NCBI RefSeq assembly: GCF_025354435.1
Contig: NZ_JANXMU010000073.1
Span: 124,001 to 188,000 of the forward strand
Source: Rhodoferax sp.
GTDB lineage: Bacteria > Pseudomonadota > Gammaproteobacteria > Burkholderiales > Burkholderiaceae_C
Direction: 5' to 3'
DNA length: 64,000 nucleotides
Shown: positions 1 to 64,000 of the stretch, in pieces
Position numbering within the stretch: the stretch's first letter is position 1
Layout of the letters: every line of letters begins with the position of its first letter
Made by a program: the position numbers and the translations under genes
Notes under the pieces: model-generated
What the model saw: only the letters and a program-made list of their open reading frames with translations
Told to the model about the DNA's origin: nothing
The model's database searches: none

Positions 1-120
1 TCCGGCATGGACTGGGCGACGTTGGCCGCCGCGGGGGTATTGACCATCGTTCCAGGTGCCATCGTGATCTGGTTTGTGCGGAACTACATCGCAAAAGGTT
101 TTGCGATGGGCCGTGTGTGA
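1..120 (+). CDS. glpQ: C-terminal end of glycerol ABC transporter permease (GlpQ-like), partial
   Basis: The window opens inside a reading frame that runs 39 codons to a TGA at 118-120. The residues form one hydrophobic helix (around AAAGVLTIVPGAIVIWFV) followed by a short basic tail ending GFAMGRV, which is the usual end of a binding-protein-dependent permease of the MalG/UgpE type. The assignment to GlpQ rests on context: a DUF2160 GlpU gene begins 21 bases later and a GlpV-type binding protein follows, the order known from the Rhizobium glycerol operon glpSTPQUV. The 5' part lies outside the window, so identity is inferred mainly from the neighbours. Confidence 0.75.
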   Translation, partial: SGMDWATLAAAGVLTIVPGAIVIWFVRNYIAKGFAMGRV

Positions 121-141
121 TCCGACCAACAGGAGATTTGT

Positions 142-450
142 ATGTTTGAGTGGATGGCGTGGACCTTGCCGGTCGCAGTATTTTTTATCTGTATCGCTTT
201 AATGCTGGCGGGTATGACCGTGTGGGAGATCAAGTCGCCCACCACCTTGCGGCGCGGCTTTTTGCCAATGGAAACCACCCGTGGTGACCGCCTGTTCATT
301 GGCTTGCTGAGCGCGGCCTATGTGAATCTGGCTTTTGTGGGCCTGAGCGGTAAGTTTGCCGAGTGGTTCCAACTGGACGGAGATCCGTCGATCTGGATCA
401 GCTTTGTGGTGTCCATGGCGGTTTTGGCGCTGGTCATGCGCAAGGGTTAA
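142..450 (+). CDS. glpU: GlpU-like small integral membrane protein (DUF2160)
   Basis: A 102-residue protein with three predicted membrane helices at about residues 4-28, 50-70 and 82-99, and a polar loop with a Lys-Ser-Pro stretch between helices one and two. Size and pattern match the DUF2160 proteins called GlpU in glycerol ABC operons, where the protein is an accessory membrane component of unclear mechanism. The ATG at 142 has a good ribosome binding site, AGGAG at 131-135. It sits between the permease and the binding protein and is surely co-transcribed with them. Its exact role in transport is not known to me. Confidence 0.85.
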   Translation: MFEWMAWTLPVAVFFICIALMLAGMTVWEIKSPTTLRRGFLPMETTRGDRLFIGLLSAAYVNLAFVGLSGKFAEWFQLDGDPSIWISFVVSMAVLALVMRKG

Positions 451-540
451 ACAAGAAGTTTCCAGGATTCGGCTTTTATTTCCCCCAGAGCCGAGCAAGC
501 CTTTTGTCGAAATGGGGGTACACCAATGAGGAGACGAGAC

Positions 541-2271
541 ATGAAGATGCGTTATTCCATACTGGCCATTGCAGCGGCTTGCGCGCTGACCGGCCACGCT
601 TTTGCCGATGAGGCGGCGGCCAAAAAGTGGATCGACAGCGAGTTCCAGCCTTCGACCTTGAGCAAGGACAAGCAAGCGGCTGAAATGAAGTGGTTCATTG
701 AAGCCGCCAAGAAGCTGCAAGCCAAGGGCGTGAAGGAGATTTCGGTGGTGTCCGAGACCCTGACGACCCATGAGTACGAGTCGAAAACCTTGGCCAAGGC
801 GTTTGAAGAAATCACCGGCATCAAGGTCAAACACGACGTGATCCAAGAGGGCGACGTGGTCGAAAAACTGCAGACCTCGATGCAGTCGGGCAAGTCGATT
901 TACGACGGCTGGATTTCGGATTCGGACCTGATCGGCACACACTACCGCTACGGCAAGATTCTGGCGTTGTCCGACTACATGACCGGCACCGGCAAAGAGT
1001 TCACCAATCCAGACCTGGATTTGAAGGACTTCATCGGCACCAGCTTCACCACTGCGCCCGACAAGAAGATGTACCAACTGCCAGACCAGCAGTTTGCCAA
1101 CCTGTACTGGTTCCGTGCCGACCTGTTCGCGCGCCAGGACCTGAAAGACAAGTTCAAAGGCAAGTACGGCTACGACCTGGGTGTGCCACTGAACTGGAGC
1201 GCTTACGAAGACATCGCAGCGTTTTTCAGTGAAGACGTGAAGACCATCGACGGCAAGCCTATCTATGGCCACATGGACTACGGCAAAAAAGACCCGTCCC
1301 TGGGTTGGCGTTTCACCGATGCCTGGCTGTCCATGGCCGGTGCGGCCGACGTAGGCATTCCCAACGGCATGCCGATCGATGAGTGGGGCATCAAGGTGGC
1401 CGACGACAAGTGCACACCGGTGGGCGCATCGGTTTCGCGCGGCGGTGCCACCAATTCGCCCGCGGCCGTGTATGCCTTGACCAAGTACATCGACTGGATG
1501 AAGAAGTTCGCGCCCAAGGAGGCCATGGGTATGACCTTCGGTGAGTCTGGCCCGGTGCCTGCGCAAGGCCAGATTGCCCAGCAAATCTTCTGGTACACCG
1601 CGTTTACCGCCGATATGGTCAAGCCCGGTCTGCCCGTGGTGAACGCCGACGGCACACCCAAATGGCGCATGGCCCCCGGCCCGAATGGCCCGTACTGGAA
1701 GCCCGGCATGCAAAACGGCTACCAGGACGTGGGTTCGTGGACCTTCTTCAAGGACCACGATGCCAACAAAGTGGCGGCTGCCTGGCTGTACGCCCAGTTT
1801 GTGACCAGCAAGACCGTATCGTTGAAGAAGTCCATCACCGGCCTGACCTTCATCCGCGACAGCGATATCCGCGCCGACTACTTCACACAAAACGCCAATA
1901 AATATGGTGGTTTGATTGAGTTCTACCGCAGCCCGGCGCGCGTGGCCTGGACTCCCACCGGGACCAATGTGCCTGACTACCCCAAGCTGGCGCAGCTGTG
2001 GTGGAAGAATGTGGCCGAGGCTGTAACGGGCGAGAAGACGCCGCAAAAAGCCATGGACAACCTGGCCGACGAGATGGACAACGTGATGTCCCGCCTCGAA
2101 CGTGCGGGTATGGCCCATTGCGCCCCCAAGCTAACCCCCAAGGGCGATCCGAACAAGTACCTGAGCGATGCCCATGCCCCATGGAAGAAGCTGGCGAACG
2201 AAAAACCCAAGGGCGAAACCATTGCCTACGACACGCTGCTGAACGCATGGAAGAATGGCAAGGTCCGTTAA
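541..2271 (+). CDS. glpV: Glycerol ABC transporter periplasmic binding protein GlpV
   Basis: A 576-residue secreted binding protein that would deliver glycerol, or a related polyol, to the membrane permeases encoded just upstream. Residues 1-22 form a classic signal peptide ending Ala-Phe-Ala before Asp-Glu-Ala. The body is a family 1 extracellular solute-binding fold of the long glycerol type (about 570-580 residues). I chose ATG 541 over the in-frame ATG 526 because GAGGAGA at 528-534 is well placed for 541 and the signal peptide then starts with Met-Lys-Met-Arg. A 90-base gap separates it from glpU. The next gene, glpD, is beyond a strong terminator, so glpV ends the transporter operon. 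Confidence 0.9.
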   Translation: MKMRYSILAIAAACALTGHAFADEAAAKKWIDSEFQPSTLSKDKQAAEMKWFIEAAKKLQAKGVKEISVVSETLTTHEYESKTLAKAFEEITGIKVKHDVIQEGDVVEKLQTSMQSGKSIYDGWISDSDLIGTHYRYGKILALSDYMTGTGKEFTNPDLDLKDFIGTSFTTAPDKKMYQLPDQQFANLYWFRADLFARQDLKDKFKGKYGYDLGVPLNWSAYEDIAAFFSEDVKTIDGKPIYGHMDYGKKDPSLGWRFTDAWLSMAGAADVGIPNGMPIDEWGIKVADDKCTPVGASVSRGGATNSPAAVYALTKYIDWMKKFAPKEAMGMTFGESGPVPAQGQIAQQIFWYTAFTADMVKPGLPVVNADGTPKWRMAPGPNGPYWKPGMQNGYQDVGSWTFFKDHDANKVAAAWLYAQFVTSKTVSLKKSITGLTFIRDSDIRADYFTQNANKYGGLIEFYRSPARVAWTPTGTNVPDYPKLAQLWWKNVAEAVTGEKTPQKAMDNLADEMDNVMSRLERAGMAHCAPKLTPKGDPNKYLSDAHAPWKKLANEKPKGETIAYDTLLNAWKNGKVR

Positions 2272-2361
2272 CGTGCAAGCACTTTCATGCCTTGGGATGC
2301 TTTGCACCCAGTGCATGCAGTGGAAAGCGTTAACACAGATGCCATAAGCTTTATGCGTCTC

Positions 2362-2394
2362 GCCGCGTGGACTCTGTACACGCGGCTTTTTTTT
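2362..2394 (+). terminator. Intrinsic terminator after glpV
   Basis: A perfect 8-base-pair stem (GCCGCGTG at 2362-2369 with CACGCGGC at 2379-2386), a 9-base loop and a run of eight T residues at 2387-2394. This is a textbook Rho-independent terminator, and it separates the transporter operon from glpD. Confidence 0.93.
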
Positions 2395-2448
2395 GAGCCC
2401 GGCATGCTTCGCGCTTGGTGGGTTTGTTTGATTGGTGAAATTTAGGTT

Positions 2449-4047
2449 ATGACACTCGCATCTCCACCCCTGGCTACCTTGCGTTCTGCATTGATGGCGC
2501 AATTGACCGCCCCCGCCCGCTTTGATGTGGTGGTGATTGGTGGTGGGGCCACTGGCCTGGGCGTGGCGCTGGATGCCGCTGCGCGGGGCTTCAGCGTGGC
2601 TCTGGTCGAGTCACACGACTTTGCCAAAGGCACCTCGTCGCGGGCGACCAAGCTGGTGCACGGCGGCGTACGCTATCTGGCCCAGGGCAACATCGCCTTG
2701 GTGCGCGAGGCGCTGCACGAGCGCACCACGCTGCTGCACAACGCGCCGCATCTGGCCCAGCCGCTGGCCTTTGTGATGCCCTCGTACAAGTTACTGGATA
2801 CGCCGTTTTACGGCATTGGTTTGAAGATGTACGATGCCTTGGCAGGCAAGGCTGGCTTGGGCCCCACAGAATTTTTAGGGCGCAATAAAACCCTGCAGTA
2901 CTTGCCTACCGTCCAGGCCCAGGGCCTCAAGGGCGGCGTAAAGTACTGGGATGGTCAATTTGACGATGCGCGGTTGGCCCTGGTGCTGGCCCGCACGGCC
3001 GCCGCCCACGGTGCGGTGGTGGTCAATTACTGCGCCGCCACCGGTTTGCTGCATGAAGACGGCAAAGTTGCCGGTGTGCACTGCGAAGACCGTGAAACCG
3101 GTGCCAAGATCACACTGCGGGCGGGCTGCGTAGTGAACGCCACCGGTGTCTGGGTCGATGCATTCCGCCAGCAAGACGGTGAAGCTACGGGCCGGGTGGC
3201 CAAACCCATGGTGGCCCCCAGCCAGGGCGTACACATCGTGGTGGACCGTGAATTTCTACCCGGCGACCACGCCATGCTGGTACCCAAAACGGCCGATGGC
3301 CGTGTGCTGTTCGCCGTGCCTTGGCTAGGCAAAGTCATTCTGGGCACCACCGACACGCCGCGCGAAGACCTGGCTCGCGAGCCGCGGCCTTTCAAGGAAG
3401 AAGTGGAGTTCATCCTGAGTGAGTCCGCCCGCTATCTCAGCCGCGCCCCTACGCGTGCCGATGTGAAAAGCGTCTGGGTCGGCCTGCGTCCGCTGGTCAA
3501 GCCACAGGATGACGATGGCGGTAACACCAAAGGTATCAGCCGCGAGCACACGGTATTGGTCAGTAAAAGCGGCCTCGTCACCGTGACCGGCGGCAAGTGG
3601 ACTACCTACCGCGCCATGGCCGAGGACGTGCTGGACAAATGTTTTGACGCGCATCTGCTGCAACCGCGCAAGCCTGGCACAACTTCCACTTTGCGCTTGG
3701 TGGGGGCCGGTGTGGCCGTAGATGCCCAGCGCCCCAAAATCAGTGACGCGCCCGGTCTGCATGCCTACGGCACAGAGCAGCCCATCGTCCAGACCTTACC
3801 CGGTGGAGATCGTTGGCTGGGCGGTGGGGTCACCGAGGGCATGGTACGTTTTGCGGCGCGTTTTGAATACGCCCGTACCGTGGAAGATGTGCTGGCTCGG
3901 CGCAGTCGCTTGCTCTTCCTCGACGCACGGTTGGCCGCCACGTTGGCCCCGGCGGTAGCCGCAATCCTGCAAGAAGAAACCGGTGTCGATCCTCAAACCG
4001 ATGCATTTGTTGCTTTGGCGCAACTCTATGTGACCCTGCCCGCGTGA
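2449..4047 (+). CDS. glpD: Aerobic glycerol-3-phosphate dehydrogenase
   Basis: A 532-residue FAD enzyme that oxidises sn-glycerol 3-phosphate to dihydroxyacetone phosphate at the cytoplasmic membrane and passes electrons to quinone. The dinucleotide-binding motif DVVVIGGGATGLG lies at about residues 26-38, followed by the family sequence GTSSRATKLVHGGVRYL and, later, the TGGKWTTYR motif typical of GlpD. Length fits the family. The ATG at 2449 has only a weak ribosome binding site; ATG 2494 (Met-Ala-Gln-Leu) is a possible alternative that keeps the FAD motif. It follows the glpV terminator and is translationally coupled to the downstream phosphatase gene. Confidence 0.96.
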   Translation: MTLASPPLATLRSALMAQLTAPARFDVVVIGGGATGLGVALDAAARGFSVALVESHDFAKGTSSRATKLVHGGVRYLAQGNIALVREALHERTTLLHNAPHLAQPLAFVMPSYKLLDTPFYGIGLKMYDALAGKAGLGPTEFLGRNKTLQYLPTVQAQGLKGGVKYWDGQFDDARLALVLARTAAAHGAVVVNYCAATGLLHEDGKVAGVHCEDRETGAKITLRAGCVVNATGVWVDAFRQQDGEATGRVAKPMVAPSQGVHIVVDREFLPGDHAMLVPKTADGRVLFAVPWLGKVILGTTDTPREDLAREPRPFKEEVEFILSESARYLSRAPTRADVKSVWVGLRPLVKPQDDDGGNTKGISREHTVLVSKSGLVTVTGGKWTTYRAMAEDVLDKCFDAHLLQPRKPGTTSTLRLVGAGVAVDAQRPKISDAPGLHAYGTEQPIVQTLPGGDRWLGGGVTEGMVRFAARFEYARTVEDVLARRSRLLFLDARLAATLAPAVAAILQEETGVDPQTDAFVALAQLYVTLPA

Positions 4048-4862
4048 AGCCCCTGGCGCAATGGCCGCTGGCGGCGCGGCGTGGCCTGGTGGGCGTACTG
4101 ACCGACATCGACGACACCCTGACGACCGATGGAGCCATCACCGCCGATGCACTGCAGGCCTTGGCGGACCTGAAGGCAGCGGGTTTAGTCGTGATTGCCA
4201 TCACCGGCCGCCCTGTGGCTTGGAGCGAGCCCTTTGCGTGTACCTGGCCGGTCGATGCGATCGTGGCAGAAAATGGTGCTGTTGCGCTTCAAAATTTAAG
4301 CCAAATCGGCCTCCAGCATAGGTGCTGTCTGCACGAACAGCTATCAAAACTGTATATCCAGGATGCCGCTACGCGTCGCACCAACTTTGCACGCATGCAG
4401 CAAGTTGCGCAGCGGGTACTGGCTGAAGTGCCCGGGGCCCAGTTGTCAGAGGACTCCCTAGGGCGTGAAACCGACATCGCCATCGACCACAGCGAATTTA
4501 CCCAACTGCCATCCGACAAGATCGCCCAGGTCGTGGCAATTTTGCAATCTGAGGGCATGCACGCCACGATCAGCTCCATCCATATCAATGGCTGGTATGG
4601 CGGGCATGACAAATGGGTGGGGGCATGCTGGATCGTCAAGACCTTGCTGGGGCGCGACATGGCCGCAGAGCGCGATCTCTGGGCCTACGTGGGCGACTCC
4701 ACCAACGACCAACGTATGTTTGACGCCTTGCCAAACAGTATCGGTGTCGCCAATGTGCGCAGATTTGAATCGCAGATGGCTTGCAAACCCCGTTACATCA
4801 CCTTCAAGGAGCGGGGTGCGGGCTTTGCAGAGGTGGCTTTTGCCGTGTTGGCCGCGCGCTGA
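4044..4862 (+). CDS. HAD-superfamily phosphatase, subfamily IIB, coupled to glpD
   Basis: A 272-residue HAD hydrolase. Motif I is DIDDT at residues 21-25 (nucleophile Asp21, acid Asp23), motif II the Thr of AITGRP near residue 54, and motif IV GDSTND at 217-222. The AENGAV segment near 75-80 is typical of IIB members that act on sugar or polyol phosphates. The GTG start at 4044 overlaps the glpD stop (GTGA), so the two are co-translated. A role in removing phosphate from glycerol-derived intermediates is inference only. Residues about 83-103 are encoded by a copy of the palindromic repeat that elsewhere sits between genes, so this region is probably a recent insertion in the cap domain. Confidence 0.85.
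   Translation: MKPLAQWPLAARRGLVGVLTDIDDTLTTDGAITADALQALADLKAAGLVVIAITGRPVAWSEPFACTWPVDAIVAENGAVALQNLSQIGLQHRCCLHEQLSKLYIQDAATRRTNFARMQQVAQRVLAEVPGAQLSEDSLGRETDIAIDHSEFTQLPSDKIAQVVAILQSEGMHATISSIHINGWYGGHDKWVGACWIVKTLLGRDMAAERDLWAYVGDSTNDQRMFDALPNSIGVANVRRFESQMACKPRYITFKERGAGFAEVAFAVLAAR
4284..4353 (-). repeat. Palindromic repeat A, copy inside the HAD phosphatase gene
   Basis: Read on the minus strand this stretch matches the repeat A family: a tagctg-type left part, a central imperfect palindrome, then GGAGGCC, a Tttggcttaaattt-type tail. The tail is nearly identical to the copy at 37439-37504. It is the only copy seen inside a gene. The surrounding reading frame stays open because the position that is TAG in the hutD copy is CAG here. 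Confidence 0.8.
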
Positions 4863-4895
4863 TGGCGCTCATTGGTGGTTTTTCTTGGCAGGGTG

Positions 4896-4924
4896 TTGAC
4901 GTGTTGTCAAATACTCTGCATAAT
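4896..4924 (+). promoter_or_regulatory. Sigma-70 promoter for the rplN-rplQ operon
   Basis: TTGACG at 4896-4901, a 17-base spacer and CATAAT at 4919-4924, that is 5/6 matches to both consensus hexamers with ideal spacing. A leader of about 135 bases follows before the rplN start at 5067. It is the only strong promoter seen ahead of the ribosomal genes. Confidence 0.85.
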
Positions 4925-5066
4925 CGAAGGCTTCGCTCCTAAAAAGCGATGCTTCTGCCCAAAGGAAGCGCTATGAGTGGTTTGTAGCGTGGACGACGGG
5001 CCCAAGACTGATCAGGCGAGCTGGTGATAAACCGGTTCAACTGATGCAAGTTGGGAAAACATAGAC

Positions 5067-5435
5067 ATGATCCAAACTGAATCCCGGTTAGATGTTGCCG
5101 ACAATACTGGCGCGAAATCCGTTCTCTGCATCAAGGTGCTGGGCGGGTCCAAGCGTCGCTATGCAAGCGTTGGCGACGTCATCAAAGTGAGCATTAAAGA
5201 AGCCGCTCCACGTGGTCGCGTCAAAAAAGGCGAGATCTATAGTGCAGTGGTGGTGCGCACGGCCAAAGGCATTCGTCGTGCAGACGGTTCGCTGGTCAAA
5301 TTCGACGGCAACGCAGCAGTGTTGCTCAACGCAAAGCTGGAGCCCATTGGCACCCGCATCTTTGGACCCGTGACGCGTGAATTGCGTACCGAAAAGTTCA
5401 TGAAGATCGTGTCCCTGGCTCCTGAAGTTCTGTAA
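5067..5435 (+). CDS. rplN: 50S ribosomal protein L14
   Basis: A 122-residue protein, the normal length of L14, starting [17 protein letters not shown] and containing the conserved [12 protein letters not shown] segment. L14 binds 23S rRNA at the interface with the small subunit, near the L19 and bS6 region, and is essential. It is the first gene of the cluster here: the S10-operon genes that precede rplN in many bacteria (rplP, rpmC, rpsQ) are not present upstream, where glpD and a phosphatase gene are found. rplX follows after nine bases. Confidence 0.98.
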
Positions 5436-5444
5436 GGACGCAAC

Positions 5445-5765
5445 ATGAACAAAATTCGCAAAGGCGACCAAGTCGTTGTGCTCACCGGCCGCGACAAAGG
5501 CAAGCGCGGCACTGTGGCGCTGCGTAAAGATGACTCGTACCTGTTGGTCGATGGCATCAATATGGTCAAGAAGCACGCTAAACCGAATCCCATGAAGGGC
5601 GAGGCAGGCGGCATTATTGAAAAGAATATGCCCATTCACCAGTCCAACGTAGCCATCTTTAATGCGGCTACCGGCAAGGCTGATCGTGTTGGAATCAAGT
5701 TGCTGGCAGATGGCAAGCGCACACGCGTTTACAAGTCTAGCGGCGAAGAAATCAAGGTTGCATGA
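5445..5765 (+). CDS. rplX: 50S ribosomal protein L24
   Basis: A 106-residue L24 with an N-terminal KOW motif ([20 protein letters not shown]) and the C-terminal extension common in betaproteobacteria. L24 is an assembly initiator that binds domain I of 23S rRNA. It begins nine bases after rplN with the ribosome binding site AAGGA at 5433-5437 and ends three bases before the preferred rplE start. Confidence 0.98.
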
Positions 5766-5767
5766 GC

Positions 5768-6307
5768 ATGGCACGTCTACAACAACTCTATCGCGACAAG
5801 GTTGCTCCTGATCTGATGGCCAAGTTTGGCTACACCTCGCCGATGCAAGTTCCTCGCTTTACCAAGATCACCCTGAATATGGGTGTGAGCGAAGCGGTAT
5901 CCGACAAGAAGGTCATTGACAACGCAGTTGCCGACTTGACCAAGATTGCCGGCCAGCGCCCAGTCGTGACCAAGGCTAAGAAGGCTATTGCGGGTTTCAA
6001 AATCCGTGAAGGCCAGGCCATCGGTTGCATGGTGACTTTGCGCGGCGTGCAGATGTTTGAGTTCCTGGATCGTTTCGTCACCGTGGCTCTGCCCCGTGTA
6101 CGTGACTTCCGTGGTATCTCTGGTCGTGCTTTTGATGGCCGTGGTAATTACAACATCGGCGTGAAAGAGCAGATCATTTTTCCTGAAATCGAGTACGACA
6201 AGGTTGATGCCTTGCGCGGTCTCAATATCAGCATCACGACAACGGCCAAGAATGACGAAGAGTGCAAAGCACTGCTCGCCGGGTTCCGTTTTCCGTTCAA
6301 GAACTGA
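5768..6307 (+). CDS. rplE: 50S ribosomal protein L5
   Basis: L5 binds 5S rRNA and contacts the P-site tRNA. I place the start at ATG 5768 ([12 protein letters not shown]), which gives 179 residues, the usual length in this group. An ATG two codons earlier, at 5762, overlaps the rplX stop as ATGA and would add Met-Ser, so translational coupling may use it instead. The family motifs [18 protein letters not shown] and the [19 protein letters not shown] region are present. Confidence 0.97.
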
Positions 6308-6315
6308 GGTGACGT

Positions 6316-6621
6316 GTGGCTAAACAAGCTCTGATTCAGCGTGAACTCAAGCGTGACCAATTGGTTGCCAAGTACGCAGCAAAACACGCAGAGTTGAAAG
6401 CAATTTCGACCGATGCCAAGAAGACCGACGACGAGCGTGCTGCGGCGCGCTTGGCTTTGCAAAAGCTTCCACGCAATGCAAACCCGACGCGCCAACGTAA
6501 CCGTTGCGCCATCACGGGTCGTCCTCGTGGAACATTCCGTCAGTTTGGTCTGGCTCGCGCAAAAATTCGCGAACTGGCTTTTGCTGGCGATATCCCCGGT
6601 ATGGTCAAGGCCAGCTGGTAA
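6316..6621 (+). CDS. rpsN: 30S ribosomal protein S14, zinc-independent form
   Basis: A 101-residue S14 of the long type that lacks the CxxC pairs of the zinc-binding form. The basic segment ending in [20 protein letters not shown] is diagnostic. Translation starts at GTG 6316. S14 sits in the head of the small subunit. It lies in the usual place between rplE and rpsH. Confidence 0.98.
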
Positions 6622-6642
6622 GTAAGGCAGGAGAACCTAAAC

Positions 6643-7038
6643 ATGAGTATGAGTGATCCCATCGCCGACTTGCTGACTCGCATCCGCAACGCGCAAATGG
6701 TGGCCAAAACGACTGTATCGATTCCTTCATCCAAAGTGAAGGTCGCGATTGCCCAAGTCTTGAAAGACGAGGGCTACATTGACGGCTTCCAGGTGAAAAC
6801 CGAAGCTGGCAAAAGCGAACTAGAAATTACCTTGAAATATTACGCCGGTCGCCCTGTGATCGAACGTATTGAGCGCGTTAGCCGTCCCGGCTTACGTGTT
6901 TATAAAGGCCACGGCGCCATTCCTCAAGTCATGAATGGCTTGGGTGTGGCAATTGTTACCACTCCGCAAGGCGTGATGACGGACCGCAAAGCCCGCGCAA
7001 CCGGTATCGGTGGCGAAGTCTTGTGCTACGTCGCTTAA
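6643..7038 (+). CDS. rpsH: 30S ribosomal protein S8
   Basis: A 131-residue S8 beginning [18 protein letters not shown] with the conserved RPGLRVYKG and [13 protein letters not shown] segments near the end. S8 binds helix 21 of 16S rRNA; in E. coli it also represses the spc operon by binding its mRNA near rplE. Whether that feedback exists here cannot be read from the sequence alone. Confidence 0.98.
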
Positions 7039-7054
7039 GCAGGAGAACTAGCAA

Positions 7055-7588
7055 ATGTCTCGCGTAGGAAAAATGCCTGTTGCTATCCCCGCTGGTGTGG
7101 ATGTGGCAATCAAGGACGACCAAATTAATGTCAAGGGCACCGGCGGTTCGCTGTCGTTGACCCAAAATGCGCTGGTGACCGTGACCAATGATGCTGGCAA
7201 ACTCACGTTTGCCCCCGCCAACGAGTCCCGTGAAGCCAATGCCATGTCGGGCACCATGCGTCAGCTGGTGAACAATATGGTCGTCGGTGTGACCAAGGGT
7301 TTCGAGAAGAAGCTGAACCTGGTTGGCGTGGGCTACAAAGCCGCCGCCCAAGGTGCAAAGCTGAACTTGGCCGTGGGTTACTCCCACCCCGTCAATATCG
7401 ACATGCCTGCTGGCATCACCGTTGCGACCCCCACCCCGACAGAAATTCTGATCAAGGGTGCGGACCGCCAACGTGTGGGCCAAGTGGCTGCTGAGATTCG
7501 TGCGATCCGTCCTCCCGAGCCTTACAAGGGCAAGGGCATCCGTTATTCGGATGAGAAGATCACGATCAAAGAAACCAAGAAGAAATAA
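7055..7588 (+). CDS. rplF: 50S ribosomal protein L6
   Basis: A 177-residue L6 with its two repeated alpha/beta domains. The C-terminal RNA-binding motif around [13 protein letters not shown] is intact. L6 binds near the sarcin-ricin loop of 23S rRNA. AGGAG stands ahead of the ATG at 7055. It sits in normal spc order between rpsH and rplR. Confidence 0.98.
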
Positions 7589-7599
7589 GGAGCCGCAAC

Positions 7600-7965
7600 A
7601 TGTTGACCAAAAAAGAACAGCGTCTCCGTCGTGCGCGTCAAACCCGCATCCGTATTGCAACCCAAGGCGTTGCACGCCTGACGGTGAACCGTACCAACTT
7701 GCACATCTACGCCAGCGTTATTTCTGGCGACGGTGCCAAGATTCTGGCTAGCGCATCGACCGCCGAAGCGGCTGTGCGCAAAGAGCTGGGCGGCGCTGGC
7801 AAGGGTGGCAACACCACCGCAGCACAAGCCATTGGCAAGCTGATTGCTGAAAAAGCAAAAGCAGCTGGTGTTGAAAAAGTAGCGTTTGATCGCTCAGGTT
7901 TTGCGTACCACGGACGCGTCAAGGCGCTTGCCGATGCTGCCCGCGAAGCTGGCTTGCAGTTCTAA
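7600..7965 (+). CDS. rplR: 50S ribosomal protein L18
   Basis: A 121-residue L18, a 5S rRNA-binding protein that acts with L5. It begins [19 protein letters not shown], has the conserved [20 protein letters not shown] end and follows rplF by eleven bases with AAGGAG just upstream. Confidence 0.98.
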
Positions 7966-7982
7966 GCAGATCGGAATAAATC

Positions 7983-8507
7983 ATGGCTAAAGTTCAAGGG
8001 AAAATGCAGGGTAAGGCTGAAGGGCCTGAAGACGGCCTGCGTGAAAAGATGATCGCGGTCAACCGCGTTACCAAAGTGGTCAAGGGTGGCCGTATTCTTG
8101 GTTTCGCAGCTTTGACCGTGGTAGGTGATGGCGAAGGCCGCGTTGGTATGGGCAAGGGCAAGTCGAAAGAAGTGCCTGCTGCTGTGCAAAAAGCGATGGA
8201 AGAAGCCCGCCGCAATATGGTGAAGGTCACACTGAAAAACGGTTCCGTTTTCCACAAAGTGACTGGCCAACATGGCGCAGCCAACGTGATGATGGCGCCA
8301 GCCCCCAAGGGTACCGGCATCATTGCAGGCGGCCCTATGCGCGCAGTGTTTGAAGTGATGGGTATCACCGATATCGTGGCCAAGAGCCATGGTTCGTCGA
8401 ACCCTTACAACATGGTGCGTGCCACCTTGGATGCATTGCGTAATTCGACCACTCCCTCGGACATTGCTGCCAAGCGCGGCAAAAACGTCGAAGAAATATT
8501 CGTCTGA
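7983..8507 (+). CDS. rpsE: 30S ribosomal protein S5
   Basis: A 174-residue S5 with the N-terminal double-stranded-RNA-binding S5 domain ([19 protein letters not shown]) and the C-terminal S5 fold containing [20 protein letters not shown]5 contributes to decoding accuracy and to helicase activity at the mRNA entry channel. Start ATG 7983 fits the family. Confidence 0.98.
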
Positions 8508-8521
8508 GCAAGGTTATCCAA

Positions 8522-8704
8522 ATGACAACGCAACAAACACTCAAAGTGACGCTGGTTCGCAGCCCGATTGGTACCAAAGAATCGCACCGTGCAACCGTTC
8601 GTGGCTTGGGTCTGCGCAAGATTCGCAGCGTAAGCGAACTGCAAGACACGCCCGAAGTCCGCGGCATGATCAACAAGATCAGTTATCTGGTCAAAATCAT
8701 CTAA
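8522..8704 (+). CDS. rpmD: 50S ribosomal protein L30
   Basis: A 60-residue L30 with the typical [19 protein letters not shown] beginning and HHH-like beta-alpha-beta fold expected for the family. It is a small 23S rRNA-binding protein lying between rpsE and rplO as in most bacteria. Confidence 0.97.
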
Positions 8705-8713
8705 GGATTGACG

Positions 8714-9145
8714 ATGGAACTCAATGGCATTAAGCCCGCAGCGGGTGCAAAGCACGCCAAGCGTCGCGTTGGTCGCGGCATTGGCTCTGGCCTGGGCAAG
8801 ACCTCTGGTCGTGGCCACAAGGGTCAAAAATCCCGTGCAGGCGGCTACCACAAGGTCGGTTTTGAAGGCGGTCAAATGCCTATGCAACGCCGTTTGCCTA
8901 AGCGTGGTTTCAAATCGCATTTGCTGAAGTACAACGCCGAGGTCACTCTGGAAGCGCTGGAAAAGCTGGGCTTGTCTGAAGTAGACGGTCTGGCACTGAA
9001 GCAAGCAGGTTTGATCTCTCAGATGGCTAAGGTCATCAAGGTGATCAAGACCGGCGAACTGACTAAGGCGATCAAGTTCACAGGTATTGGTGCTACGGCA
9101 GCAGCCAAGGTGGCTATTGAAGCCGCCGGTGGCAGCCTGGTTTAA
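8714..9145 (+). CDS. rplO: 50S ribosomal protein L15
   Basis: A 143-residue L15 from ATG 8714 ([20 protein letters not shown]); a TTG six bases earlier is in frame but unlikely because TAAGGA at 8702-8707 serves the ATG. The glycine- and arginine-rich N-terminal extension that threads into the 50S core is present, followed by the globular domain. It is an assembly protein binding 23S rRNA. Confidence 0.97.
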
Positions 9146-9168
9146 GTTTTTGTTGAAGGAAACGTTCG

Positions 9169-10485
9169 GTGGCAACTAGCGCTCAAATCGCAAAGACTGG
9201 TAAGTTCGGCGACCTGCGTCGTCGCTTGGTGTTTTTGCTGCTCGCGCTGGTTGTTTATCGTGTCGGTGCACATATTCCTGTGCCTGGCATCGATGCAACG
9301 CAACTGCAGCAACTTTTCAAAGGCCAGCAAGGCGGCATATTGAGCTTATTCAATATGTTTTCTGGCGGTGCGTTGTCTCGGTTCACGGTATTTGCCCTGG
9401 GCATCATGCCTTACATCTCGGCCTCCATCATCATGCAATTGATGGGTTATGTAGTCCCGATGTTTGAGCAGATGAAGAAGGAAGGTGAGTCTGGTCGTCG
9501 CAAGATTACCCAGTACACCCGCTATGGCACTTTGGGCCTTGCGTTGTTCCAGTCTCTGGTGATTGCTACGGGGCTGGAAAGTTCGCCAGGCTTGGTGTTG
9601 TCTCCTGGATTTGGTTTCCGGATGACAGCAGTAGTAAGTTTGACTGCTGGAACCATGTTCTTGATGTGGTTGGGTGAGCAAATTACAGAGCGTGGTTTAG
9701 GGAATGGTATTTCTATTCTGATCTTTGCTGGTATTGCGGCTGGTTTGCCTGGATCGATTGGTGGTTTGCTTGAGTTGGTGCGTACCGGTGCGATGAGCAT
9801 CATTGCCTCCATCTTTATCGTAGCTGTGGTTGCCTTGGTTACTTACTTTGTCGTGTTTGTAGAGCGCGGTCAAAGAAAGATTCTGGTGAATTACGCACGA
9901 CGACAAGTTGGTAACAAGGTGTATGGCGGTCAGTCTTCGCATCTACCCTTGAAACTGAACATGGCGGGTGTGATTCCTCCGATCTTCGCTTCGTCGATTA
10001 TTTTGTTGCCAGCAACGGTGGTGAATTGGTTTAGTGCTTCTGAATCGCTGCGTTGGTTGAAAGATGTTGCAGGCATGCTGAGTCCTGGGCAGCCGGTGTA
10101 TGTGTTGTTTTATGCCAGCGCCATTGTGTTTTTCTGCTTTTTCTACACGGCCTTGGTATTCAATAGCCGTGAAACTGCAGACAACCTGAAGAAAAGCGGC
10201 GCGTTTATTCCTGGTATTCGCCCTGGTGAACAAACTGCTCGCTACATCGACAAGATATTGCTCCGGTTGACTTTGGCAGGTGCTGTCTATATCACCTTTG
10301 TGTGCTTGGTTCCGGAAATATTGGTTTTGAAGTACAACGTGCCGTTTAATTTTGGTGGAACGTCATTGCTGATTATTGTGGTGGTGACCATGGATTTCAT
10401 GGCCCAGGTTCAAAACTACATGATGTCTCAACAATATGAGTCATTGCTGAAAAAGGCGAATTTCAAGTCTTCTGCCAATGCGTAA
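9169..10485 (+). CDS. secY: Preprotein translocase subunit SecY
   Basis: A 438-residue polytopic protein with ten predicted membrane helices, forming the protein-conducting channel with SecE and SecG in the inner membrane. The conserved N-terminal RIPVPG-type segment (here [12 protein letters not shown]), the [10 protein letters not shown] helix and the [13 protein letters not shown] cytoplasmic loop that contacts SecA are all visible. Start is GTG 9169. Codon use in the middle of the gene is somewhat more AT-rich than in neighbours, as is common for secY. Between secY and rpmJ there are only 85 bases, so the infA gene often found here is absent. Confidence 0.98.
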
Positions 10486-10570
10486 TTGGTAGGCTAAAGT
10501 TGGTCATGGGTTCTGGTGTTTTGTTCCAGAGAATTCAATCGCACGGTATTCAGAGTTTTAGGAGAATTAA

Positions 10571-10684
10571 ATGAGAGTTTCAGCTTCGGTTAAGAAAATT
10601 TGCCGCAACTGCAAAGTCATCCGGCGCAAGGGCGTGGTTCGTGTGATCTGTACAGATCCACGCCACAAACAGCGTCAAGGTTGA
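10571..10684 (+). CDS. rpmJ: 50S ribosomal protein L36
   Basis: A 37-codon gene starting [20 protein letters not shown] and ending RHKQRQG. It is the zinc-ribbon form of L36: Cys-x2-Cys, then a further Cys and a His in the CTDPRHK segment. AGGAGA at 10560-10565 is a strong ribosome binding site. L36 is the smallest large-subunit protein and stabilises domain II/V contacts of 23S rRNA. Confidence 0.96.
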
Positions 10685-10707
10685 TAGAAAAGTTTTAGAG
10701 GACGCAC

Positions 10708-11073
10708 ATGGCACGTATCGCTGGTATTAATATTCCGCCGCAAAAGCATTCCGAAATCGGCTTAACCGCTATTTTTGGAATCGGTCGCACTCGCGCTCGC
10801 AAGATTTGCGAAGCTTGCGACATTGCATATTCCAAAAAGGTCAAAGACTTGACCGATGCAGATCTGGAAAAGATCCGCGACCAAATCGCTCTCTTCACCA
10901 TTGAAGGCGATTTGCGTAGAGAAACCACGATGAACATCAAGCGATTGATGGACATCGGCTGCTACCGTGGTTTCCGCCACCGTCGTGGTCTTCCCATGCG
11001 TGGCCAGCGTACGCGTACCAACGCACGCACGCGCAAGGGACCGCGCAAGGCTGCGGCTTCATTGAAGAAATAA
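10708..11073 (+). CDS. rpsM: 30S ribosomal protein S13
   Basis: A 121-residue S13 beginning [20 protein letters not shown] with the helix-two-turn-helix segment and the basic tail [17 protein letters not shown] that reaches the P-site. It lies at the head of the alpha-operon group (rpsM-rpsK-rpsD-rpoA-rplQ), 23 bases after rpmJ. Confidence 0.98.
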
Positions 11074-11091
11074 AGGGATTGAGAAATCACT

Positions 11092-11496
11092 ATGGCTAAA
11101 GCTCAACAAAGCAACGCATCGCAGCGCGTACGTAAGAAGGTTCGAAAGAACGTGTCTGACGGTGTCGCACACGTGCACGCATCATTTAACAATACAATCA
11201 TTACGATCACTGATCGTCAAGGCAATGCGTTGTCTTGGGCTTCTTCCGGTGGCCAGGGTTTCAAGGGTTCGCGTAAATCGACTCCGTTTGCTGCCCAGGT
11301 TGCTTCCGAAGTGGCTGGTCGTGCTGCCATTGAACAAGGTATCAAGAATCTTGATGTCGAAATCAAAGGCCCGGGTCCTGGCCGCGAGTCTTCGGTTCGC
11401 GCTCTGGGTGCACTCGGTATCCGCATTACCTCGATTGCAGATGTGACTCCCGTTCCACACAACGGTTGCCGCCCTCAAAAGCGTCGTCGCATCTAA
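11092..11496 (+). CDS. rpsK: 30S ribosomal protein S11
   Basis: A 134-residue S11 with the conserved [19 protein letters not shown] core and the C-terminal [17 protein letters not shown] tail. It forms part of the platform of the small subunit close to the mRNA exit site. Spacing to rpsM is 18 bases; a 107-base hairpin-rich gap separates it from rpsD. Confidence 0.98.
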
Positions 11497-11501
11497 TCTG
11501 G

Positions 11502-11579
11502 CCGGAATTCATTTCGGTCCGGTTTTTATAAGCCCACCGCCATCTGCATTGCGCAGATGGCTCCCACGTTTCTGCGTGG
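11502..11579 (+). promoter_or_regulatory. Three consecutive hairpins between rpsK and rpsD
   Basis: Three stems follow each other: CCGGA/TCCGG (11502-11522) followed by five T; GCCATCTGC/GCAGATGGC (11539-11561), a perfect 9-base-pair stem with a 5-base loop; and CCACG/CGTGG (11564-11579). The first resembles a weak intrinsic terminator. The set could attenuate or process the operon transcript, or be an S4 binding leader; which of these holds cannot be decided from sequence. Confidence 0.55.
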
Positions 11580-11603
11580 AAGATAATATTTAAGGACGCT
11601 CAA

Positions 11604-12227
11604 GTGGCACGCTATCTCGGTCCCAAGGCCAAACTCTCCCGCCGTGAAGGCACTGATCTTTTCCTGAAGAGCGCTCGCCGTTCGATCAGCGACAAGGCTA
11701 AATTCGACTCCAAACCAGGTCAGCACGGCCGCACTTCCGGTGCCCGTACGTCTGACTTCGGTTTGCAGCTGCGCGAAAAGCAAAAAGTAAAGCGCATGTA
11801 CGGTGTGTTGGAGCGTCAGTTCCGCCGCTATTTTGAAGAAGCCGATCGCCGTAAAGGTAATACCGGTGCCAATCTGCTGTTCCTGCTGGAATCGCGTCTT
11901 GACAATGTCGTATACCGCATGGGCTTTGGCTCCACGCGCGCTGAAGCACGCCAGTTGGTCTCGCACAAGGCGATGACGGTAAACGGCCAGTGCGTGAATA
12001 TCCCTTCGTACATGGTCAAGACCGGTGACGTAGTGGCTGTTCGCGATAAGTCGAAGAAGCAGAACCGCATTGTTGAAGCCCTGCAATTAGCACAACAAGT
12101 GGGCCTGCCGGCCTGGGTTGAGGTCAGTATTGAAAAGACCGAAGGTATTTTCAAGAAAGTACCAGACCGTGATGAGTTCGCTTCTGATGTCAACGAATCG
12201 CTGATCGTTGAATTGTATTCGCGTTAA
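11604..12227 (+). CDS. rpsD: 30S ribosomal protein S4
   Basis: A 207-residue S4, a primary 16S rRNA-binding assembly protein; it starts at GTG 11604 with [20 protein letters not shown]. The S4 RNA-binding domain lies at about residues 97-160 ([20 protein letters not shown]). S4 represses the alpha operon in E. coli; the hairpins just upstream of this gene would be one place to look for a similar control. Stop at 12227 is followed by another stem-loop before rpoA. Confidence 0.98.
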
Positions 12228-12254
12228 TTCCGCATTTTTCGTTTGATTTTGTTC

Positions 12255-12280
12255 CTAGGCTGCGGGGCACTGCAGTCTAG
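12255..12280 (+). promoter_or_regulatory. Stem-loop between rpsD and rpoA
   Basis: CTAGGCTGC (12255-12263) pairs with GCAGTCTAG (12272-12280) over nine base pairs with one G-U, with an eight-base loop. There is no T-run after it, so it is not a classic terminator. It may be an RNA-processing or stability element that sets the rpoA level relative to the ribosomal proteins. Confidence 0.5.
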
Positions 12281-12335
12281 AACCAACACTTGCCTTACCG
12301 GTGTAACGAGCTGGGGGTACTGAGAGGAAGCATGC

Positions 12336-13328
12336 ATGCAAACTAATTTGCTGAAACCCAAAGCCATCAACGTCGAACAACTGGGCCACAACCGTGCGAA
12401 AGTTGCGTTAGAGCCGTTTGAACGCGGCTACGGGCATACATTGGGCAATGCACTACGCCGTGTACTGTTGTCGTCCATGGTGGGTTATTCGGCAACCGAA
12501 GTGACTATTGCAGGCGTGCTGCATGAGTACTCTTCGATTGACGGTGTTCAAGAAGATGTTGTGAACATTTTGTTGAACCTCAAAGGCGTTGTTTTCAAAC
12601 TGCACAACCGTGATGAAGTCACCCTGAGCCTACGTAAAGACGGCGACGGCGTGGTCACTGCAGCTGACATTCAGACTCCGCACGATGTTGAAATCATCAA
12701 CCCAGACCACGTGATTGCGCATTTGTCGCAAGGCGGCAAGCTGGACATGCAAATCAAGGTCGAAAAGGGCCGTGGTTACGTTCCAGGTAGCATGCGGCGC
12801 TATGCGGATGAGCAAACCAAGTCGATCGGCCGTATTGTGCTGGATGCTTCGTTTTCACCCGTCAAGCGCGTGAGTTACACCGTCGAAAGCGCTCGCGTTG
12901 AGCAGCGTACCGACCTGGACAAGCTGGTGGTGGAGATCGAAACCAATGGTGCGATCTCGGCGGAAGATGCCGTGCGCGCATCGGCTAAAATACTGGTTGA
13001 ACAGCTCGCAGTGTTTGCGCAGTTGGAAGGCAGCGAATTGGCCGGCGTGTTTGAACAGCCAGCTCCGCGTGGTAACACGCAGTTTGACCCGATTCTGTTG
13101 CGTCCTGTGGATGAGCTTGAATTGACGGTTCGCTCTGCGAACTGCCTGAAGGCTGAGAATATTTATTACATCGGTGATCTGATCCAGCGCACCGAGAATG
13201 AATTGCTCAAGACCCCTAATCTGGGTCGCAAATCGCTGAATGAAATCAAGGAAGTCCTCGCTTCGCGCGGTCTGACCTTGGGTATGAAGCTTGAAAGCTG
13301 GCCACCGGCTGGCTTGGATAAGCGTTAA
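12336..13328 (+). CDS. rpoA: DNA-directed RNA polymerase subunit alpha
   Basis: A 330-residue alpha subunit. The N-terminal domain (about residues 1-235) with the [19 protein letters not shown] motif dimerises and scaffolds beta and beta-prime. The C-terminal domain (about 250-325, containing [16 protein letters not shown]) contacts UP elements and activators. GAGAGGAAG precedes ATG 12336. Length is normal for betaproteobacteria. Confidence 0.98.
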
Positions 13329-13452
13329 TTGGAAATATGGCCGGTGCCGCACCTTGGTGTTGCGCTGGTCTTTGAAAATGTCCTGCAAAGGACACGTGCA
13401 ACGTGCAGTACCTGATCCGGCTGTGCGTCAAAATAATTGAAAGGAATGCACC

Positions 13453-13851
13453 ATGCGCCACGGACACGGACTTCGTAAACTTAACCGCACCACTTCGCAC
13501 CGTCTTGCGATGTTGCGCAACATGATGAACTCGTTGATTGAGCACGAGGCCATCAAGACTACTTTGCCTAAAGCAAAGGAATTGCGGCGCGTGATCGAGC
13601 CTATGATCACTTTGGCTAAAGAAGCGACTGTGGCTAACCGCCGTCTGGCTTTTGACCGTTTGCGTGACCGCGATAGCGTGACCAAGTTGTTCAATGACCT
13701 GGGCCCGCATTTCAAGGCTCGTCCAGGCGGCTACACCCGCATCTTGAAGATGGGTTTCCGCGTGGGTGACAATGCACCTATGGCATTCGTGGAACTGGTT
13801 GACCGTGCTGATGTAAAAGAAGCTGTAGAAATATCTGCAGACCAATCATAA
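13453..13851 (+). CDS. rplQ: 50S ribosomal protein L17
   Basis: A 132-residue L17 starting [20 protein letters not shown], the family signature. It binds 23S rRNA near the exit tunnel rim and ends the alpha operon. The ribosome binding site GAAAGGA lies at 13439-13445. Its stop overlaps the upstream part of the promoter region of the following tRNA gene. Confidence 0.98.
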
Positions 13852-13856
13852 GCTGC

Positions 13857-13862
13857 TATAAT
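13857..13862 (+). promoter_or_regulatory. -10 element of the initiator tRNA gene
   Basis: A perfect TATAAT at 13857-13862, ten bases ahead of the tRNA. The best -35 at 17-base spacing is a poor TCTGCA at 13834-13839, inside rplQ, so the tRNA may also be made by read-through from the ribosomal operon. Confidence 0.55.
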
Positions 13863-13872
13863 AGAGATACAC

Positions 13873-13949
<77 letters not shown>

Positions 13950-13953
13950 ATCA

Positions 13954-13971
13954 GTAGTACTTCGGTGCTAC
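13954..13971 (+). other. UUCG-capped hairpin 3' of the tRNA
   Basis: GTAGTAC (13954-13960), loop TTCG, GTGCTAC (13965-13971): a seven-pair stem with one G-U wobble and the extra-stable UUCG tetraloop, four bases after the tRNA CCA. It probably shapes the 3' trailer for processing. Confidence 0.55.
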
Positions 13972-13976
13972 GAGTT

Positions 13977-14003
13977 AAAAAACCCGCCTTGTGTGGGTTT
14001 TTT
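13977..14003 (+). terminator. Intrinsic terminator of the rplQ/tRNA transcript
   Basis: An A-rich 5' arm AAAAAACCCGC (13977-13987), a five-base loop and GTGGGTTTTTT (13993-14003). The A/T flanks make it work in both directions, so it may insulate the neighbouring gene that reads toward it. Confidence 0.88.
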
Positions 14004-14095
14004 AATTTCTGCCGTATGACAAATGCTTCTCAGCGCCAGCTGGGTGCTTTCTATGTCGTGGCAACAGTGAAGGTTTCCTCACCCTCACCAGGCTT

Positions 14096-14120
14096 CGTGG
14101 CGCAAGTATGCTGCGCCACG
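14096..14120 (-). terminator. Possible hairpin end of the ProQ/FinO transcript
   Basis: A perfect nine-pair stem (CGTGGCGCA with TGCGCCACG) with a seven-base loop, eleven bases beyond the stop of the minus-strand gene. There is no T-run behind it, so termination would be weak or Rho-assisted. Confidence 0.4.
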
Positions 14121-14130
14121 GTTCTCGGGT

Positions 14131-14808
14131 CTATTCTGCTTGCTTGGTGGCTCGGTCTTGTTTGGCTTGTTCCAGCGAGCTTTCTGTGCTGGCTTGGTCC
14201 ATCCCGTACATGTCGGCAAACTGCATCAAGGTCTGGCCGCTGCTTTCAAAGGCTTTCAAAAGTGCTTCTCGTTTTGCTGCCGCGGCACCGTCTTCGGTAT
14301 AGGCGTGGTCCAGCAGGGCATTCCATGCTTCCAGCGGTGGTTTGACCTGCTCTGCATACGCGCTACGGCTCAATCCTGAGGCTTCAAAGGCATTGCGCAG
14401 CCGCATACGTAGCTTGGCTTGTGCTGCGGGGCTGTTGCCTGCACGGTCCCGGCGGGCAACTTCCATGATGGCCTGGTGCACATGCTCCGGTGCCAGCGTT
14501 TCCACAGGGTTACCTTGCAGGTCGTGGCGCTGCACACCAGTGGCGACTTGCTCCAGGTAACGGGTGGACCGGGTGTGTTGCCCCAGGGCTTCGCGCAAAG
14601 CCTTGGCTTCCAACAGATCGGGGTGGTTGGCGACGAGTTCGTGAAAGATGCCGAGTTTTAATGGCAACGCCTGGGCGCCAAACAGCTTGGGATACAGGTC
14701 ATACAGCTTGTGCAGTAGGGGGTGCACCTCTCGGATGTGTGGGGCGTGCTGCTGCTTGGGGGCGCGCGGTTTCGACGTTTTAGTGTTGGGTGCGAGGGGA
14801 GTGGTCAC
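14131..14808 (-). CDS. ProQ/FinO-family RNA chaperone
   Basis: A 225-residue protein with a ProQ/FinO domain at about residues 25-130; key segments are YPKLFG, PLKLGIFHEL and ALGQHTRSTRYLEQV. These proteins bind structured RNAs and 3' ends and stabilise or match small RNAs with mRNAs in the cytoplasm. The N-terminal 25 residues are basic and proline-rich, and the tail after about residue 150 is Ala/Gln-rich and probably flexible. Start is GTG 14808, without a clear Shine-Dalgarno; no ATG upstream is better. It stands alone and convergent with the ribosomal operon. It differs in layout from enteric ProQ, which has a C-terminal Tudor-like domain. Confidence 0.88.
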   Translation of the reverse strand: MTTPLAPNTKTSKPRAPKQQHAPHIREVHPLLHKLYDLYPKLFGAQALPLKLGIFHELVANHPDLLEAKALREALGQHTRSTRYLEQVATGVQRHDLQGNPVETLAPEHVHQAIMEVARRDRAGNSPAAQAKLRMRLRNAFEASGLSRSAYAEQVKPPLEAWNALLDHAYTEDGAAAAKREALLKAFESSGQTLMQFADMYGMDQASTESSLEQAKQDRATKQAE

Positions 14809-15043
14809 GGTGATGAGGGTGTGCGGTGGGGAACAGGCGCAAAGAGTGCGCGAACAAGCTGTATTTTCATCGAAAACACAAGTGACCTACCTTTAACGTC
14901 GCCGGGGTGTGGCGCAGGACCACGCCGTATTTGTAGCTTGGTTACAACGCCACGGTACGGGGAAGGCGTAAGAGTGTGCATTCAGCGCGGGTTTACACGG
15001 TGCTGCTGCGACAATCGGCCCTCCCGAAATTTTGAAAGTGCTC

Positions 15044-15205
15044 ATGGCTAAGAAAGCTCCTGCGGTTGTCGTCACTCCTCCTGAGGTAGCGCGTACCAAA
15101 CCTTTGCAGATCCCCGACACGGGTTTTAAAACGATCTGGCAAGTAGTTGGTGCACCGCCCGTGGTGGCCAAGGCGAAGGGCGACAAGTCCACCGTTTCGG
15201 CTTAA
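15044..15205 (+). CDS. Small hypothetical protein, 53 residues
   Basis: An ATG at 15044 opens a 53-codon frame ending TAA at 15203-15205. The product begins MAKKAPAVVVTPPEVARTKP, has a central segment TGFKTIWQVVGAPPVV and a Lys/Ser-rich end. Codon choice is G/C-rich at third positions like the neighbours and no stop or start signals conflict. A weak GAAAG precedes the ATG. I do not recognise a function; it has no signal peptide or membrane helix. It converges with the molybdopterin oxidoreductase gene. Confidence 0.5.
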   Translation: MAKKAPAVVVTPPEVARTKPLQIPDTGFKTIWQVVGAPPVVAKAKGDKSTVSA

Positions 15206-15218
15206 GTTGAAACAACTT

Positions 15219-17345
15219 TCATGGCTGGCGGTGCCTTGCACCCTGGCCCATGGAAGTCAGGTTTTCTCTGTCTCCGGGGGGCGCGTCTAATGCGACCTCG
15301 ACCCAGCAGTCATAGAACGTAGGCGCACGGCCTAAATCGGTCAACTGCTGGCTAGTGAGCTGGTTCACATTGCTGCCATCCAGCCCCAGTTTGCGCCACC
15401 ACACCCCCAATCCATTGACTACGCCGACCCGGGCTCTGGCCGATACCTTGGCTTTGCACCGGTACGTGCCGCGCTGGTTAAATATGCGCACCACCGCTCC
15501 GGTGGTGATACCCCGCTGTTGGGCATCGTCGGCATGGATTTCCAGCAGTGGCTCGCCCTCGATGTGGCGCAGGCTGGTAATGTTGACGAAGCTGGAGTTC
15601 AAGAAGTTGCGGGCAGGCGGTGAAATCATCGCCAGCGGAAAGTCTTTGGAAGTGCCTGCCGCCTCGTAATTGGGCAGGTAATCCGGCAAACCATCCAGCC
15701 CCTGCGCTGCCAGCCGATCGCTGAAAAACTCGCACTTGCCCGACGGTGTGGGAAATTGCCCTGTGGCAAACGGCGCATCGGGCAGGGGAATTGTGGCAAA
15801 ACCGTGCTCCAGCAACGCAGCAAAATCCACTTGGGCACCATACGCGGTACGGCACAACTCCCCATCGCTCTCGCTCAGGCAGGGGTCGGTCAAGCCCATA
15901 CGGGCCGCTAGCTCTCGAAAAATCTGTGTGTTGGTTTTGGATTGGCCCAGTGGCGCAATCGCGGGCCGGTTCAGCAAGGCATCGGTGTGGCCATAGCCGC
16001 TGTGTACGTCCCAGTGCTCCAACTGCGTGGTGGCGGGCAGGATGTAGTCGGCGTAGTCGGCGGTATCGGTCTGGAAATGCTCCAGCACCACAGTGAATAA
16101 ATCCTCGCGGGCAAAACCCTGCACAACTTTGCCCGAATCGGGAGCCACGGCCACGGGATTACTGTTGTAAACCACCAGCGCCTCGATCCGCGGTGCTGTT
16201 GCGTCCAGCAAGGCATCGCCAATCGTGCTCATGTTGATGGTGCGGGGCCTGCGCCCGGCCAGCAAGTCCGGCCGCTGCAAGGCCGCGCGCTGTACCGGGA
16301 ACTGGCCCGAGCTGCTCATCAGCACGCCACCCGCACGGTGCCGCCAGGCCCCGATCAGTGCGGGCAGGCTCACCACGGCGCGGGTGGCATTGCCGCCACC
16401 CCGGGTGCGCTGCATGCCGTAGTTCAGGCGGATGGCGGCGGGCTCTCGGTTCACAACGCACTGGCCGTAGTCGCGCGCCAGCGACACGATCTGTTCCACC
16501 GGCACGCCGCACACCTCGGCAGCGCGTTCGGGCGGCCACTGCAAGGCGCGTTCGCGCAGCGCAGGCCAGCCAACGGTGTGCTCGGCCAGGTAGGCGTGGT
16601 CCAGCCAATCGTGGGTGATGAGTTGGTGCATCAGTGCGAACGCCAGCGCGGCATCGGTGCCGGGGCGCAGGGCGATGTGCTCATGGCACTTTTCGGCGGT
16701 TTCGGTTTTGCGCGGGTCGATACATACCAGCCGCGCGCCATTGCGCTTGGCCTGCTGCACGTAGCGCCAGAAGTGCAAATTGCTGCCAATCGAGTTGCTG
16801 CCCCAAATCAAGATGAGCTTGGATTCGGCAAAAAACTGCACCTGCATGCCCACTTTGCCGCCCAGCGTGTGCACCAGGCCCTCGGCACCGGCCGACGCGC
16901 AGATCGTGCGGTCCAGCAGCGAAGCGCCCAGCGTGTGGAAGAAGCGGGCGGCGATGCTCTCGCCCTGCACCAGCCCCATGGTGCCCGCGTAGCTGTAGGG
17001 CACGATGGCTTCGGGGTTGTTGTGGGCAGCAATGGCTAGCAGGCGCGCGGCAATGTCGCCCAGCGCCTCGTCCCAGCCCACGGGGGTGTACTGGCCCGAG
17101 CCCTTGGGGCCGCTGCGCTTGAGCGGCTGCAGGATGCGTTCCGGATGGTAGGTGCGCTCGGTGTAGCGCGATACCTTGGTGCACAGCACGCCGTCGGTGT
17201 GCGCATGGGCCGGATTGCCCTGTACCTTGATGGCGATGCCGTCCTGCACCGTGGTCAGCAGCGCACAGGTATCGGGGCAGTCGTGCGGGCAGGCGCCCCG
17301 TACCCGTTGCACGGAGCTTGTCGCGGAGTGGTCTTGGTCTGGCAT
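15219..17345 (-). CDS. Molybdopterin oxidoreductase (DMSO-reductase family), orphan
   Basis: A 708-residue cytoplasmic enzyme with an N-terminal iron-sulfur motif CPHDCPDTC and a fourth Cys 28 residues on (Cys-x3-Cys-x3-Cys-x27-Cys), then the bis-MGD-binding domains and a C-terminal molybdopterin dinucleotide-binding domain (about residues 590-700). A Cys in DRTICASAGAEG aligns, in my reading, with the Mo-ligand Cys of nitrate reductases, so it could be a Cys-ligated enzyme. No twin-arginine signal is seen. ATG 17345 is preferred over 17378 because AGGAAG precedes it. No partner subunit or cofactor gene is adjacent; the substrate is unknown. The divergent neighbour starts only 32 bases away. 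Confidence 0.88.
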   Translation of the reverse strand: MPDQDHSATSSVQRVRGACPHDCPDTCALLTTVQDGIAIKVQGNPAHAHTDGVLCTKVSRYTERTYHPERILQPLKRSGPKGSGQYTPVGWDEALGDIAARLLAIAAHNNPEAIVPYSYAGTMGLVQGESIAARFFHTLGASLLDRTICASAGAEGLVHTLGGKVGMQVQFFAESKLILIWGSNSIGSNLHFWRYVQQAKRNGARLVCIDPRKTETAEKCHEHIALRPGTDAALAFALMHQLITHDWLDHAYLAEHTVGWPALRERALQWPPERAAEVCGVPVEQIVSLARDYGQCVVNREPAAIRLNYGMQRTRGGGNATRAVVSLPALIGAWRHRAGGVLMSSSGQFPVQRAALQRPDLLAGRRPRTINMSTIGDALLDATAPRIEALVVYNSNPVAVAPDSGKVVQGFAREDLFTVVLEHFQTDTADYADYILPATTQLEHWDVHSGYGHTDALLNRPAIAPLGQSKTNTQIFRELAARMGLTDPCLSESDGELCRTAYGAQVDFAALLEHGFATIPLPDAPFATGQFPTPSGKCEFFSDRLAAQGLDGLPDYLPNYEAAGTSKDFPLAMISPPARNFLNSSFVNITSLRHIEGEPLLEIHADDAQQRGITTGAVVRIFNQRGTYRCKAKVSARARVGVVNGLGVWWRKLGLDGSNVNQLTSQQLTDLGRAPTFYDCWVEVALDAPPGDRENLTSMGQGARHRQP

Positions 17346-17377
17346 GGGAGGCTTCCTGCACGTGACAAAATGTATCA

Positions 17378-18514
17378 ATGATAAATCGCCGCCGTTTTTC
17401 TATCGCTTCCGGTTTCGCTGCTGTAGCCGGTTTTCCATCGGTACATGCGCAATCGGGTGGCAAGATTCTGCTAGGCCAGTCGGCGGCCTTGACCGGGCCT
17501 GCAGCCCAGTTAGGCATCCAGTATGCCCAAGGTGCCAAACTGTATTTGGACTGGGTGAATGCGCAGGGCGGCGTGGACCACCGGCAGATCGAATTGCGCA
17601 CGCTGGACGACGGCTATGAGCCTGACCGCTGCCTGGACAACACCCGCAAGCTGTTGGCCGCCGACGCACTGGCCTTGTTTGGCTATGTGGGTACCCCCAC
17701 CAGCCTGGCGGCCTTGCCGCTGGCCATACAGGCGAAAACCCCGTTTGTGGCACCGCTCACCGGGGCCATGGCCTTGCGCGAGCCGTTCAACAGGTATGTC
17801 TTCCACGTGCGGGCCTCGTACCAAGACGAGACGGCGCTGATCGTCAAGCAACTCACCCAGCTGGGCCTGGACCGCATCGCCGTGTTCTACCAAAACGATG
17901 CCTACGGCAAAGCCGGCTTGGACGGGGTCACGCTGGCCTTGTCCAAACTGGGCCGCAAACCGGTGGCGCTGGTCACGGTGGAGCGCAATTCGGTCGATGT
18001 GGCCGCCGCCGCCCAAACCCTGCGCGCGGCCGAACCGCAGGCGATTGTGCAGATTAGCGCCTACACCGCGTGCGCGGCCCTGATCCGGGCGGCACGCAAG
18101 CTGGGCTACGGCGGGCAGTTCTTCAACGTGTCGTTTGTGGGCACCCAGGCCTTGGCCGACGAACTGGGTAAGGATGCCGCCGGCATTGTGGTGTCCCAGG
18201 TCATGCCGTCCCCCTACAGTGCCGCCAGCCCGCTGGCGCGCAGCTTGGCCGAGGCGGTGAAGGCCACCGGTGGTACCGCTCAGGCCAATTTCTCCAGCAT
18301 CGAGGGCTATCTGGCCGCCAAAGTGCTGGTCGATGGCCTGCGGCGGGCCAGCGCGGCCAAAACCTTGAACGGCGAGGCCCTGGTGGCCGGGTTGGAGTCG
18401 CTGGGCGCACAGTCTTACGGCGGTTTTGCGGTCAAACTGTCGGCAACCGACCATGTAGGATCGGGTTTTGTGGAGCTGTCCATGCTCACCGGAGATGGAC
18501 GCATCCGCATGTAA
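17378..18514 (+). CDS. Branched-chain-amino-acid-type ABC substrate-binding protein
   Basis: A 378-residue periplasmic binding protein of the LivJ/Peripla_BP_6 type. The N-terminus MINRRRFSIASGFAAVAG resembles a twin-arginine or Sec signal with cleavage after His-Ala-Gln near residue 25. The family opening ILLGQSAALTGPAAQLG and the segment GIVVSQVMPSPYS are present. No membrane or ATPase genes lie nearby, so it must work with components encoded elsewhere or serve as an orphan receptor. It is divergent from the molybdopterin gene and is followed by an M20 hydrolase ten bases after its stop, suggesting uptake and hydrolysis of an acylated amino acid or amide. Confidence 0.88.
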   Translation: MINRRRFSIASGFAAVAGFPSVHAQSGGKILLGQSAALTGPAAQLGIQYAQGAKLYLDWVNAQGGVDHRQIELRTLDDGYEPDRCLDNTRKLLAADALALFGYVGTPTSLAALPLAIQAKTPFVAPLTGAMALREPFNRYVFHVRASYQDETALIVKQLTQLGLDRIAVFYQNDAYGKAGLDGVTLALSKLGRKPVALVTVERNSVDVAAAAQTLRAAEPQAIVQISAYTACAALIRAARKLGYGGQFFNVSFVGTQALADELGKDAAGIVVSQVMPSPYSAASPLARSLAEAVKATGGTAQANFSSIEGYLAAKVLVDGLRRASAAKTLNGEALVAGLESLGAQSYGGFAVKLSATDHVGSGFVELSMLTGDGRIRM

Positions 18515-18524
18515 GGAGAATGGC

Positions 18525-19715
18525 ATGCCCGTGATCGACAAACTGGTGGAGCAAGCCCCCGGCATCGCAGCCCTGCGCCGCGAACTGCACGCCCACCCGG
18601 AACTGAGTTTTCAAGAGGTGCTGACCGCCGACCTGGTGGCGCGCCAGCTGACCGAATGGGGCATCCCCATCCACCGGGGCCTGGCGGGCACCGGCGTGGT
18701 CGGCATCCTGCAAAACGGCAGCTCCCAGCGCGCCATCGGCCTGCGCGCCGACATGGACGCGCTGCCGCTGCAAGAGTTCAACACCTTCGCCCATGCCAGC
18801 CAGCACCCCGGCAAGATGCACGCCTGCGGGCATGATGGCCACACCGCCATGCTGCTGGCCGCGGCGCAGTACCTGGCCGAACACCGCAACTTCGACGGCA
18901 CGGTCTACCTGATCTTCCAGCCTGCCGAAGAGGGCGGTGGCGGGGCCCGCGAGATGGTGCAGGAAGGCCTGTTCACCCGCTTTCCGATGGACGCGGTGTT
19001 TGGCATGCACAACTGGCCCGGCATGCAGGTGGGCCAGTTTGCCCTCAGCCCCGGCCCGGTGATGGCCTCCAGCAGCGAATTCAAGATCACCATCCACGGC
19101 AAAGGCAGCCACGCCGCCATGCCCAATATGGGTATCGACCCCGTGCCTATTGCCGCCCAGATGGTGCTGGCCTTCCAGACCATCATTAGCCGCAACAAAA
19201 AGCCCATCGACGCGGGCGTGGTGTCGGTCACCATGGTGCACGGCGGCTCGGCCACCAACATCGTGCCCGACAGCATGGAGCTGCAGGGCACAGTGCGCAC
19301 CTTCACGCTGGAGGTGCTGGATTTGATCGAAGCCCGCATGCGCCAGATTGCCGACAGCCTGTGCGAAGCCTTTGGGGCCCGTTGCGACTTTGAATTTGCC
19401 CGCAACTACCCGCCCACCATCAACCACGTCGCCGAAGCCGCCTTCGCCCGCCAGGTGATGGCCGACATCGTGGGGCCTGCCAACGTGGTCACCCAGGAAC
19501 CCACCATGGGCGCGGAAGACTTCGCCTACATGCTGCTCGCCAAGCCCGGGGCCTACTGCTTCATTGCCAACGGCGACGGCGACCACCGAGCCCTGGGCCA
19601 CGGCGCAGGCCCCTGCACCCTGCACAACCCCAGCTACGACTTCAACGACGATCTGATCCCGCTGGGTGCAACGTACTGGGTGCGTTTGGCCGAAGCCTGG
19701 TTGAAGTCGTTGTAA
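18525..19715 (+). CDS. M20D amidohydrolase (hippurate hydrolase / amino-acylase type)
   Basis: A 396-residue metal-dependent amidohydrolase. Zinc or manganese ligands are visible: Cys101 and His103 in HACGHDGHTAM, Glu135-Glu136 in FQPAEEGGGG, His in GMHNWPG and a late His in CTLHNPSYDFND. The dimerisation domain lies at about residues 185-300. Members remove acyl or indole-acyl groups from amino acids. AAGGAG precedes ATG 18525, which is ten bases after the binding-protein gene, so both form an operon. The exact substrate is not readable from the sequence. Confidence 0.92.
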   Translation: MPVIDKLVEQAPGIAALRRELHAHPELSFQEVLTADLVARQLTEWGIPIHRGLAGTGVVGILQNGSSQRAIGLRADMDALPLQEFNTFAHASQHPGKMHACGHDGHTAMLLAAAQYLAEHRNFDGTVYLIFQPAEEGGGGAREMVQEGLFTRFPMDAVFGMHNWPGMQVGQFALSPGPVMASSSEFKITIHGKGSHAAMPNMGIDPVPIAAQMVLAFQTIISRNKKPIDAGVVSVTMVHGGSATNIVPDSMELQGTVRTFTLEVLDLIEARMRQIADSLCEAFGARCDFEFARNYPPTINHVAEAAFARQVMADIVGPANVVTQEPTMGAEDFAYMLLAKPGAYCFIANGDGDHRALGHGAGPCTLHNPSYDFNDDLIPLGATYWVRLAEAWLKSL

Positions 19716-19718
19716 GTG

Positions 19719-19786
19719 ATTGCTATTAAATTAATAGCTACTAGCGTATGTGAAATATGCGCTAGAGGCCTAAAAAGCTTATAAAA
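19719..19786 (+). repeat. Palindromic repeat A between M20 hydrolase and coaX
   Basis: TTGCTATTAAAT, TAGCTACTAGCGTA, a short centre, TATGCGCTAGAGGCC and an AAAAGCTTA tail. CTAGCGTA and TATGCGCTAG form the inverted arms. The unit fills the gap between two convergent genes and its tail contains the coaX stop codon. Confidence 0.85.
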
Positions 19787-20555
19787 CTAGCGCTTTGAAA
19801 CGCTCAGCCGCCATGGCCAGCAGGCCGTCGAAAATCAGGTTGTCCACCAATTCGCACTGCACCGACATGCTGGGTGCCATCTTCCAGCCTGCGCCGCCGG
19901 TCATGTAGCAGGCGGGTTCGGCTCCGCAGTGCTGGCGCACGTGCTGCACCATGCGCTCCACGGCTCCGGCGATGGCATAGGTGCCGCCGCTAGTCAGCGC
20001 GTCGCTGGTGTTGGTGGGGAACACCCGCACCTCGCCGGTGGGCACGTGCAACCCGGCGGTGCCGGACTCCAGCGCGCGCAGCATGATGCCGTGGCCGGGC
20101 AGAATCAGGCCGCCGAGGAACTTGCCGTGGGTGTCCACCGCCTCCACCGTCACCGCCGTGCCTACCATCACCACCACCATGGGCCGCTCGGGCCCCTGGG
20201 CCAGCATGCGGTGGCGTGCGCCCACCATGGCGACCCAGCGGTCGGCCCCCAGACGGGTAGGGTGGTCGTAGCCGTTGGTCAAACCGGCCTCGGCGGGGCT
20301 GGACACCACCCACTGGGGGTGTACGTCCCACAGCTCCAGTTGCTCCAGCACGCGCCGTTTGATGGCGTCCCCGGCTACGATGCAGCCGAGGATGGACGTG
20401 GGTGTGGGCAGCTCGGCCCAGGGGCCGTCGGCCAGCTTGTCGATGTTTTCCAGAAATTCTGCGCCATGGGCCAGCAGCGCGGCCCCCGGGCGGGGCGCGT
20501 CGTACAGCGACCATTTGAGACGGGTGTTGCCAATGTCGATGGCGAGAAAACTCAT
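19779..20555 (-). CDS. coaX: Type III pantothenate kinase
   Basis: A 258-residue ASKHA-fold kinase that phosphorylates pantothenate, the first step of coenzyme A synthesis, and is insensitive to CoA feedback. The phosphate-1 motif DIGNTRLKW is at residues 7-15; [17 protein letters not shown] and GGLILPGHG follow in family order. I use ATG 20555 ([10 protein letters not shown]) rather than an upstream in-frame Met. Its stop lies in the tail of a palindromic repeat. birA, a frequent neighbour of coaX, is not seen in the window. Confidence 0.95.
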
Positions 20556-20577
20556 CCTGCGTCCTGAAGTTTTGTTG

Positions 20578-20690
20578 AACACCCCCAGGCTGCAGGGCTA
20601 CGCCTCTTTCGCCACCCCCCTTGCAGGGGGCGATTCCAGTGGCCTGGCGGAGCCAGTTCCACGGAATCCTGGGGGGCGTGCGTTCCGGCT
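20578..20690 (+). repeat. GC-rich repeat B, copy 1
   Basis: A stretch with CACCCCCAGGCTG, TTTCGCCACCCCCC, GGGGGCGATTCCAGTGGCC and GGTTCC-type blocks ending CCTGGGGGGCG. The reverse complement of 42776-42911 has the same order of blocks. It lies upstream of coaX between divergent or spaced genes. No reading frame is supported in it. Confidence 0.65.
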
Positions 20691-20793
20691 GTAGCGTGGG
20701 TGCGTCGTTGCTTATTTTGGGCGCATTATCAACTGCGGCCTGGCTCTGCACGCTGGTGTTTACACCTTGATGACAATCTTCCTGGCGCTGCGC

Positions 20794-21903
20794 CTAGCTT
20801 TGCCGCCAGGGCAGGTTATGGAAGCGCCAGCCGCCTTTGCGGCCGCGGTGGGCTTCGGTGTCGGGGTCGCCTTCGAAGCCTTCCAGGATGTTGTAGGCCT
20901 GCAGCCCCAGCTCGGTGGCGCGCTTGGCGGCGGCCACGGAGCGCACGCCGCTGCGGCACAGCAGCACGGCTTTTTTGCCGCCTGCCAGCGCGGCTTGCAG
21001 GCCGGTGTCGAAATCGGCGTTCAGGGCCATGCCGGGCCATTGCTTCCAGGCCAGCGGCACGGCACCCGGCACCTCGCCGACCCAGGCGCGCTCGGCATCG
21101 GTGCGCACGTCGACCAGCACCGCCTCGCCCGCCTGCCACCAGGCGCAGGCCAGCTGGGGCGACACGTCGCCCGCATAGCCTTCGGCGGGGCGGACCAGGG
21201 GCGGCAGCGGGCTGGCTTCGTGCGGCAGGCCCGAGGCCTGGTTGGCGGGCACGGCTTGGTCCATGCGTTGTGGGCGGGGCAGGTTCAGGGCTTCCATGGT
21301 GGCGATAAATTCCGGTAGGGTTTTGTGGGCGATGCGCGGATTGTGGGACTTCTCGGCCCCGATGCTGGACTGGGTTTTACCGTGGTAATCATGCCCCGGC
21401 CAGACCCGCGTCATGTCGGGCAGGGCAAACAGAATCTGGGTGATGCTGTGGTACAGGGCTTCGGCGCTGCCCGACTGGAAATCGGTGCGGCCACAGCCGC
21501 CGATGAGCAGGGTGTCGCCAGTGAACACATGGTCGCGCCACACAAAACTCATGCTGCCCGCGGTATGACCAGGTGTGTGCAGTGCCTGCAGGGTTTCGCT
21601 GCCAAAGCGCAGCAGGTCGCCGTGCTGCAACTGCATTGCCGCACCCTGGATGCCGCAGCCCGCAGGCACTGCCGTCTGGGCCCCGGTGTGTTCGGCCAGC
21701 CGGCCCGCGCTGGTGATGTGGTCGGCGTGGGCATGGGTTTCCAGCGTCCATACCAGCGACAGGCCCTGGGTTTGCAGCAGCGCCAGATCGCGCTCCAGCA
21801 GGGTGTCCACCGGGTCGATGATGGCGGCGGCGTGGCTGAGTGGATCGACCAGCACGTAGGTGTAGGTGTGGCTGGCGGGGTCGAAAAGCTGGATGGGTTG
21901 CAT
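20794..21903 (-). CDS. Persulfide dioxygenase-rhodanese fusion (ETHE1-type plus rhodanese)
   Basis: A 369-residue fusion. Residues 1-235 are a metallo-beta-lactamase fold with the ETHE1 signature THAHADHIT (His57, His59, Asp61, His62), His113 in HTPGHTAG, Asp130 in FTGDTLL and His171 in WPGHDY; the iron ligands of persulfide dioxygenases correspond to the first His, His113 and Asp130. Residues 245-365 are a rhodanese domain with catalytic Cys316 in LLCRSGVRS. Such fusions (PRF) oxidise glutathione persulfide and transfer sulfane sulfur in cytoplasmic sulfide detoxification. I start at ATG 21903; the frame is open upstream but lacks family sequence. Confidence 0.93.
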   Translation of the reverse strand: MQPIQLFDPASHTYTYVLVDPLSHAAAIIDPVDTLLERDLALLQTQGLSLVWTLETHAHADHITSAGRLAEHTGAQTAVPAGCGIQGAAMQLQHGDLLRFGSETLQALHTPGHTAGSMSFVWRDHVFTGDTLLIGGCGRTDFQSGSAEALYHSITQILFALPDMTRVWPGHDYHGKTQSSIGAEKSHNPRIAHKTLPEFIATMEALNLPRPQRMDQAVPANQASGLPHEASPLPPLVRPAEGYAGDVSPQLACAWWQAGEAVLVDVRTDAERAWVGEVPGAVPLAWKQWPGMALNADFDTGLQAALAGGKKAVLLCRSGVRSVAAAKRATELGLQAYNILEGFEGDPDTEAHRGRKGGWRFHNLPWRQS

Positions 21904-21995
21904 GGCGGGCTCCGGGGTGTGTTTCGGCGCTATTTTGAGGCTTGAGGCGAACCGCATGCATCCATTCCTGCAGGCCACCGTGGGGGGCAACGCCT

Positions 21996-23665
21996 CTAGT
22001 CGTCCTTGCGCGTCCACACGCCGACCAAGGCTTTGCCCTTTTGCCACATCGACAGGCGCTCGTCGGACAGCACGTCCAGAAAGTCCGACAGGCGCTTGGA
22101 CTTGACCATGGTGTAGACCGTCAGCACCGTGGTCAGGATAAAGACGATGGCAAAGATGGCCAGCCGCCGCTCCATCGGGGCATCGGCTTCGGCCATCAGG
22201 TTCATGCCCAAAAAGCCAGTGGTCACGGTGCCGATCAGGCCAAAGATGGTGACCACGGTGAGGCGCACCACGGTATTGGCCTGGCGGCGCAGGCTGTCGG
22301 CCTCCAGGTACTGGTTCATCTCGGCGATGCGTTCCTTGACCTCGGCGTGCAGCGGCTCCAGCCCCAGGTGCTGGGAACACATGTGGAACAGCGCGCGCAC
22401 CTGGGCCTGCTCGGACAGTTCATGGAACCAGTAGCGGTGGGTGAAGCGCAAGAAGCTGCCAAAGCCGTAGCGGATGGAGCGCTTGAACTGGCGCACGCTG
22501 GCGGCATCGCTGATGTCCAGGTTTTTCAGCGCCTCGGCCAGCCGGTCGGAGTACATCAGCAGAGCGGCTTTCTGGAAGTGGGCAATCAGGAAGACCAGGA
22601 AATGCTGGTGCCGGAACTGCGCCAGCACGCCCCGGTCGCGGCAGCCGTAGAACTGGCTGCTGGCATCGCCCACCACCAGGGCGTGGCCGTTGCACAGGTA
22701 GCGGGTGTTGGGGCGGCACCGCCTTCGGTCCAGAAGCGGTCGTAGCAGTATTTGTGCTCAAAGTCGCTCAGATGCTGGTCGCCGTAGGGCAGGGCGCAGC
22801 CCCCGGCGGGGTCGCGCGCGCCCGAGCCGGTGACCAGGCCCAGGCGTACAAAGTCGCTGCGGGTCAGGTCGCGTGGCCGGTCCATGGCCAGGTAGGCCAT
22901 CAGCGGCATGCGGTAGTACTCGATCTGGCGAAAGCGCAGCGCACCGGGGTGGTCCGAGTGGTCGCCCACCAGCGGCTGCATCATGAAGTCCCAGTGGGCC
23001 GAGATGCGTGGCGCGCGCCGGGTGCTGACGTGGGACAAAAAGGCATCGCGCTGGTTGGCATCGGACGCGGCCAGCACCTGGCCCTGCGCGCCCAGCCACT
23101 CGGCGCTGGCCAGGCAGTGCAGGGCTTGGCCCGCATCGTCCCAGCCTGCCGGGTAGGCACGGCCAAAGCGGTACATCAGCTCCTGCGCCGTCTCCAGCGG
23201 CAGGTGGTTGGCGGTGACCTCCACGTTCAGCAGCACCAGGTCCACGTCGAGGAAGAAGTACGGGTCTACGTGCACCGTGTCCAGTGTGATGGGCGCGTCG
23301 CCAGGGCGCGGCGGCACCCGCACAGCGGTGATGTCGTGGCGGCGAAAGACCCGCATTGGCGAGCCTTGCACCTTGTGCGATTCGCCGTGTTTGGGCAGAC
23401 CTTCGCCGTACAAAAACCGCTGTACGTAGGGCAAAAAGGTCACAAATTCGTTGTAATGCCGCTCGTGGAAGCTGCTGCTGTCGCCGGTGAATTCGTCCAC
23501 CACTTCGCGCCAGGGGGATGCCTCGCCCATGTCGGCCAGCACCTGCCAGGGCTTGGCCACCGTGCCCTCGCTGCCGCGCACCGGCATGAGCCGCACGGGC
23601 CACAGCAAAACCTGGCGGAAGTGCTCGACAACAGGGGGCACGGTGGAGGCTGTGTCTGGGCGCAT
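21996..23665 (-). pseudogene. CorA-like divalent-cation transporter, frameshifted
   Basis: Two minus-strand frames together encode a CorA-family protein of about 556 residues. The first part (23665 down to about 22713) ends normally at YCYDRFWTEG; then the frame is lost, and the continuation (PNTRYLCNGHALVVGDAS) is in another frame down to 21996. The join is at GGGG 22710-22713 on the plus strand; adding one base there restores one frame. The second part carries the two membrane helices and the CorA signature GMN (GFLGMNLMA). The N-terminal domain is longer than in classical CorA, which is about 316 residues. It may be a true pseudogene or a homopolymer sequencing error. ATG 23665 is my chosen start. 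Confidence 0.75.
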
Positions 23666-23751
23666 GGGCGATCCGTGGGCAGTAATAGCCCAAAGTGTAG
23701 AGGAACCCAAGCGCCCCGTGGCGTGGAATCTACGTAGCCGATTTAGTGAAA

Positions 23752-23818
23752 ATTGCTATATAAATAATAGCTTTAGGCGCATATTGCATATGCGCTAGAG
23801 GTACTATTTATACTTATT
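23752..23818 (+). repeat. Palindromic repeat A upstream of the CorA-like gene, at the tetR end
   Basis: A variant copy: TTGCTATATAAATAATAGCTTTAG, then GCGCATAT-TGC-ATATGCGC, a perfect eight-base inverted repeat, then TAGAGG and an AT-rich tail that includes the stop codon of the TetR gene at 23814-23816. Confidence 0.75.
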
Positions 23819-24428
23819 TAGTATCAGGGCTATAGCCGCCCATGAAAACCCGTACCGCCCGGGCCACCTTGCCTTGCACCTGTTCGGGTGTCAGTTCCGG
23901 GTTTTCGCGGTAGAAATAGCGGTGGTCGATCTCGGAGTGCATCAGCGCGCCAAAGTGCCGGGCGGCCACCAACGGGTCGGCCTGGCGCAGCAGGCCCCGG
24001 TCCATCACCGACTGCATGTACGCCGCCATGGCCTGCTCGCCCTGTTGCTGGCCGGCTTCATAAAACAAACGCCCCACCTCGGAGTGTCCGGCTTCGGCCA
24101 GCACCAGGCGGTACGAAGACATGGCCGTGGCCGAGGCCAGAAACACCAGCAGGCGCTCGCCAAAGCGTTGCAGCAAGCTGGGCAAATCGTCGTCCTTGGA
24201 GGTGGTTAACTCCTCCAGCGCCGGGTCGATGTGCTCGGCCCCGAACTGGCGGGCCAGCGTCAGGAAGATGGCTTCCTTGGACGGGAAGTAGCCGTACAGC
24301 GTGGCTTTGGAGCCGCCAAGGCGGGCCGCAATGGCCGCCATGGAGGCCCGTTCGTAGCCCATTTCCAAAAACACCTCGGAGGCGATTTTCAGGATCGCAT
24401 CGCGCTTGGCATCGGTGCGGACTTTCAT
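23814..24428 (-). CDS. TetR/AcrR-family repressor of the adjacent RND pump
   Basis: A 204-residue regulator with a helix-turn-helix at about residues 10-55 (AILKIASEVFLEMGYERASM, then GGSKATLYGYFPSKEAIF) and a C-terminal ligand domain of the AcrR_C type. It is divergent from the efflux genes, the classic layout for a local repressor that is released by a pump substrate. A 17-base palindrome at the start region of the pump transcript is a likely operator. ATG 24428 is used. Confidence 0.93.
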   Translation of the reverse strand: MKVRTDAKRDAILKIASEVFLEMGYERASMAAIAARLGGSKATLYGYFPSKEAIFLTLARQFGAEHIDPALEELTTSKDDDLPSLLQRFGERLLVFLASATAMSSYRLVLAEAGHSEVGRLFYEAGQQQGEQAMAAYMQSVMDRGLLRQADPLVAARHFGALMHSEIDHRYFYRENPELTPEQVQGKVARAVRVFMGGYSPDTK

Positions 24429-24468
24429 GGGCTGCCTCTTTTAAGTGTACTCATGTGTACATTTTTGC

Positions 24469-24498
24469 TTGACAGACGGTAAATGTCAAATTTAAAAT
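24469..24498 (+). promoter_or_regulatory. Promoter of the RND efflux operon
   Basis: TTGACA at 24469-24474 (perfect -35) and TAAAAT at 24493-24498 (5/6 of -10) with an 18-base spacer. It points toward the membrane-fusion-protein gene and its start region coincides with the palindrome at 24500-24516. Confidence 0.75.
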
Positions 24499-24499
24499 A

Positions 24500-24516
24500 A
24501 ACCGTACAGTACAGTT
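24500..24516. promoter_or_regulatory. Probable TetR operator
   Basis: AACCGTACAGTACAGTT reads almost the same on both strands: AAC-x-GTAC-x-GTAC-x-GTT. It directly follows the -10 box, so a bound repressor would block initiation. GTGTAC is also repeated at 24445-24450 and 24455-24460, which may be a second, weaker site on the regulator side. Confidence 0.65.
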
Positions 24517-24579
24517 ATGGATAACGCTTTGATCCATCGCAAGCCATCGGCAGATGCCTTGCCACCCAGGAGGTTTTCC

Positions 24580-25776
24580 ATGCAGATCCCTTATTTTTCG
24601 CACCGGCCCACAGCGGCCTGGATGGCCGTGTCGGCATTGGCCATGGTGCTGGCTTTGGCCGCCTGCGGCCAGGCGGCTTCCAACGCAGCCCCGGCTGCGG
24701 CCCCAGCGGCACCCCAGGTCAGCTACATCGTGGTGCAACCCCAGCGCGTAGCGCTGACCAGCGAGCTGCCCGGTCGCACCTCGCCAGTGGAAGTGGCCGA
24801 CGTACGGCCCCAGGTCACCGGCCTGGTGCAGACGCGCAAGTTTGTCGAAGGCAGCGAGGTCCAGGCCGGTACGCTGCTGTACCAGGTAGACCCCGCCAGC
24901 TACCGCGCCACGGTTGACAGCGCGCAGGCCGCGTTGGCCAAGGCGCAGGCCACGCTGGTGTCCACCAAGCTGCAGGCCAGCCGCTACAAGGAGCTGGTGG
25001 CCATCAAGGCGGTAAGCCAGCAAGAGGCCGACAACGCCGCAGTCACCGAGCTGCAGGGCGAGGCCGATGTGGCTTCGGCCAAGGCAGCGCTGCAAACTGC
25101 CAAGATCAACCTTGACTACACCCGCATCGTCGCGCCCATCAGCGGGCGCATCGGCAAATCGGCGGTGACGGTGGGGGCCTTGGTCACCGCCAACCAGACC
25201 ACCGCGCTGGCCACGGTGCAAAAGCTCAACCCCATCTACGTGGACATCACCCAGTCCAGCAGTGCCTTGCTGGCGCTGAAGCGGGCACTGGCGCAGGGCA
25301 CGCTGGGCAGCGGTACGGCCAAGGTCACGCTGCGGCTGGAAGACGGCAGCACCTACCCGCTGGACGGCAAGCTCAAATTCACCGACGTGACGGTGGACCA
25401 AACCACCGGCGCCGTCACCCTGCGCGCCGAGTTCCCCAACCCCCACGCTGAGCTGCTGCCCGGCATGTACGTGCGCGCCGTGCTGGCCCAGGCCGTGGCC
25501 GAGCAGGCGCTGCTGGTGCCACAGCCCGCCGTGAGCCGCGACAGCACCGGTAAACCGGTCGCCTTTGTGGTGGCCGCCGACGGCAAGCTGGAGCAGCGCA
25601 CGCTGGTGACCGACCGCGCCATTGGCGACCAGTGGCTGGTGACCAGCGGCCTGCAAGCGGGCGACAAGCTGGTGGTCGAAGGCCAGCAAAAAGCCCAGCC
25701 CGGCGCGGCAGTCGATGCCAAACCCCTGACGGCGAAGCCTGCCGTTGCCGCAAGCGCCGCTGTGGCCCAGAAGTAA
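24580..25776 (+). CDS. RND efflux periplasmic adaptor (membrane fusion protein, lipoprotein)
   Basis: A 398-residue adaptor of the AcrA/MexA type that links inner-membrane pump and outer-membrane channel. The N-terminus is a lipoprotein signal with lipobox LAAC (Cys29). A barrel-sandwich lipoyl domain surrounds an alpha-helical hairpin (about residues 95-165), followed by beta-barrel and membrane-proximal domains; the segment LDYTRIVAPISGRIG is typical. The start is ATG 24580, behind AGGAGGTT; an in-frame ATG at 24517 would overlap the operator. The Ala-rich tail ends 15 bases before the pump gene. Confidence 0.95.
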   Translation: MQIPYFSHRPTAAWMAVSALAMVLALAACGQAASNAAPAAAPAAPQVSYIVVQPQRVALTSELPGRTSPVEVADVRPQVTGLVQTRKFVEGSEVQAGTLLYQVDPASYRATVDSAQAALAKAQATLVSTKLQASRYKELVAIKAVSQQEADNAAVTELQGEADVASAKAALQTAKINLDYTRIVAPISGRIGKSAVTVGALVTANQTTALATVQKLNPIYVDITQSSSALLALKRALAQGTLGSGTAKVTLRLEDGSTYPLDGKLKFTDVTVDQTTGAVTLRAEFPNPHAELLPGMYVRAVLAQAVAEQALLVPQPAVSRDSTGKPVAFVVAADGKLEQRTLVTDRAIGDQWLVTSGLQAGDKLVVEGQQKAQPGAAVDAKPLTAKPAVAASAAVAQK

Positions 25777-25791
25777 TCCCGGAGAATTTTC

Positions 25792-28700
25792 ATGGCCCGT
25801 TTTTTCATCGACCGCCCGATCTTCGCCTGGGTACTGGCCATCGTCGTGATGCTGGCCGGCATCTTGTCGATCACCAGCCTGCCCATCGCGCAGTACCCCA
25901 CCATTGCCCCACCGTCGGTGGGTATCAGCGCCAGCTACCCCGGCGCATCTGCCAAAACGCTGGAGGACACCGTCACCCAGATCATTGAGCAAAAAATGAA
26001 GGGGCTGGACGGACTGGACTACATATCGTCGACCAGCGACGCGTCGGGTAGCGTCAACATCACCCTGACCTTCGAGAACGGCACCAACCCCGACACCGCC
26101 CAGGTGCAGGTGCAAAACAAGCTGGCCCTGGCCACGCCGCTGCTGCCGCAAGAGGTGCAGCAGTAGGGCGTGCAGGTCACCAAATCGTCCGCCAGCTTTT
26201 TGAGCGTGATCGCTTTCGTGTCTGAAAACGGCAAGATGAACGGCGCGGATTTGGCCGACTACGTGGCCGCCAACGTGCAAGACCAGATCAGCCGCGTGCA
26301 GGGTATGGGCGACACCACGCTGTTTGGCGCGCAGTACGCCATGCGCGTCTGGCTGGACCCGAGCAAGCTGAACAACTTCAAGCTCACCCCGGCCGATGTG
26401 AGCACCGCCATCAGCGCGCAAAACGCCCAGGTGTCGGCCGGCCAGCTCGGCGGCTTGCCGTCGGCGGCCGGGCAGCAGCTCAATGCCACCATCACCTCGC
26501 AAACCCGGCTGCAGACCGCGGCAGAGTTTGAAAACATCATTCTCCGCACCCAGACCGACGGCTCCAACGTGCGCCTGCGCGACGTGGCCCGCATCGAGCT
26601 GGGCAGCGAGAACTACGGCAGCGTGGCCCACTTCAACGGCAAGCCCGCCACCGGCCTGGCCATCAAGCTGGCCACTGGCGCGAATGCTCTCGACACCGTG
26701 CGCGGTGTGGATGCCAAGCTGGACGAACTGGGCAAGTTCTTCCCCGCCGGTATGAAGGCCTACAAGCCCTACGACACCACGCCGTTTGTGCGCATCTCCA
26801 TCGAAGAAGTGGTCAAGACGCTGATCGAGGCCGTGGTGCTGGTGTTCTTTGTGATGTATTTGTTTTTGCAGAACTTCCGCACCACGCTGATCCCCACCAT
26901 CGCCGTGCCGGTGGTGCTGCTGGGCACCTTTGGCGTGCTGTCGGCGTTTGGTTATTCCATCAACACCCTGACCATGCTGGCCATGGTGCTGGCCATCGGC
27001 CTGCTGGTGGACGATGCGATTGTGGTGGTGGAAAACGTGGAGCGGGTGATGACCGAAGACGGCTCCACGCCGCTGGAGGCCACGCGCAAATCCATGGGCC
27101 AGATCACCGGCGCGCTGGTGGGTGTGGCCCTGGTGCTGGCGGCGGTGTTTGTGCCGATGGCGTTTTTTGGGGGCTCTACCGGCGTGATCTACCGCCAGTT
27201 CACCGTCACCATCGTGGCGGCCATGACGCTGTCGGTGCTGGTGGCGATGATCCTCACGCCCGCCCTGTGCGCCACCTTGCTCAAGCCCGTGGCCAAGGGC
27301 CATGCGCTGACCAACACCGGCTTTTTTGGCTGGTTCAACCGCGTGTTCGACCGCGGCAGCCAGCGCCACCAGGGCGTGGTGCGCCACATGCTGGGGCGCG
27401 GCAAGGTCTACATGCTGGGCTACGCGGTGGTGGTGGCTTTTGTGGGCTATAGCTTCACCAAGATCCCGGCCAGCTTCTTGCCCGACGAAGACCAGGGCAG
27501 CCTGTTCACCCTGATCCAGTTGCCGCCCGGTGCCACGCAAGAGCGCACGCTGAAGGTGATCGACACGGTAGAAAAGCACTTTCTGGAAGACCAGAAGGAC
27601 GCGGTCGAATCCGTCTTCTCGGTGGCTGGTTTCAGCTTTGCCGGTAGCGGGCAGAACGCGGGCCTGGCCTTCGTCAAGCTCAAGTCCTGGGACGAGCGCA
27701 CCGCCGCTGCGTTGAAGGTCAGCGCCGTGGCGGCCAAAGCCTCGGCGGCGTTTGCCAGCATCCGCGACGGCTCGGTGTTTGCCGTGGTGCCGCCCGCCGT
27801 GTCCGAGCTGGGCAACGCCACCGGTTTCGATTTGATGCTGCAAGACCGCGGCAACGTGGGGCATGCCGCCCTGATGCAGGCGCGCAACCAGTTACTGGGC
27901 GCGCTGGCGCAAGAAAAAGGCCTGGTCGGCGTGCGCCCCAACGGGCTGGAAGACACGGCCGAGTTCAAGCTGGAGATCGACGCGCAAAAAGCCGGTGCTC
28001 TGGGCCTGGGCATGGCCGACATCAACGCCACCTTTTCTGCCGCCTGGGGTAGCAGCTATGTGAACGACTTCATCGACCAGGGCCGGGTGAAAAAGGTCTT
28101 CTTGCAGGCCGACGCGCAGTTCCGCATGCTGCCCAGCGACATCGACCGCTGGTTCGTGCGCAACAGCAGCGGAACCATGGTGCCGTTCAGCGCGTTTGCC
28201 ACTGCCGCCTGGACCTCCGGTTCACCCCGGCTGGAGCGCTACAACAGCGTGCCCTCGGTCGAGATTCTGGGCATGGGCCTGCCCGGCGTGTTGTCCAGCG
28301 GCGAGGCCATGGACCTGGTGGAAAAACACGCCGCCGCGCTGCCCGCGGGCATAGGCTACGAGTGGACCGGCCTGTCCAAGCAAGAGCGCGCCTCCAGCGG
28401 CCAAAGCAGCATGCTGTACGCCGTGTCCATCCTAGTGGTGTTCCTGTGCCTGGCGGCCCTGTACGAGAGCTGGGCCATCCCGCTGTCGGTCATCTTGGTG
28501 GTGCCCCTGGGCGTGCTGGGCACCCTGCTGGCCGCCATGCTGAGCTTCAAGATGAACGACGTGTACTTCCAGGTGGGCCTGCTCACCACCGTGGGCCTGG
28601 CCTCGAAAAACGCGATTTTGATTGTGGAGTTTGCCAAGGACCTGGTGGCCGACGGCATGGACGAGGTGCAGGCTGCGCTCACTGCCGCCCGCATGCGCCT

Positions 28701-28929
28701 GCGCCCGATTCTGATGACCTCACTGGCCTTTGTGCTGGGCGTGCTGCCACTGGTGCTGAGCTCCGGTGCCGGTGCCGGTGCGCAGAACGCGCTGAGCACG
28801 GCGGTGGTGGGCGGCATGCTGTCGGGCACCGTGCTGGCCATCTTCTTTGTGCCGCTGTTTTATGTGGTGGTGGTGCGTTTGTTCAAGCGCAAGCCCGCCG
28901 CCGCCCCTGTTTTGTTGGAAGGTCACTGA
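25792..28929 (+). pseudogene. RND efflux inner-membrane pump (AcrB/MexB type) with in-frame amber codon
   Basis: A gene of 1046 codons, the usual AcrB size, that encodes a proton-driven drug exporter. Codon 125 (26164-26166) is TAG: the sequence reads LLPQEVQQ[12 protein letters not shown], where family members have QQQGV. A single C-to-T change in CAG explains it. Everything after it is open and conserved, including the proton-relay segment [17 protein letters not shown] (Asp-Asp) and the last helices to [22 protein letters not shown] at 26170 could restart translation but would omit the first helix and part of the porter domain. The pump is thus either inactive, suppressed, or mis-sequenced. 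Confidence 0.85.
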
Positions 28930-28930
28930 A

Positions 28931-30376
28931 ATGCCATTTTTTAAACTGACCAGCCTCGCGCTCGCCGTCGTTTTGGCGGGCTGCAGCAGCCTGGCACCCA
29001 CCTACGAACGCCCGGCGGCCCCCGTGCCTGCCGTGTTTCCCACCGCCTCGGCCAGCGGCCAGGCCGCCGCCGAGATTGATTGGCGCGACTTCTTCGCCGA
29101 CGCCAAGCTGCGCAGCCTGATCGATCTGGCCCTGGCGAACAACCGCGACCTGCGCGTGGCCGTGCTGAACATCGCCCAGGCCCGCGCCCAGTACCGGGTG
29201 CAAGATGCGGCCACCTGGCCCACGCTGAACGCCACCGGCAGTGGCAGCGCCAGCCGCACCCCGGCCAGCCTGTCGGGCACCGGCCAGGCCGTGGTGGGCC
29301 ACCAATACAGCGCCAGCATCGGCACCAGTGCCTACGAGCTGGACCTGTTTGGCCGCGTGCGCAGCCTCAACGCCCAGGCCCTGGAGTCGTACCTGGCCAC
29401 CGCCGAGGCCCGCCGCAGCACGCAAATCAGCCTGGTGGCCGAAGTGGCCAGCGCCTACCTCAGCTGGTCGGCCGACCTGGCCCGCCTGGCCCTGGCCCGC
29501 CAAACCCTGCAAAGCCAGAGCGACACCTATGGCCTCACCCAGCGCCGGTTCGAGCTGGGCACCGACTCGGCCCTGCCCCTGCGCCAGCAGCAAACCAGTG
29601 TCGAATCCGCCCGCGTCGATGTGGCCAGCTACACCGCCCAGGTGGCGCTGGACCAGAACGCCCTGGCCCTGCTGCTGGGCACCGCCGTGCCTGCGGATCT
29701 GGCCCCCACCGGCCTAGCCCAGCGCGTCAGCGCGCTGCCCGATTTGCCCGCAGGTTTGCCGTCCGACCTGCTGCAGCGCCGCCCCGACATCTTGCAGGCC
29801 GAGCACAGCCTGCAAGCCGCCAGCTACAACATCGGTGCGGCCCGCGCCGCCTTCTACCCGCGCATCAGCCTCACCGCGTCGGCGGGTACGAGCAGCAACG
29901 ACCTGGCCGGCTTGTTTAAAGCCGGTGCCGGGGCCTGGAGCTTTGTGCCGCAAATCACCCTGCTGCTGTTCGATGGAGGTGCGAATCAGGCCAACCTGGA
30001 CATCGCCACCGTCACCCGCGACATTAACGTGGCCCAGTACGAAAAAACCATCCAGACCGCCTTCCGCGAAGTCGCCGACGCACTGGCCCAGCGCAGCAAC
30101 CTGGGCGACCAACTCAGCGCCCAGCAAGCCTTGGTGGATGCCACGGCGGACAGCTTCAAACTGTCCGACGCCCGCTACCAGCGCGGCGTAGACAGCTATC
30201 TCGACGTGATGGTGACCCAGCGCAGCCTGTACACCGCCCAGCAGGGTTTGATCGGCACCCAACTGTCCCGCCTGGCCAACGAGGTCACGCTGTACAAGGT
30301 ATTGGGCGGCGGCTGGACCGGGGAGGCCGTGGTGGGGAAGTGGGGTCTGCTATTTAAATGGGAGCTACTAGCGTAG
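28931..30376 (+). CDS. Outer-membrane efflux channel lipoprotein (OprM/NodT family)
   Basis: A 481-residue outer-membrane factor with lipobox LAGC (Cys18) and two OEP repeats. Family segments include [29 protein letters not shown]-like [12 protein letters not shown] and [15 protein letters not shown]. It completes the tripartite pump with the adaptor and RND genes. ATG 28931 begins one base after the pump stop. The last nine or so codons (LLFKWELLA) and the TAG stop are encoded by a palindromic repeat, so the C-terminus has been replaced or extended by that element. Confidence 0.94.
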
Positions 30377-30412
30377 GCGAAATATGCGCTAGCGGCCTAT
30401 TTTGCTTAAAAA
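30348..30412 (+). repeat. Palindromic repeat A at the oprM-like gene end
   Basis: GCTATTTAAATGGGAGCTACTAGCGTAG, centre, AATATGCGCTAGCGGCC and TATTTTGCTTAAAA. It overlaps the 3' end of the efflux channel gene, supplying its final codons and stop, and nearly reaches the convergent mtfA stop at 30419. Confidence 0.85.
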
Positions 30413-30418
30413 TCTATT

Positions 30419-31249
30419 TCACCAGCCCGCCGGGTCCACCCGGTAGTAGCCGCTGAGTTCCTGGTACAGCGCAGGGTCGTAGTCTTGCAACTCCGCCGCC
30501 TGCTCAAAGAACACCTCGGACACCACGGCAAAAAACTCGGCCGGGTCTTGCGCGCCGTAGTGGTTCAGCAGGCCGGGTTCGCCCACATGGGCCTCGCGCC
30601 GCAGTTTGGCGTAGGCCGCGTGGAACACCTGGGACCAGCGGGCCGGGTCGGCATTTCGGCTTCGGTGGGGTGCACCATTGGCATGGCCTTTTTCCTGGTC
30701 CAACTGGTGGGCAAATTCATGGATCACCACATTACCCCCATCGCCCGGCGTGGTCGCCCCTTCCAGCGCGTCGTACCACGACAAAATCACTTGCCCTTGC
30801 GACCAGGATTCGCCCAGCAGCGCCTGCCGTTCCTCGCGCTGCACTACGCCATCGGTGTGCGTGCGCTGCACTGCAAACGCCCCCGGGTAGACCAGAATTT
30901 GCCGCAGGTGCGGGTACAGGCCGGTGGGCCGGTTCAGCACCAGCAGGCAGGCCTGGGCGGCAATCACCACCCGCATCTCGTCGGTAATGACCAGACCCGC
31001 ACAGCCCAGAAACGCCTTCTCGGCGATGAAGACCTGCATTTGCTGTTTCAGCTGCAACTGCAGGTCGGCGGGCATGCGCCGCACCAGCGGCACGCGGCGG
31101 CGCAAGATCGTGCGCCACGCCGCCGGGAAGGGCTGCTGCCGAATCTTGCGCCTGCGCCGGGCCACCCACCATTTGGGGGTGAACCAGCCCAGGATGCAGA
31201 CGGCGGCGAGGAGCAGGAGGGCTAGGAAGGTGGCGGTGGGGGTGTCCAT
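30419..31249 (-). CDS. mtfA: Zinc-dependent peptidase MtfA (Mlc titration factor type)
   Basis: A 276-residue protein with an N-terminal membrane helix at about residues 6-25 and a soluble zinc-peptidase domain. The HExxH site is His177-Glu178-x2-His181 in VIHEFAHQLDQ, and a downstream EFFAVVSEVFFE segment holds the third ligand as in MtfA. In enterics MtfA binds the glucose repressor Mlc and has aminopeptidase activity; no Mlc gene is seen here, so the role is open. ATG 31249 (MDTPTATFLA) is chosen over upstream in-frame Met codons because it begins the membrane helix. Confidence 0.9.
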   Translation of the reverse strand: MDTPTATFLALLLLAAVCILGWFTPKWWVARRRRKIRQQPFPAAWRTILRRRVPLVRRMPADLQLQLKQQMQVFIAEKAFLGCAGLVITDEMRVVIAAQACLLVLNRPTGLYPHLRQILVYPGAFAVQRTHTDGVVQREERQALLGESWSQGQVILSWYDALEGATTPGDGGNVVIHEFAHQLDQEKGHANGAPHRSRNADPARWSQVFHAAYAKLRREAHVGEPGLLNHYGAQDPAEFFAVVSEVFFEQAAELQDYDPALYQELSGYYRVDPAGW

Positions 31250-31342
31250 GTCACTACTGTAGCTGGCACCCAAGTGGGGGATTGCAAGTCCGGCTGTGGG
31301 TGTGCAGACTGACCCGTGGCTCCATGGCGTCATCGGTTGGCA

Positions 31343-31373
31343 CACGGTGCCGTAGGCCAGATACGGTACCGTG
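31343..31373. other. Strong hairpin 3' of the lipoprotein gene
   Basis: CACGGTGCCGTA (31343-31354) pairs with TACGGTACCGTG (31362-31373) over twelve positions with one G-U, loop GGCCAGA. No T-run follows on either strand. It lies 16 bases beyond the minus-strand lipoprotein stop and may end or protect that transcript, or bind a protein. Confidence 0.45.
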
Positions 31374-31389
31374 CGACGAAGCTACGATA

Positions 31390-31863
31390 TCAGAGGGCCT
31401 TGTTCGCTGTGACGGCAACTAGGGGTGCCGGTGGTACGGGGTGGCCTTCTTTTTCGTCGCGCCGGTCAAATGCCAGCGTCTTGCCGAAAACCAGTTGGAT
31501 CCAGGTCGGGTACGTATACGCCGTGCCTCTGTTGTGGTCGACGATCATGCCAATGCCACCACCCAGAAGAATGTTTCCAAACATTCCGCCATTCACGCGA
31601 GACGTAGCTTTGGCGACCGCGTCAGGGTTTGTCGGGTGTTGGCATGTGATTTCGAGATCGGCGTTAGAGCGGCGAACATTGGCAATTTCCCCGGACTTGA
31701 CGGTGATGGATGCTTAGTCATTGACCAGTGTGCAGTCCGCTCCTTTGACCAATTCACCTGTCTCTGTTTTGGTTTCAATTTTGACGGGATTGGTGTTGTC
31801 GTTCATGACGGATGCGCAGCCTGAGAGGACTAGGACTGCTGCTGAGAGATAGAGAAACTTCAC
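31390..31863 (-). pseudogene. Small lipoprotein gene with in-frame ochre codon
   Basis: From GTG 31863 the frame gives a lipoprotein signal (VKFLYLSAAVLVLSGC, Cys16) and 49 residues ending DCTLVND, then TAA at 31714-31716, then 107 further open codons in the same frame (KSGEIANVRRSNADLEITC, later GGGIGMIVDHNRGTAYTYP) ending at 31390. The continuation matches what I recall of a family of Comamonadaceae and Burkholderia lipoproteins of about 150 residues with an NDxG-like motif at the stop position, so one substitution (probably in a Lys or Tyr codon) created the stop. Function unknown. AGGA lies nine bases before the start. Confidence 0.7.
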
Positions 31864-32098
31864 TGGTAATTTTCCTGAGTTTATGCGTGGGGGGATTCGT
31901 CGATGACAAAGGCGGATAAGCCTTGTGGGTAGGCGCAAAGCCTTTGCGCGCCAAGGGTTGCGGCGCGCAAGGTTTGAGGGCACTGAACTGGAAAATTATG
32001 ACCGGTGCTGGGTGCGATGCAGCTCGGTATTTTTGTGACGTATGACCCAAATCACCGTTTTCAGCTGGGTGGTGTTTGGGGTTATTCCTGCCCCAACG
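31864..32098. other. Non-coding stretch upstream of the lipoprotein gene
   Basis: No supported gene. It holds a perfect seven-pair hairpin, GCGCAAA-GCC-TTTGCGC at 31933-31949, about 70 bases ahead of the lipoprotein start, and otherwise nothing I can assign. With the hutG remnant at 32099-32186 it makes up the gap of 343 bases before hipA. Confidence 0.5.
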
Positions 32099-32186
32099 GC
32101 GCCGCCCCTTCGGGCCGGTAGTCGAAGGGCATGGCTTCCTGCATGCAACTGCTTGGGGTCACTTCCCGTGGGCTGGCGCGGATGTG
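32099..32186 (-). pseudogene. Decayed copy of the hutG 3' region
   Basis: This stretch resembles 33990-34080, the C-terminal coding part of hutG. The core at 32117-32138 is identical to 34006-34027 and encodes MQEAMPFDY on the minus strand; flanks still align with scattered changes and small indels. It has no start and is not translated as part of a gene. It lies on the far side of hipA from the intact hutG, so hipBA is bracketed by the two copies. Confidence 0.75.
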
Positions 32187-32206
32187 GCAGCCGTATTGGT
32201 GTGGGG

Positions 32207-33472
32207 TCAAGCGCCGATGCGAACGACTGTGCGCTTGGTCATTGACTTCACATCCATGGCGAGTTTTCCCGCAAAGGTTTGTCCGCTTTTGCTGAGGTAG
32301 GGGGCGATGTCTTTGGTGGCTTGGTCGATGGCATCGGGCACCCTGGCCGCGAGTTCCTGCGCTACCGATTGCAGGTATTTCGCCCCCATGCCGATCTGCG
32401 CCGCCAGGTCTTGCACCTGGGCTTTGCCGATGTCTCCAGGGAGCAGGGTGCCGCCAATATTGAATGCGAATTCTCTGGACAGGCCGGGGTAGATGCGGGT
32501 GCACATCAGGTCGTAGAACGGGGTCAGGCGCATCCCTTCACCGGGCCGCTCATAGACCGAGAGGTTCTTGGCGTGGCTGTCGTTGTTGCCCACGTAGAGG
32601 TTGAAGAAAATCCACTGCGCGAAGGCCAACAGGTCCAGGGCGGCACTGGCGCTGTACTGGCGGATGGTCTGCGCGCATTGGGCCACGCCAGGGCCGCCTT
32701 CTTTTTCGTATTTCCGCTCCGAGCTAGTGCCCGTGAGCTGGCAAAAGTCGTATTGGACCAAGCGGCCCAAGCTGCCGTCGGCGCGTGTGAGTCGGTCGAA
32801 GCGCTCGACAACGCAAGCGCGGGTCTGCGACTGGTAGAAGACCTTGGCGGTGTTGAGCCCGCAGTAGGCCGCCGTGCGCATGGTGATGGCCTCGTTGGCC
32901 GCAGATTCCCGGACCTTTGCTAGCCGCCGGATGTCGGGCTTGAGAATGTGCGTGGACGGGGCCGAGCCCTGGGGCAGGAGGGGTGTGGTGCCGTCGAAGA
33001 GGGCAATGGAGGCCTTGTCCTGCGCGCCCGCCAGGGAAATCCGGGTGTTGCCACTCTGTGGCCCCTGGAGTTGGATCGCGGCGGCGGACTGGTTTTGGAT
33101 GGTGCGGGCCAGTGCCTGCCAGGTGGTGGGCGTGTACGCGGGTGGCTCCGGCGTTTGCCCATGGGGCAGCATGACAAACGCCCCGGCCGTATCGCCCGCG
33201 ACTTCTAGCAACAAGGAGAACAATGTAGACGCCTTGCGCTGCTCGGCCAGGTACACGCGCAGTTCGCCCTCGGGCAGCAGGTTCTCAAAGAAAGCCTGCA
33301 CCTGCGGGGTCGTGACCATGCCGACCTGCAGGGCGATGGCGGACAGGGGGAATGCAGCTTGGCGGTCCAGCCAGGTCTGCGCGTAGGCAAAAGCCAGGGG
33401 CACGGTGTCATGCACCGAGCCCATGCACTCCGTGCCGTAGAAAACATCCAAGGTGGTGGTGCGTGGCTTCAC
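32207..33472 (-). CDS. hipA: HipA-family serine/threonine kinase toxin
   Basis: A 421-residue HipA. Key parts: ISLAGAQDK at 145-153 (the P-loop-like segment containing the autophosphorylation region of HipA), ATP-binding Lys in HILKPD at 175-180, catalytic Asp298 in GNNDSHAKN and metal-binding Asp321 in TPFYDL. HipA phosphorylates glutamyl-tRNA synthetase in E. coli and induces dormancy; the target of this protein may differ. Its start overlaps the hipB stop (ATGA), so toxin and antitoxin are coupled. The catalytic residues are intact, so the toxin looks active. Confidence 0.93.
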   Translation of the reverse strand: MKPRTTTLDVFYGTECMGSVHDTVPLAFAYAQTWLDRQAAFPLSAIALQVGMVTTPQVQAFFENLLPEGELRVYLAEQRKASTLFSLLLEVAGDTAGAFVMLPHGQTPEPPAYTPTTWQALARTIQNQSAAAIQLQGPQSGNTRISLAGAQDKASIALFDGTTPLLPQGSAPSTHILKPDIRRLAKVRESAANEAITMRTAAYCGLNTAKVFYQSQTRACVVERFDRLTRADGSLGRLVQYDFCQLTGTSSERKYEKEGGPGVAQCAQTIRQYSASAALDLLAFAQWIFFNLYVGNNDSHAKNLSVYERPGEGMRLTPFYDLMCTRIYPGLSREFAFNIGGTLLPGDIGKAQVQDLAAQIGMGAKYLQSVAQELAARVPDAIDQATKDIAPYLSKSGQTFAGKLAMDVKSMTKRTVVRIGA

Positions 33473-33753
33473 AGCGGTCCTGGCGGTTTTGGCCGGGTTT
33501 TCACGTTTACGGTCAATTCCAGGCCCAGCAAGTCCAGCATGTCGAGCACCTTTTGGAGTTGCACCGTGGGCTTGCCTTTTTCGATGTCCACGACCAAGCG
33601 GTTGCCGGTGTTGCCGATGCCTGCCAGGTCGATCTGGCGCAGACCCAGGGCGCGGCGCTGGGTGCCCATGACCTGCCCGATGTCGGCTGCCGTGCGGATG
33701 GCACAGGGCAGTGTGACGTTACCGGAGGGTAATTCTGAAGGGAGTTCTGGCAT
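33469..33753 (-). CDS. hipB: HipB-type antitoxin, XRE-family repressor
   Basis: A 94-residue DNA-binding protein with a Cro/CI-type helix-turn-helix (DIGQVMGTQRRALGLRQIDL, then EKGKPTVQLQKVLDMLDLL), as in HipB antitoxins that bind HipA and repress the operon. I use ATG 33753 (MPELPSELPSG); a TTG at 33765 is also in frame. One of three TTACC-N4-GGTAA palindromes lies inside its first codons and one just ahead of the start, which supports autoregulation. Confidence 0.9.
   Translation of the reverse strand: MPELPSELPSGNVTLPCAIRTAADIGQVMGTQRRALGLRQIDLAGIGNTGNRLVVDIEKGKPTVQLQKVLDMLDLLGLELTVNVKTRPKPPGPL
33719..33732. promoter_or_regulatory. HipB operator 1 (inside hipB)
   Basis: TTACC-GGAG-GGTAA palindrome within the first codons of hipB. 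Same half-sites as the copies at 33769 and 33818. Confidence 0.65.
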
Positions 33754-33768
33754 GGTGGGTGACAAAAG

Positions 33769-33782
33769 TTACCGATTGGTAA
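33769..33782. promoter_or_regulatory. HipB operator 2 (ahead of hipB)
   Basis: TTACC-GATT-GGTAA palindrome, 16 bases before ATG 33753 and just downstream of a minus-strand TTGACT -35-like element at 33804-33809, so it overlaps the expected -10 region. Confidence 0.7.
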
Positions 33783-33817
33783 TTCTGGCTGAACCCAGCC
33801 GTAAGTCAAGCTAAAAA

Positions 33818-33831
33818 TTACCGAAAGGTAA
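33818..33831. promoter_or_regulatory. HipB operator 3 (upstream)
   Basis: TTACC-GAAA-GGTAA palindrome just upstream of the -35-like element. The three sites are spaced 50 and 49 bases apart, close to five helical turns. Confidence 0.65.
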
Positions 33832-33852
33832 TTGATGGTTGCGGAGCTGTGA

Positions 33853-33920
33853 TTGCTCTATTTTTAGGAGCGACCTGCGCAAGTGTTATGTGCGCCAGGG
33901 CCCTATTTCATAAAAATTTT
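33853..33920 (+). repeat. Palindromic repeat A between hutG and hipB
   Basis: A diverged copy: GATTGCTCTATTTTTAGGAGC, GACCTGCGC, centre, ATGTGCGCCAGGGCCCTATTTCATAAAAATTTT. The tail runs into the hutG stop codon at 33920-33922. Confidence 0.65.
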
Positions 33921-34723
33921 TAATTCCCATCCGTCTGCCCAAACCCCAATGCCACCTCCACCATCCGCCGCAAATGCGGCTGGATGCCCGCCGCCACCTC
34001 GGGCAGGTAGTCGAAGGGCATGGCTTCTTGCATGTAGCTGCTTTGGGTCATTTCCAGCTGGATGGCGTGGATGTTGTTTGCGGGCTGGCCGTAGTGGCGG
34101 GTGATGTAGCCGCCCTGGAAACGGCCATTGAGCACGGCGGTGTAGCCGGGGGCGCTCTGCGCGACGGCCAGTAACGCGGCGGACATCGCGGGGTCACAGC
34201 TTGTGCCGTTGCCGCTACCCAAATTCAAATCCGGCAGCTTGCCGTCGAAGAAGCGCGGCACCACCGAGCGGATGGAGTGCGCGTCCCACAAAACGGCTTT
34301 GCCGTGGACCGCCTGGATACGGGCCAGCTCGGCATGCAGTTGCTGGTGGTAGGGCTGCCACAGGGTGTCGCGGCGCAGGGCGATCTCGGCGGTGGTGGGC
34401 ACGTCGGCGGGGTCCTGGTACAGGGGCTGGTTGTCGAAATCGTCCACCGGGCACAGGCCGGTGACGCTCTGGCCGGGGTACAGGCTGGCCCCCGACGGGT
34501 CGCGGTTCAGGTCGATCACGTAGCGGGAATGGGTCGCTATCAGCACCGATGCGCCCAGCTCCTGGGCGAAGCTGTACAGGCGCTCCAGGTGCCAGTCGGT
34601 GTCGTGCACCTGCCGGGCGGTGGGGGTCAGGCGGGCGGCCAGCGCGGGCGGCAGGTAGGTGCCGACGTGGGGCATGGAGATCAGCAGTGGCTGGGTGCCT
34701 GGGATGAATGTGAAGGCTTGCAT
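33920..34723 (-). CDS. hutG: N-formylglutamate deformylase
   Basis: A 267-residue enzyme that hydrolyses N-formyl-L-glutamate to formate and glutamate, the last step of the five-step histidine pathway. Family segments include SMPHVGTYLP, HDTDWHLERLY, ATHSRYVIDLNRDPSG and LWDAHSIRSVVPRFFDGKLP, with His and Asp residues that would hold a metal. It is the last gene of the hut operon, two bases after hutF. Part of its 3' end is duplicated at 32099-32186. Confidence 0.95.
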   Translation of the reverse strand: MQAFTFIPGTQPLLISMPHVGTYLPPALAARLTPTARQVHDTDWHLERLYSFAQELGASVLIATHSRYVIDLNRDPSGASLYPGQSVTGLCPVDDFDNQPLYQDPADVPTTAEIALRRDTLWQPYHQQLHAELARIQAVHGKAVLWDAHSIRSVVPRFFDGKLPDLNLGSGNGTSCDPAMSAALLAVAQSAPGYTAVLNGRFQGGYITRHYGQPANNIHAIQLEMTQSSYMQEAMPFDYLPEVAAGIQPHLRRMVEVALGFGQTDGN

Positions 34724-34725
34724 GG

Positions 34726-36102
34726 TTACCCTTGGGTGAGTTGGGTTCGGGCTTGGATGAAGGCCGCGGCGGCTGCGTCGTGCAGCGGGTGGCGGCCTTG
34801 CCGGGTGCGCTGTTGGCCGCCGACCCAGACGGCATCCAGCGCCGACGTGCGGTGGCTGGCGAAGACGTGGGCTGAGAGCATGTCGGGGGCTGCCAACCCG
34901 GCCAGCGCCAGGTGCTGCGCGTCGAGTACGCAGAAGTCGGCGCGCTGGCCTACGGCAAGACCCTTCGCAGCGCGGCCCGAGGCCTGCGCCCCCCCAGCCA
35001 CGGCCTGCAACAGGGTGGCGGTGGCGACCTGGCTGTGGTCTGTGCTGGCCAGCACGTTGCGCTGGCGAAACTGCAGGCGCTGGCCGTATTCGAGCAGCAT
35101 CAGTTCCTCGGCGGCGTTGACGCAGGCGTGGCTATCGGAGCCGATGCCCCAGGCGCCGCCTGCACCACGCCAGCGCGGCATGTCGAACAGGCCGTCGCCC
35201 AGATTCGCCTCGGTGCTGGGGCAGATGCCCGCCACCGCGCCGCTGGCCGCTGCGCGCTGGTATTCGGTGTCCACCATGTGGGTGGCGTGGATGAGGCACC
35301 AGCGCGCATCGACCGGCGCGTGGTCTAGCAGCCATGCCACCGGGCGCTGGCCGCTCCAGGCCAGGCAGGCATCGACTTCGGCGGTTTGCTCTGCTATGTG
35401 GATGTGGACGGGGGCGGATGCGTCGATGGCGTGCAGCCCGGCCACCGCCTCGCGCAGGCTGTCGGGTGGCACGGCGCGCAGGGAGTGGGGGGCTAATCCC
35501 AGCCGTGCGCCTTGTGCGTCGCACAGGGGCTTCAGGGTGTCCAGCAGGCACAGCATGGAGTCGGTGGAGCGGATGAAGCGGCGTTGGCCTGCGGTGGGCG
35601 GTGTGCTGTCGAAGCCGCTGGTTTGGTACAGCACGGGCAGCAGTGTCATACCGATGCCTGCGGTGTGTGCAGCGCGCAGCAGGGCCTTGGACAGCTCCGC
35701 GTCGTCGGCGTAGGGCGTGCCGTCGGTGCTGTGGTGAAGGTAGTGGAATTCGCAGACCGACGTGTAGCCGGCTTCCAGCATTTCGATGTAGAGCCAGGTG
35801 GCGATGGCCTCGACCTGCTCGGGGGAGAGGCGGGCGGCGAACTGGTACATCAGCGTGCGCCAGCTCCAGAAGCTGTCTTGGGTGGCACCCCGGAATTCGG
35901 TCAATCCACCCATGGCACGCTGGAAGGCGTGGGAGTGGAGGTTGGGAAGGCCTGGGGTGACGGGGCCTGCCGTCTTGGGGGTGTTGCCTGGTGGGGTGTC
36001 GGGGGTGACGGTGGTGAGTTCACCCTTGGCGTTCCATTGCAGCAAGACGTTGCTTGCCCAGCCGGTGGGGAGAAGGGCGTTTTTGGCGTGGAGGCTTGTC
36101 AT
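34726..36102 (-). CDS. hutF: Formimidoylglutamate deiminase
   Basis: A 458-residue amidohydrolase that converts N-formimidoyl-glutamate to N-formyl-glutamate plus ammonia. Zinc-site motifs are visible: HSHAFQR (HxH), the His of HIHIAEQ, the His of LIHATHM and the Asp of GIGSDSHACVN. Its presence with hutG shows the five-step (HutF-HutG) route. ATG 36102 (MTSLHAKNALLP) is preferred to a longer open frame. hutI lies 100 bases upstream and hutG starts two bases downstream. Confidence 0.95.
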   Translation of the reverse strand: MTSLHAKNALLPTGWASNVLLQWNAKGELTTVTPDTPPGNTPKTAGPVTPGLPNLHSHAFQRAMGGLTEFRGATQDSFWSWRTLMYQFAARLSPEQVEAIATWLYIEMLEAGYTSVCEFHYLHHSTDGTPYADDAELSKALLRAAHTAGIGMTLLPVLYQTSGFDSTPPTAGQRRFIRSTDSMLCLLDTLKPLCDAQGARLGLAPHSLRAVPPDSLREAVAGLHAIDASAPVHIHIAEQTAEVDACLAWSGQRPVAWLLDHAPVDARWCLIHATHMVDTEYQRAAASGAVAGICPSTEANLGDGLFDMPRWRGAGGAWGIGSDSHACVNAAEELMLLEYGQRLQFRQRNVLASTDHSQVATATLLQAVAGGAQASGRAAKGLAVGQRADFCVLDAQHLALAGLAAPDMLSAHVFASHRTSALDAVWVGGQQRTRQGRHPLHDAAAAAFIQARTQLTQG

Positions 36103-36202
36103 GGTGTGGATGTGTCTATGGGCATGGTCAGCCGGGATGCGCGCCCGGCGGCGCAGGAAAGCCAGCGCGCAATGGGGATCTGGCCCCTGGTGGTTACGCC
36201 CC

Positions 36203-37429
36203 TCATGGCCGCAGCAACCCAAGGCTGTCGATGACCACACGCCCTTGCCGGATGACGGTGCGGGGGGGGTGCTGGGCCAGCCAGTAGACGAGTTCGGCGG
36301 GTTCGTTCAAGTCCCAGAGGATGACGTTGGCAGGCCGCCCCACCGCCAGCACACCGTGCGTGTCTTGCAGGCCCAGCGCACGGGCGGCGTGCGTGGTGAT
36401 GCCGGCCAGCGCCTCGGGCACGGTCAGGCGGAACAGGGTGCAGGCCATGTTGGCCATCAGCAGCAGGCTCAAGGTGGGCGAGGTGCCGGGGTTGTGGTCG
36501 GTAGACACGGCCATGGGCACACCGGCGGCGCGCAGGGCGGCAATCGGCGGCAGGTGCGTGTCGCGCAGCGTGTAGTACGCGCCGGGCAGCAGCACAGCCA
36601 CGGTGCCAGAGGCGCGCATGGCCTCGATACCGGCTTGCGACAAGTGCTCGATGTGGTCGCAAGACAGTGCCCCGTACCGGGCGGCCAACGCCGAGCCGCC
36701 CATGTCGGACAGCTGCTCTGCATGCAGCTTTACCGGCAGCCCCAGCGCTCGCGCGGCTTTAAAAACCTGTTCTGTCTGGGCCAGCGAAAACGCGATGCGT
36801 TCGCAGAACACGTCCACCGCGTCCACCAGCCCCTCGGCGGTAAGGGCGGGCAGCATTTCGGTGCACACCAGGTCGATGTAGTCCTGGCTGCGCCCCGCGT
36901 ACTCGGGCGGCAGGGCGTGCGCGCCGAGGAAGGTGGTGCGCACCGTCACGCCAAAGTCCACGCCCAGACGACGGGCCACGCGCAACTGCTTGCGCTCGTG
37001 CTCCAGGCTCAGGCCGTAGCCGGATTTGATTTCGATGGCACACACACCATCGGCCAGCAATTGCTGCAGGCGAGGTGCAGCTTGGGCGTACAAATCGACT
37101 TCACTGGCGGCGCGGGTGGCCAACACGGACGACACGATGCCGCCGCCCGCTTTCGCCACCTCTTCGTAGCTGGCACCCGCCAAGCGCATGGCAAATTCGT
37201 TGGCCCGTTGGCCGCCGTAAACCAGGTGCGTGTGGCAATCGACCAGGCCGGGTGTGGCCAGCGCATTGCGGGCATTGATGCGGGGCAGGGCGGACAAGGC
37301 GGTTGGCAGGGCTGCTATGTCGCCTATCCAGGCGATATGGCCGTGCTGCACCGCCAGGGCGTTGGCCGCGCCGCCATCGGCCAGCCGCAGGTGGTGCCAG
37401 ATGCCGTCGGCGTTAGGGGTGTTTTGCAT
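36203..37429 (-). CDS. hutI: Imidazolonepropionase
   Basis: A 408-residue amidohydrolase that opens imidazolone-5-propionate to N-formimidoyl-glutamate, the third step of histidine breakdown. Metal and substrate motifs: [36 protein letters not shown] and [10 protein letters not shown]. Length is as expected. It is separated from hutD by a palindromic repeat of about 65 bases, otherwise the operon is compact. Confidence 0.96.
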
Positions 37430-37438
37430 GGTGTGTTT

Positions 37439-37504
37439 GCTATTAAATAAAGAGCTGCTTGCGCAGGTGTAATATGCGCTAGAGGCTTATTTGGCTTAAA
37501 TTTA
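37439..37504 (+). repeat. Palindromic repeat A between hutI and hutD
   Basis: TGCTATTAAATAAAGAGCTGCTTGCGCAG, centre, AATATGCGCTAGAGGC and TTATTTGGCTTAAATTT. On the minus strand the tail encodes the last residues of HutD (NLSQISL) and its TAG stop at 37479-37481. Confidence 0.85.
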
Positions 37505-38039
37505 CCGCGACCAACATGGCATCTTCCGTTTGCGGTGCGGCGTGTAATTGCGCCGGTGCATCCCACCACAGGCCGTGGCCGGGGGCGCAGGAAAGACTGC
37601 CTAACTGCCAGATGCCACGCACCGCCAGCAGCAGGCCGCTGGTGGTGGAAAACTCTTCGGTGGCGTGCACCACCCGCACCTCGGCCTGTACCCGCCCGCG
37701 CCGAGTCATCAGGTTGAAGTCGGTCGATGCACCGCCCAGCAGTTCACAGCCCAGCGCCACGTCGCCCGAGAACACGAACGGCACGCTAGGCGTGTCCAGC
37801 CGGTGGTCTATGGCACCACCAAACAGCCGCACACCCGCACCGTCCAGCAACATGATCACCCGGTCCACGCCGGGAAAGGCCGAGAACGGACCGGCTGCGG
37901 CGATGGTGGCGATGCTCACGCGCCAGTCGAAGCTGTCCATGCCTGCACCGGGCGGCTGGCAGACGACCTCAATGGTGGTGCCGCCGCCGTTCTTCCACGG
38001 CGTGGCGGGCAAGGTGGCGGTGTTGAAGGTGTGGATCAT
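37479..38039 (-). CDS. hutD: HutD-family protein
   Basis: A 186-residue bicupin-like protein of the HutD family, beginning [20 protein letters not shown] with the characteristic WKNGGGTT motif and [21 protein letters not shown]. HutD is common in hut operons and is thought to limit pathway flux, perhaps by binding an intermediate such as formylated glutamate, but it is not an assigned enzyme. ATG 38039 overlaps the hutH stop. Its C-terminal residues come from a palindromic repeat. Confidence 0.93.
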
Positions 38040-39538
38040 GGGAATGGCGAAAAAGGCGTTCGTAAGAGGGCGGCGGCCTGCGCAATGTCGGGGGCCAGGA
38101 AGCGGTCGGCATCGAAAGATGGCACGTGCCGGCGCAGCAGTTGCCACGCCTGGCCCGTGCCTTCGCCGAATTTTTGTGCTTTCAAAAACTCCAGCGCCTG
38201 GGCGGCCAGCAGGTATTCGATGGCCAGGATGTGCGTGAGGTTCTCTAGCGACTTGTGCAGGTCTAGTGCGGCGGTGGTGCCCAGGCTCAGGTGGTCTTCC
38301 TGCCCACCGGAGGTGACGAAGTTGTCCACCACCACCGGCTGGGCCAGGCGGCGGTTTTCGCCCACCAGCGAGGCGGCGGTGTACTGCGCAATCATCAGGC
38401 CCGAATTCACGCCCGGCTCGGCCACCAGAAACGCGGGCAGGCCGCTCAGCACCGGGTTGACCAGCCGGTCCAGCCGCCGCTCGGCCACACCGCCGAGTTC
38501 GGCCGCAGCGATGCGCAGCAGATCGCAGGCCATGGCCACCGATTCGCCGTGCGGATTCGCTTGCGACATGACGCGGTAGGCATCTGGCGTGCCCAGCAGC
38601 AGCGGGTTGTCGGTGGCCGAGTTGAGTTCGGTTTCGATCTGCCGGGCCGCGTGGGCGATCTGGTCGCGGCAGGCCCCGTGGATTTGCGGCATGGAGCGCA
38701 GGCTCAACGCATCCTGCGTGCGCAGGCCCAGGCTACTGGCAATCACCTCGCTGCCCGCCAGCAGGCTGCGCAAACGCTGGCCCACCCGCTGCATGCCGGG
38801 GTGGGGTTTGAGGGCCAGGATGTCGGCATCGAAGGCGGCAATTTGCCCTTTCAAGGCTTCAAAACTCATGGCCCCGGTCACGTCGGCCCAGTCGACCAGG
38901 CGCTCCACGTCGGCCAGGGTCAGCGCGGCCAGGCCGGTCATGCAAGGGGTGCCGTTGACCAGGCACAGACCGTCTTTGGCGCCCAGCACCAGGGGCTGCA
39001 GGCCGTTGGCGGCCAGGGCCTCGGCGGCGGGCAGGGTGCGGCCCTGCCAGCGCACCTCGCCCACGCCCAGCAGCGCCACGCTGATGTGGGCCATATGGGT
39101 GAGGTAGCCCACCGAGCCCTGCGAGGGCACACAGGGGGTGATGTGTAAATTCAGCAGCGTCTGCAGCCCTTCGACCACCTGGGGCTGCAGGCCCGAATAG
39201 CCCTGGCAGAAGTTGGCCAGCGCCGCGACCAGGATGGCGCGGGTCTGCGCCTCAGACAGCAGCGGGCCAACCCCGCAGGCGTGGCTGAGCAAGGTATTTT
39301 TGGATAACTGCGCCAGTTGCTCACCGTGCAGCAGCACCTGGCTCAAGGCCCCCAGCCCGGTGCTGATGCCATAGGCCCGCTCGCCGCTGGCCACGATGCG
39401 CTGCACGATGGCCTGGGCGTTGGCGATGCGGGCCCAGGCGGCTTCCGATATCTCCAGCTGCGCACCGTCACGGGCCACGGCCACCAGGTCGCGGAAACCC
39501 AGGGGCTGGTCACCCAGGGTGATGCTCGTCACGGTCAT
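38036..39538 (-). CDS. hutH: Histidine ammonia-lyase family protein lacking the MIO tripeptide
   Basis: A 500-residue HAL-family protein placed where HutH, which converts histidine to urocanate and ammonia, belongs. Conserved parts are present: YGISTGLG (Tyr56), VNGTP (Asn195), [23 protein letters not shown], and GQEDHLSLG with a later Glu. The Ala-Ser-Gly that self-cyclises to the MIO electrophile is missing: residues 141-150 read [10 protein letters not shown] where classical enzymes read GSVG-ASG-DLAPLA. The gap is exactly three residues and the frame is clean. It may use another chemistry, be a specialised clade, or be inactive. The start overlaps the ABC ATPase stop. Confidence 0.88.
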
Positions 39539-40317
39539 GCGGCGGTCCTTTCCTGGTGCCCAGCCGTGAACTGCCTAAACCGCTCTGAACTTTGCGCGCC
39601 AAACACATCGCCAGGAGCACCTTGCACGTCGATCTGCCCCTGGTGCATGAAGACCACCTTGTTCGATACATTGCGCGCAAAGCCCATTTCGTGCGTCACC
39701 ACCAACATGGTGCGACCTTCTTCGGCCAAGGAGCGCATCACCTTCAGCACTTCACCGACCAGTTCGGGGTCAAGCGCCGAGGTGGGTTCGTCGAACAGCA
39801 TGACCTGTGGGCGCATGGCCAGCGCGCGGGCAATCGCCACGCGTTGCTGCTGGCCGCCGGACAGATGCGCCGGGTAGTAGTCGCGCCGCTCGAACAGGCC
39901 GACGCGTTGCAGCAGCGCTTCGGCCTCTTCCACGCATTCGGTGCGTGGGCGCTTCTGTACCCGCATCGGGCCTTCGATCAGGTTCTGCAGCACGGTCATG
40001 TGCGACCAGAGGTTGAAGCTCTGGAACACCATAGCCAGTTGCGAGCGCATGCGTTCGACCTGCTTGCGGTCCATGGCCTCCATGCGGCCGTCTTTGCGTT
40101 GGCGCATTTTGAGCATCTCGCCGTCCAGGTGCATGCTGCCTTCGTCCGGGGTCTCCAGCAAGTTGATGCAGCGCAGGTAGGTGCTCTTGCCCGAGCCGCT
40201 GGCCCCCAGGATCGAAATTACATCGCCCTTGTGGGCATCCAGGGAGATGCCCTTCAGTACGTGGTGGCTGCCAAAAGACTTGTGGATGCCGGTGGTGGAG
40301 AGCGTAGGAGTGGTCAT
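39535..40317 (-). CDS. Polar amino acid ABC transporter ATPase (HisP-like)
   Basis: A 260-residue ATPase with Walker [10 protein letters not shown] (residues 38-46), signature LSGGQQQR and Walker B VMLFDEP. It resembles HisP/GltL proteins that power uptake of histidine or other polar amino acids. ATG 40317 starts [10 protein letters not shown]. Its stop overlaps the hutH start (ATGA), which ties transport to degradation in one transcript. Confidence 0.94.
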
Positions 40318-40331
40318 GGCGGTAGGTGGAT

Positions 40332-41048
40332 TTAGGCCGTTTGGACGGTGGGGGTGCTGTGGGGCCGTTTGCGCAGGTGCGGTGACAAGCGATGCTCCAG
40401 CAAAGCCACGGCGCGTACCAGCAAAAAGTTCAGTACCAGGTAGATGGCGGCGGCGCAGATAAACACCTCCATGGTGCGGTAGGTGCGCTGGATGATCTGC
40501 TGGGCCACGCCGGTGACATCCCATACCGTGACCAGGCTGGCCAGCGCGGTGGATTTCACCAGCAGCACCGCTTCGGTGGAGTAGGCGGGCAGGCATTGGC
40601 GTAGCGCGATGGGGGCGATCACGCGTTGCACCAGTGTCCAGCGCGACATGCCGGTGGCCAGTCCGGCTTCGATCTGCCCATGCGGTACGGCCAGCAAGCC
40701 GCCGCGCAAGATCTCGGCCGTGTAGCCAGCCGTGCACAGGGCCAGGGCCAGCACGGCGCAGGCATAGGGCGAGCGCAGCACGATCCAGAAGACGCTGTCG
40801 CGCACGACTTCAAACTGGCCCAGGCCGTAATAGACCAGGAACAGCTGGATCAGCAGCGGCGAGCCACGGAACACCAACACATAGCCGCGTGCGAACCAAC
40901 TGAACGCCGGATACGGGCTGACACGCATGGCCACGATCACCAGCGACAGCAGGCCGCCGCACAGCAGCGACAGAAAGAACAGGCCCAGCGTGGTAGGCAC
41001 GGCGGCCAGCAGCTTGCCCAGGGTGTCTAGAAGGAAGTCTATGTCCAT
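40332..41048 (-). CDS. Polar amino acid ABC permease (HisM-like)
   Basis: A 238-residue permease with about five helices and the EAA loop around [25 protein letters not shown]. It forms the channel with the next gene. It lies 14 bases from the ATPase gene and two bases from the other permease. Confidence 0.93.
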
Positions 41049-41049
41049 A

Positions 41050-41778
41050 TCAGTGGCCTCCCGCCAAACTACGGCGTTGCGATTTGTTCATGTGGCGTTC
41101 GGAGCGGCTGAAGACCTGGTTCGACATGCCTGTCAGTACCAGGTAAATCATGCCGCCGACGATGTAGAAGGTGAAGTACTGGCGTGTCGAGCCGGCACCG
41201 ATCTGGGTGGTGCGCATCAGTTCGGCCAGGCCGGTGACCGAGATCAAGGCCGAGTCCTTCAGGCTCATCTGCCAGACGTTGCCCAGGCCGGGCAGCGACA
41301 GGCGAAAAATTTGCGGCAGCAGGATGCGCCGTGCCAGCATCAGCGTGGGCATGCCGATGGACCGCGCTGCTTCCAGCTCGCCTGGCACTACGGCCAGGTA
41401 GGCGCCGCGGTAGACCTCGGCCTGGTAGGAGCCGGAAATCATGCCGACGGCCAGCGCACCCACCAGGAATGGTGGCGTGGCGATGAACCCCTCTGCGCCA
41501 AACCACTGGCCAATGGCGGTGATGGCCGTGGAGCCGCCGAAGTAAAACAGGTAGATCACCAGCAGCTCCGGGATGCCCCGGAACACCGTGGAGTACAGCT
41601 CGCCCAGTGCGCGTAAACCGCGCCGCGGCGACAGCTTGGCGGCGGCGACCAGCGCGCCGAACACCGCGCCCACCAGCAAGCCGCATAGCGTCAGGGCCAC
41701 CGTCAACAGGGTGGCGAGCAGCAGGGCCGAGCCCCAGCCTTGTTCGCCAAACCCCAGCATTTCGAACAATTCCATCAT
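41050..41778 (-). CDS. Polar amino acid ABC permease (HisQ-like)
   Basis: A 242-residue permease with helices and the EAA loop ELEAARSIGMPTLMLARRILL. It pairs with the neighbouring HisM-like protein. The start may be either of two adjacent ATG codons (41778 or 41775). Order binding protein, HisQ, HisM, HisP matches the classic histidine transporter. Confidence 0.93.
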   Translation of the reverse strand: MMELFEMLGFGEQGWGSALLLATLLTVALTLCGLLVGAVFGALVAAAKLSPRRGLRALGELYSTVFRGIPELLVIYLFYFGGSTAITAIGQWFGAEGFIATPPFLVGALAVGMISGSYQAEVYRGAYLAVVPGELEAARSIGMPTLMLARRILLPQIFRLSLPGLGNVWQMSLKDSALISVTGLAELMRTTQIGAGSTRQYFTFYIVGGMIYLVLTGMSNQVFSRSERHMNKSQRRSLAGGH

Positions 41779-41818
41779 GGTCTTTCGGTCATGGTTGTCG
41801 CGGTGGCCGCAGCGTGGA

Positions 41819-42667
41819 CTACAGCGTGCCAGTCAAATCAGTTTTGAACCACTTCAGCGACAGCTTTTTCACCGTGCCGTCGGCCAGGGCGGCCTTGATG
41901 GCCACGTCGAACTTGGCTTTCAGGTCGCCGTCGGCCTTGCGGAAGCCCAGGGCCTCGCCTTCACCAAACACCAGGCCGCCGATCTTCGGGCCGGTGTAGG
42001 CCAGGCCCTTGCTGTCGGGTTTTTCCAGGATGGAGTTGATCAGGGTCACGTCGTCGAATGCGGCATCGATGCGGCCAGCTTTCAGGTCCAGCATGGTGTC
42101 GGCCGAGGCGCTGTATTCGCGGACGGTGGCGATGTCCTTGAAGTGCGCGTCCATGAAGGCGGTGTAGACGGTGCCCGAGGCGATACCAATAGTCTTGCCC
42201 TTGAGTGCAGCACGCAGGGGCTCGATGGCGGCGCGCACGGCTTTCGGGTCGGTGCCCAGCTTCATGGTGGGGCCCTTGGCTTCGGGCAACAGCTTGCCGC
42301 TGGCGGCCACAAAGCTGGCCGAGGTGGAGGCGTAGGGGACCGAGAAGGCGATTTCTTTTTTGCGCTCATCGGTGATGACGATGGAGTCCATCATCACGTC
42401 GTATTTGCCAGCTTTCAAGCCAGCGATCATGCCGTCCCAGTTCTGCACCACCAGCTTGCAGGTGATCTGCATGCGCTTGCACAGGTCTTCCACCATCTCG
42501 ACTTCGAAGCCACCGAGCTTGCCGCCGGGCAGGGTCAGGTTCCAGGGGTCGTAGGCACCTTCGGTGGCGATGGTGACGGACTTCCAGTCCTTGGCCTGGA
42601 CGGGAGCGGTGCTGGTCAGAAAGCCCAGGGCGAGCAGACTGGCGGAGAGGAGGTGCGAGGTCTTCAT
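41819..42667 (-). CDS. Polar amino acid ABC substrate-binding protein (histidine candidate)
   Basis: A 282-residue secreted family 3 binding protein. Residues 1-25 are a signal peptide ending PVQA. The segments ATEGAYDPWNLT, GFEVEMVEDLCKRM, WDGMIAGLKAGKYDVMM and ITDERKKEIAFSVPY are typical of the histidine/lysine/arginine/ornithine group. Its location between hutU and hutH genes makes histidine or urocanate the likely cargo, though this is inference. Confidence 0.92.
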   Translation of the reverse strand: MKTSHLLSASLLALGFLTSTAPVQAKDWKSVTIATEGAYDPWNLTLPGGKLGGFEVEMVEDLCKRMQITCKLVVQNWDGMIAGLKAGKYDVMMDSIVITDERKKEIAFSVPYASTSASFVAASGKLLPEAKGPTMKLGTDPKAVRAAIEPLRAALKGKTIGIASGTVYTAFMDAHFKDIATVREYSASADTMLDLKAGRIDAAFDDVTLINSILEKPDSKGLAYTGPKIGGLVFGEGEALGFRKADGDLKAKFDVAIKAALADGTVKKLSLKWFKTDLTGTL

Positions 42668-42708
42668 GGTTTCACTTTCAGAGGGTTGAGGGACAGGCGA
42701 AAGATTTG

Positions 42709-42770
42709 AATAAAAAGCGCCACTGGCGCAATATGTATAAGCGTAAGCAGCTATTAATACCGTAGCAATT
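42709..42770 (-). repeat. Palindromic repeat A upstream of the amino acid binding protein
   Basis: In reverse orientation: the minus strand reads TTGCTACGGTATTAATAGCTGCTTACGC, centre, TATTGCGCCAGTGGCG and TTTTTATTC. It lies between hutU and the binding-protein gene, next to repeat B copy 2. Confidence 0.7.
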
Positions 42771-42775
42771 TATGT

Positions 42776-42911
42776 TGCACCCCTTCCAGGGATACCGCGG
42801 AACCGGCTTTGCCGGGCCGCTGGTATCGCCCCCGAGGGGTTGGCGAAGCGACATGCGGAATCTGCTTTACAAGCAGATTCCGGGGCAGTGCGCGAAGCCT
42901 GGGGGGAACAT
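42776..42911 (-). repeat. GC-rich repeat B, copy 2
   Basis: On the minus strand CCCCCCAGGCTTCGCG, a hairpin around GGAATCTGCTTGTAAAGCAGATTCC, CTTCGCCAACCCCT, GGGGGCGATACCAGCGGCC and GGTTCCGCGG in order, parallel to copy 1 at 20578-20690. It ends directly at the hutU stop codon. Confidence 0.65.
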
Positions 42912-44609
42912 TTACTTCACCATGGGCAGGTTCAAACCTTGTTTCTTGGCAGTGGCGATGGCAATGTCGTAGCCGGCATCGGCGTGGCGCATCACGCCGC
43001 TGCCGCTGTCGTTGACCAGCACGCGGGCCAGGCGTTCGGCGGCGGCATCCGTACCGTCGGCCACGATGACCATGCCGGAGTGCTGTGAATAGCCCATGCC
43101 GACCCCGCCGCCGTGGTGCAGGCTGACCCAGCTGGCACCGCCGGCGGTGTTCAGCAGCGCGTTGAGCAGCGGCCAGTCGCTAACGGCATCGGTGCCGTCC
43201 ATCATGGCCTCAGTCTCGCGGTTCGGGCTGGCGACGGAGCCGGTGTCCAGGTGGTCACGGCCAATCACGATGGGGGCTTTGAGTTCGCCGTTGCGCACCA
43301 TCTCGTTGAAGGCCAGCCCGGCGATGTGGCGCTCGCCCAGGCCCAGCCAGCAGATGCGTGCGGGCAGACCCTGGAAGGCGATGCGTTCGCGCGCCATGTC
43401 CAGCCAGCGGTGGGTATGGTGGTTGTCGGGGAACAGCTCCTTGATCTTGGCATCGGTCTTGAAGATGTCTTCCGGGTCGCCCGACAAGGCCACCCAGCGG
43501 AACGGGCCCTTGCCTTCGCAGAACAGCGGCCGGATGTAGGCGGGCACAAAGCCGGGGAAGTCAAATGCATTCTTCACGCCTGTGTCGAATGCCACCTGGC
43601 GGATGTTGTTGCCGTAGTCCACGGTGGGGATGCCCATGGCCTGGAAGTCCAGCATGGCTTGCACGTGGACGGCGCAGCTCTGCGCGGCGGCGGCGGTCAG
43701 CGCGGCGTGCTGGGCCGGGTTCTTTTGCGCGGCCTTCCAGTCGGCCACGCTCCAGCCGGTGGGCAGGTAGCCGTTGACCAGGTCGTGGGCTGAGGTCTGG
43801 TCGGTCACCAGGTCGGGGCGGATGGCACCAGCCTTGGCGCGGCGCACCAGTTCGGGCAGGATGTCGGCGGCGTTGCCGAGCAAGGCGATGGATACGGCCT
43901 CTTTGCGTTCGCAGTGGTGGGCGATGAGTGCCAGTGCGTCGTCAATGTCCTTGGCCTGCTTGTCCACGTAGCGGGTGCGCAGGCGAAAGTCGATGCTGCT
44001 TTGCTGGCACTCGATGTTCAGCGACACGGCACCCGCAAGGGTCGCGGCCAGGGGTTGTGCGCCGCCCATGCCGCCCAGGCCGGCGGTCAGGATCCACTTA
44101 CCAGCCCAGTCGTTGTTGAAATGCTGGCGACCGGCTTCGACAAAGGTTTCGAACGTGCCTTGCACGATGCCCTGGCTACCGATGTAGATCCAGCTGCCAG
44201 CGGTCATCTGGCCGTACATGAACAGGCCTTTGCGGTCCAGTTCGTGGAAATGTTCCCAGTTGGCCCACTTGGGCACCAGGTTGGAGTTGGCGATCAGCAC
44301 GCGCGGGGCGTTGGCGTGGGTTTTGAACACGCCGACCGGCTTGCCGGACTGGATGAGCAGGGTTTCGTCGTCGTTCAGCTCTTTGAGCGAGGCCAGGATC
44401 TGGTCAAAGCAGGCCCAGTTGCGGGCCGCGCGGCCAATACCGCCGTAGACCACCAGGTTCTTCGGGTCTTCGGCCACCTCGGGGTCGAGGTTGTTTTGCA
44501 GCATGCGGTAGGCGGCTTCGGCGATCCAGTTTTTGCAGCTCAGCGTACTGCCACGGGGGGCACGGATTTCGCGGCTGGCATCGAAACGGGGGTCTTGGAG
44601 GGTGGTCAT
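42912..44609 (-). CDS. hutU: Urocanate hydratase
   Basis: A 565-residue NAD-dependent enzyme that hydrates urocanate to imidazolone-propionate. Family landmarks: [14 protein letters not shown], the NAD-binding [33 protein letters not shown] and [16 protein letters not shown] near the end, with the catalytic Cys expected in the loop before WLGLGE. Full length. It follows the NCS1 permease gene by 34 bases and ends at repeat B. Confidence 0.97.
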
Positions 44610-44643
44610 GGCAGCTTTCTAAAAAAAAGGGAATGGAAGGGGT

Positions 44644-46104
44644 TCAAGCGCGGGCTGGGCTCTTGTGCAAGGGCGGGGGAGACGAGTGCGTGGCGGGGTC
44701 GCGGGGGTAGGCCATGGCATCGGGAACCCGCATGGTTTTCTTGGCCAAGGGGTAGTACACCAAGGACGTGACCAGCAGGCCGACGATCCACGAGATATCC
44801 GCACCGTCCAGCATTTTGGCGATGGGGCCTACGTACAGGGACTGGTTCAAAAACGGGATTTGCACCACGATGCCCAGCAGGTAGCTGCCCAGCGCCACGC
44901 TGTTGTAGGCACCGTAGCGGCCCTGGCTGTCGTACAGCGCGGGGATGTCCACTTTTTCTTTGGACACCAGGTAGTAGTCCACCAGATTGACCGCGCTCCA
45001 GGGCACAAATACCGCCAGCAACAGCAACACGAAATTCTTGAAGTTGTTCAAAAAGTCGGAGCTGGCGGCCAGGGCAATCACCATCGACAGCAGCACAAAA
45101 CCGATGATGTACAGCATGCGGGTGCGGGGCGATACCTGCGACTTGTGGTTGAAGGCGCTGACGGTGGTCAGGATCGACATGAAGCCGCCGTAAGCATTCA
45201 GGCAGTTGACGGTGAGCTTGCCCACCACAATGACTAGGTAGATCACCACGGCCAGGTTCGGCCCGGCCAGGTCACCCATGAAGCCCACCTGGTTTTTCAA
45301 AAACTTGCCGCCGGTGGCCGCAACCAGCACGCCAAAGGTCATGGCCAGTTGCGCTCCGGTCACGCTGCCCGCAAAAGTGGACCAAAAGGTGGCGGCGGGG
45401 CTGGTCTTGGACGGCAGGTAGCGCGAGTAATCGGCCACATACGGGGCAAACGTCATTTGCCAGCCTGCAGACAAGGCCACCGTCAGCAGCAGCGAGGCCA
45501 CCGAAAACGGCTTTTGGCCAAAGGCCGCAGCCACGTCGTAGTGGCTAAACAGTTGTACCGCCAAATAGCCAAAGCCCAGGATGCCGACCACGGTGGAGAT
45601 GCGCCCCACCACGTGGATCAGTTTGTACCCCACCACGGCCACGATGGCGGTCAGGCTGCCGAATACGATGATGCCGATCTCGGGAGCGGTAAAGCCGAAC
45701 ATGCGGTTGATCGCCTGGCCCGACAGCACGGTGCCGGTGGCGGCAAAGCCCAGGTACATCAGCACCACCAGTACCAAGGGCAGTGCGGCACCCTTGACCC
45801 CGAACTGCACCCGGCTGGAAATCATTTGCGGCAGCCCCAGGCGCGGCCCTTGGGCCGAATGCAAGGCCATCACCGCGCCGCCCAGGATGTTGCCTATCAG
45901 CAGGCCGACGATGGCGGTGAGCGCCTCGGCACCAAAAATAATCGCCAGGGCTCCGTCCACGACGGCGGTAATTTGCATATTGGCTCCGAACCACAGCGTG
46001 AGCTGGCTCAGTGCCGAGCCATAGCGCTCCCGTTCGGGAACCATGTCGATGGTGCGGGTTTCAACCGTTTGTGCTGACGGTGGCGCGGGGTGGTGCAGGC
46101 TCAT
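44644..46104 (-). CDS. NCS1-family permease (cytosine/purine/hydantoin type), first gene of the hut operon
   Basis: A 486-residue transporter with about twelve helices of the NCS1 family. The segments LTLWFGANMQITAVVDGAL, GLLIGNILGGAVMALHSAQG and GFAATGTVLSGQAINRM are typical. In the hut operon it probably carries histidine or urocanate, or an imidazole-type ring compound. ATG 46104 is used (MSLHHPAPPSAQ). Transcription starts at a near-consensus promoter 80-100 bases upstream that also holds the HutC operator. Confidence 0.9.
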   Translation of the reverse strand: MSLHHPAPPSAQTVETRTIDMVPERERYGSALSQLTLWFGANMQITAVVDGALAIIFGAEALTAIVGLLIGNILGGAVMALHSAQGPRLGLPQMISSRVQFGVKGAALPLVLVVLMYLGFAATGTVLSGQAINRMFGFTAPEIGIIVFGSLTAIVAVVGYKLIHVVGRISTVVGILGFGYLAVQLFSHYDVAAAFGQKPFSVASLLLTVALSAGWQMTFAPYVADYSRYLPSKTSPAATFWSTFAGSVTGAQLAMTFGVLVAATGGKFLKNQVGFMGDLAGPNLAVVIYLVIVVGKLTVNCLNAYGGFMSILTTVSAFNHKSQVSPRTRMLYIIGFVLLSMVIALAASSDFLNNFKNFVLLLLAVFVPWSAVNLVDYYLVSKEKVDIPALYDSQGRYGAYNSVALGSYLLGIVVQIPFLNQSLYVGPIAKMLDGADISWIVGLLVTSLVYYPLAKKTMRVPDAMAYPRDPATHSSPPPLHKSPARA

Positions 46105-46172
46105 GGGGTCGTTTCCAGGTGGCGAAGCGCTATACATTTTTACAATACAACTTATGCAATTTATCGCTAAAG

Positions 46173-46184
46173 TTGTATAGACAA
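46173..46184. promoter_or_regulatory. HutC operator at the hut promoter
   Basis: TTGTATAGACAA, arms TTGT and ACAA, close to the TGTATATACA-type operators of HutC/GntR regulators. It touches the -10 box of the permease promoter, so bound repressor would block hut transcription. Confidence 0.75.
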
Positions 46185-46212
46185 ATATATCCGGCGCGAT
46201 TTGTGATGTCAA
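46184..46212 (-). promoter_or_regulatory. Sigma-70 promoter of the hut operon
   Basis: On the minus strand TTGACA (46212-46207), a 17-base spacer and TATATT (46189-46184): a perfect -35 and 5/6 of the -10. It overlaps the upstream candidate start codon of hutC at 46206, so the two divergent genes share a very compact control region. Confidence 0.8.
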
Positions 46213-46247
46213 TACAATTGCCGAATTCAAATCCCAGTGAAAACCCT

Positions 46248-47000
46248 ATGCCCGCACCACGTAAGTTAGATTTACCCGATGGGGGCAGCGATGCCTCGGA
46301 AGACGCAACGCTGCCGGCTTTTGAGCGCATCAAACGCCATGTGCTGGCGCAGATCGCATCGGGGGTCTGGCGCGAAGGGGATGCCATCCCGGCCGAAGAG
46401 AGTTTGGCCAAAACCTTTGGCGTGTCGCGCATGACGGTGAACCGCGCCCTGCGCGAGTTGAGTGCCGAGCAGGTGCTGCGCCGGGTGCAGGGGTCGGGCA
46501 CCTTTGTGGCTCCACGCAAATACCAAGCCATGCTGCTGCAACTCCACAACATTGCCGACGAGGTGGTGGGGCGCGGCCATGTGCACCGCAGCGAACTGCA
46601 CCGGCTGGAGCGCTGCAAGGCCGACGAGGTGTTGGCGGCGCAGTTTGGCGTGCCGTTGCAGAGTACGTTGTTCCATTCGGTGGTGGTGCATTTTGAAAAC
46701 GACCAGGCCATCCAGGTCGAAGACCGGTATGTGAACCCCATCGTCGCCCCCGATTATTTAAGCTACGACTTCCAGGGCCACACGCCCAACGAGTACTTGA
46801 TGCGGGTGGCACCCCTGCAAGCCGTGCGCTTCACCATCGAGGCCAATATGCCCACCGCCGCCTTGTGCGGTCTGCTGGACATGGCCGCCACCGACCCGTG
46901 TCTGGTACTCAAGCGCCAGACCCAGTCGCAAGGCCATGTTGCGTCTTGCGCCACGCTGTGGCACCCGGCATCGCGCTACCAGTTTGCGGGGGCCTTTTGA
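46248..47000 (+). CDS. hutC: Histidine utilisation repressor HutC
   Basis: A 250-residue GntR-family regulator. The winged helix-turn-helix (about residues 20-88: ERIKRHVLAQIASGVWREGD, then SRMTVNRALRELSAEQVLRR) is followed by a UTRA ligand domain that binds urocanate in HutC proteins. ATG 46248 (MPAPRKLDLPDGG) is used; ATG 46206 is in frame but overlaps the divergent promoter. It is divergent from the hut operon and converges with a second HutC-like gene. Confidence 0.92.
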   Translation: MPAPRKLDLPDGGSDASEDATLPAFERIKRHVLAQIASGVWREGDAIPAEESLAKTFGVSRMTVNRALRELSAEQVLRRVQGSGTFVAPRKYQAMLLQLHNIADEVVGRGHVHRSELHRLERCKADEVLAAQFGVPLQSTLFHSVVVHFENDQAIQVEDRYVNPIVAPDYLSYDFQGHTPNEYLMRVAPLQAVRFTIEANMPTAALCGLLDMAATDPCLVLKRQTQSQGHVASCATLWHPASRYQFAGAF

Positions 47001-47036
47001 GCCCCCCCGGCCGGGCAGCGTCCGTTCTGCGGTGTT

Positions 47037-47804
47037 TTAGCTGGTCACCGCATTCCCATCGGTACGGAAACGGCTGCCCAGGCGGTAGCGCGCGCCGGGG
47101 TGCAGGCAGCGCACCAGGGTGATGGGCACGTCGCGCATCCAGGTGCGGCGGGTCAGCAGCAGGCAGGGCTGGTGGGCATCCATTTGCAGCAGAGCGGCCT
47201 GGCCCGAGGTGGGCAGCACGGCATCCACCACGTGCTCCATCTGGTCGAACAACACGGTGCGCACCAGGTAATCGGACGGCTGCTCGGTCTGGAAATCCTG
47301 GCTGCCAAAGTCGGGGGCCATGCGCGGGTTGACGAAGCGGTCTTCGAGTTGCATGGCCACGCCGTCTTCCAGATGCACGCAGACGGTATGGAACACCGAC
47401 TCGCCGGTGTGCAGGCCTAAAGCGGAGGCCACTTCCAGCGTGGCCGAAATGCGCTCGTTGGTGACCATCTGGCACTGGTAGTCGTGGCCGCGGCGGCGGA
47501 TGTCGTCGGCCAGGCGGGCGATCTGCAGCAGGTTGGCCTGGGGTTTGTCGTCGGCCACAAAGCTGCCCACACCGGCCACCCGGCGGATGCGGCCCTGCTC
47601 TTGCAGCTCCCGCAGCGCGCGGTTGACGGTCATGCGCGACATACCGAACTGCAGTACCAGGTCGTTCTCGGACGGCAGGCGGTCGCCGGGGGTCCAGGTG
47701 CCGTCCTGGATCTTGCCAGCCACAAAGTCTTTGATGTGCTGGTAGCGCACCATGGGCAGCGTGGGGGCAGGGGAGACCAGCGAAGAGGTGCGTTTTGCGG
47801 GCAT
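47037..47804 (-). CDS. Second HutC-like GntR/UTRA regulator
   Basis: A 255-residue paralogue of HutC with a winged helix (YQHIKDFVAGKIQDGTWTPG, MSRMTVNRALRELQEQGRIR) and UTRA domain. It is the last gene of an ABC operon, 24 bases after the ATPase gene. A palindrome AACCTGT-GTAG-ACAGGTT upstream of that operon shares the core of the hutC operator, so this protein probably controls its own transporter operon. Its effector may be urocanate or a related compound. Confidence 0.88.
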   Translation of the reverse strand: MPAKRTSSLVSPAPTLPMVRYQHIKDFVAGKIQDGTWTPGDRLPSENDLVLQFGMSRMTVNRALRELQEQGRIRRVAGVGSFVADDKPQANLLQIARLADDIRRRGHDYQCQMVTNERISATLEVASALGLHTGESVFHTVCVHLEDGVAMQLEDRFVNPRMAPDFGSQDFQTEQPSDYLVRTVLFDQMEHVVDAVLPTSGQAALLQMDAHQPCLLLTRRTWMRDVPITLVRCLHPGARYRLGSRFRTDGNAVTS

Positions 47805-47828
47805 GGGGTGACGATAACAGGGCGGGGT

Positions 47829-48614
47829 TCAGTGGCTTGCGGGATCGCTCGCCATCGACTCGGCGCGGATCTCTTCGGTGAGCCGCGCCTTGAGCTGCAT
47901 GAAGGCGGGCGTGGTTTTCAGCGTGTAGTGGCGCGGGTGCGGCAGGTCTACCGCGATATCGGATTTGATGCGGCCCGGCCGGGCGCTGAACACCGCCACC
48001 CGGTTGGCCATGAAGATGGCTTCGTCGATGTCGTGGGTGACGAACAGCACGGTTTTACGCGCAGATTCCCAGATGCCCAGCAGCAGCTCCTGCATCAGCA
48101 CCCGGGTCTGGTTGTCCAGCGCACCAAAGGGCTCGTCGAGCAGCAGGATCTTCGGGTCGTTGGCCAGGGCGCGGGCAATCGCGGTGCGCTGCTGCATGCC
48201 GCCCGAGAGCTGTTTGGGGAAGTGGTTTTCAAACCCGCGCAGGCCCACCTTGGCGATGAAGAAGTCGCTGCGTTCCTTTTGCTGCGCCTCGGGCAGGCCG
48301 CGTTCGCGCAGGCCAAAGCGGATGTTTTGCGCCACCGTGAGCCACGGGAACAGGGTGTAGCTCTGGAACACCATGCCCCGGTCGGCCCCCGGGCCGTTGA
48401 CCGGTGCACCGTCCAGCAGCACCTGGCCGGTACTGGGCCGCTCCAGCCCCGCCACGATGCGCAGCAGGGTGGATTTGCCGCAGCCCGAGGGGCCGAGGAT
48501 GGTGACGAAATCGTTGGTTTGCACCGCAAAGTCGATGGGCTGCAGCGCCTGGGTACGCTGACCGTTCGGGGATTCGAAGACGCGGGACACGCCCTGGACG
48601 GCCAGCTGGTCCAT
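47829..48614 (-). CDS. ABC transporter ATPase (nitrate/sulfonate/taurine type)
   Basis: A 261-residue ATPase with Walker A GPSGCGKST, signature LSGGMQQR and Walker B ILLLDEP, of the SsuB/TauB type. Start ATG 48614 overlaps the permease stop. With the permease and NMT1-type binding protein it forms one uptake system, but the permease gene is interrupted. Confidence 0.93.
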   Translation of the reverse strand: MDQLAVQGVSRVFESPNGQRTQALQPIDFAVQTNDFVTILGPSGCGKSTLLRIVAGLERPSTGQVLLDGAPVNGPGADRGMVFQSYTLFPWLTVAQNIRFGLRERGLPEAQQKERSDFFIAKVGLRGFENHFPKQLSGGMQQRTAIARALANDPKILLLDEPFGALDNQTRVLMQELLLGIWESARKTVLFVTHDIDEAIFMANRVAVFSARPGRIKSDIAVDLPHPRHYTLKTTPAFMQLKARLTEEIRAESMASDPASH

Positions 48615-49387
48615 CAAAGTACGCTCCAGGCAAACAGGCGGCGGTTCAGCGACTTGAACGCGAAATCCGACACCAGCCCAATCAGCCCGATCACGATGAT
48701 GCCGAAGATGATCTGCCCGGTGTTCAGCAGCGCCTGGCTGTCGGTGATCATGTGGCCGATGCCGCTGCTGGATCCGATCAGCTCGGCCACGATCACTTAG
48801 GTCCACGCCCAGCCCAGCACCAGCCGCAGCGTCTCGGCAATGCCGGGGGCAGCACCCGGAATTAACACGCGGGTGATGATGCCCCGGTGGCCCGCGCCCA
48901 GGGTGTAGGCGGCCTCCACCAAGTCGCGCCGGGCCCCGCCTACGGTCACGGCCACCATCAGCACCAGTTGGAAGAAGGAGCCGATGAAGATCACCAGCAG
49001 CTTTTGCGCCTCGCCAATGCCCGCCCACAAGATCAGCAGCGGGATGAAGGCCGACGCAGGCAGGTAGCGGCAGAACGACACAAAGGGCTCAAAAAACGCC
49101 TCGATGCCCTTGTAGGTGCCCATGGCAATGCCCAGCGGCACGGCCAGTACGGCGGCCAGCGCAAAGCCGCCCAGCACCCGCCACACCGTCATGCCGATGT
49201 CGAACGCAAAGTTGTACTGGGTGAACAGCAGCCAGCCCTCGCGCACCATGGTGACCGGGCTGGCCAAAAACGTGGGCGACACGTAGCCGCCCAGGGTAAA
49301 GCCCGCCCACACCGTCGCAAACAGCACAAAAAACGCCAGCCCCAGCTGCCAGCGCGCGCGGGCGCTGACGGGTTCCAGTGGGGCCAT
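48614..49387 (-). pseudogene. ABC permease (SsuC/TauC type) with in-frame ochre codon
   Basis: A gene of 258 codons for a binding-protein-dependent permease. Codon 197 (48797-48799) is TAA: the sequence reads LRLVLGWAWT-stop-VIVAELIGSSSGIG, where family members have WTY or similar, so a Tyr codon (TAC/TAT) changed by one base. The residues after it, including the EAA-loop partner and the last helix, are intact to the stop overlapping the ATPase start. ATG 49387 begins MAPLEPVSARARW. Without read-through the transporter would lack its last 60 residues. Confidence 0.82.
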
Positions 49388-49397
49388 GCTTCTGGTT

Positions 49398-50363
49398 TTA
49401 CTTGATGAAGCTGGCATCGAACGTGGCAGCCAGGTTGTCGGGGGCTTTGCGGATTACGCCGGATTCGAGCAGGATTTTCTCTGCCTCTTTCATGAAGGCG
49501 GTGATCTCACCGGCAAAGAACTTCTGGTTCGCGGCCTTGTCTTGCCAGCGCAGGTAGGCGGCCGATTTGGCGAACTGCTCACCGGTTTGCTTGACCGCAG
49601 AGCCCATCAGCTCGTTGGACTTGGCGGGGTCGGCCTTGATCATGGCCAGCGCGTCAAAGTAAGAGTCGGTCAGAGCCTGGGCCGCAGCCGGGTTGGCCTT
49701 CAGCCAGGTGGGCGCGCAGCCCATGGTGTCCATCACCATGGGGTAGTCCAGCGTGGTGGCCAAAATTTTGCCCGCCGCCGGGTTGTCGCGCACCGAGGAC
49801 AAATACGGTTCGTAGCTCATGGCGGCATCGTTTTGCCCGGCCACAAATGCCTGGGCGGCGGCTTGCGGCGACAGGGTGGTGGTTTTTACGTCCTTGATGG
49901 TCATGCCGTTTTTGTTCAGCATCCAGGCCAGGCCAAAGTAGGGCGAGGTGCCGGGCGCGTCCACGCTGACGGTTTTGCCTTTCAGGTCGGCAAAGCTTTT
50001 GATGTCGTTGCGCACCGCAATGCCATCGGCACCATAGGACTTGTCGAGCTGGAAAATCTGCACGATGGGCACGCCGTTGGCGTTCCAGGCCACATGGGTT
50101 TCCACCGTGGTGGCCGCGCACTGGATGGCCCCGGAGGCCAGCGCCAGGTGGCGGTCTTTTTGCGGGATGAACTTGATCTCCACATCCAGCCCGCGTTTCT
50201 TGAAAATGCCCGCCTTGTCGGCCAGCGACAGCGGTGCAAACCCGGTCCAGCCCGAGATGCCCAGCACCAGCTTGGTGTCTTCCGCGTGCGCGGCGGTGAC
50301 CAGACAGGCCCCCATGGCCCCCACGGCCAACACCGACACCCATTTTTTGGCAAAAATCAACAT
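49398..50363 (-). CDS. NMT1/SsuA-type ABC substrate-binding protein
   Basis: A 321-residue secreted binding protein, signal peptide residues 1-27 ending AAHA. The segments LGISGWTGFAPLSLADKAGIF, GLDVEIKFIPQKDRHLAL and VSVDAPGTSPYFGLAWMLNK are typical of the nitrate/taurine/thiamine-precursor group. Ligand unknown. The HutC-like regulator at the end of the operon suggests a heterocyclic nitrogen compound, but this is inference. Confidence 0.9.
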   Translation of the reverse strand: MLIFAKKWVSVLAVGAMGACLVTAAHAEDTKLVLGISGWTGFAPLSLADKAGIFKKRGLDVEIKFIPQKDRHLALASGAIQCAATTVETHVAWNANGVPIVQIFQLDKSYGADGIAVRNDIKSFADLKGKTVSVDAPGTSPYFGLAWMLNKNGMTIKDVKTTTLSPQAAAQAFVAGQNDAAMSYEPYLSSVRDNPAAGKILATTLDYPMVMDTMGCAPTWLKANPAAAQALTDSYFDALAMIKADPAKSNELMGSAVKQTGEQFAKSAAYLRWQDKAANQKFFAGEITAFMKEAEKILLESGVIRKAPDNLAATFDASFIK

Positions 50364-50426
50364 GCAAAGCTCCTGTGGGGTAGAAGAAACACTTTCTGCG
50401 ACGCCCGATTATTGGTCGTCCGCCGC

Positions 50427-50444
50427 AACCTGTGTAGACAGGTT
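50427..50444. promoter_or_regulatory. Probable operator of the second HutC-like regulator
   Basis: AACCTGT-GTAG-ACAGGTT: seven-base arms around four bases, 64 bases upstream of the NMT1-type gene. Core TGTxTAGACA is shared with the hutC site at 46173-46184. Confidence 0.65.
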
Positions 50445-50489
50445 CACCACTAGCAACATCGGGGCCAAGTGGTTAGAGGGTGTTTGCTC

Positions 50490-50557
50490 TGCTTTCAGGA
50501 GCTACTAGCGTAGGTGGAGTATGCGCTAGAGGCCTATTTTTTATATATTTAAGCCAA
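50490..50557 (+). repeat. Palindromic repeat A at the FAD-oxidoreductase gene end
   Basis: CTCTGCTTTCAGGAGCTACTAGCGTAGG, centre, GTATGCGCTAGAGGCC, TATTTTTTATATATTTAAGCC. The tail includes the TAA stop of the minus-strand flavoprotein at 50549-50551. The T-run after the hairpin resembles a terminator. Confidence 0.85.
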
Positions 50558-52171
50558 TAAGCTCCGCGCCACCGCCTCGGCCACTTTGATGCCGTCCACC
50601 CCTGCCGACAGGATGCCACCCGCGTAGCTGGCGCCTTCGCCAGCCGGGTACAGGCCGCGCACGCTCAGGCTTTGGAAGTCGTCGCCGCGGGTCATTTTGA
50701 TGGGCGAGGAGGTGCGGGTTTCTACACCTGTCAGCACAGCATCCTGCAAATCAAAGCCTTTGATCTTGCGGCCAAAGGCAGGCAGGGCCTCGCGGATGGC
50801 TTCGATGGCGTAGCCGGGCAGGGCGCTGTGCAGGTCGCCCAGCTTCACGCCGGGTTTGTACGATGGCTCCACGCTGCCGAGCTGGGTGGAGGCGCGCCCG
50901 GCGATGAAGTCGCCCACCAGCTGGCCGGGGGCTTCGTAGCTGCTGCCGCCCAGCACGTAGGCGTGGGATTCGAGCTGGCGCTGCAGGTCGATGCCCGCCA
51001 GCGCGTGCGTGCCGGGGAAGTCTTCGGGTGTGATGCCGACGACGATGCCGGCATTGGCGTTGCGTTCGTTGCGCGAATACTGGCTCATGCCGTTGGTGAC
51101 CACGCGGCCCGGTTCGCTGGTGGCGGCCACCACCGTGCCGCCGGGGCACATGCAAAAGCTGTAGACGGCGCGGCCATTGTTTGCGTGGTGCACCAGTTTG
51201 TAATCGGCTGCGCCCAGCAGCGGGTGGCCCGCGTGGCGGCCCCAGCGGGCACGGTCGATCAGGCTTTGCGGGTGCTCGATGCGGAAACCAATGGAAAACG
51301 GCTTGGCTTCGACGTACACGCCGCGCGCATGCAGCATGGCAAAGGTGTCGCGGGAGCTGTGGCCCAGGGCTAGCACCACGTGGTCGGCGCGCAGCTCGGT
51401 GGTTGCACCGGTGGCCTGGTCCAGCACGGTCAGGCCGCGGATGTGGCCGTCCACGATGTCCACGTCGGTCACGCGTTGCTCAAAACGCACTTCGCCGCCC
51501 AGCGCGATGATTTGCTCGCGCAGATGCTCCACCACCTTGACCAGCTTGAAGGTGCCGATGTGCGGGTGCGCGGCCACCAGAATTTCTTCGGGCGCACCGG
51601 CTTTGACGAACTCGTGCATCACCTTGCGGCCCAGGAAGCGCGGGTCTTTGATCTGGCTGTACAGCTTGCCGTCGGAGAAGGTGCCTGCGCCGCCTTCGCC
51701 AAACTGCACATTGCTCTCGGGCTTGAGCACGTTCTTGCGCCACAGGCCCCAGGTGTCTTGCGTGCGCTGGCGCACCGTGGTGCCGCGTTCCAGCACGATG
51801 GGTTTGAAGCCCATTTGTGCCAGCACCAGCGCCGCGAAGATGCCGCAGGGGCCAAAGCCGACCACTACGGGGCGGATCGCAAGATCGGCAGGGGCCCGGC
51901 CTACGGGGACGTAAGCCATGTCGGGGCTGGGCCGCAGGTGCGGGTTGTCGGGGTGCTGGCGTAGCAACTCGGCCTCTTGGGCGGCATCCACCAGGGCCAC
52001 ATCCACGATGTAGACCTGCATCAGCGTGGCCTTGCGGGCATCGAAGCTGCGTTTGAAGACGGTGAAGTGCGCAATCTGCGCGGGGGCCAGGCCCAGCGTG
52101 TGGGCGACCAAAGCGGGCAGGGCCTCTTCAGCGTGGTCGAGGGGGAGTTTGAGTTCGGAGATGCGGATCAT
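50549..52171 (-). CDS. Uncharacterised FAD-dependent dehydrogenase (COG2509 type)
   Basis: A 540-residue flavoprotein. A variant FAD motif VVGFGPCGIFAALVLAQMG lies at about residues 102-120, after an N-terminal domain of about 95 residues with FKRSFDARK. Later are FGEGGAGTFSDGKLYSQIKD, GHSSRDTFAMLHARGV and the end GLYPAGEGASYAGGILSAGVDG. The family is widespread and its substrate is not known. It is a single gene between two copies of the palindromic repeat; its last residues are at the repeat tail. Confidence 0.88.
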   Translation of the reverse strand: MIRISELKLPLDHAEEALPALVAHTLGLAPAQIAHFTVFKRSFDARKATLMQVYIVDVALVDAAQEAELLRQHPDNPHLRPSPDMAYVPVGRAPADLAIRPVVVGFGPCGIFAALVLAQMGFKPIVLERGTTVRQRTQDTWGLWRKNVLKPESNVQFGEGGAGTFSDGKLYSQIKDPRFLGRKVMHEFVKAGAPEEILVAAHPHIGTFKLVKVVEHLREQIIALGGEVRFEQRVTDVDIVDGHIRGLTVLDQATGATTELRADHVVLALGHSSRDTFAMLHARGVYVEAKPFSIGFRIEHPQSLIDRARWGRHAGHPLLGAADYKLVHHANNGRAVYSFCMCPGGTVVAATSEPGRVVTNGMSQYSRNERNANAGIVVGITPEDFPGTHALAGIDLQRQLESHAYVLGGSSYEAPGQLVGDFIAGRASTQLGSVEPSYKPGVKLGDLHSALPGYAIEAIREALPAFGRKIKGFDLQDAVLTGVETRTSSPIKMTRGDDFQSLSVRGLYPAGEGASYAGGILSAGVDGIKVAEAVARSLLA

Positions 52172-52676
52172 GGGGGGTAGCCTGGTGGCTTGTAGTTATC
52201 AAGCAGGAGCCTTCGATTTTAAAGCTGCGTCGGGCCCCTGACCCGCCACGCCGACGGCTTGTCCGTGGTGGTGCGGCGGGCCAAACCGGGTGTTGCGCAT
52301 CCAGGGGGCTTCATCGGACTTTTGTGCGGTCTTGGCTTGCGTGGCAAACATCCCCCAGATGGCGAGATGAATCGGGGTGGGTGTCGTCTGCCGCGCTAGA
52401 GGCAGAACGCTATGATTTTTAGATAAATATTTGATAGCTACTGGCGTATATTTAAATTGCGCTAGTGCCCTATTTGGCATCTAAAAAATGACCAAAAAAT
52501 GTAAATTGCATGGAGGGGGAAATAAGCGCCTGGGACACGCCGCGTCCCGGGGTTTTGGCGACACCAGCCCGCCGCAGATGCGGGTGGATTAACGGTGTAG
52601 GGAGGGCATCCCGCTAAAATCGGAGGTGTTTACGCCCCCTTCCTGCGGCCCGCCGCCCCTCTCTGAAGATTTCCCC
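52172..52676. other. 505-base intergenic region between the flavoprotein and the polyene cluster
   Basis: Divergent spacer. It contains a repeat A copy, a hairpin GGGAC/GTCCC (52533-52549) followed by GGGGTTTT that could be a weak terminator, and a -10-like TAAAAT at 52613-52618 before the ACP gene without a good -35. A 50-codon minus-strand frame at 52199-52351 (MFATQAKTAQKSDEAPW) has no convincing ribosome binding site; I do not call it a gene. Confidence 0.5.
52410..52488 (+). repeat. Palindromic repeat A upstream of the polyene cluster
   Basis: TTAGATAAATATTTGATAGCTACTGGCGTATA, centre, AATTGCGCTAGTGCCC, TATTTGGCATCTAAA. Plus-orientation copy with a shorter palindrome. Confidence 0.75.
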
Positions 52677-52985
52677 ATGTCCGCACTCCCTCCCCCCACC
52701 TTGCCCGCAACTCCCCTGGTCTCCGCCGACACCGCCTTGCTGCGCGAAGTCGCTGAACTGGTCGTGACCGCGCTGAACCTGGAAGTGGCCGCCGCCGACA
52801 TCGCCCCCGACGCACCCTTGTACGGCGACGGCCTGGGCCTGGATTCGATCGACATCCTGGAGGTGTCGCTCAGCGTGTCCAAGCAATACGGCCTGCAACT
52901 GCGCGCCGATCACGAAGACAACGCCCAGATTTTCAGTTCCCTGCGCAGCCTGAGCGACCACATCGCCGCCCAGCGCACCAAGTGA
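52677..52985 (+). CDS. Acyl carrier protein of the polyene cluster
   Basis: A 102-residue carrier protein. The phosphopantetheine site is Ser57 in GLGLDSIDILE. The N-terminal 20 residues are proline-rich and unlike housekeeping AcpP. It would carry the growing acyl chain for the downstream ketosynthase and reductase. ATG 52677 is used. Its stop overlaps the next start (GTGA). Classical aryl-polyene clusters have two ACPs; only one is seen in this window. Confidence 0.9.
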   Translation: MSALPPPTLPATPLVSADTALLREVAELVVTALNLEVAAADIAPDAPLYGDGLGLDSIDILEVSLSVSKQYGLQLRADHEDNAQIFSSLRSLSDHIAAQRTK

Positions 52986-53644
52986 TTCCGCCGACCATTG
53001 CCCGCTGGAAGCGCTGGGGCAAGGTCGCCGGGGGCGTGGGCCTGTGCCTGGCCTATTCGCTGCTGGCGCACCTGGCATCCATCCACCCCGCACCTGGCGT
53101 GTGGCAGGTGCTGATGGCCCTGTCTTTGGTGCTGGTGTTGGCCGTGTCGCTGGTTTGGCGGTCGACGCACCGACCGCTGCTGCTGTCGCTGTGCCTGGCC
53201 GGGGTGGTTGGCCTGGTCAGCATGGGTGACTGGCTGCGGCTGCACTACCAATGGCTTTTTTTTCTGGAACACGCGGGCGTGCAAAGTCTGCTGTGCATCG
53301 CCTTTGGACGCACGCTGGCCGCGGGCCAAACACCCCTGGTGTCGCGCTTTGCCGCCGTGGTGCATGGCCCGCTGTCGCCGCAACTGCAGCGCTACACCCG
53401 TGGTGTCACCTGGGCCTGGACGCTGTACTTTGGTCTGATGGCCAGCCTGTCGGTGCTACTGTTCAGCTTTGCGCCCATGGCCTGGTGGTCGGCCTTTGCC
53501 AATCTGCTGGACATGCCCTTGGTGGCGCTGATGTTTGTGGGTGACTACCTGGTGCGCCGCTGCGTGCTGCCGCCAGAGCAGGTTGCCGGCCTGTGGCAGG
53601 CCGTGCGGGCTTACCAGCAGGTGGGCATGCGGCCGTTGCCGTGA
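52982..53644 (+). CDS. Cluster membrane protein (COG4648 / ApeG-like)
   Basis: A 220-residue protein with five or so predicted helices of the COG4648 type found in aryl-polyene clusters between the ACP and the ligase. Function unproven; a membrane anchor or transport helper for the lipid product is likely. GTG 52982 overlaps the ACP stop and its own stop overlaps the next ATG, showing tight coupling. Confidence 0.8.
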   Translation: MIPPTIARWKRWGKVAGGVGLCLAYSLLAHLASIHPAPGVWQVLMALSLVLVLAVSLVWRSTHRPLLLSLCLAGVVGLVSMGDWLRLHYQWLFFLEHAGVQSLLCIAFGRTLAAGQTPLVSRFAAVVHGPLSPQLQRYTRGVTWAWTLYFGLMASLSVLLFSFAPMAWWSAFANLLDMPLVALMFVGDYLVRRCVLPPEQVAGLWQAVRAYQQVGMRPLP

Positions 53645-55020
53645 TGGAGCAGAGTCTGCCGATGTTGCGCTTTCCCCTGGTGGCACACGCCCAGTTGACC
53701 GATGTAATGGCCATGCGCCGTTTCAGCGCGGCCCCCCGCCAAAGCATTACCGTGGCCCGGTTTTTGGCCGATGTGGCGCAGCTGGTGGCCCTGCTGCCCG
53801 CAGGTGGCCACGTGCTCAACGCCTGTGTTGACCGCTACCACTTCGCCGTGGGCCTGGCCGCTGCCATGGTGGCGCAAAAGACCAGTCTGCTGCCGTCCAC
53901 CCACACGCCAGAGATGGTGCGCCAGATGCAGGTGTTTGCCCCCGACGTGTTCTGCCTGAGCGACGGTCCCTGCACCATCGATTTGCCGCAATGCGCGTAC
54001 CCCCTGGCCCGGGCCGCTGCCGACGCGCCCGCCACGGCCGTGCCGCAGATTCTGGCCGACCAAACCGTGGCCTTTGTGTTTACTTCTGGCTCCACCGGCC
54101 TGCCGGTGCCGCACCGCAAAACCTGGGGTGCCCTGGTGCGCAATGTGCGCGCCGAGGCCGAGCGGCTGGGTCTGCTGGGGGTGGCGCACAGCATCGTTGG
54201 CACCGTGCCGCCGCAGCACATGTTCGGCTTTGAATCCACCGTGCTGTTGGCCTGGCAAAGTGGCTCGGTGCTGAGCGCCGACCACCCGTTTTATCCGGCC
54301 GACATTTGCAGCGCGCTGGCCCAGCTAGACCGGCCCCGCATGCTGGTGACCACCCCGGTGCACCTGCGCGCCTTGCTGGATGCAGGGATGGAGGTGCCGG
54401 CGCTGGACCTGGTGGTATCGGCCACGGCACCCTTGTCGCCCCAACTGGCGCAGGCCGCCGAGGCCGCGCTGCACATGCCGTTGCTGGAGATTTATGGCTC
54501 CACCGAAACCGGCCAGGTCGCCACCCGGCGCACCGCCCAGAGTGCCGAATGGCAGTTGTTTCCGGGCGTGCAACTGACCGCGCAAGACGGCAGCACCTGG
54601 GTGTCGGGTGCCCATGTGGAGCAGCCTGTGCCCATGGGTGACGTACTGGAGCCGCTGAGCGCCACGCATTTTTTGCTGCACGGGCGGATCGCCGATTTGG
54701 TCAATATTGCGGGTAAACGCAGCTCGTTGGCCTACCTGAACCACCAGCTCAACGCCATCGAGGGGGTGCGGGACGGTGCGTTCTATATGCCCGAAGAGCG
54801 CGACCGCGACGGCGTGACCCGGCTGATGGCCTTTGTGGTCGCTCCCGGTTCTACACCGGCGGCCCTGCTCAGCGCGCTGCGCGAGCGCATCGACCCAATT
54901 TTTCTGCCACGCCCGTTGCTGCTGTTGGACCAGTTACCCCGCAACAGTACCGGCAAGCTGCCGCGCGAAGCCTTGCAGGCGCTGGCGCACAAGCTCCAAA
55001 GACCCCCGCATGCTGTTTGA
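53644..55020 (+). CDS. Acyl-activating AMP-ligase of the polyene cluster
   Basis: A 458-residue ANL-superfamily ligase with TSGSTG at 147-152, EIYGSTETG near residue 280 and a C-terminal LPRNSTGKLPR with the catalytic Lys. It probably activates an aryl or fatty starter acid and loads the ACP. In aryl-polyene systems this gene follows the COG4648 protein. Its last bases overlap the dehydratase start by eleven bases. Confidence 0.9.
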   Translation: MEQSLPMLRFPLVAHAQLTDVMAMRRFSAAPRQSITVARFLADVAQLVALLPAGGHVLNACVDRYHFAVGLAAAMVAQKTSLLPSTHTPEMVRQMQVFAPDVFCLSDGPCTIDLPQCAYPLARAAADAPATAVPQILADQTVAFVFTSGSTGLPVPHRKTWGALVRNVRAEAERLGLLGVAHSIVGTVPPQHMFGFESTVLLAWQSGSVLSADHPFYPADICSALAQLDRPRMLVTTPVHLRALLDAGMEVPALDLVVSATAPLSPQLAQAAEAALHMPLLEIYGSTETGQVATRRTAQSAEWQLFPGVQLTAQDGSTWVSGAHVEQPVPMGDVLEPLSATHFLLHGRIADLVNIAGKRSSLAYLNHQLNAIEGVRDGAFYMPEERDRDGVTRLMAFVVAPGSTPAALLSALRERIDPIFLPRPLLLLDQLPRNSTGKLPREALQALAHKLQRPPHAV

Positions 55021-55315
55021 AACCACGTGGGTCGTGGACTCCCACCACCCCGCGTTTGCCGGGCACTTCCCCGGCGCGCCCATCCTGCCCGGCGTGCTGC
55101 TATTGGACGCGGTGCTGCTGTGGGCTGAAACGGTCACCGACAGCGTGGCGGGTCAGATCGGCAACGCCAAGTTTTTAAGCCCTGTACAGCCCGGCGAGCT
55201 GCTGACCCTGGCCCTGGTGTCCACCACGCCTGGCAGCGCCCGCTTTGACATCGCCTGCGGCAACCGCAAGGTTGCGACGGGGCAACTCAGTCTGACCCCC
55301 CACGTTCAGCCATGA
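55010..55315 (+). CDS. Hot-dog 3-hydroxyacyl-ACP dehydratase (FabZ-like, ApeI type)
   Basis: A 101-residue hot-dog protein with the motif SHHPAFAGHFPGAPILPGVLLLDA; His and Asp/Glu residues of the FabZ type lie there. It would dehydrate 3-hydroxyacyl-ACP to give a double bond in the polyene. It overlaps the ligase end and its stop overlaps the acyltransferase start (ATGA). Confidence 0.88.
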   Translation: MLFETTWVVDSHHPAFAGHFPGAPILPGVLLLDAVLLWAETVTDSVAGQIGNAKFLSPVQPGELLTLALVSTTPGSARFDIACGNRKVATGQLSLTPHVQP

Positions 55316-56229
55316 GCGACCCGTCCACCCACTGGAAGCAGCACCCGGAGCGCAGCAATATGCCGATGCTGCGGCTGATGACCTGGATCTCGCTGCGGCT
55401 GGGGCGGCGCGTGGCGCGCGGCATTCTGTACGGCATTGCGGCTTATTTTTTGCTGCTGGCCCCTGCGGCGCGGCGGGCTTCCAAGCAGTACCTGGGCCGG
55501 GTGCATCCCGGCCAGCGGGTCGGTTGGCGGTTGCAGTTTCGGCACTTCATGGCCTTTGCTTCGGTCATCCACGACCGGGTCTACCTGGTCAATGACCGCT
55601 TTGATTTGTACGACATCCGCCTGCATGGCCAGCAACGGGTCCACAGCGTGCTGGAGCAGGGGCGGGGTGCGTTCCTGCTGGGTGCGCATCTGGGCAGCTT
55701 CGAGGTGCTGCGCGCCGTGGCCCAGCAGCAGCCAGGCCTGCGGCTGGCGATGGTGATGTTTGAAGACAACGCCCGCAAGATCAACGCCTTGCTGCACGCC
55801 ATCAACCCCGCCGCCCATAGCCACATCGTGCCGCTGGGCAAAGTGGATTCGATGATGGTGGTGCACGAACTGCTGGAGTCGGGAGCGGTGGTGGGCATTC
55901 TGGCCGACCGCTCGCTGGGTAACGACAGCACCCGCAGCCTGCCATTTTTGGGCGCTCCGGCGGCGCTGCCGGTGGGGCCATTTCGCATGGCCGCCATATT
56001 GCGCCGCCCGGTGCTGTTCATGGTGGGCCTGTACGGCGGTGGCAACCGCTACGACATCCACTTTGAAACCGTGGCCGATTTCTCGCAGATTCCCGCGGGC
56101 GGGCGCGAAGCCGCCGTGCATGCCGCCATGGCGCGGTATGTGGAATTGCTGGAAAAATACTGCCACGCCGCACCGGCGAACTGGTTCAATTTCTTTGATT
56201 TCTGGCAACCCCCAGCCACCCCATCCTGA
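55312..56229 (+). CDS. Lysophospholipid acyltransferase-type protein
   Basis: A 305-residue HTB/LpxL-type acyltransferase. An N-terminal membrane helix (about residues 35-55) precedes the catalytic HxxxxE in GAHLGSFEVLRA, with ADRSLGND and RPVLFMVGL downstream. It likely transfers the finished acyl chain to a glycerolipid or sugar lipid. Seven bases separate it from the LolA-like gene. Confidence 0.88.
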   Translation: MSDPSTHWKQHPERSNMPMLRLMTWISLRLGRRVARGILYGIAAYFLLLAPAARRASKQYLGRVHPGQRVGWRLQFRHFMAFASVIHDRVYLVNDRFDLYDIRLHGQQRVHSVLEQGRGAFLLGAHLGSFEVLRAVAQQQPGLRLAMVMFEDNARKINALLHAINPAAHSHIVPLGKVDSMMVVHELLESGAVVGILADRSLGNDSTRSLPFLGAPAALPVGPFRMAAILRRPVLFMVGLYGGGNRYDIHFETVADFSQIPAGGREAAVHAAMARYVELLEKYCHAAPANWFNFFDFWQPPATPS

Positions 56230-56236
56230 GCCCATA

Positions 56237-56809
56237 ATGCACACATTCTTTCGATCGGTTGCGGCCCTGGTCTTGGGCTGCGCAGCGCTGTCGGCCCACG
56301 CGTGGGACCTGGAGCAACTCATGCAGTCGCTGGCCCGCAACACCTCGGGGCGGGCCACCTTCACCGAGCAGAAATTCATCGCCCTGCTGGACAAACCCGT
56401 GCTGTCCTCTGGCGAATTGCTCTACACCGCCCCCGACCGGCTGGAAAAGCGCACCCTCAAGCCCAAGCCCGAAACCTTGGTGCTGGACCACGACACCGTG
56501 ACGGTGGAGCGCGGCAAGCGCCAGTACGTGTTGCGCGTCAAAGACTACCCCGAGCTGGGCGTGTTTGTGGAGAGCATCCGCGGCACGCTGGCGGGCGACC
56601 GGGCCTCTTTGGAGCGCCTGTACCAGCTGACGCTGGACGGCAGCGAAGCCCGCTGGACCCTGGTGCTGCGCCCGCTGAATCCCAAGATGCTGGCCGTGGT
56701 GCAGCGCATCACCATGCAGGGTGAGCGTGCCGAGCTGCGCAGCATCGAGGTGGAGCAGGCCGACAAGGACCGCTCGGTGATGCAGATCGACAACGCCGCC
56801 ACGCCGTGA
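56237..56809 (+). CDS. LolA-like outer-membrane lipoprotein carrier protein
   Basis: A 190-residue periplasmic LolA fold. Residues 1-22 are a signal peptide ending SAHA; the segment RATFTEQKFIALLDKPVLSSGEL is typical of polyene-cluster LolA proteins. It probably shuttles the lipid through the periplasm. ATG 56237; the stop overlaps the exporter start (GTGA). Confidence 0.88.
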   Translation: MHTFFRSVAALVLGCAALSAHAWDLEQLMQSLARNTSGRATFTEQKFIALLDKPVLSSGELLYTAPDRLEKRTLKPKPETLVLDHDTVTVERGKRQYVLRVKDYPELGVFVESIRGTLAGDRASLERLYQLTLDGSEARWTLVLRPLNPKMLAVVQRITMQGERAELRSIEVEQADKDRSVMQIDNAATP

Positions 56810-59202
56810 AGCAAGGCATAAATCAACACATGACGCAGCGCATTTTCAGCCGCAGCTTCCTGCCCGTATGGCTGGCCCTGGTGGCTCTGCTGCTGTGCGG
56901 TGCAGTGGTGCGCCAAACCCGTTTTACCGCCGACATGTCGGCTTTTTTACCCCAGGCCCCCACGCCCGAGCAGCAATTGCTGGTGGACCAGTTGCGCGAC
57001 GGCCTGGTGTCGCGCCTGGTGCTGGTGGGCGTGGAAGGCAGCGATGGCCCGACCCGCGCCGTCCTGTCCAAAGCCGTGGCCCAAAAGCTGCGCGAGGAGC
57101 CACAATTCAGCAGCGTGAGCAATGGCGAATCGGTGTCCCTGGAGCGCGACCAGGCGTTTTTGATGACCCACCGCTACCAGCTCAGTCCTGCCATGCTGCC
57201 CGCGCACTTCACGGTGGACGGCCTGCGTGCGGCCCTGGGCGACACGCTGGACCTGCTGGCTTCGCCCGCCGGGCTGCTGGTCAAATCGCTACTGCCCCGC
57301 GACCCGACCGGCGAATTGCCGTTGCTGCTCGATAGCCTGGGCCGTGGCGGCACCGGCCCGCGTAACGCCGATGGTGTGTGGGCATCGCGCGACGGCGAAC
57401 GGGCCTTGCTGCTGCTGCAAACCCGCGCCGCGGGCTCGGACACCGACGGCCAGCAACAGGCCATGGACCGCATCCGCGCCGCATTTGCCGAAGCCGTAGC
57501 GGCCCAAAAAGGCACTGCGGCCAGCGCCCGCCTGGTGCTCACCGGCCCGGGTGTGTTTGGCGTGAATGTGCGCAACACCATCGAGTCCGAGGTCACCCGC
57601 CTCTCCATCATCAGCCTGGGCCTGATCGTGCTCTTGCTGTGGCTGATCTACCGCTCGGTGCGCACGCTGGCCCTGGGCCTGCTGCCGGTGCTGGTGGGTG
57701 CCGTGGCAGGCATTGCGGCAGTCAGCCTGGGCTTTGGCACGGTGCACGGCCTCACGCTGGGCTTTGGCACCACGCTGATCGGTGAGGCGGTGGACTACTC
57801 CATCTACCTGTTTGTGCAGTCGGACGCGGCCACCACCGACCGCGACCGCGGCGCCTGGGTAAAGCGCTTCTGGCCCACCATTCGGCTGGGTGTGATGACT
57901 TCGATCTGCGGCTTTGCGTCTCTGCTGCTGTCGGGCTTTCCGGGTCTGGCGCAACTGGGCTTGTATTCGATGTCCGGGCTGGTGGCTGCGGCCCTGGTGA
58001 CCCGGTTTGTGCTGCCACAGTTGCTGCCTGGCAGCTTCAAGGTGCGCGATGTGTCGGCACTGGGCGCGCGGCTGGCGGTCGTGGTGCGGCGGGCGGCGGC
58101 TCTGCGCTGGGCCGTGCTGGGCCTGTGCGTGGTGGCGGCGCTGGCACTGGCCGTGCAGCGCGACACGGTGTGGAACCAGGAGCTATCGGCGCTGAGCCCG
58201 GTATCCGCATCGGACATGGCCCTGGACGGCACGCTGCGTGCCGACCTGGGTGCGCCCGATGTGCGCTACCTGGTGGTGGTGTCGGGTGCCAGCCAGGAAG
58301 CCGTTTTGCAGGGCGCTGAAAAAGTCGTCGCCCGTCTGCAGCCGCTGGTGGACGACCACAGCATCGCCGGGGTCAACAGCCCCACCACCTTGCTGCCCAG
58401 CCTGGCCACCCAGCAGGCCCGGCAGGCCAGCCTGCCCGCCACCGCCGAGTTGCAGGCGCGGCTGGTCGAGGCATTGGCCGATATGCCGCTGCGCGCCGAG
58501 CGCCTGGCTCCGTTTGTGCAAGAGGCAGAGGTGGCGCGGCTGGCCCCGCCTTTGCAGCGGGCCGACCTGGTCGGCACGTCTTTGGCGCTGGCGGTGGACG
58601 GCATGCTGTTGCCGCAAAAAACCGCCGATGGCACGCCGCGCTGGAGTGTGTTTTTGCCGCTGCACGCTCCTGCCTCGGGCGATATCGACCCGGTCCGCAT
58701 CCGCCCGCTGTTGGACGGTACCGGCGCCTTGTTTGTGGACATGAAGGGCGAAACCGACCGGCTGTACCGCAGCTACTTGCATGAAGCCGTGCGGTTGTCG
58801 GGGGCCGGGCTGCTGGCCATCGTGCTGCTGCTGGTCGTCGCCCTGCGCTCGCCCACGGCGGTGCTGCGCGTTTTGGCTCCCTTGGTGGGCGCGGTGCTGT
58901 GCGTGGCGGCGGCGCTGGTGTCGACCGGGCAGAGCCTGACGATTCTGCACCTGGTCGGGTTGCTGCTGATCGTGGCGGTGGGGTCCAATTACGCGCTGTT
59001 TTTCAGCTCTGGCCAGGGGGCGATCACGCCGCGCACGCTGGCCTCTTTGTTATTCGCCAACATGACCACGGTGGCGGGCTTTGGCATCCTGGGCTTCTCG
59101 CAGGTGCCGGTGTTGCAAGCCATTGGCCTGACGGTGGGGCCGGGGGCGATTCTGGCCCTGTGCTTCTCGGCGGTGTGGGCCCACACACCCAGGTCTGCCT
59201 GA
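56806..59202 (+). CDS. MMPL-family lipid exporter
   Basis: A 798-residue RND/MMPL transporter with two repeats, each a periplasmic domain followed by helices: the first group near residues 260-450 (TLGFGTTLIGEAVDYSIYLF), the second near 665-795 (LLLIVAVGSNYALFFSS). It would pump the polyene lipid from the inner membrane. GTG 56806 is used; ATG 56830 (MTQRIFSRSFL) is equally likely as it begins just before the first helix. Confidence 0.92.
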   Translation: MKQGINQHMTQRIFSRSFLPVWLALVALLLCGAVVRQTRFTADMSAFLPQAPTPEQQLLVDQLRDGLVSRLVLVGVEGSDGPTRAVLSKAVAQKLREEPQFSSVSNGESVSLERDQAFLMTHRYQLSPAMLPAHFTVDGLRAALGDTLDLLASPAGLLVKSLLPRDPTGELPLLLDSLGRGGTGPRNADGVWASRDGERALLLLQTRAAGSDTDGQQQAMDRIRAAFAEAVAAQKGTAASARLVLTGPGVFGVNVRNTIESEVTRLSIISLGLIVLLLWLIYRSVRTLALGLLPVLVGAVAGIAAVSLGFGTVHGLTLGFGTTLIGEAVDYSIYLFVQSDAATTDRDRGAWVKRFWPTIRLGVMTSICGFASLLLSGFPGLAQLGLYSMSGLVAAALVTRFVLPQLLPGSFKVRDVSALGARLAVVVRRAAALRWAVLGLCVVAALALAVQRDTVWNQELSALSPVSASDMALDGTLRADLGAPDVRYLVVVSGASQEAVLQGAEKVVARLQPLVDDHSIAGVNSPTTLLPSLATQQARQASLPATAELQARLVEALADMPLRAERLAPFVQEAEVARLAPPLQRADLVGTSLALAVDGMLLPQKTADGTPRWSVFLPLHAPASGDIDPVRIRPLLDGTGALFVDMKGETDRLYRSYLHEAVRLSGAGLLAIVLLLVVALRSPTAVLRVLAPLVGAVLCVAAALVSTGQSLTILHLVGLLLIVAVGSNYALFFSSGQGAITPRTLASLLFANMTTVAGFGILGFSQVPVLQAIGLTVGPGAILALCFSAVWAHTPRSA

Positions 59203-59996
59203 TGCGTGTGCGGCGGACTCCCCTGGTGTGGTTCACCCTGGCGTGGCACGTGTGCGTGCTGGCGCTGTGGGTGTGGCAGCCCGCGCTGTGGCGTTGGGCC
59301 GTGGCCGCGCTGGTGCTGAACCATGCCGTGCTATCGCTGGCCGGTTTGCTGCCGCGCTGCGCGCTGCTGGGCTCCAACTGGACGCGTTTGCCCGCAGCCG
59401 CTGCCGCACGCGGCGAGGTGGCGCTGACGATCGACGATGGCCCCGACCCGCTGGTCACGCCGCTGGTGCTGGACCTACTGGACCGGCACGCCGCCCGTGC
59501 CACATTCTTTTGCATTGGCGCGCAGGCGGCCCAGTACCCCGACCTGTGCCGCGAGATCGTGCGCCGCGGCCATGCGATAGAAAACCACAGCCAACAGCAC
59601 CGGCACAATTTCTCCTTGCTCGGCACGGCCAAGCTGCAGTGTGAATTGCAGGCGGCACAAGACACTTTGGGCCAGCTGAGTGGCACGCCGCCCCGCTTTT
59701 TTCGGGCACCCGCCGGGCTGCGCAACCCGTTTTTAGACCCGGTGCTGCAGCGCATGGGCTTGCAACTGGCCAGCTGGACCCGGCGCGGCTTTGACACCCG
59801 CAACGGCGATGCCGCCGCCGTGGCGCGCATCCTCACCCGTGGCCTGCGCGCGGGCGATATCCTGCTGCTGCACGACCGCCACGCCGCCGTCACCGCGCAG
59901 GGCGTGCCGGTGATTCTGGAAGTGCTGCCGTTGCTGTTGGCCGCCATCCAGGCTGCGCATTTGAAGCCTGTCACCTTGCGTTCGGCTTTGCAATGA
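59202..59996 (+). CDS. Polysaccharide-deacetylase (NodB) family protein with membrane anchor
   Basis: A 264-residue protein. Two helices cover about residues 8-50; the NodB domain has LTIDDGPDP (Asp78, Asp79), His129 and His133 in ENHSQQH, FRAPAG, and LLLHDRHAA. Such enzymes remove N- or O-acetyl groups from sugars. It is not part of the canonical aryl-polyene gene set as I know it, and may trim a sugar head group. Start overlaps the exporter stop. Confidence 0.88.
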   Translation: MRVRRTPLVWFTLAWHVCVLALWVWQPALWRWAVAALVLNHAVLSLAGLLPRCALLGSNWTRLPAAAAARGEVALTIDDGPDPLVTPLVLDLLDRHAARATFFCIGAQAAQYPDLCREIVRRGHAIENHSQQHRHNFSLLGTAKLQCELQAAQDTLGQLSGTPPRFFRAPAGLRNPFLDPVLQRMGLQLASWTRRGFDTRNGDAAAVARILTRGLRAGDILLLHDRHAAVTAQGVPVILEVLPLLLAAIQAAHLKPVTLRSALQ

Positions 59997-60098
59997 CCTC
60001 TTTTACGGCTGTGCGCACCCTGGTAAAGCCGCTTGCCAATGGGTACGCAGTGGCGGCCCGTCTTTAGAATCCGCTTAGCTTTTTTTGTTTTTTCGCCT

Positions 60099-61295
60099 GT
60101 GCACGCACTATTACTTACCCATTTCACCGCCACCAGCGCGATCGGTCACGGGCTGGCTCCGACGTTGGACGCTTTGCGAACGCAGCGCAGCGGTTTGACA
60201 TCTTGCGACTTCGGGGCCGCTGCGCTAGACACCTGGATAGGCCGGGTCAATGGGGTGGACGACGAGGTACTGCCAGCGGATTTGCAGGCCTTTGACTGCC
60301 GCAACAACCGGTTGGCGCAACTCGCCTTGCGCCAGGACGGCTTTTTGGCCGCCGTGCAGGCCGTGGCGGCGCGCGTGGGGCCGCAGCGGGTGGGGGTGTT
60401 TCTGGGCACCAGCACCGCTGGCATTTTGCAGACTGAGCTGGCCTACCAGCAGCGCGATGCTGACACCGGGGCCTTGCCCGCCGATTTTTGCTACCCGCAA
60501 ACCCATAACCCGTATTCGGTGGCCGACTTTGTGCGCCGCAGTTGCCAGCTCAGCGGCCCGGCGATGGCCGTGTCCACCGCCTGCTCGTCCAGCGCCAAGG
60601 TGTTTGCCTCGGCCCAGCGCATGCTGGCGGCAGGCTTGATCGACGCGGCCATTGTGGGCGGTGTGGACAGCCTGTGCCTGACCACGCTGTACGGTTTCAA
60701 TTCGCTGGGTTTGTTGTCCAACAGCCCCTGCCGCCCGTTCGATGCCGCGCGCAACGGTATTTCGATCGGCGAGGGTGCAGCCTTTGTGCTGCTGGAGCGT
60801 GCGCCCGAAGTGCTGCCCGCCAACGCCGTGCTGCTGCTGGGCCTGGGCGAGTCCAGCGACGCGCACCACATGTCGTCGCCGCACCCCGAAGGCCTGGGCG
60901 CGCAGCTGGCGATGCAGCAGGCCTTGCGCAGCGCGGGACTGCAGTCGGGCGACATCGACTACATCAACCTGCACGGTACCGCCACCCAGAGCAACGATGC
61001 CGCGGAAGGCCTGGCGGTGCAAGCCGTTTTTGGTGCGCGCGCCACCCCGTGCAGTTCCACCAAGGGCGCAACCGGCCATACCCTGGGCGCGGCAGGCGGG
61101 CTAGAAGCTGTGTTCTGCGCGCTGGCCTTGCAACACGGCCTGCTGCCCGGCGGCGTGCATACCGAGGTGCGGGATACGCGGCTGGAGGTGGACTATCTGC
61201 TGCAAAGCCAAACCCGGCCGCTGCGCCATGTGCTCAGCAATTCCTTTGGTTTTGGCGGCACCAATTGCAGCCTGGTTTTAGGGGCTGCCCTATGA
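60099..61295 (+). CDS. Beta-ketoacyl-ACP synthase (KS, FabF-like)
   Basis: A 398-residue ketosynthase with the Cys-His-His triad: Cys162 in STACSSSAK, His292 in LHGTATQSND and His327 in KGATGHTLGAAGG. It elongates the acyl chain. The start GTG 60099 (VHALLLTHFTATSAIGHG) gives family length; ATG 60039 would add residues without homology. A 102-base gap precedes it, with no clear promoter. Confidence 0.93.
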   Translation: MHALLLTHFTATSAIGHGLAPTLDALRTQRSGLTSCDFGAAALDTWIGRVNGVDDEVLPADLQAFDCRNNRLAQLALRQDGFLAAVQAVAARVGPQRVGVFLGTSTAGILQTELAYQQRDADTGALPADFCYPQTHNPYSVADFVRRSCQLSGPAMAVSTACSSSAKVFASAQRMLAAGLIDAAIVGGVDSLCLTTLYGFNSLGLLSNSPCRPFDAARNGISIGEGAAFVLLERAPEVLPANAVLLLGLGESSDAHHMSSPHPEGLGAQLAMQQALRSAGLQSGDIDYINLHGTATQSNDAAEGLAVQAVFGARATPCSSTKGATGHTLGAAGGLEAVFCALALQHGLLPGGVHTEVRDTRLEVDYLLQSQTRPLRHVLSNSFGFGGTNCSLVLGAAL

Positions 61296-62101
61296 CCGCG
61301 CTCACCGTATTTATCGACGGCGTGGGTTTGGTTGGCCCCGGCATTGCCGACTGGGCGCAGGGCCAGGCGCAACTCGCAGGCTACGCACCGGGGCAGTGGC
61401 AGAAAACCGTGCTGGCCGCGCCCGCGCATCTGCCGCCCGCCGAGCGCCGCCGGGCTGGGGCTGTCATCCGGGTCTCGCAAACCGTTGGGTTTGAGGCGGT
61501 TGCCGCAGCCGGGATAGCGGCCCGGGGGCTGGTGTCGGTGTTTACCTCCTCGGGCGGCGACGGGGTCAACTGCCACGAGATGTGCACCGCGCTGGCCTCG
61601 GACGATCGCTTGATCTCGCCCACCCGTTTCCACAATTCGGTACACAACGCGGCTTCGGGCTACTGGGGCATCGCCACCGGGGCCATGGCTGCGTCCACCG
61701 CTCTGTGCGCGTTCGATGGCAGCTTTGCCGCCGGGCTGGTGGAGGCGCTGACGCAGGCGGTGGTGCAGGCTGAACCGGTGCTGCTGGTGGCGTTTGATAC
61801 CGACTACCCCGAACCCCTGCGCGCCTGCCGCCCGGTGCCCGACACCTTTGGCCTGGCCCTGGTGCTGTCGCCCGTGCGCACCGCCCACAGCCTGGGCCAG
61901 ATCAGCCTGCACCCTGCCAGCTACCTCAGCCCCGGCCCAGCCGACGTGCTGGTGGATGCTGTGCTGGAATCCCAGCGCCAGAGTATTCCCGCCGCGCGCG
62001 GCCTGCCTCTGCTGGCTGCACTGGTGCGCCAGCAGTCAGGCCTGGTGCGGCTGGACTATCTGGACGACTGCCGCCTGGCGCTGGAGTTCAGCCCGTGCTG
62101 A
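61292..62101 (+). CDS. Ketosynthase-like chain-length factor
   Basis: A 269-residue KS-fold partner (Ketoacyl-synt_2 type). It lacks the KS catalytic Cys; the motif region reads NSVHNAASGYWGIATG. It probably forms a heterodimer with the upstream KS and sets polyene length. ATG 61292 overlaps the KS stop (ATGA). Confidence 0.87.
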   Translation: MTALTVFIDGVGLVGPGIADWAQGQAQLAGYAPGQWQKTVLAAPAHLPPAERRRAGAVIRVSQTVGFEAVAAAGIAARGLVSVFTSSGGDGVNCHEMCTALASDDRLISPTRFHNSVHNAASGYWGIATGAMAASTALCAFDGSFAAGLVEALTQAVVQAEPVLLVAFDTDYPEPLRACRPVPDTFGLALVLSPVRTAHSLGQISLHPASYLSPGPADVLVDAVLESQRQSIPAARGLPLLAALVRQQSGLVRLDYLDDCRLALEFSPC

Positions 62102-62541
62102 ACGCTGCCGACATCGCCCGGCGCATTCCGCACCAGGGCGCCATGTGCCTGCTGGACTTTGTTATGCAGTGGGATGACAACACCATCGTCTGCACCGCCA
62201 GCAGCCACCGGGCGCTGGACAACCCGCTGCGGGCGCATGGGCGGCTGGGTGCCGCCTGCGGCGTGGAATATGCCGCCCAGGCGATGGCCGTGCATGGATC
62301 GCTGCTGGCACAAGCTGACGGTGCGCCGCGCGTGGGCTACCTGGCCAGCGTGCGCTCGGTAGAGCTGCTGGTGCCGCGCCTGGACGACCTGGCGGGCGAC
62401 CTGACCATTACCGCCGAGCGCATCACCGGCGATGCCAACAACATCCTCTACCGGTTCACCGTGGCCGCTGACGGTCAGACCCTGTTGACCGGCCGGGCGG
62501 CCGTGGTGCTGGATGCCACGCTATTCAAGGACTCCCCATGA
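62095..62541 (+). CDS. Second hot-dog dehydratase (ApeP type)
   Basis: A 148-residue hot-dog protein beginning MLNAADIARRIPHQGAMCLL with the FabA/FabZ-like RIPHQGAMCLLD motif. It would dehydrate 3-hydroxyacyl chains on the ACP. GTG 62095 overlaps the previous stop. Its stop overlaps the reductase start (ATGA). Confidence 0.87.
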   Translation: MLNAADIARRIPHQGAMCLLDFVMQWDDNTIVCTASSHRALDNPLRAHGRLGAACGVEYAAQAMAVHGSLLAQADGAPRVGYLASVRSVELLVPRLDDLAGDLTITAERITGDANNILYRFTVAADGQTLLTGRAAVVLDATLFKDSP

Positions 62542-63266
62542 CGGATACAAAACGCGCGCTGGTCACCGGCGGCAGCGGGGCGATTGGCGCGGCCATTTGC
62601 CGCCAATTGGCCCGCGATGGCTTTGCGGTGGTCGTCCACGCGAACCGGGGCGTGGCGGCGGCGCAGGCACTGGTGGATGCCATCATTGCCGAGGGCGGGC
62701 AAGCCCAGGCGGTGGCCTTTGACATCACCGATCCAGCCGCCACCACGGCGGCGCTGGATGCGCTGTTGGCCGACGGCCCGATCCAGGTGCTGGTCAACAA
62801 CGCGGGCATCCACGAGGACGTGGTGTTCCCCGGCATGCAACTGGCGCAGTGGCAGCGGGTGCTGGATGTGTCGCTGAACGGTTTTTTCCACGTCACCCAG
62901 CCCTTGATGATGCCGATGATCCGCACCCGCTGGGGCCGCATCATCAGCATCACCTCGGTGGCGGCGCTGATGGGCAACCGGGGCCAGGTGAACTATTCGG
63001 CGGCCAAGGGGGCCTTGCATGCCGCCACCAAGTCGCTGTCGTTGGAGCTGGCCAGCCGGGGCATCACGGTGAATGCGGTGGCCCCGGGCATCATCCAAAG
63101 CGCCATGAGCGATGCCGCGTTCGATGCCGCCCGTATTGCGCAGATGGTGCCCATGAAGCGCGCGGGCCAGCCGGAAGAGGTGGCGGATTTGGTCAGCTTT
63201 TTGGCCTCCGACCGCGCCGCCTATATCAGCGGCCAGACCATTTCCATCAACGGCGGCATGGCCTGA
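62538..63266 (+). CDS. 3-oxoacyl-ACP reductase (FabG-like, ApeQ type)
   Basis: A 242-residue short-chain reductase. NAD(P)-binding motif GGSGAIG is at residues 11-17, NNAG at 87-90, and the catalytic Ser140, Tyr153 and Lys157 are in SITSVAAL and NYSAAKG. It reduces the beta-keto group after each elongation. It ends the operon; a repeat A copy follows. Confidence 0.93.
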   Translation: MTDTKRALVTGGSGAIGAAICRQLARDGFAVVVHANRGVAAAQALVDAIIAEGGQAQAVAFDITDPAATTAALDALLADGPIQVLVNNAGIHEDVVFPGMQLAQWQRVLDVSLNGFFHVTQPLMMPMIRTRWGRIISITSVAALMGNRGQVNYSAAKGALHAATKSLSLELASRGITVNAVAPGIIQSAMSDAAFDAARIAQMVPMKRAGQPEEVADLVSFLASDRAAYISGQTISINGGMA

Positions 63267-63300
63267 TCGCGTAATTCCACACTGCGGCTCCAAAAGTCTT

Positions 63301-63367
63301 TTTGCTATTATATTAGTAGCTAATAGTGTATGTGGAATATGCGCTGGAGGCCTAAAAGATGCATAAA
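63301..63367 (+). repeat. Palindromic repeat A at the end of the polyene cluster
   Basis: TTTGCTATTATATTAGTAGCTAATAGTGTA, centre, ATATGCGCTGGAGGCC, TAAAAGATGC. It lies in the convergent gap between the reductase and the glycosyltransferase. Confidence 0.85.
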
Positions 63368-63402
63368 TCAAGCAGCGACCGGCGTTGCCCCTTGCACGGG
63401 CC

Positions 63403-64000
63403 TTAGCTTTTAAATTTTCGCGCCAGCAGCCGTGGCAAGCGCAGCACAAAGCCTGCAAACAAACGGCTGTGCATCCAGGTCAGCAGGCAGTTGTCGCGCA
63501 GGTAGTTGAAGTGCGACACGCCGCCCTCGGCCACGGTGAAGTACTTCACCGTGGCGGGTAAGTTGACCACCGGCACGCCGTGCCAGCACATGCGCACAAC
63601 GGCCTCGGGGTCGAAGTCGAAGCGCCGCATCCAGCGCTGACCCTGCATCACCTGGCGCAGCGGCGCGATGGGGTAGACCCGAAAGCCAAACAGCGAGTCG
63701 CCAATACCGGCCCACAGCGTCTCCAGATTGGCCCAGCCGTTAGAGATCTTGCGGCCCTGCACGCGCAGTTGGGGCGCATCGGCGGCAAACACCGGCACGC
63801 CCAGCACCATGGCGGCAGGTTGTTGCTGCGATGTGGCCATGAAGGACGGAATCAACTCCGCCGGGTGCTGGCCGTCAGAGTCCATGGTCAGCACGTGGGT
63901 GAAGCCCTGTGCGGCGGCCCGGTCCAGGCTCTGCAGCACGGCCGCGCCCTTGCCCACGTTCTGCGGCAGCACCAGTACCTGCAGGCCGGGGTCGGCGGCG
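63403..64000 (-). CDS. Family 2 glycosyltransferase, partial (5' end beyond the window)
   Basis: The minus-strand frame is open from the right edge to a stop at 63403. The GT-A motif DSDGQHPAEL (metal-binding DxD) follows a KGAAVLQSLDRA segment typical of GT2 proteins; the C-terminal part has MRRFDFDPEAVVRMCWHG. In aryl-polyene clusters a GT2 enzyme is commonly present, and this may be the sugar-adding step, though it is in the opposite orientation. Start is not visible. Confidence 0.85.
   Translation of the reverse strand, partial: AADPGLQVLVLPQNVGKGAAVLQSLDRAAAQGFTHVLTMDSDGQHPAELIPSFMATSQQQPAAMVLGVPVFAADAPQLRVQGRKISNGWANLETLWAGIGDSLFGFRVYPIAPLRQVMQGQRWMRRFDFDPEAVVRMCWHGVPVVNLPATVKYFTVAEGGVSHFNYLRDNCLLTWMHSRLFAGFVLRLPRLLARKFKS

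Follow-up and report, generated by a model that had tools for sequence, protein, structure and literature searches.

Residues ~84-103 of a HAD-IIB phosphatase encoded in the window, the 64,000-nucleotide stretch of DNA analyzed here, derive from a palindromic repeat. The gene segment that encodes them is probably a long-established copy, lying in frame, of an A+T-rich, hairpin-forming element of ~70 bp that spread in part of the Comamonadaceae. The phosphatase gene, the copies of the element in the window, and the ORF that ends inside one of them are the following.

4044..4862, + strand: HAD-IIB phosphatase gene, 272 aa (Pfam Hydrolase_3, 3e-11; TIGR01484 HAD-SF-IIB, 1e-16)
4290..4353, - strand (gene strand +): in-frame copy of the palindromic element in the phosphatase gene (HMM made without this copy; outgroup orthologues without the insert)
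19716..19786, + strand: element copy (covariance model, 83.9 bits)
23749..23819, + strand: element copy (covariance model, 68 bits)
30343..30413, + strand: element copy (covariance model, 75.5 bits)
33849..33919, + strand: element copy (covariance model, 72.4 bits)
37433..37503, + strand: intergenic element copy whose reverse strand gives the last codons and TAG of the ORF called hutD (covariance model, 85 bits; translation)
37479..38147, - strand: ORF ending NLSQISL-TAG inside the element, putatively hutD as first annotated (translation)
42702..42772, - strand: element copy (covariance model, 64.4 bits)
50480..50550, + strand: element copy (covariance model, 84.7 bits)
52416..52486, + strand: element copy (covariance model, 66.4 bits)
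63298..63368, + strand: element copy of the CTGG (CAG) type (covariance model, 74.1 bits; sequence)

An element copy within the phosphatase reading frame

The phosphatase gene begins with a GTG codon and overlaps the stop of a glpD-like ORF upstream. Its product scores above the TIGR01484 cutoff, which places it in the HAD-IIB group, and the catalytic motifs D21-I-D23, T54-G-R, K190, and G217-D-S-x-N-D are invariant among 39 orthologues. The reading frame remains open across the element copy, which is translated as QNLSQIGLQHRCCLHEQLSKLY. A nucleotide HMM made from seven of the window's intergenic copies, with the phosphatase copy left out, was searched against both strands of the window and matched positions 4351-4295 on the minus strand at E=2.1e-5. 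A second HMM, built from 33 non-HAD copies of the same genome, was run on 856 kb and matched 4290-4353 with E=3e-6; it returned zero matches at E<=0.01 when the reversed genome served as decoy. The initial annotation, made from the sequence of the window, had proposed a repeat copy translated in the phosphatase frame at 4284-4353; the two independent HMM matches and the clean decoy bear this out, and the interval was correct to within a few bases. The copy scored 21.3 bits (E=0.014) with the covariance model R1 and folds poorly (z -0.97).

The AlphaFold model of the phosphatase has a mean pLDDT of 93. In this model the element-encoded insert is the loop joining strands 80-84 and 100-104 of a hairpin, where the pLDDT drops to ~54 with a minimum below 50 at residues 93-96, and residues ~84-103 are thereby predicted to form a disordered beta-hairpin tip. 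As a single, weak solved relative passes E<0.001, the loop is placed by prediction. The earlier assignment of these residues to the cap region was roughly right, with the model refining it to a hairpin loop that, as in HAD-IIB proteins generally, would lie at the entrance of the C2B cap. Loops of 51 and 44 residues, proline-rich or alanine/lysine-rich, occupy the site in two other genomes (G030 and G027, respectively), showing that it tolerates long unrelated inserts.

The element has a conserved unit of about 67-71 bp and is 36% G+C in a 63% G+C genome. In its layout, a first hairpin (GCTATT..AATAGC) is followed by a variable central one and by an end that reads AGGCC..GGCTT. Nine copies are present in the window besides the one in the phosphatase gene. 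With a sensitive profile, 161 copies (E<=1e-3) were detected in 856 kb. At this density of 188 per Mb, a whole genome would hold roughly 880. A strict pattern gave 428 matches in the window genome, about 90 per Mb. Five relatives within the genus, among them an assembly that is 71% complete, had 234-380 matches, and the remaining two had 9 and 0. Counts were 0-175 across other Comamonadaceae genera, and 24 genomes from outside the family had none. With the reversed pattern as control, two genomes gave one match each and all others gave 0. The element has no Rfam family. An Rfam search of the window found a tRNA alone and matched the element to no known RNA family.

Age and distribution of the insert

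The initial annotation had suggested comparing orthologous phosphatases for presence or absence of the insert. A long loop occurs at exactly the insert site in 60 of 114 orthologues, many of which read S-Q-I-G-L-Q...Q-L-S-K, and the insert has the same site, frame, and orientation across many Comamonadaceae genera. Neither other families nor basal Comamonadaceae have it; in them 12 and 10-12 residues, respectively, separate the anchors and no element is present. A search of the 114 coding sequences (93 kb) with the element profile gave 34 matches, all within the insert and all on one strand; orthologues with weak element matches were classed by loop length. The conversion of an intergenic palindromic repeat into protein sequence, as first proposed, is supported both by this distribution and by the placement of 34 of 34 orthologue matches in the insert.

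The same residues in distant genera had been named in advance as a sign that the resemblance was due to chance. Distant genera do carry inserts of this kind, yet these match the element at the DNA level, so chance does not explain the shared residues. A chance likeness between a variable loop and the repeat would fit the degenerate match (26 bits) and the variable length of the loop in the family, but the E=2e-5 came from a profile that never saw the phosphatase copy, and the HAD copies follow species dialects, as described below. At the DNA level this reading is refuted by the independent HMM, the confinement of all 34 matches to the insert, and the clean reversed-genome decoy, and we regard it as having almost no likelihood.

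From its distribution, the HAD insert is older than the genus. Partial remnants occur in Acidovorax and Polaromonas, and loops such as QRLPGKREQLSK (Acidovorax sp. MR-S7) look like partly deleted element copies. Although about 19-20 residues are element-like, the net gain in length is only ~10, so that either older loop residues were lost at insertion or the borders have become blurred. On a quick tree with low support, the long or short state of the loop requires 21 changes, and starred branches force 6; with such support and so many changes, a single gain is not proven.

The insert tracks the presence of the element elsewhere in the genome. A long HAD loop is carried by 17 of the 19 genomes in which the strict pattern matches and by 2 of the 11 in which it does not, and those two loops give no element match. 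For GluQRS, which also carries an in-frame copy, the insert is present in 14 of 16 genomes with the element vs none of 9 without. The Fisher p values, inflated by shared ancestry, are 2e-4 for HAD (1e-3 with one genome per genus) and 3e-5 for GluQRS (1e-4). Two genomes of the same genus, G001 and G004, which have 0 and 9 strict matches, contain no GluQRS insert. In G001 the HAD insert is missing as well, as is element-like DNA in the CCA-adding enzyme and TruB genes.

The initial annotation went on to attribute the coding copy to loss of the element's stop codon. The example it drew on was read correctly, as the ORF at 37479-38147 on the minus strand does end NLSQISL-TAG within the element copy 37433-37503. 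The proposed route by stop loss is not supported, as the insert predates the genus and many non-coding copies carry no TAG. In the window genome, CTAG at this site is kept in 80 of 131 non-coding copies. The variant CTGG, which reads CAG, occurs in 6 of the 131 and in 6 of 18 in G002, and it also recurs often in the listed sites of G012 and G031. Since ~39% of non-coding copies are without CTAG and CTGG variants exist, a stop-free source copy suffices. Among 25 in-frame coding copies, 19 are read in two other frames, both of which avoid the TAG stop; the frame of the HAD copy is a minor one.

Coding copies in other genes and species dialects

We surveyed the window and five contigs, the contigs being sampled in 20 kb stretches, together 856 kb or 18% of the genome. 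Out of 172 element copies with adequate flanks, 25 lie in frame inside an ORF with both flanks coding-like, although the two or three weakest of these, with E above 1e-3 or in linkers of low complexity, could be false positives. Extrapolated from this 18% sample, roughly 100-130 proteins of the genome are estimated to contain translated copies. Most of the 25 carriers were named by NCBIfam, and the annotations are profile names: GluQRS, an Ada/AlkA-type protein, CCA-adding enzyme, a WaaA-type transferase, HrpA, an HlyD-type protein, MutL, an SDR oxidoreductase, TruB, biotin carboxylase, SelO, a YejF-type ABC ATPase, PurL, MiaA, an LdcA-type protein, DsbB, and an EamA-type protein. Four of these in the window genome are located as follows.

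L171:13592-14656: TruB with in-frame element copy
L155:15644-17002: GluQRS with in-frame element copy
L159:12109-13992: MutL with in-frame element copy
L151:6471-10583: PurL with in-frame element copy

In these four proteins the element copies sit in loops, linkers, or hairpins. The insert region of GluQRS spans 38-47 residues in most element carriers, which belong to several genera (32 in G006), and 17-26 residues in most non-carriers. In the CCA-adding enzyme and TruB, as in the HAD phosphatase, the net gain in length is smaller than the element-like stretch. For 19 coding copies (17 genes by pooled query plus those for the CCA-adding enzyme and TruB), the element occupied the same place wherever the gene was recovered, and in most of these genes it was present in all four species compared (G002, G003, G005, and G007). 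No young polymorphic insertions were found among the 19.

The core of the intergenic consensus differs between species, reading GCGTAGGTGGAATATGCGC in G000, CGCTGATGGAATAAGCGC in G002 and G007, and GCGCAGGTNNTACCTGCGC in G003 and G005. The coding copies share these dialects. The profile of a copy's own dialect group scored best for 71 of 93 coding copies, HAD included. Permuting the labels within genes gave 2.9 (sd 51.6) vs an observed value of 467.8, with 0 of 10,000 permutations as extreme. A leave-one-gene-out test on coding copies alone gave z=7.9, while sixteen flanking-DNA controls ranged between z=-2.9 and z=2.5. The HAD insert follows the dialect in the same way, with GCTGATGGAATAAGCG in the G002 copy and GCTTATGGGATAAGC in the G007 copy. 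As the coding copies change in step with the non-coding ones, the DNA repeat has a share in determining the amino-acid sequence of protein loops.

The dialect effect is confined to the hairpin core, where paralogous copies differ by 0.384 within species vs 0.445 between groups; outside the core both values are 0.366. Orthologous copies, at 0.17-0.24, are nearer to each other than to paralogues (0.39-0.42), so there has been no wholesale replacement of copies. The amino-acid difference is 33.6% in the element vs 13.6% in the flanks (2.5 times higher), and third-position (synonymous) change is equal in both. Conservation of the hairpin itself in coding copies was ruled out, as shuffling arms between genes of one species keeps the pairing; core pairing is fully accounted for by dialect and there is no covariation of its own.

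Each of the five species in the dialect comparison (G000, G002, G003, G005, and G007) has one Y1_Tnp gene, and in each an element match, weak in G000, overlaps the 3' end. The single-copy gene of G000, at contig C59:2869-3198, encodes a Y1/RAYT-like transposase. The gene is diverged in G004 and was not found in G001 and G006, both incomplete assemblies. Because elements are common at gene ends, the match at the 3' end may be due to chance, and the case for this transposase as the mover of the element is only suggestive.

Explanations and relation to known repeat families

In the explanation that we consider probable, the element, most likely a variant without TAG, would have entered the phosphatase hairpin loop once, early in the family. 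It may have been tolerated because this loop is permissive, and in several lineages, most of which do not have the element family, it would later have been trimmed or lost; early gain followed by loss is our reading of the distribution. With less certainty, we infer that a DNA-level process also acting on intergenic copies keeps reshaping the coding copies. Candidates are a species-specific recognition factor and a partial re-copying in which the single-copy Y1 transposase may be involved; the protein would accept the amino-acid changes that result.

A different history, in which the hairpin loop was a hotspot that received elements independently in several genera, draws on the 21 changes of loop state and on insert sequences and lengths that vary between genera. 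Codon position, orientation, and frame are identical throughout, however, even though the frame is a minor one among coding copies, and the partial remnants point to losses. The deep branches are also poorly supported, and we judge repeated insertion to be improbable. The coding copies could also be neutral fossils, old insertions drifting as loop sequence whose dialects reflect the subfamily at insertion and a shared mutational bias. The faster amino-acid change in the insert at equal synonymous rates is consistent with this, as is the greater closeness of orthologous than paralogous copies, which leaves no sign of wholesale replacement. Drift of this kind is nonetheless improbable, given that copies at one site diverge toward the intergenic consensus of each species, that flanking DNA shows no effect in the same test, and that a general mutational bias does not predict a dialect difference in the core alone.

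The dialects and the conserved positions in genes would also suit a recognition sequence resembling the DNA uptake sequences (DUS) of Neisseriaceae, kept in genes by selection or biased transformation. Several DNA-repair and RNA-processing genes are among the carriers, and the examined coding copies are lost in element-free lineages. Against this, the element is ~70 bp with about 430 strict matches per genome, far longer and rarer than a 10-12-mer, and no receptor has been identified. We rate such a functional signal as somewhat unlikely; it is one form of the DNA-level process in the preferred explanation, so the two estimates overlap. Tentatively, and short of an even chance, the element may be a species-specific DNA signal actively maintained within reading frames, dictating loops of those roughly 100-130 proteins. 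If so, it would be recognized by a transposase, an uptake protein, or a chromosome protein, and the loops would not be set by protein function alone.

Among described repeats, the Rickettsia palindromic elements (RPE-1, RPE-4, RPE-6) lie in frame in many likely functional protein genes (PMC3733652). The element resembles them in this respect, with 25 candidates in 856 kb and truB as a carrier in both, but it occurs in Betaproteobacteria, is ~70 bp long, and has coding copies that are old, fixed across species, and dialect-following. It works like an RPE and is not classed as one, the likeness being drawn by description and not by sequence. Intragenic REPs of the GTAG and CGTC superfamilies are 20-40 bp and are likewise found in DNA-repair and RNA-enzyme genes, those for TruB and tRNA synthetases among them; their termini give TAG stops to neighboring genes, and retention at about the same site was noted for recB of two Xanthomonas species only (PMC3733652). 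No Comamonadaceae REP family is listed in the main text of that report (PMC3733652). Termini that supply a TAG stop, copies in repair and RNA-enzyme genes, and a Y1 tyrosine transposase in the genome are shared with REPs, whereas a unit of ~70 bp with several hairpins falls outside their size range. The consensus TTGCTATTAAATTAATAGCTACTAGCGTAGGTGGAATATGCGCTAGAGGCC... has no GTAG or CGTC end tag, the ends of the element being approximate.

The BRE repeat of Comamonadaceae and Bordetella is ~90 bp, 69% G+C in Bordetella, and sometimes tandem, with copies that are mostly intergenic and in some cases within coding sequences (PMC3110155). The element is likewise a mostly intergenic Comamonadaceae repeat found in part in coding sequences, but it is single and far more numerous. 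By its description BRE is set apart, and its base composition (69% vs 36% G+C) rules it out as the identity of the element. DUS occur as 10-12-mers in thousands of copies with species dialects and a demonstrated uptake function, and the dialects reach into genes with amino-acid consequences (PMC3630211). The element is similar as a genome-wide repeat whose dialects are common to copies inside and outside genes and alter amino acids; it differs in being ~70 bp with about 90 strict matches per Mb, neither short nor dense.

In the openly searchable literature we found neither the element nor any coding palindromes reported to follow a species dialect. By these papers the element family appears to be undescribed, and coding copies that track a species dialect may be new. 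In-frame palindromic repeats have so far come mainly from Rickettsia and scattered REP cases; here they occur in an environmental group outside Rickettsia, with translated copies estimated at a hundred or more, which are fixed across species and yet follow the dialect of each. This offers a tractable system for studying how a repeated DNA element continues to shape proteins and what machinery imposes the dialect.

The window contains two further repeats. A 45-nt inverted repeat at 46416-46460 and 47604-47648, 82% complementary, lies in two oppositely oriented ORFs and has the look of a helix-turn-helix in a pair of related regulators. An 86-nt direct repeat at 32100-32185 and 33989-34074, 85% identical, lies in two adjacent ORFs and looks like a duplicated gene segment.
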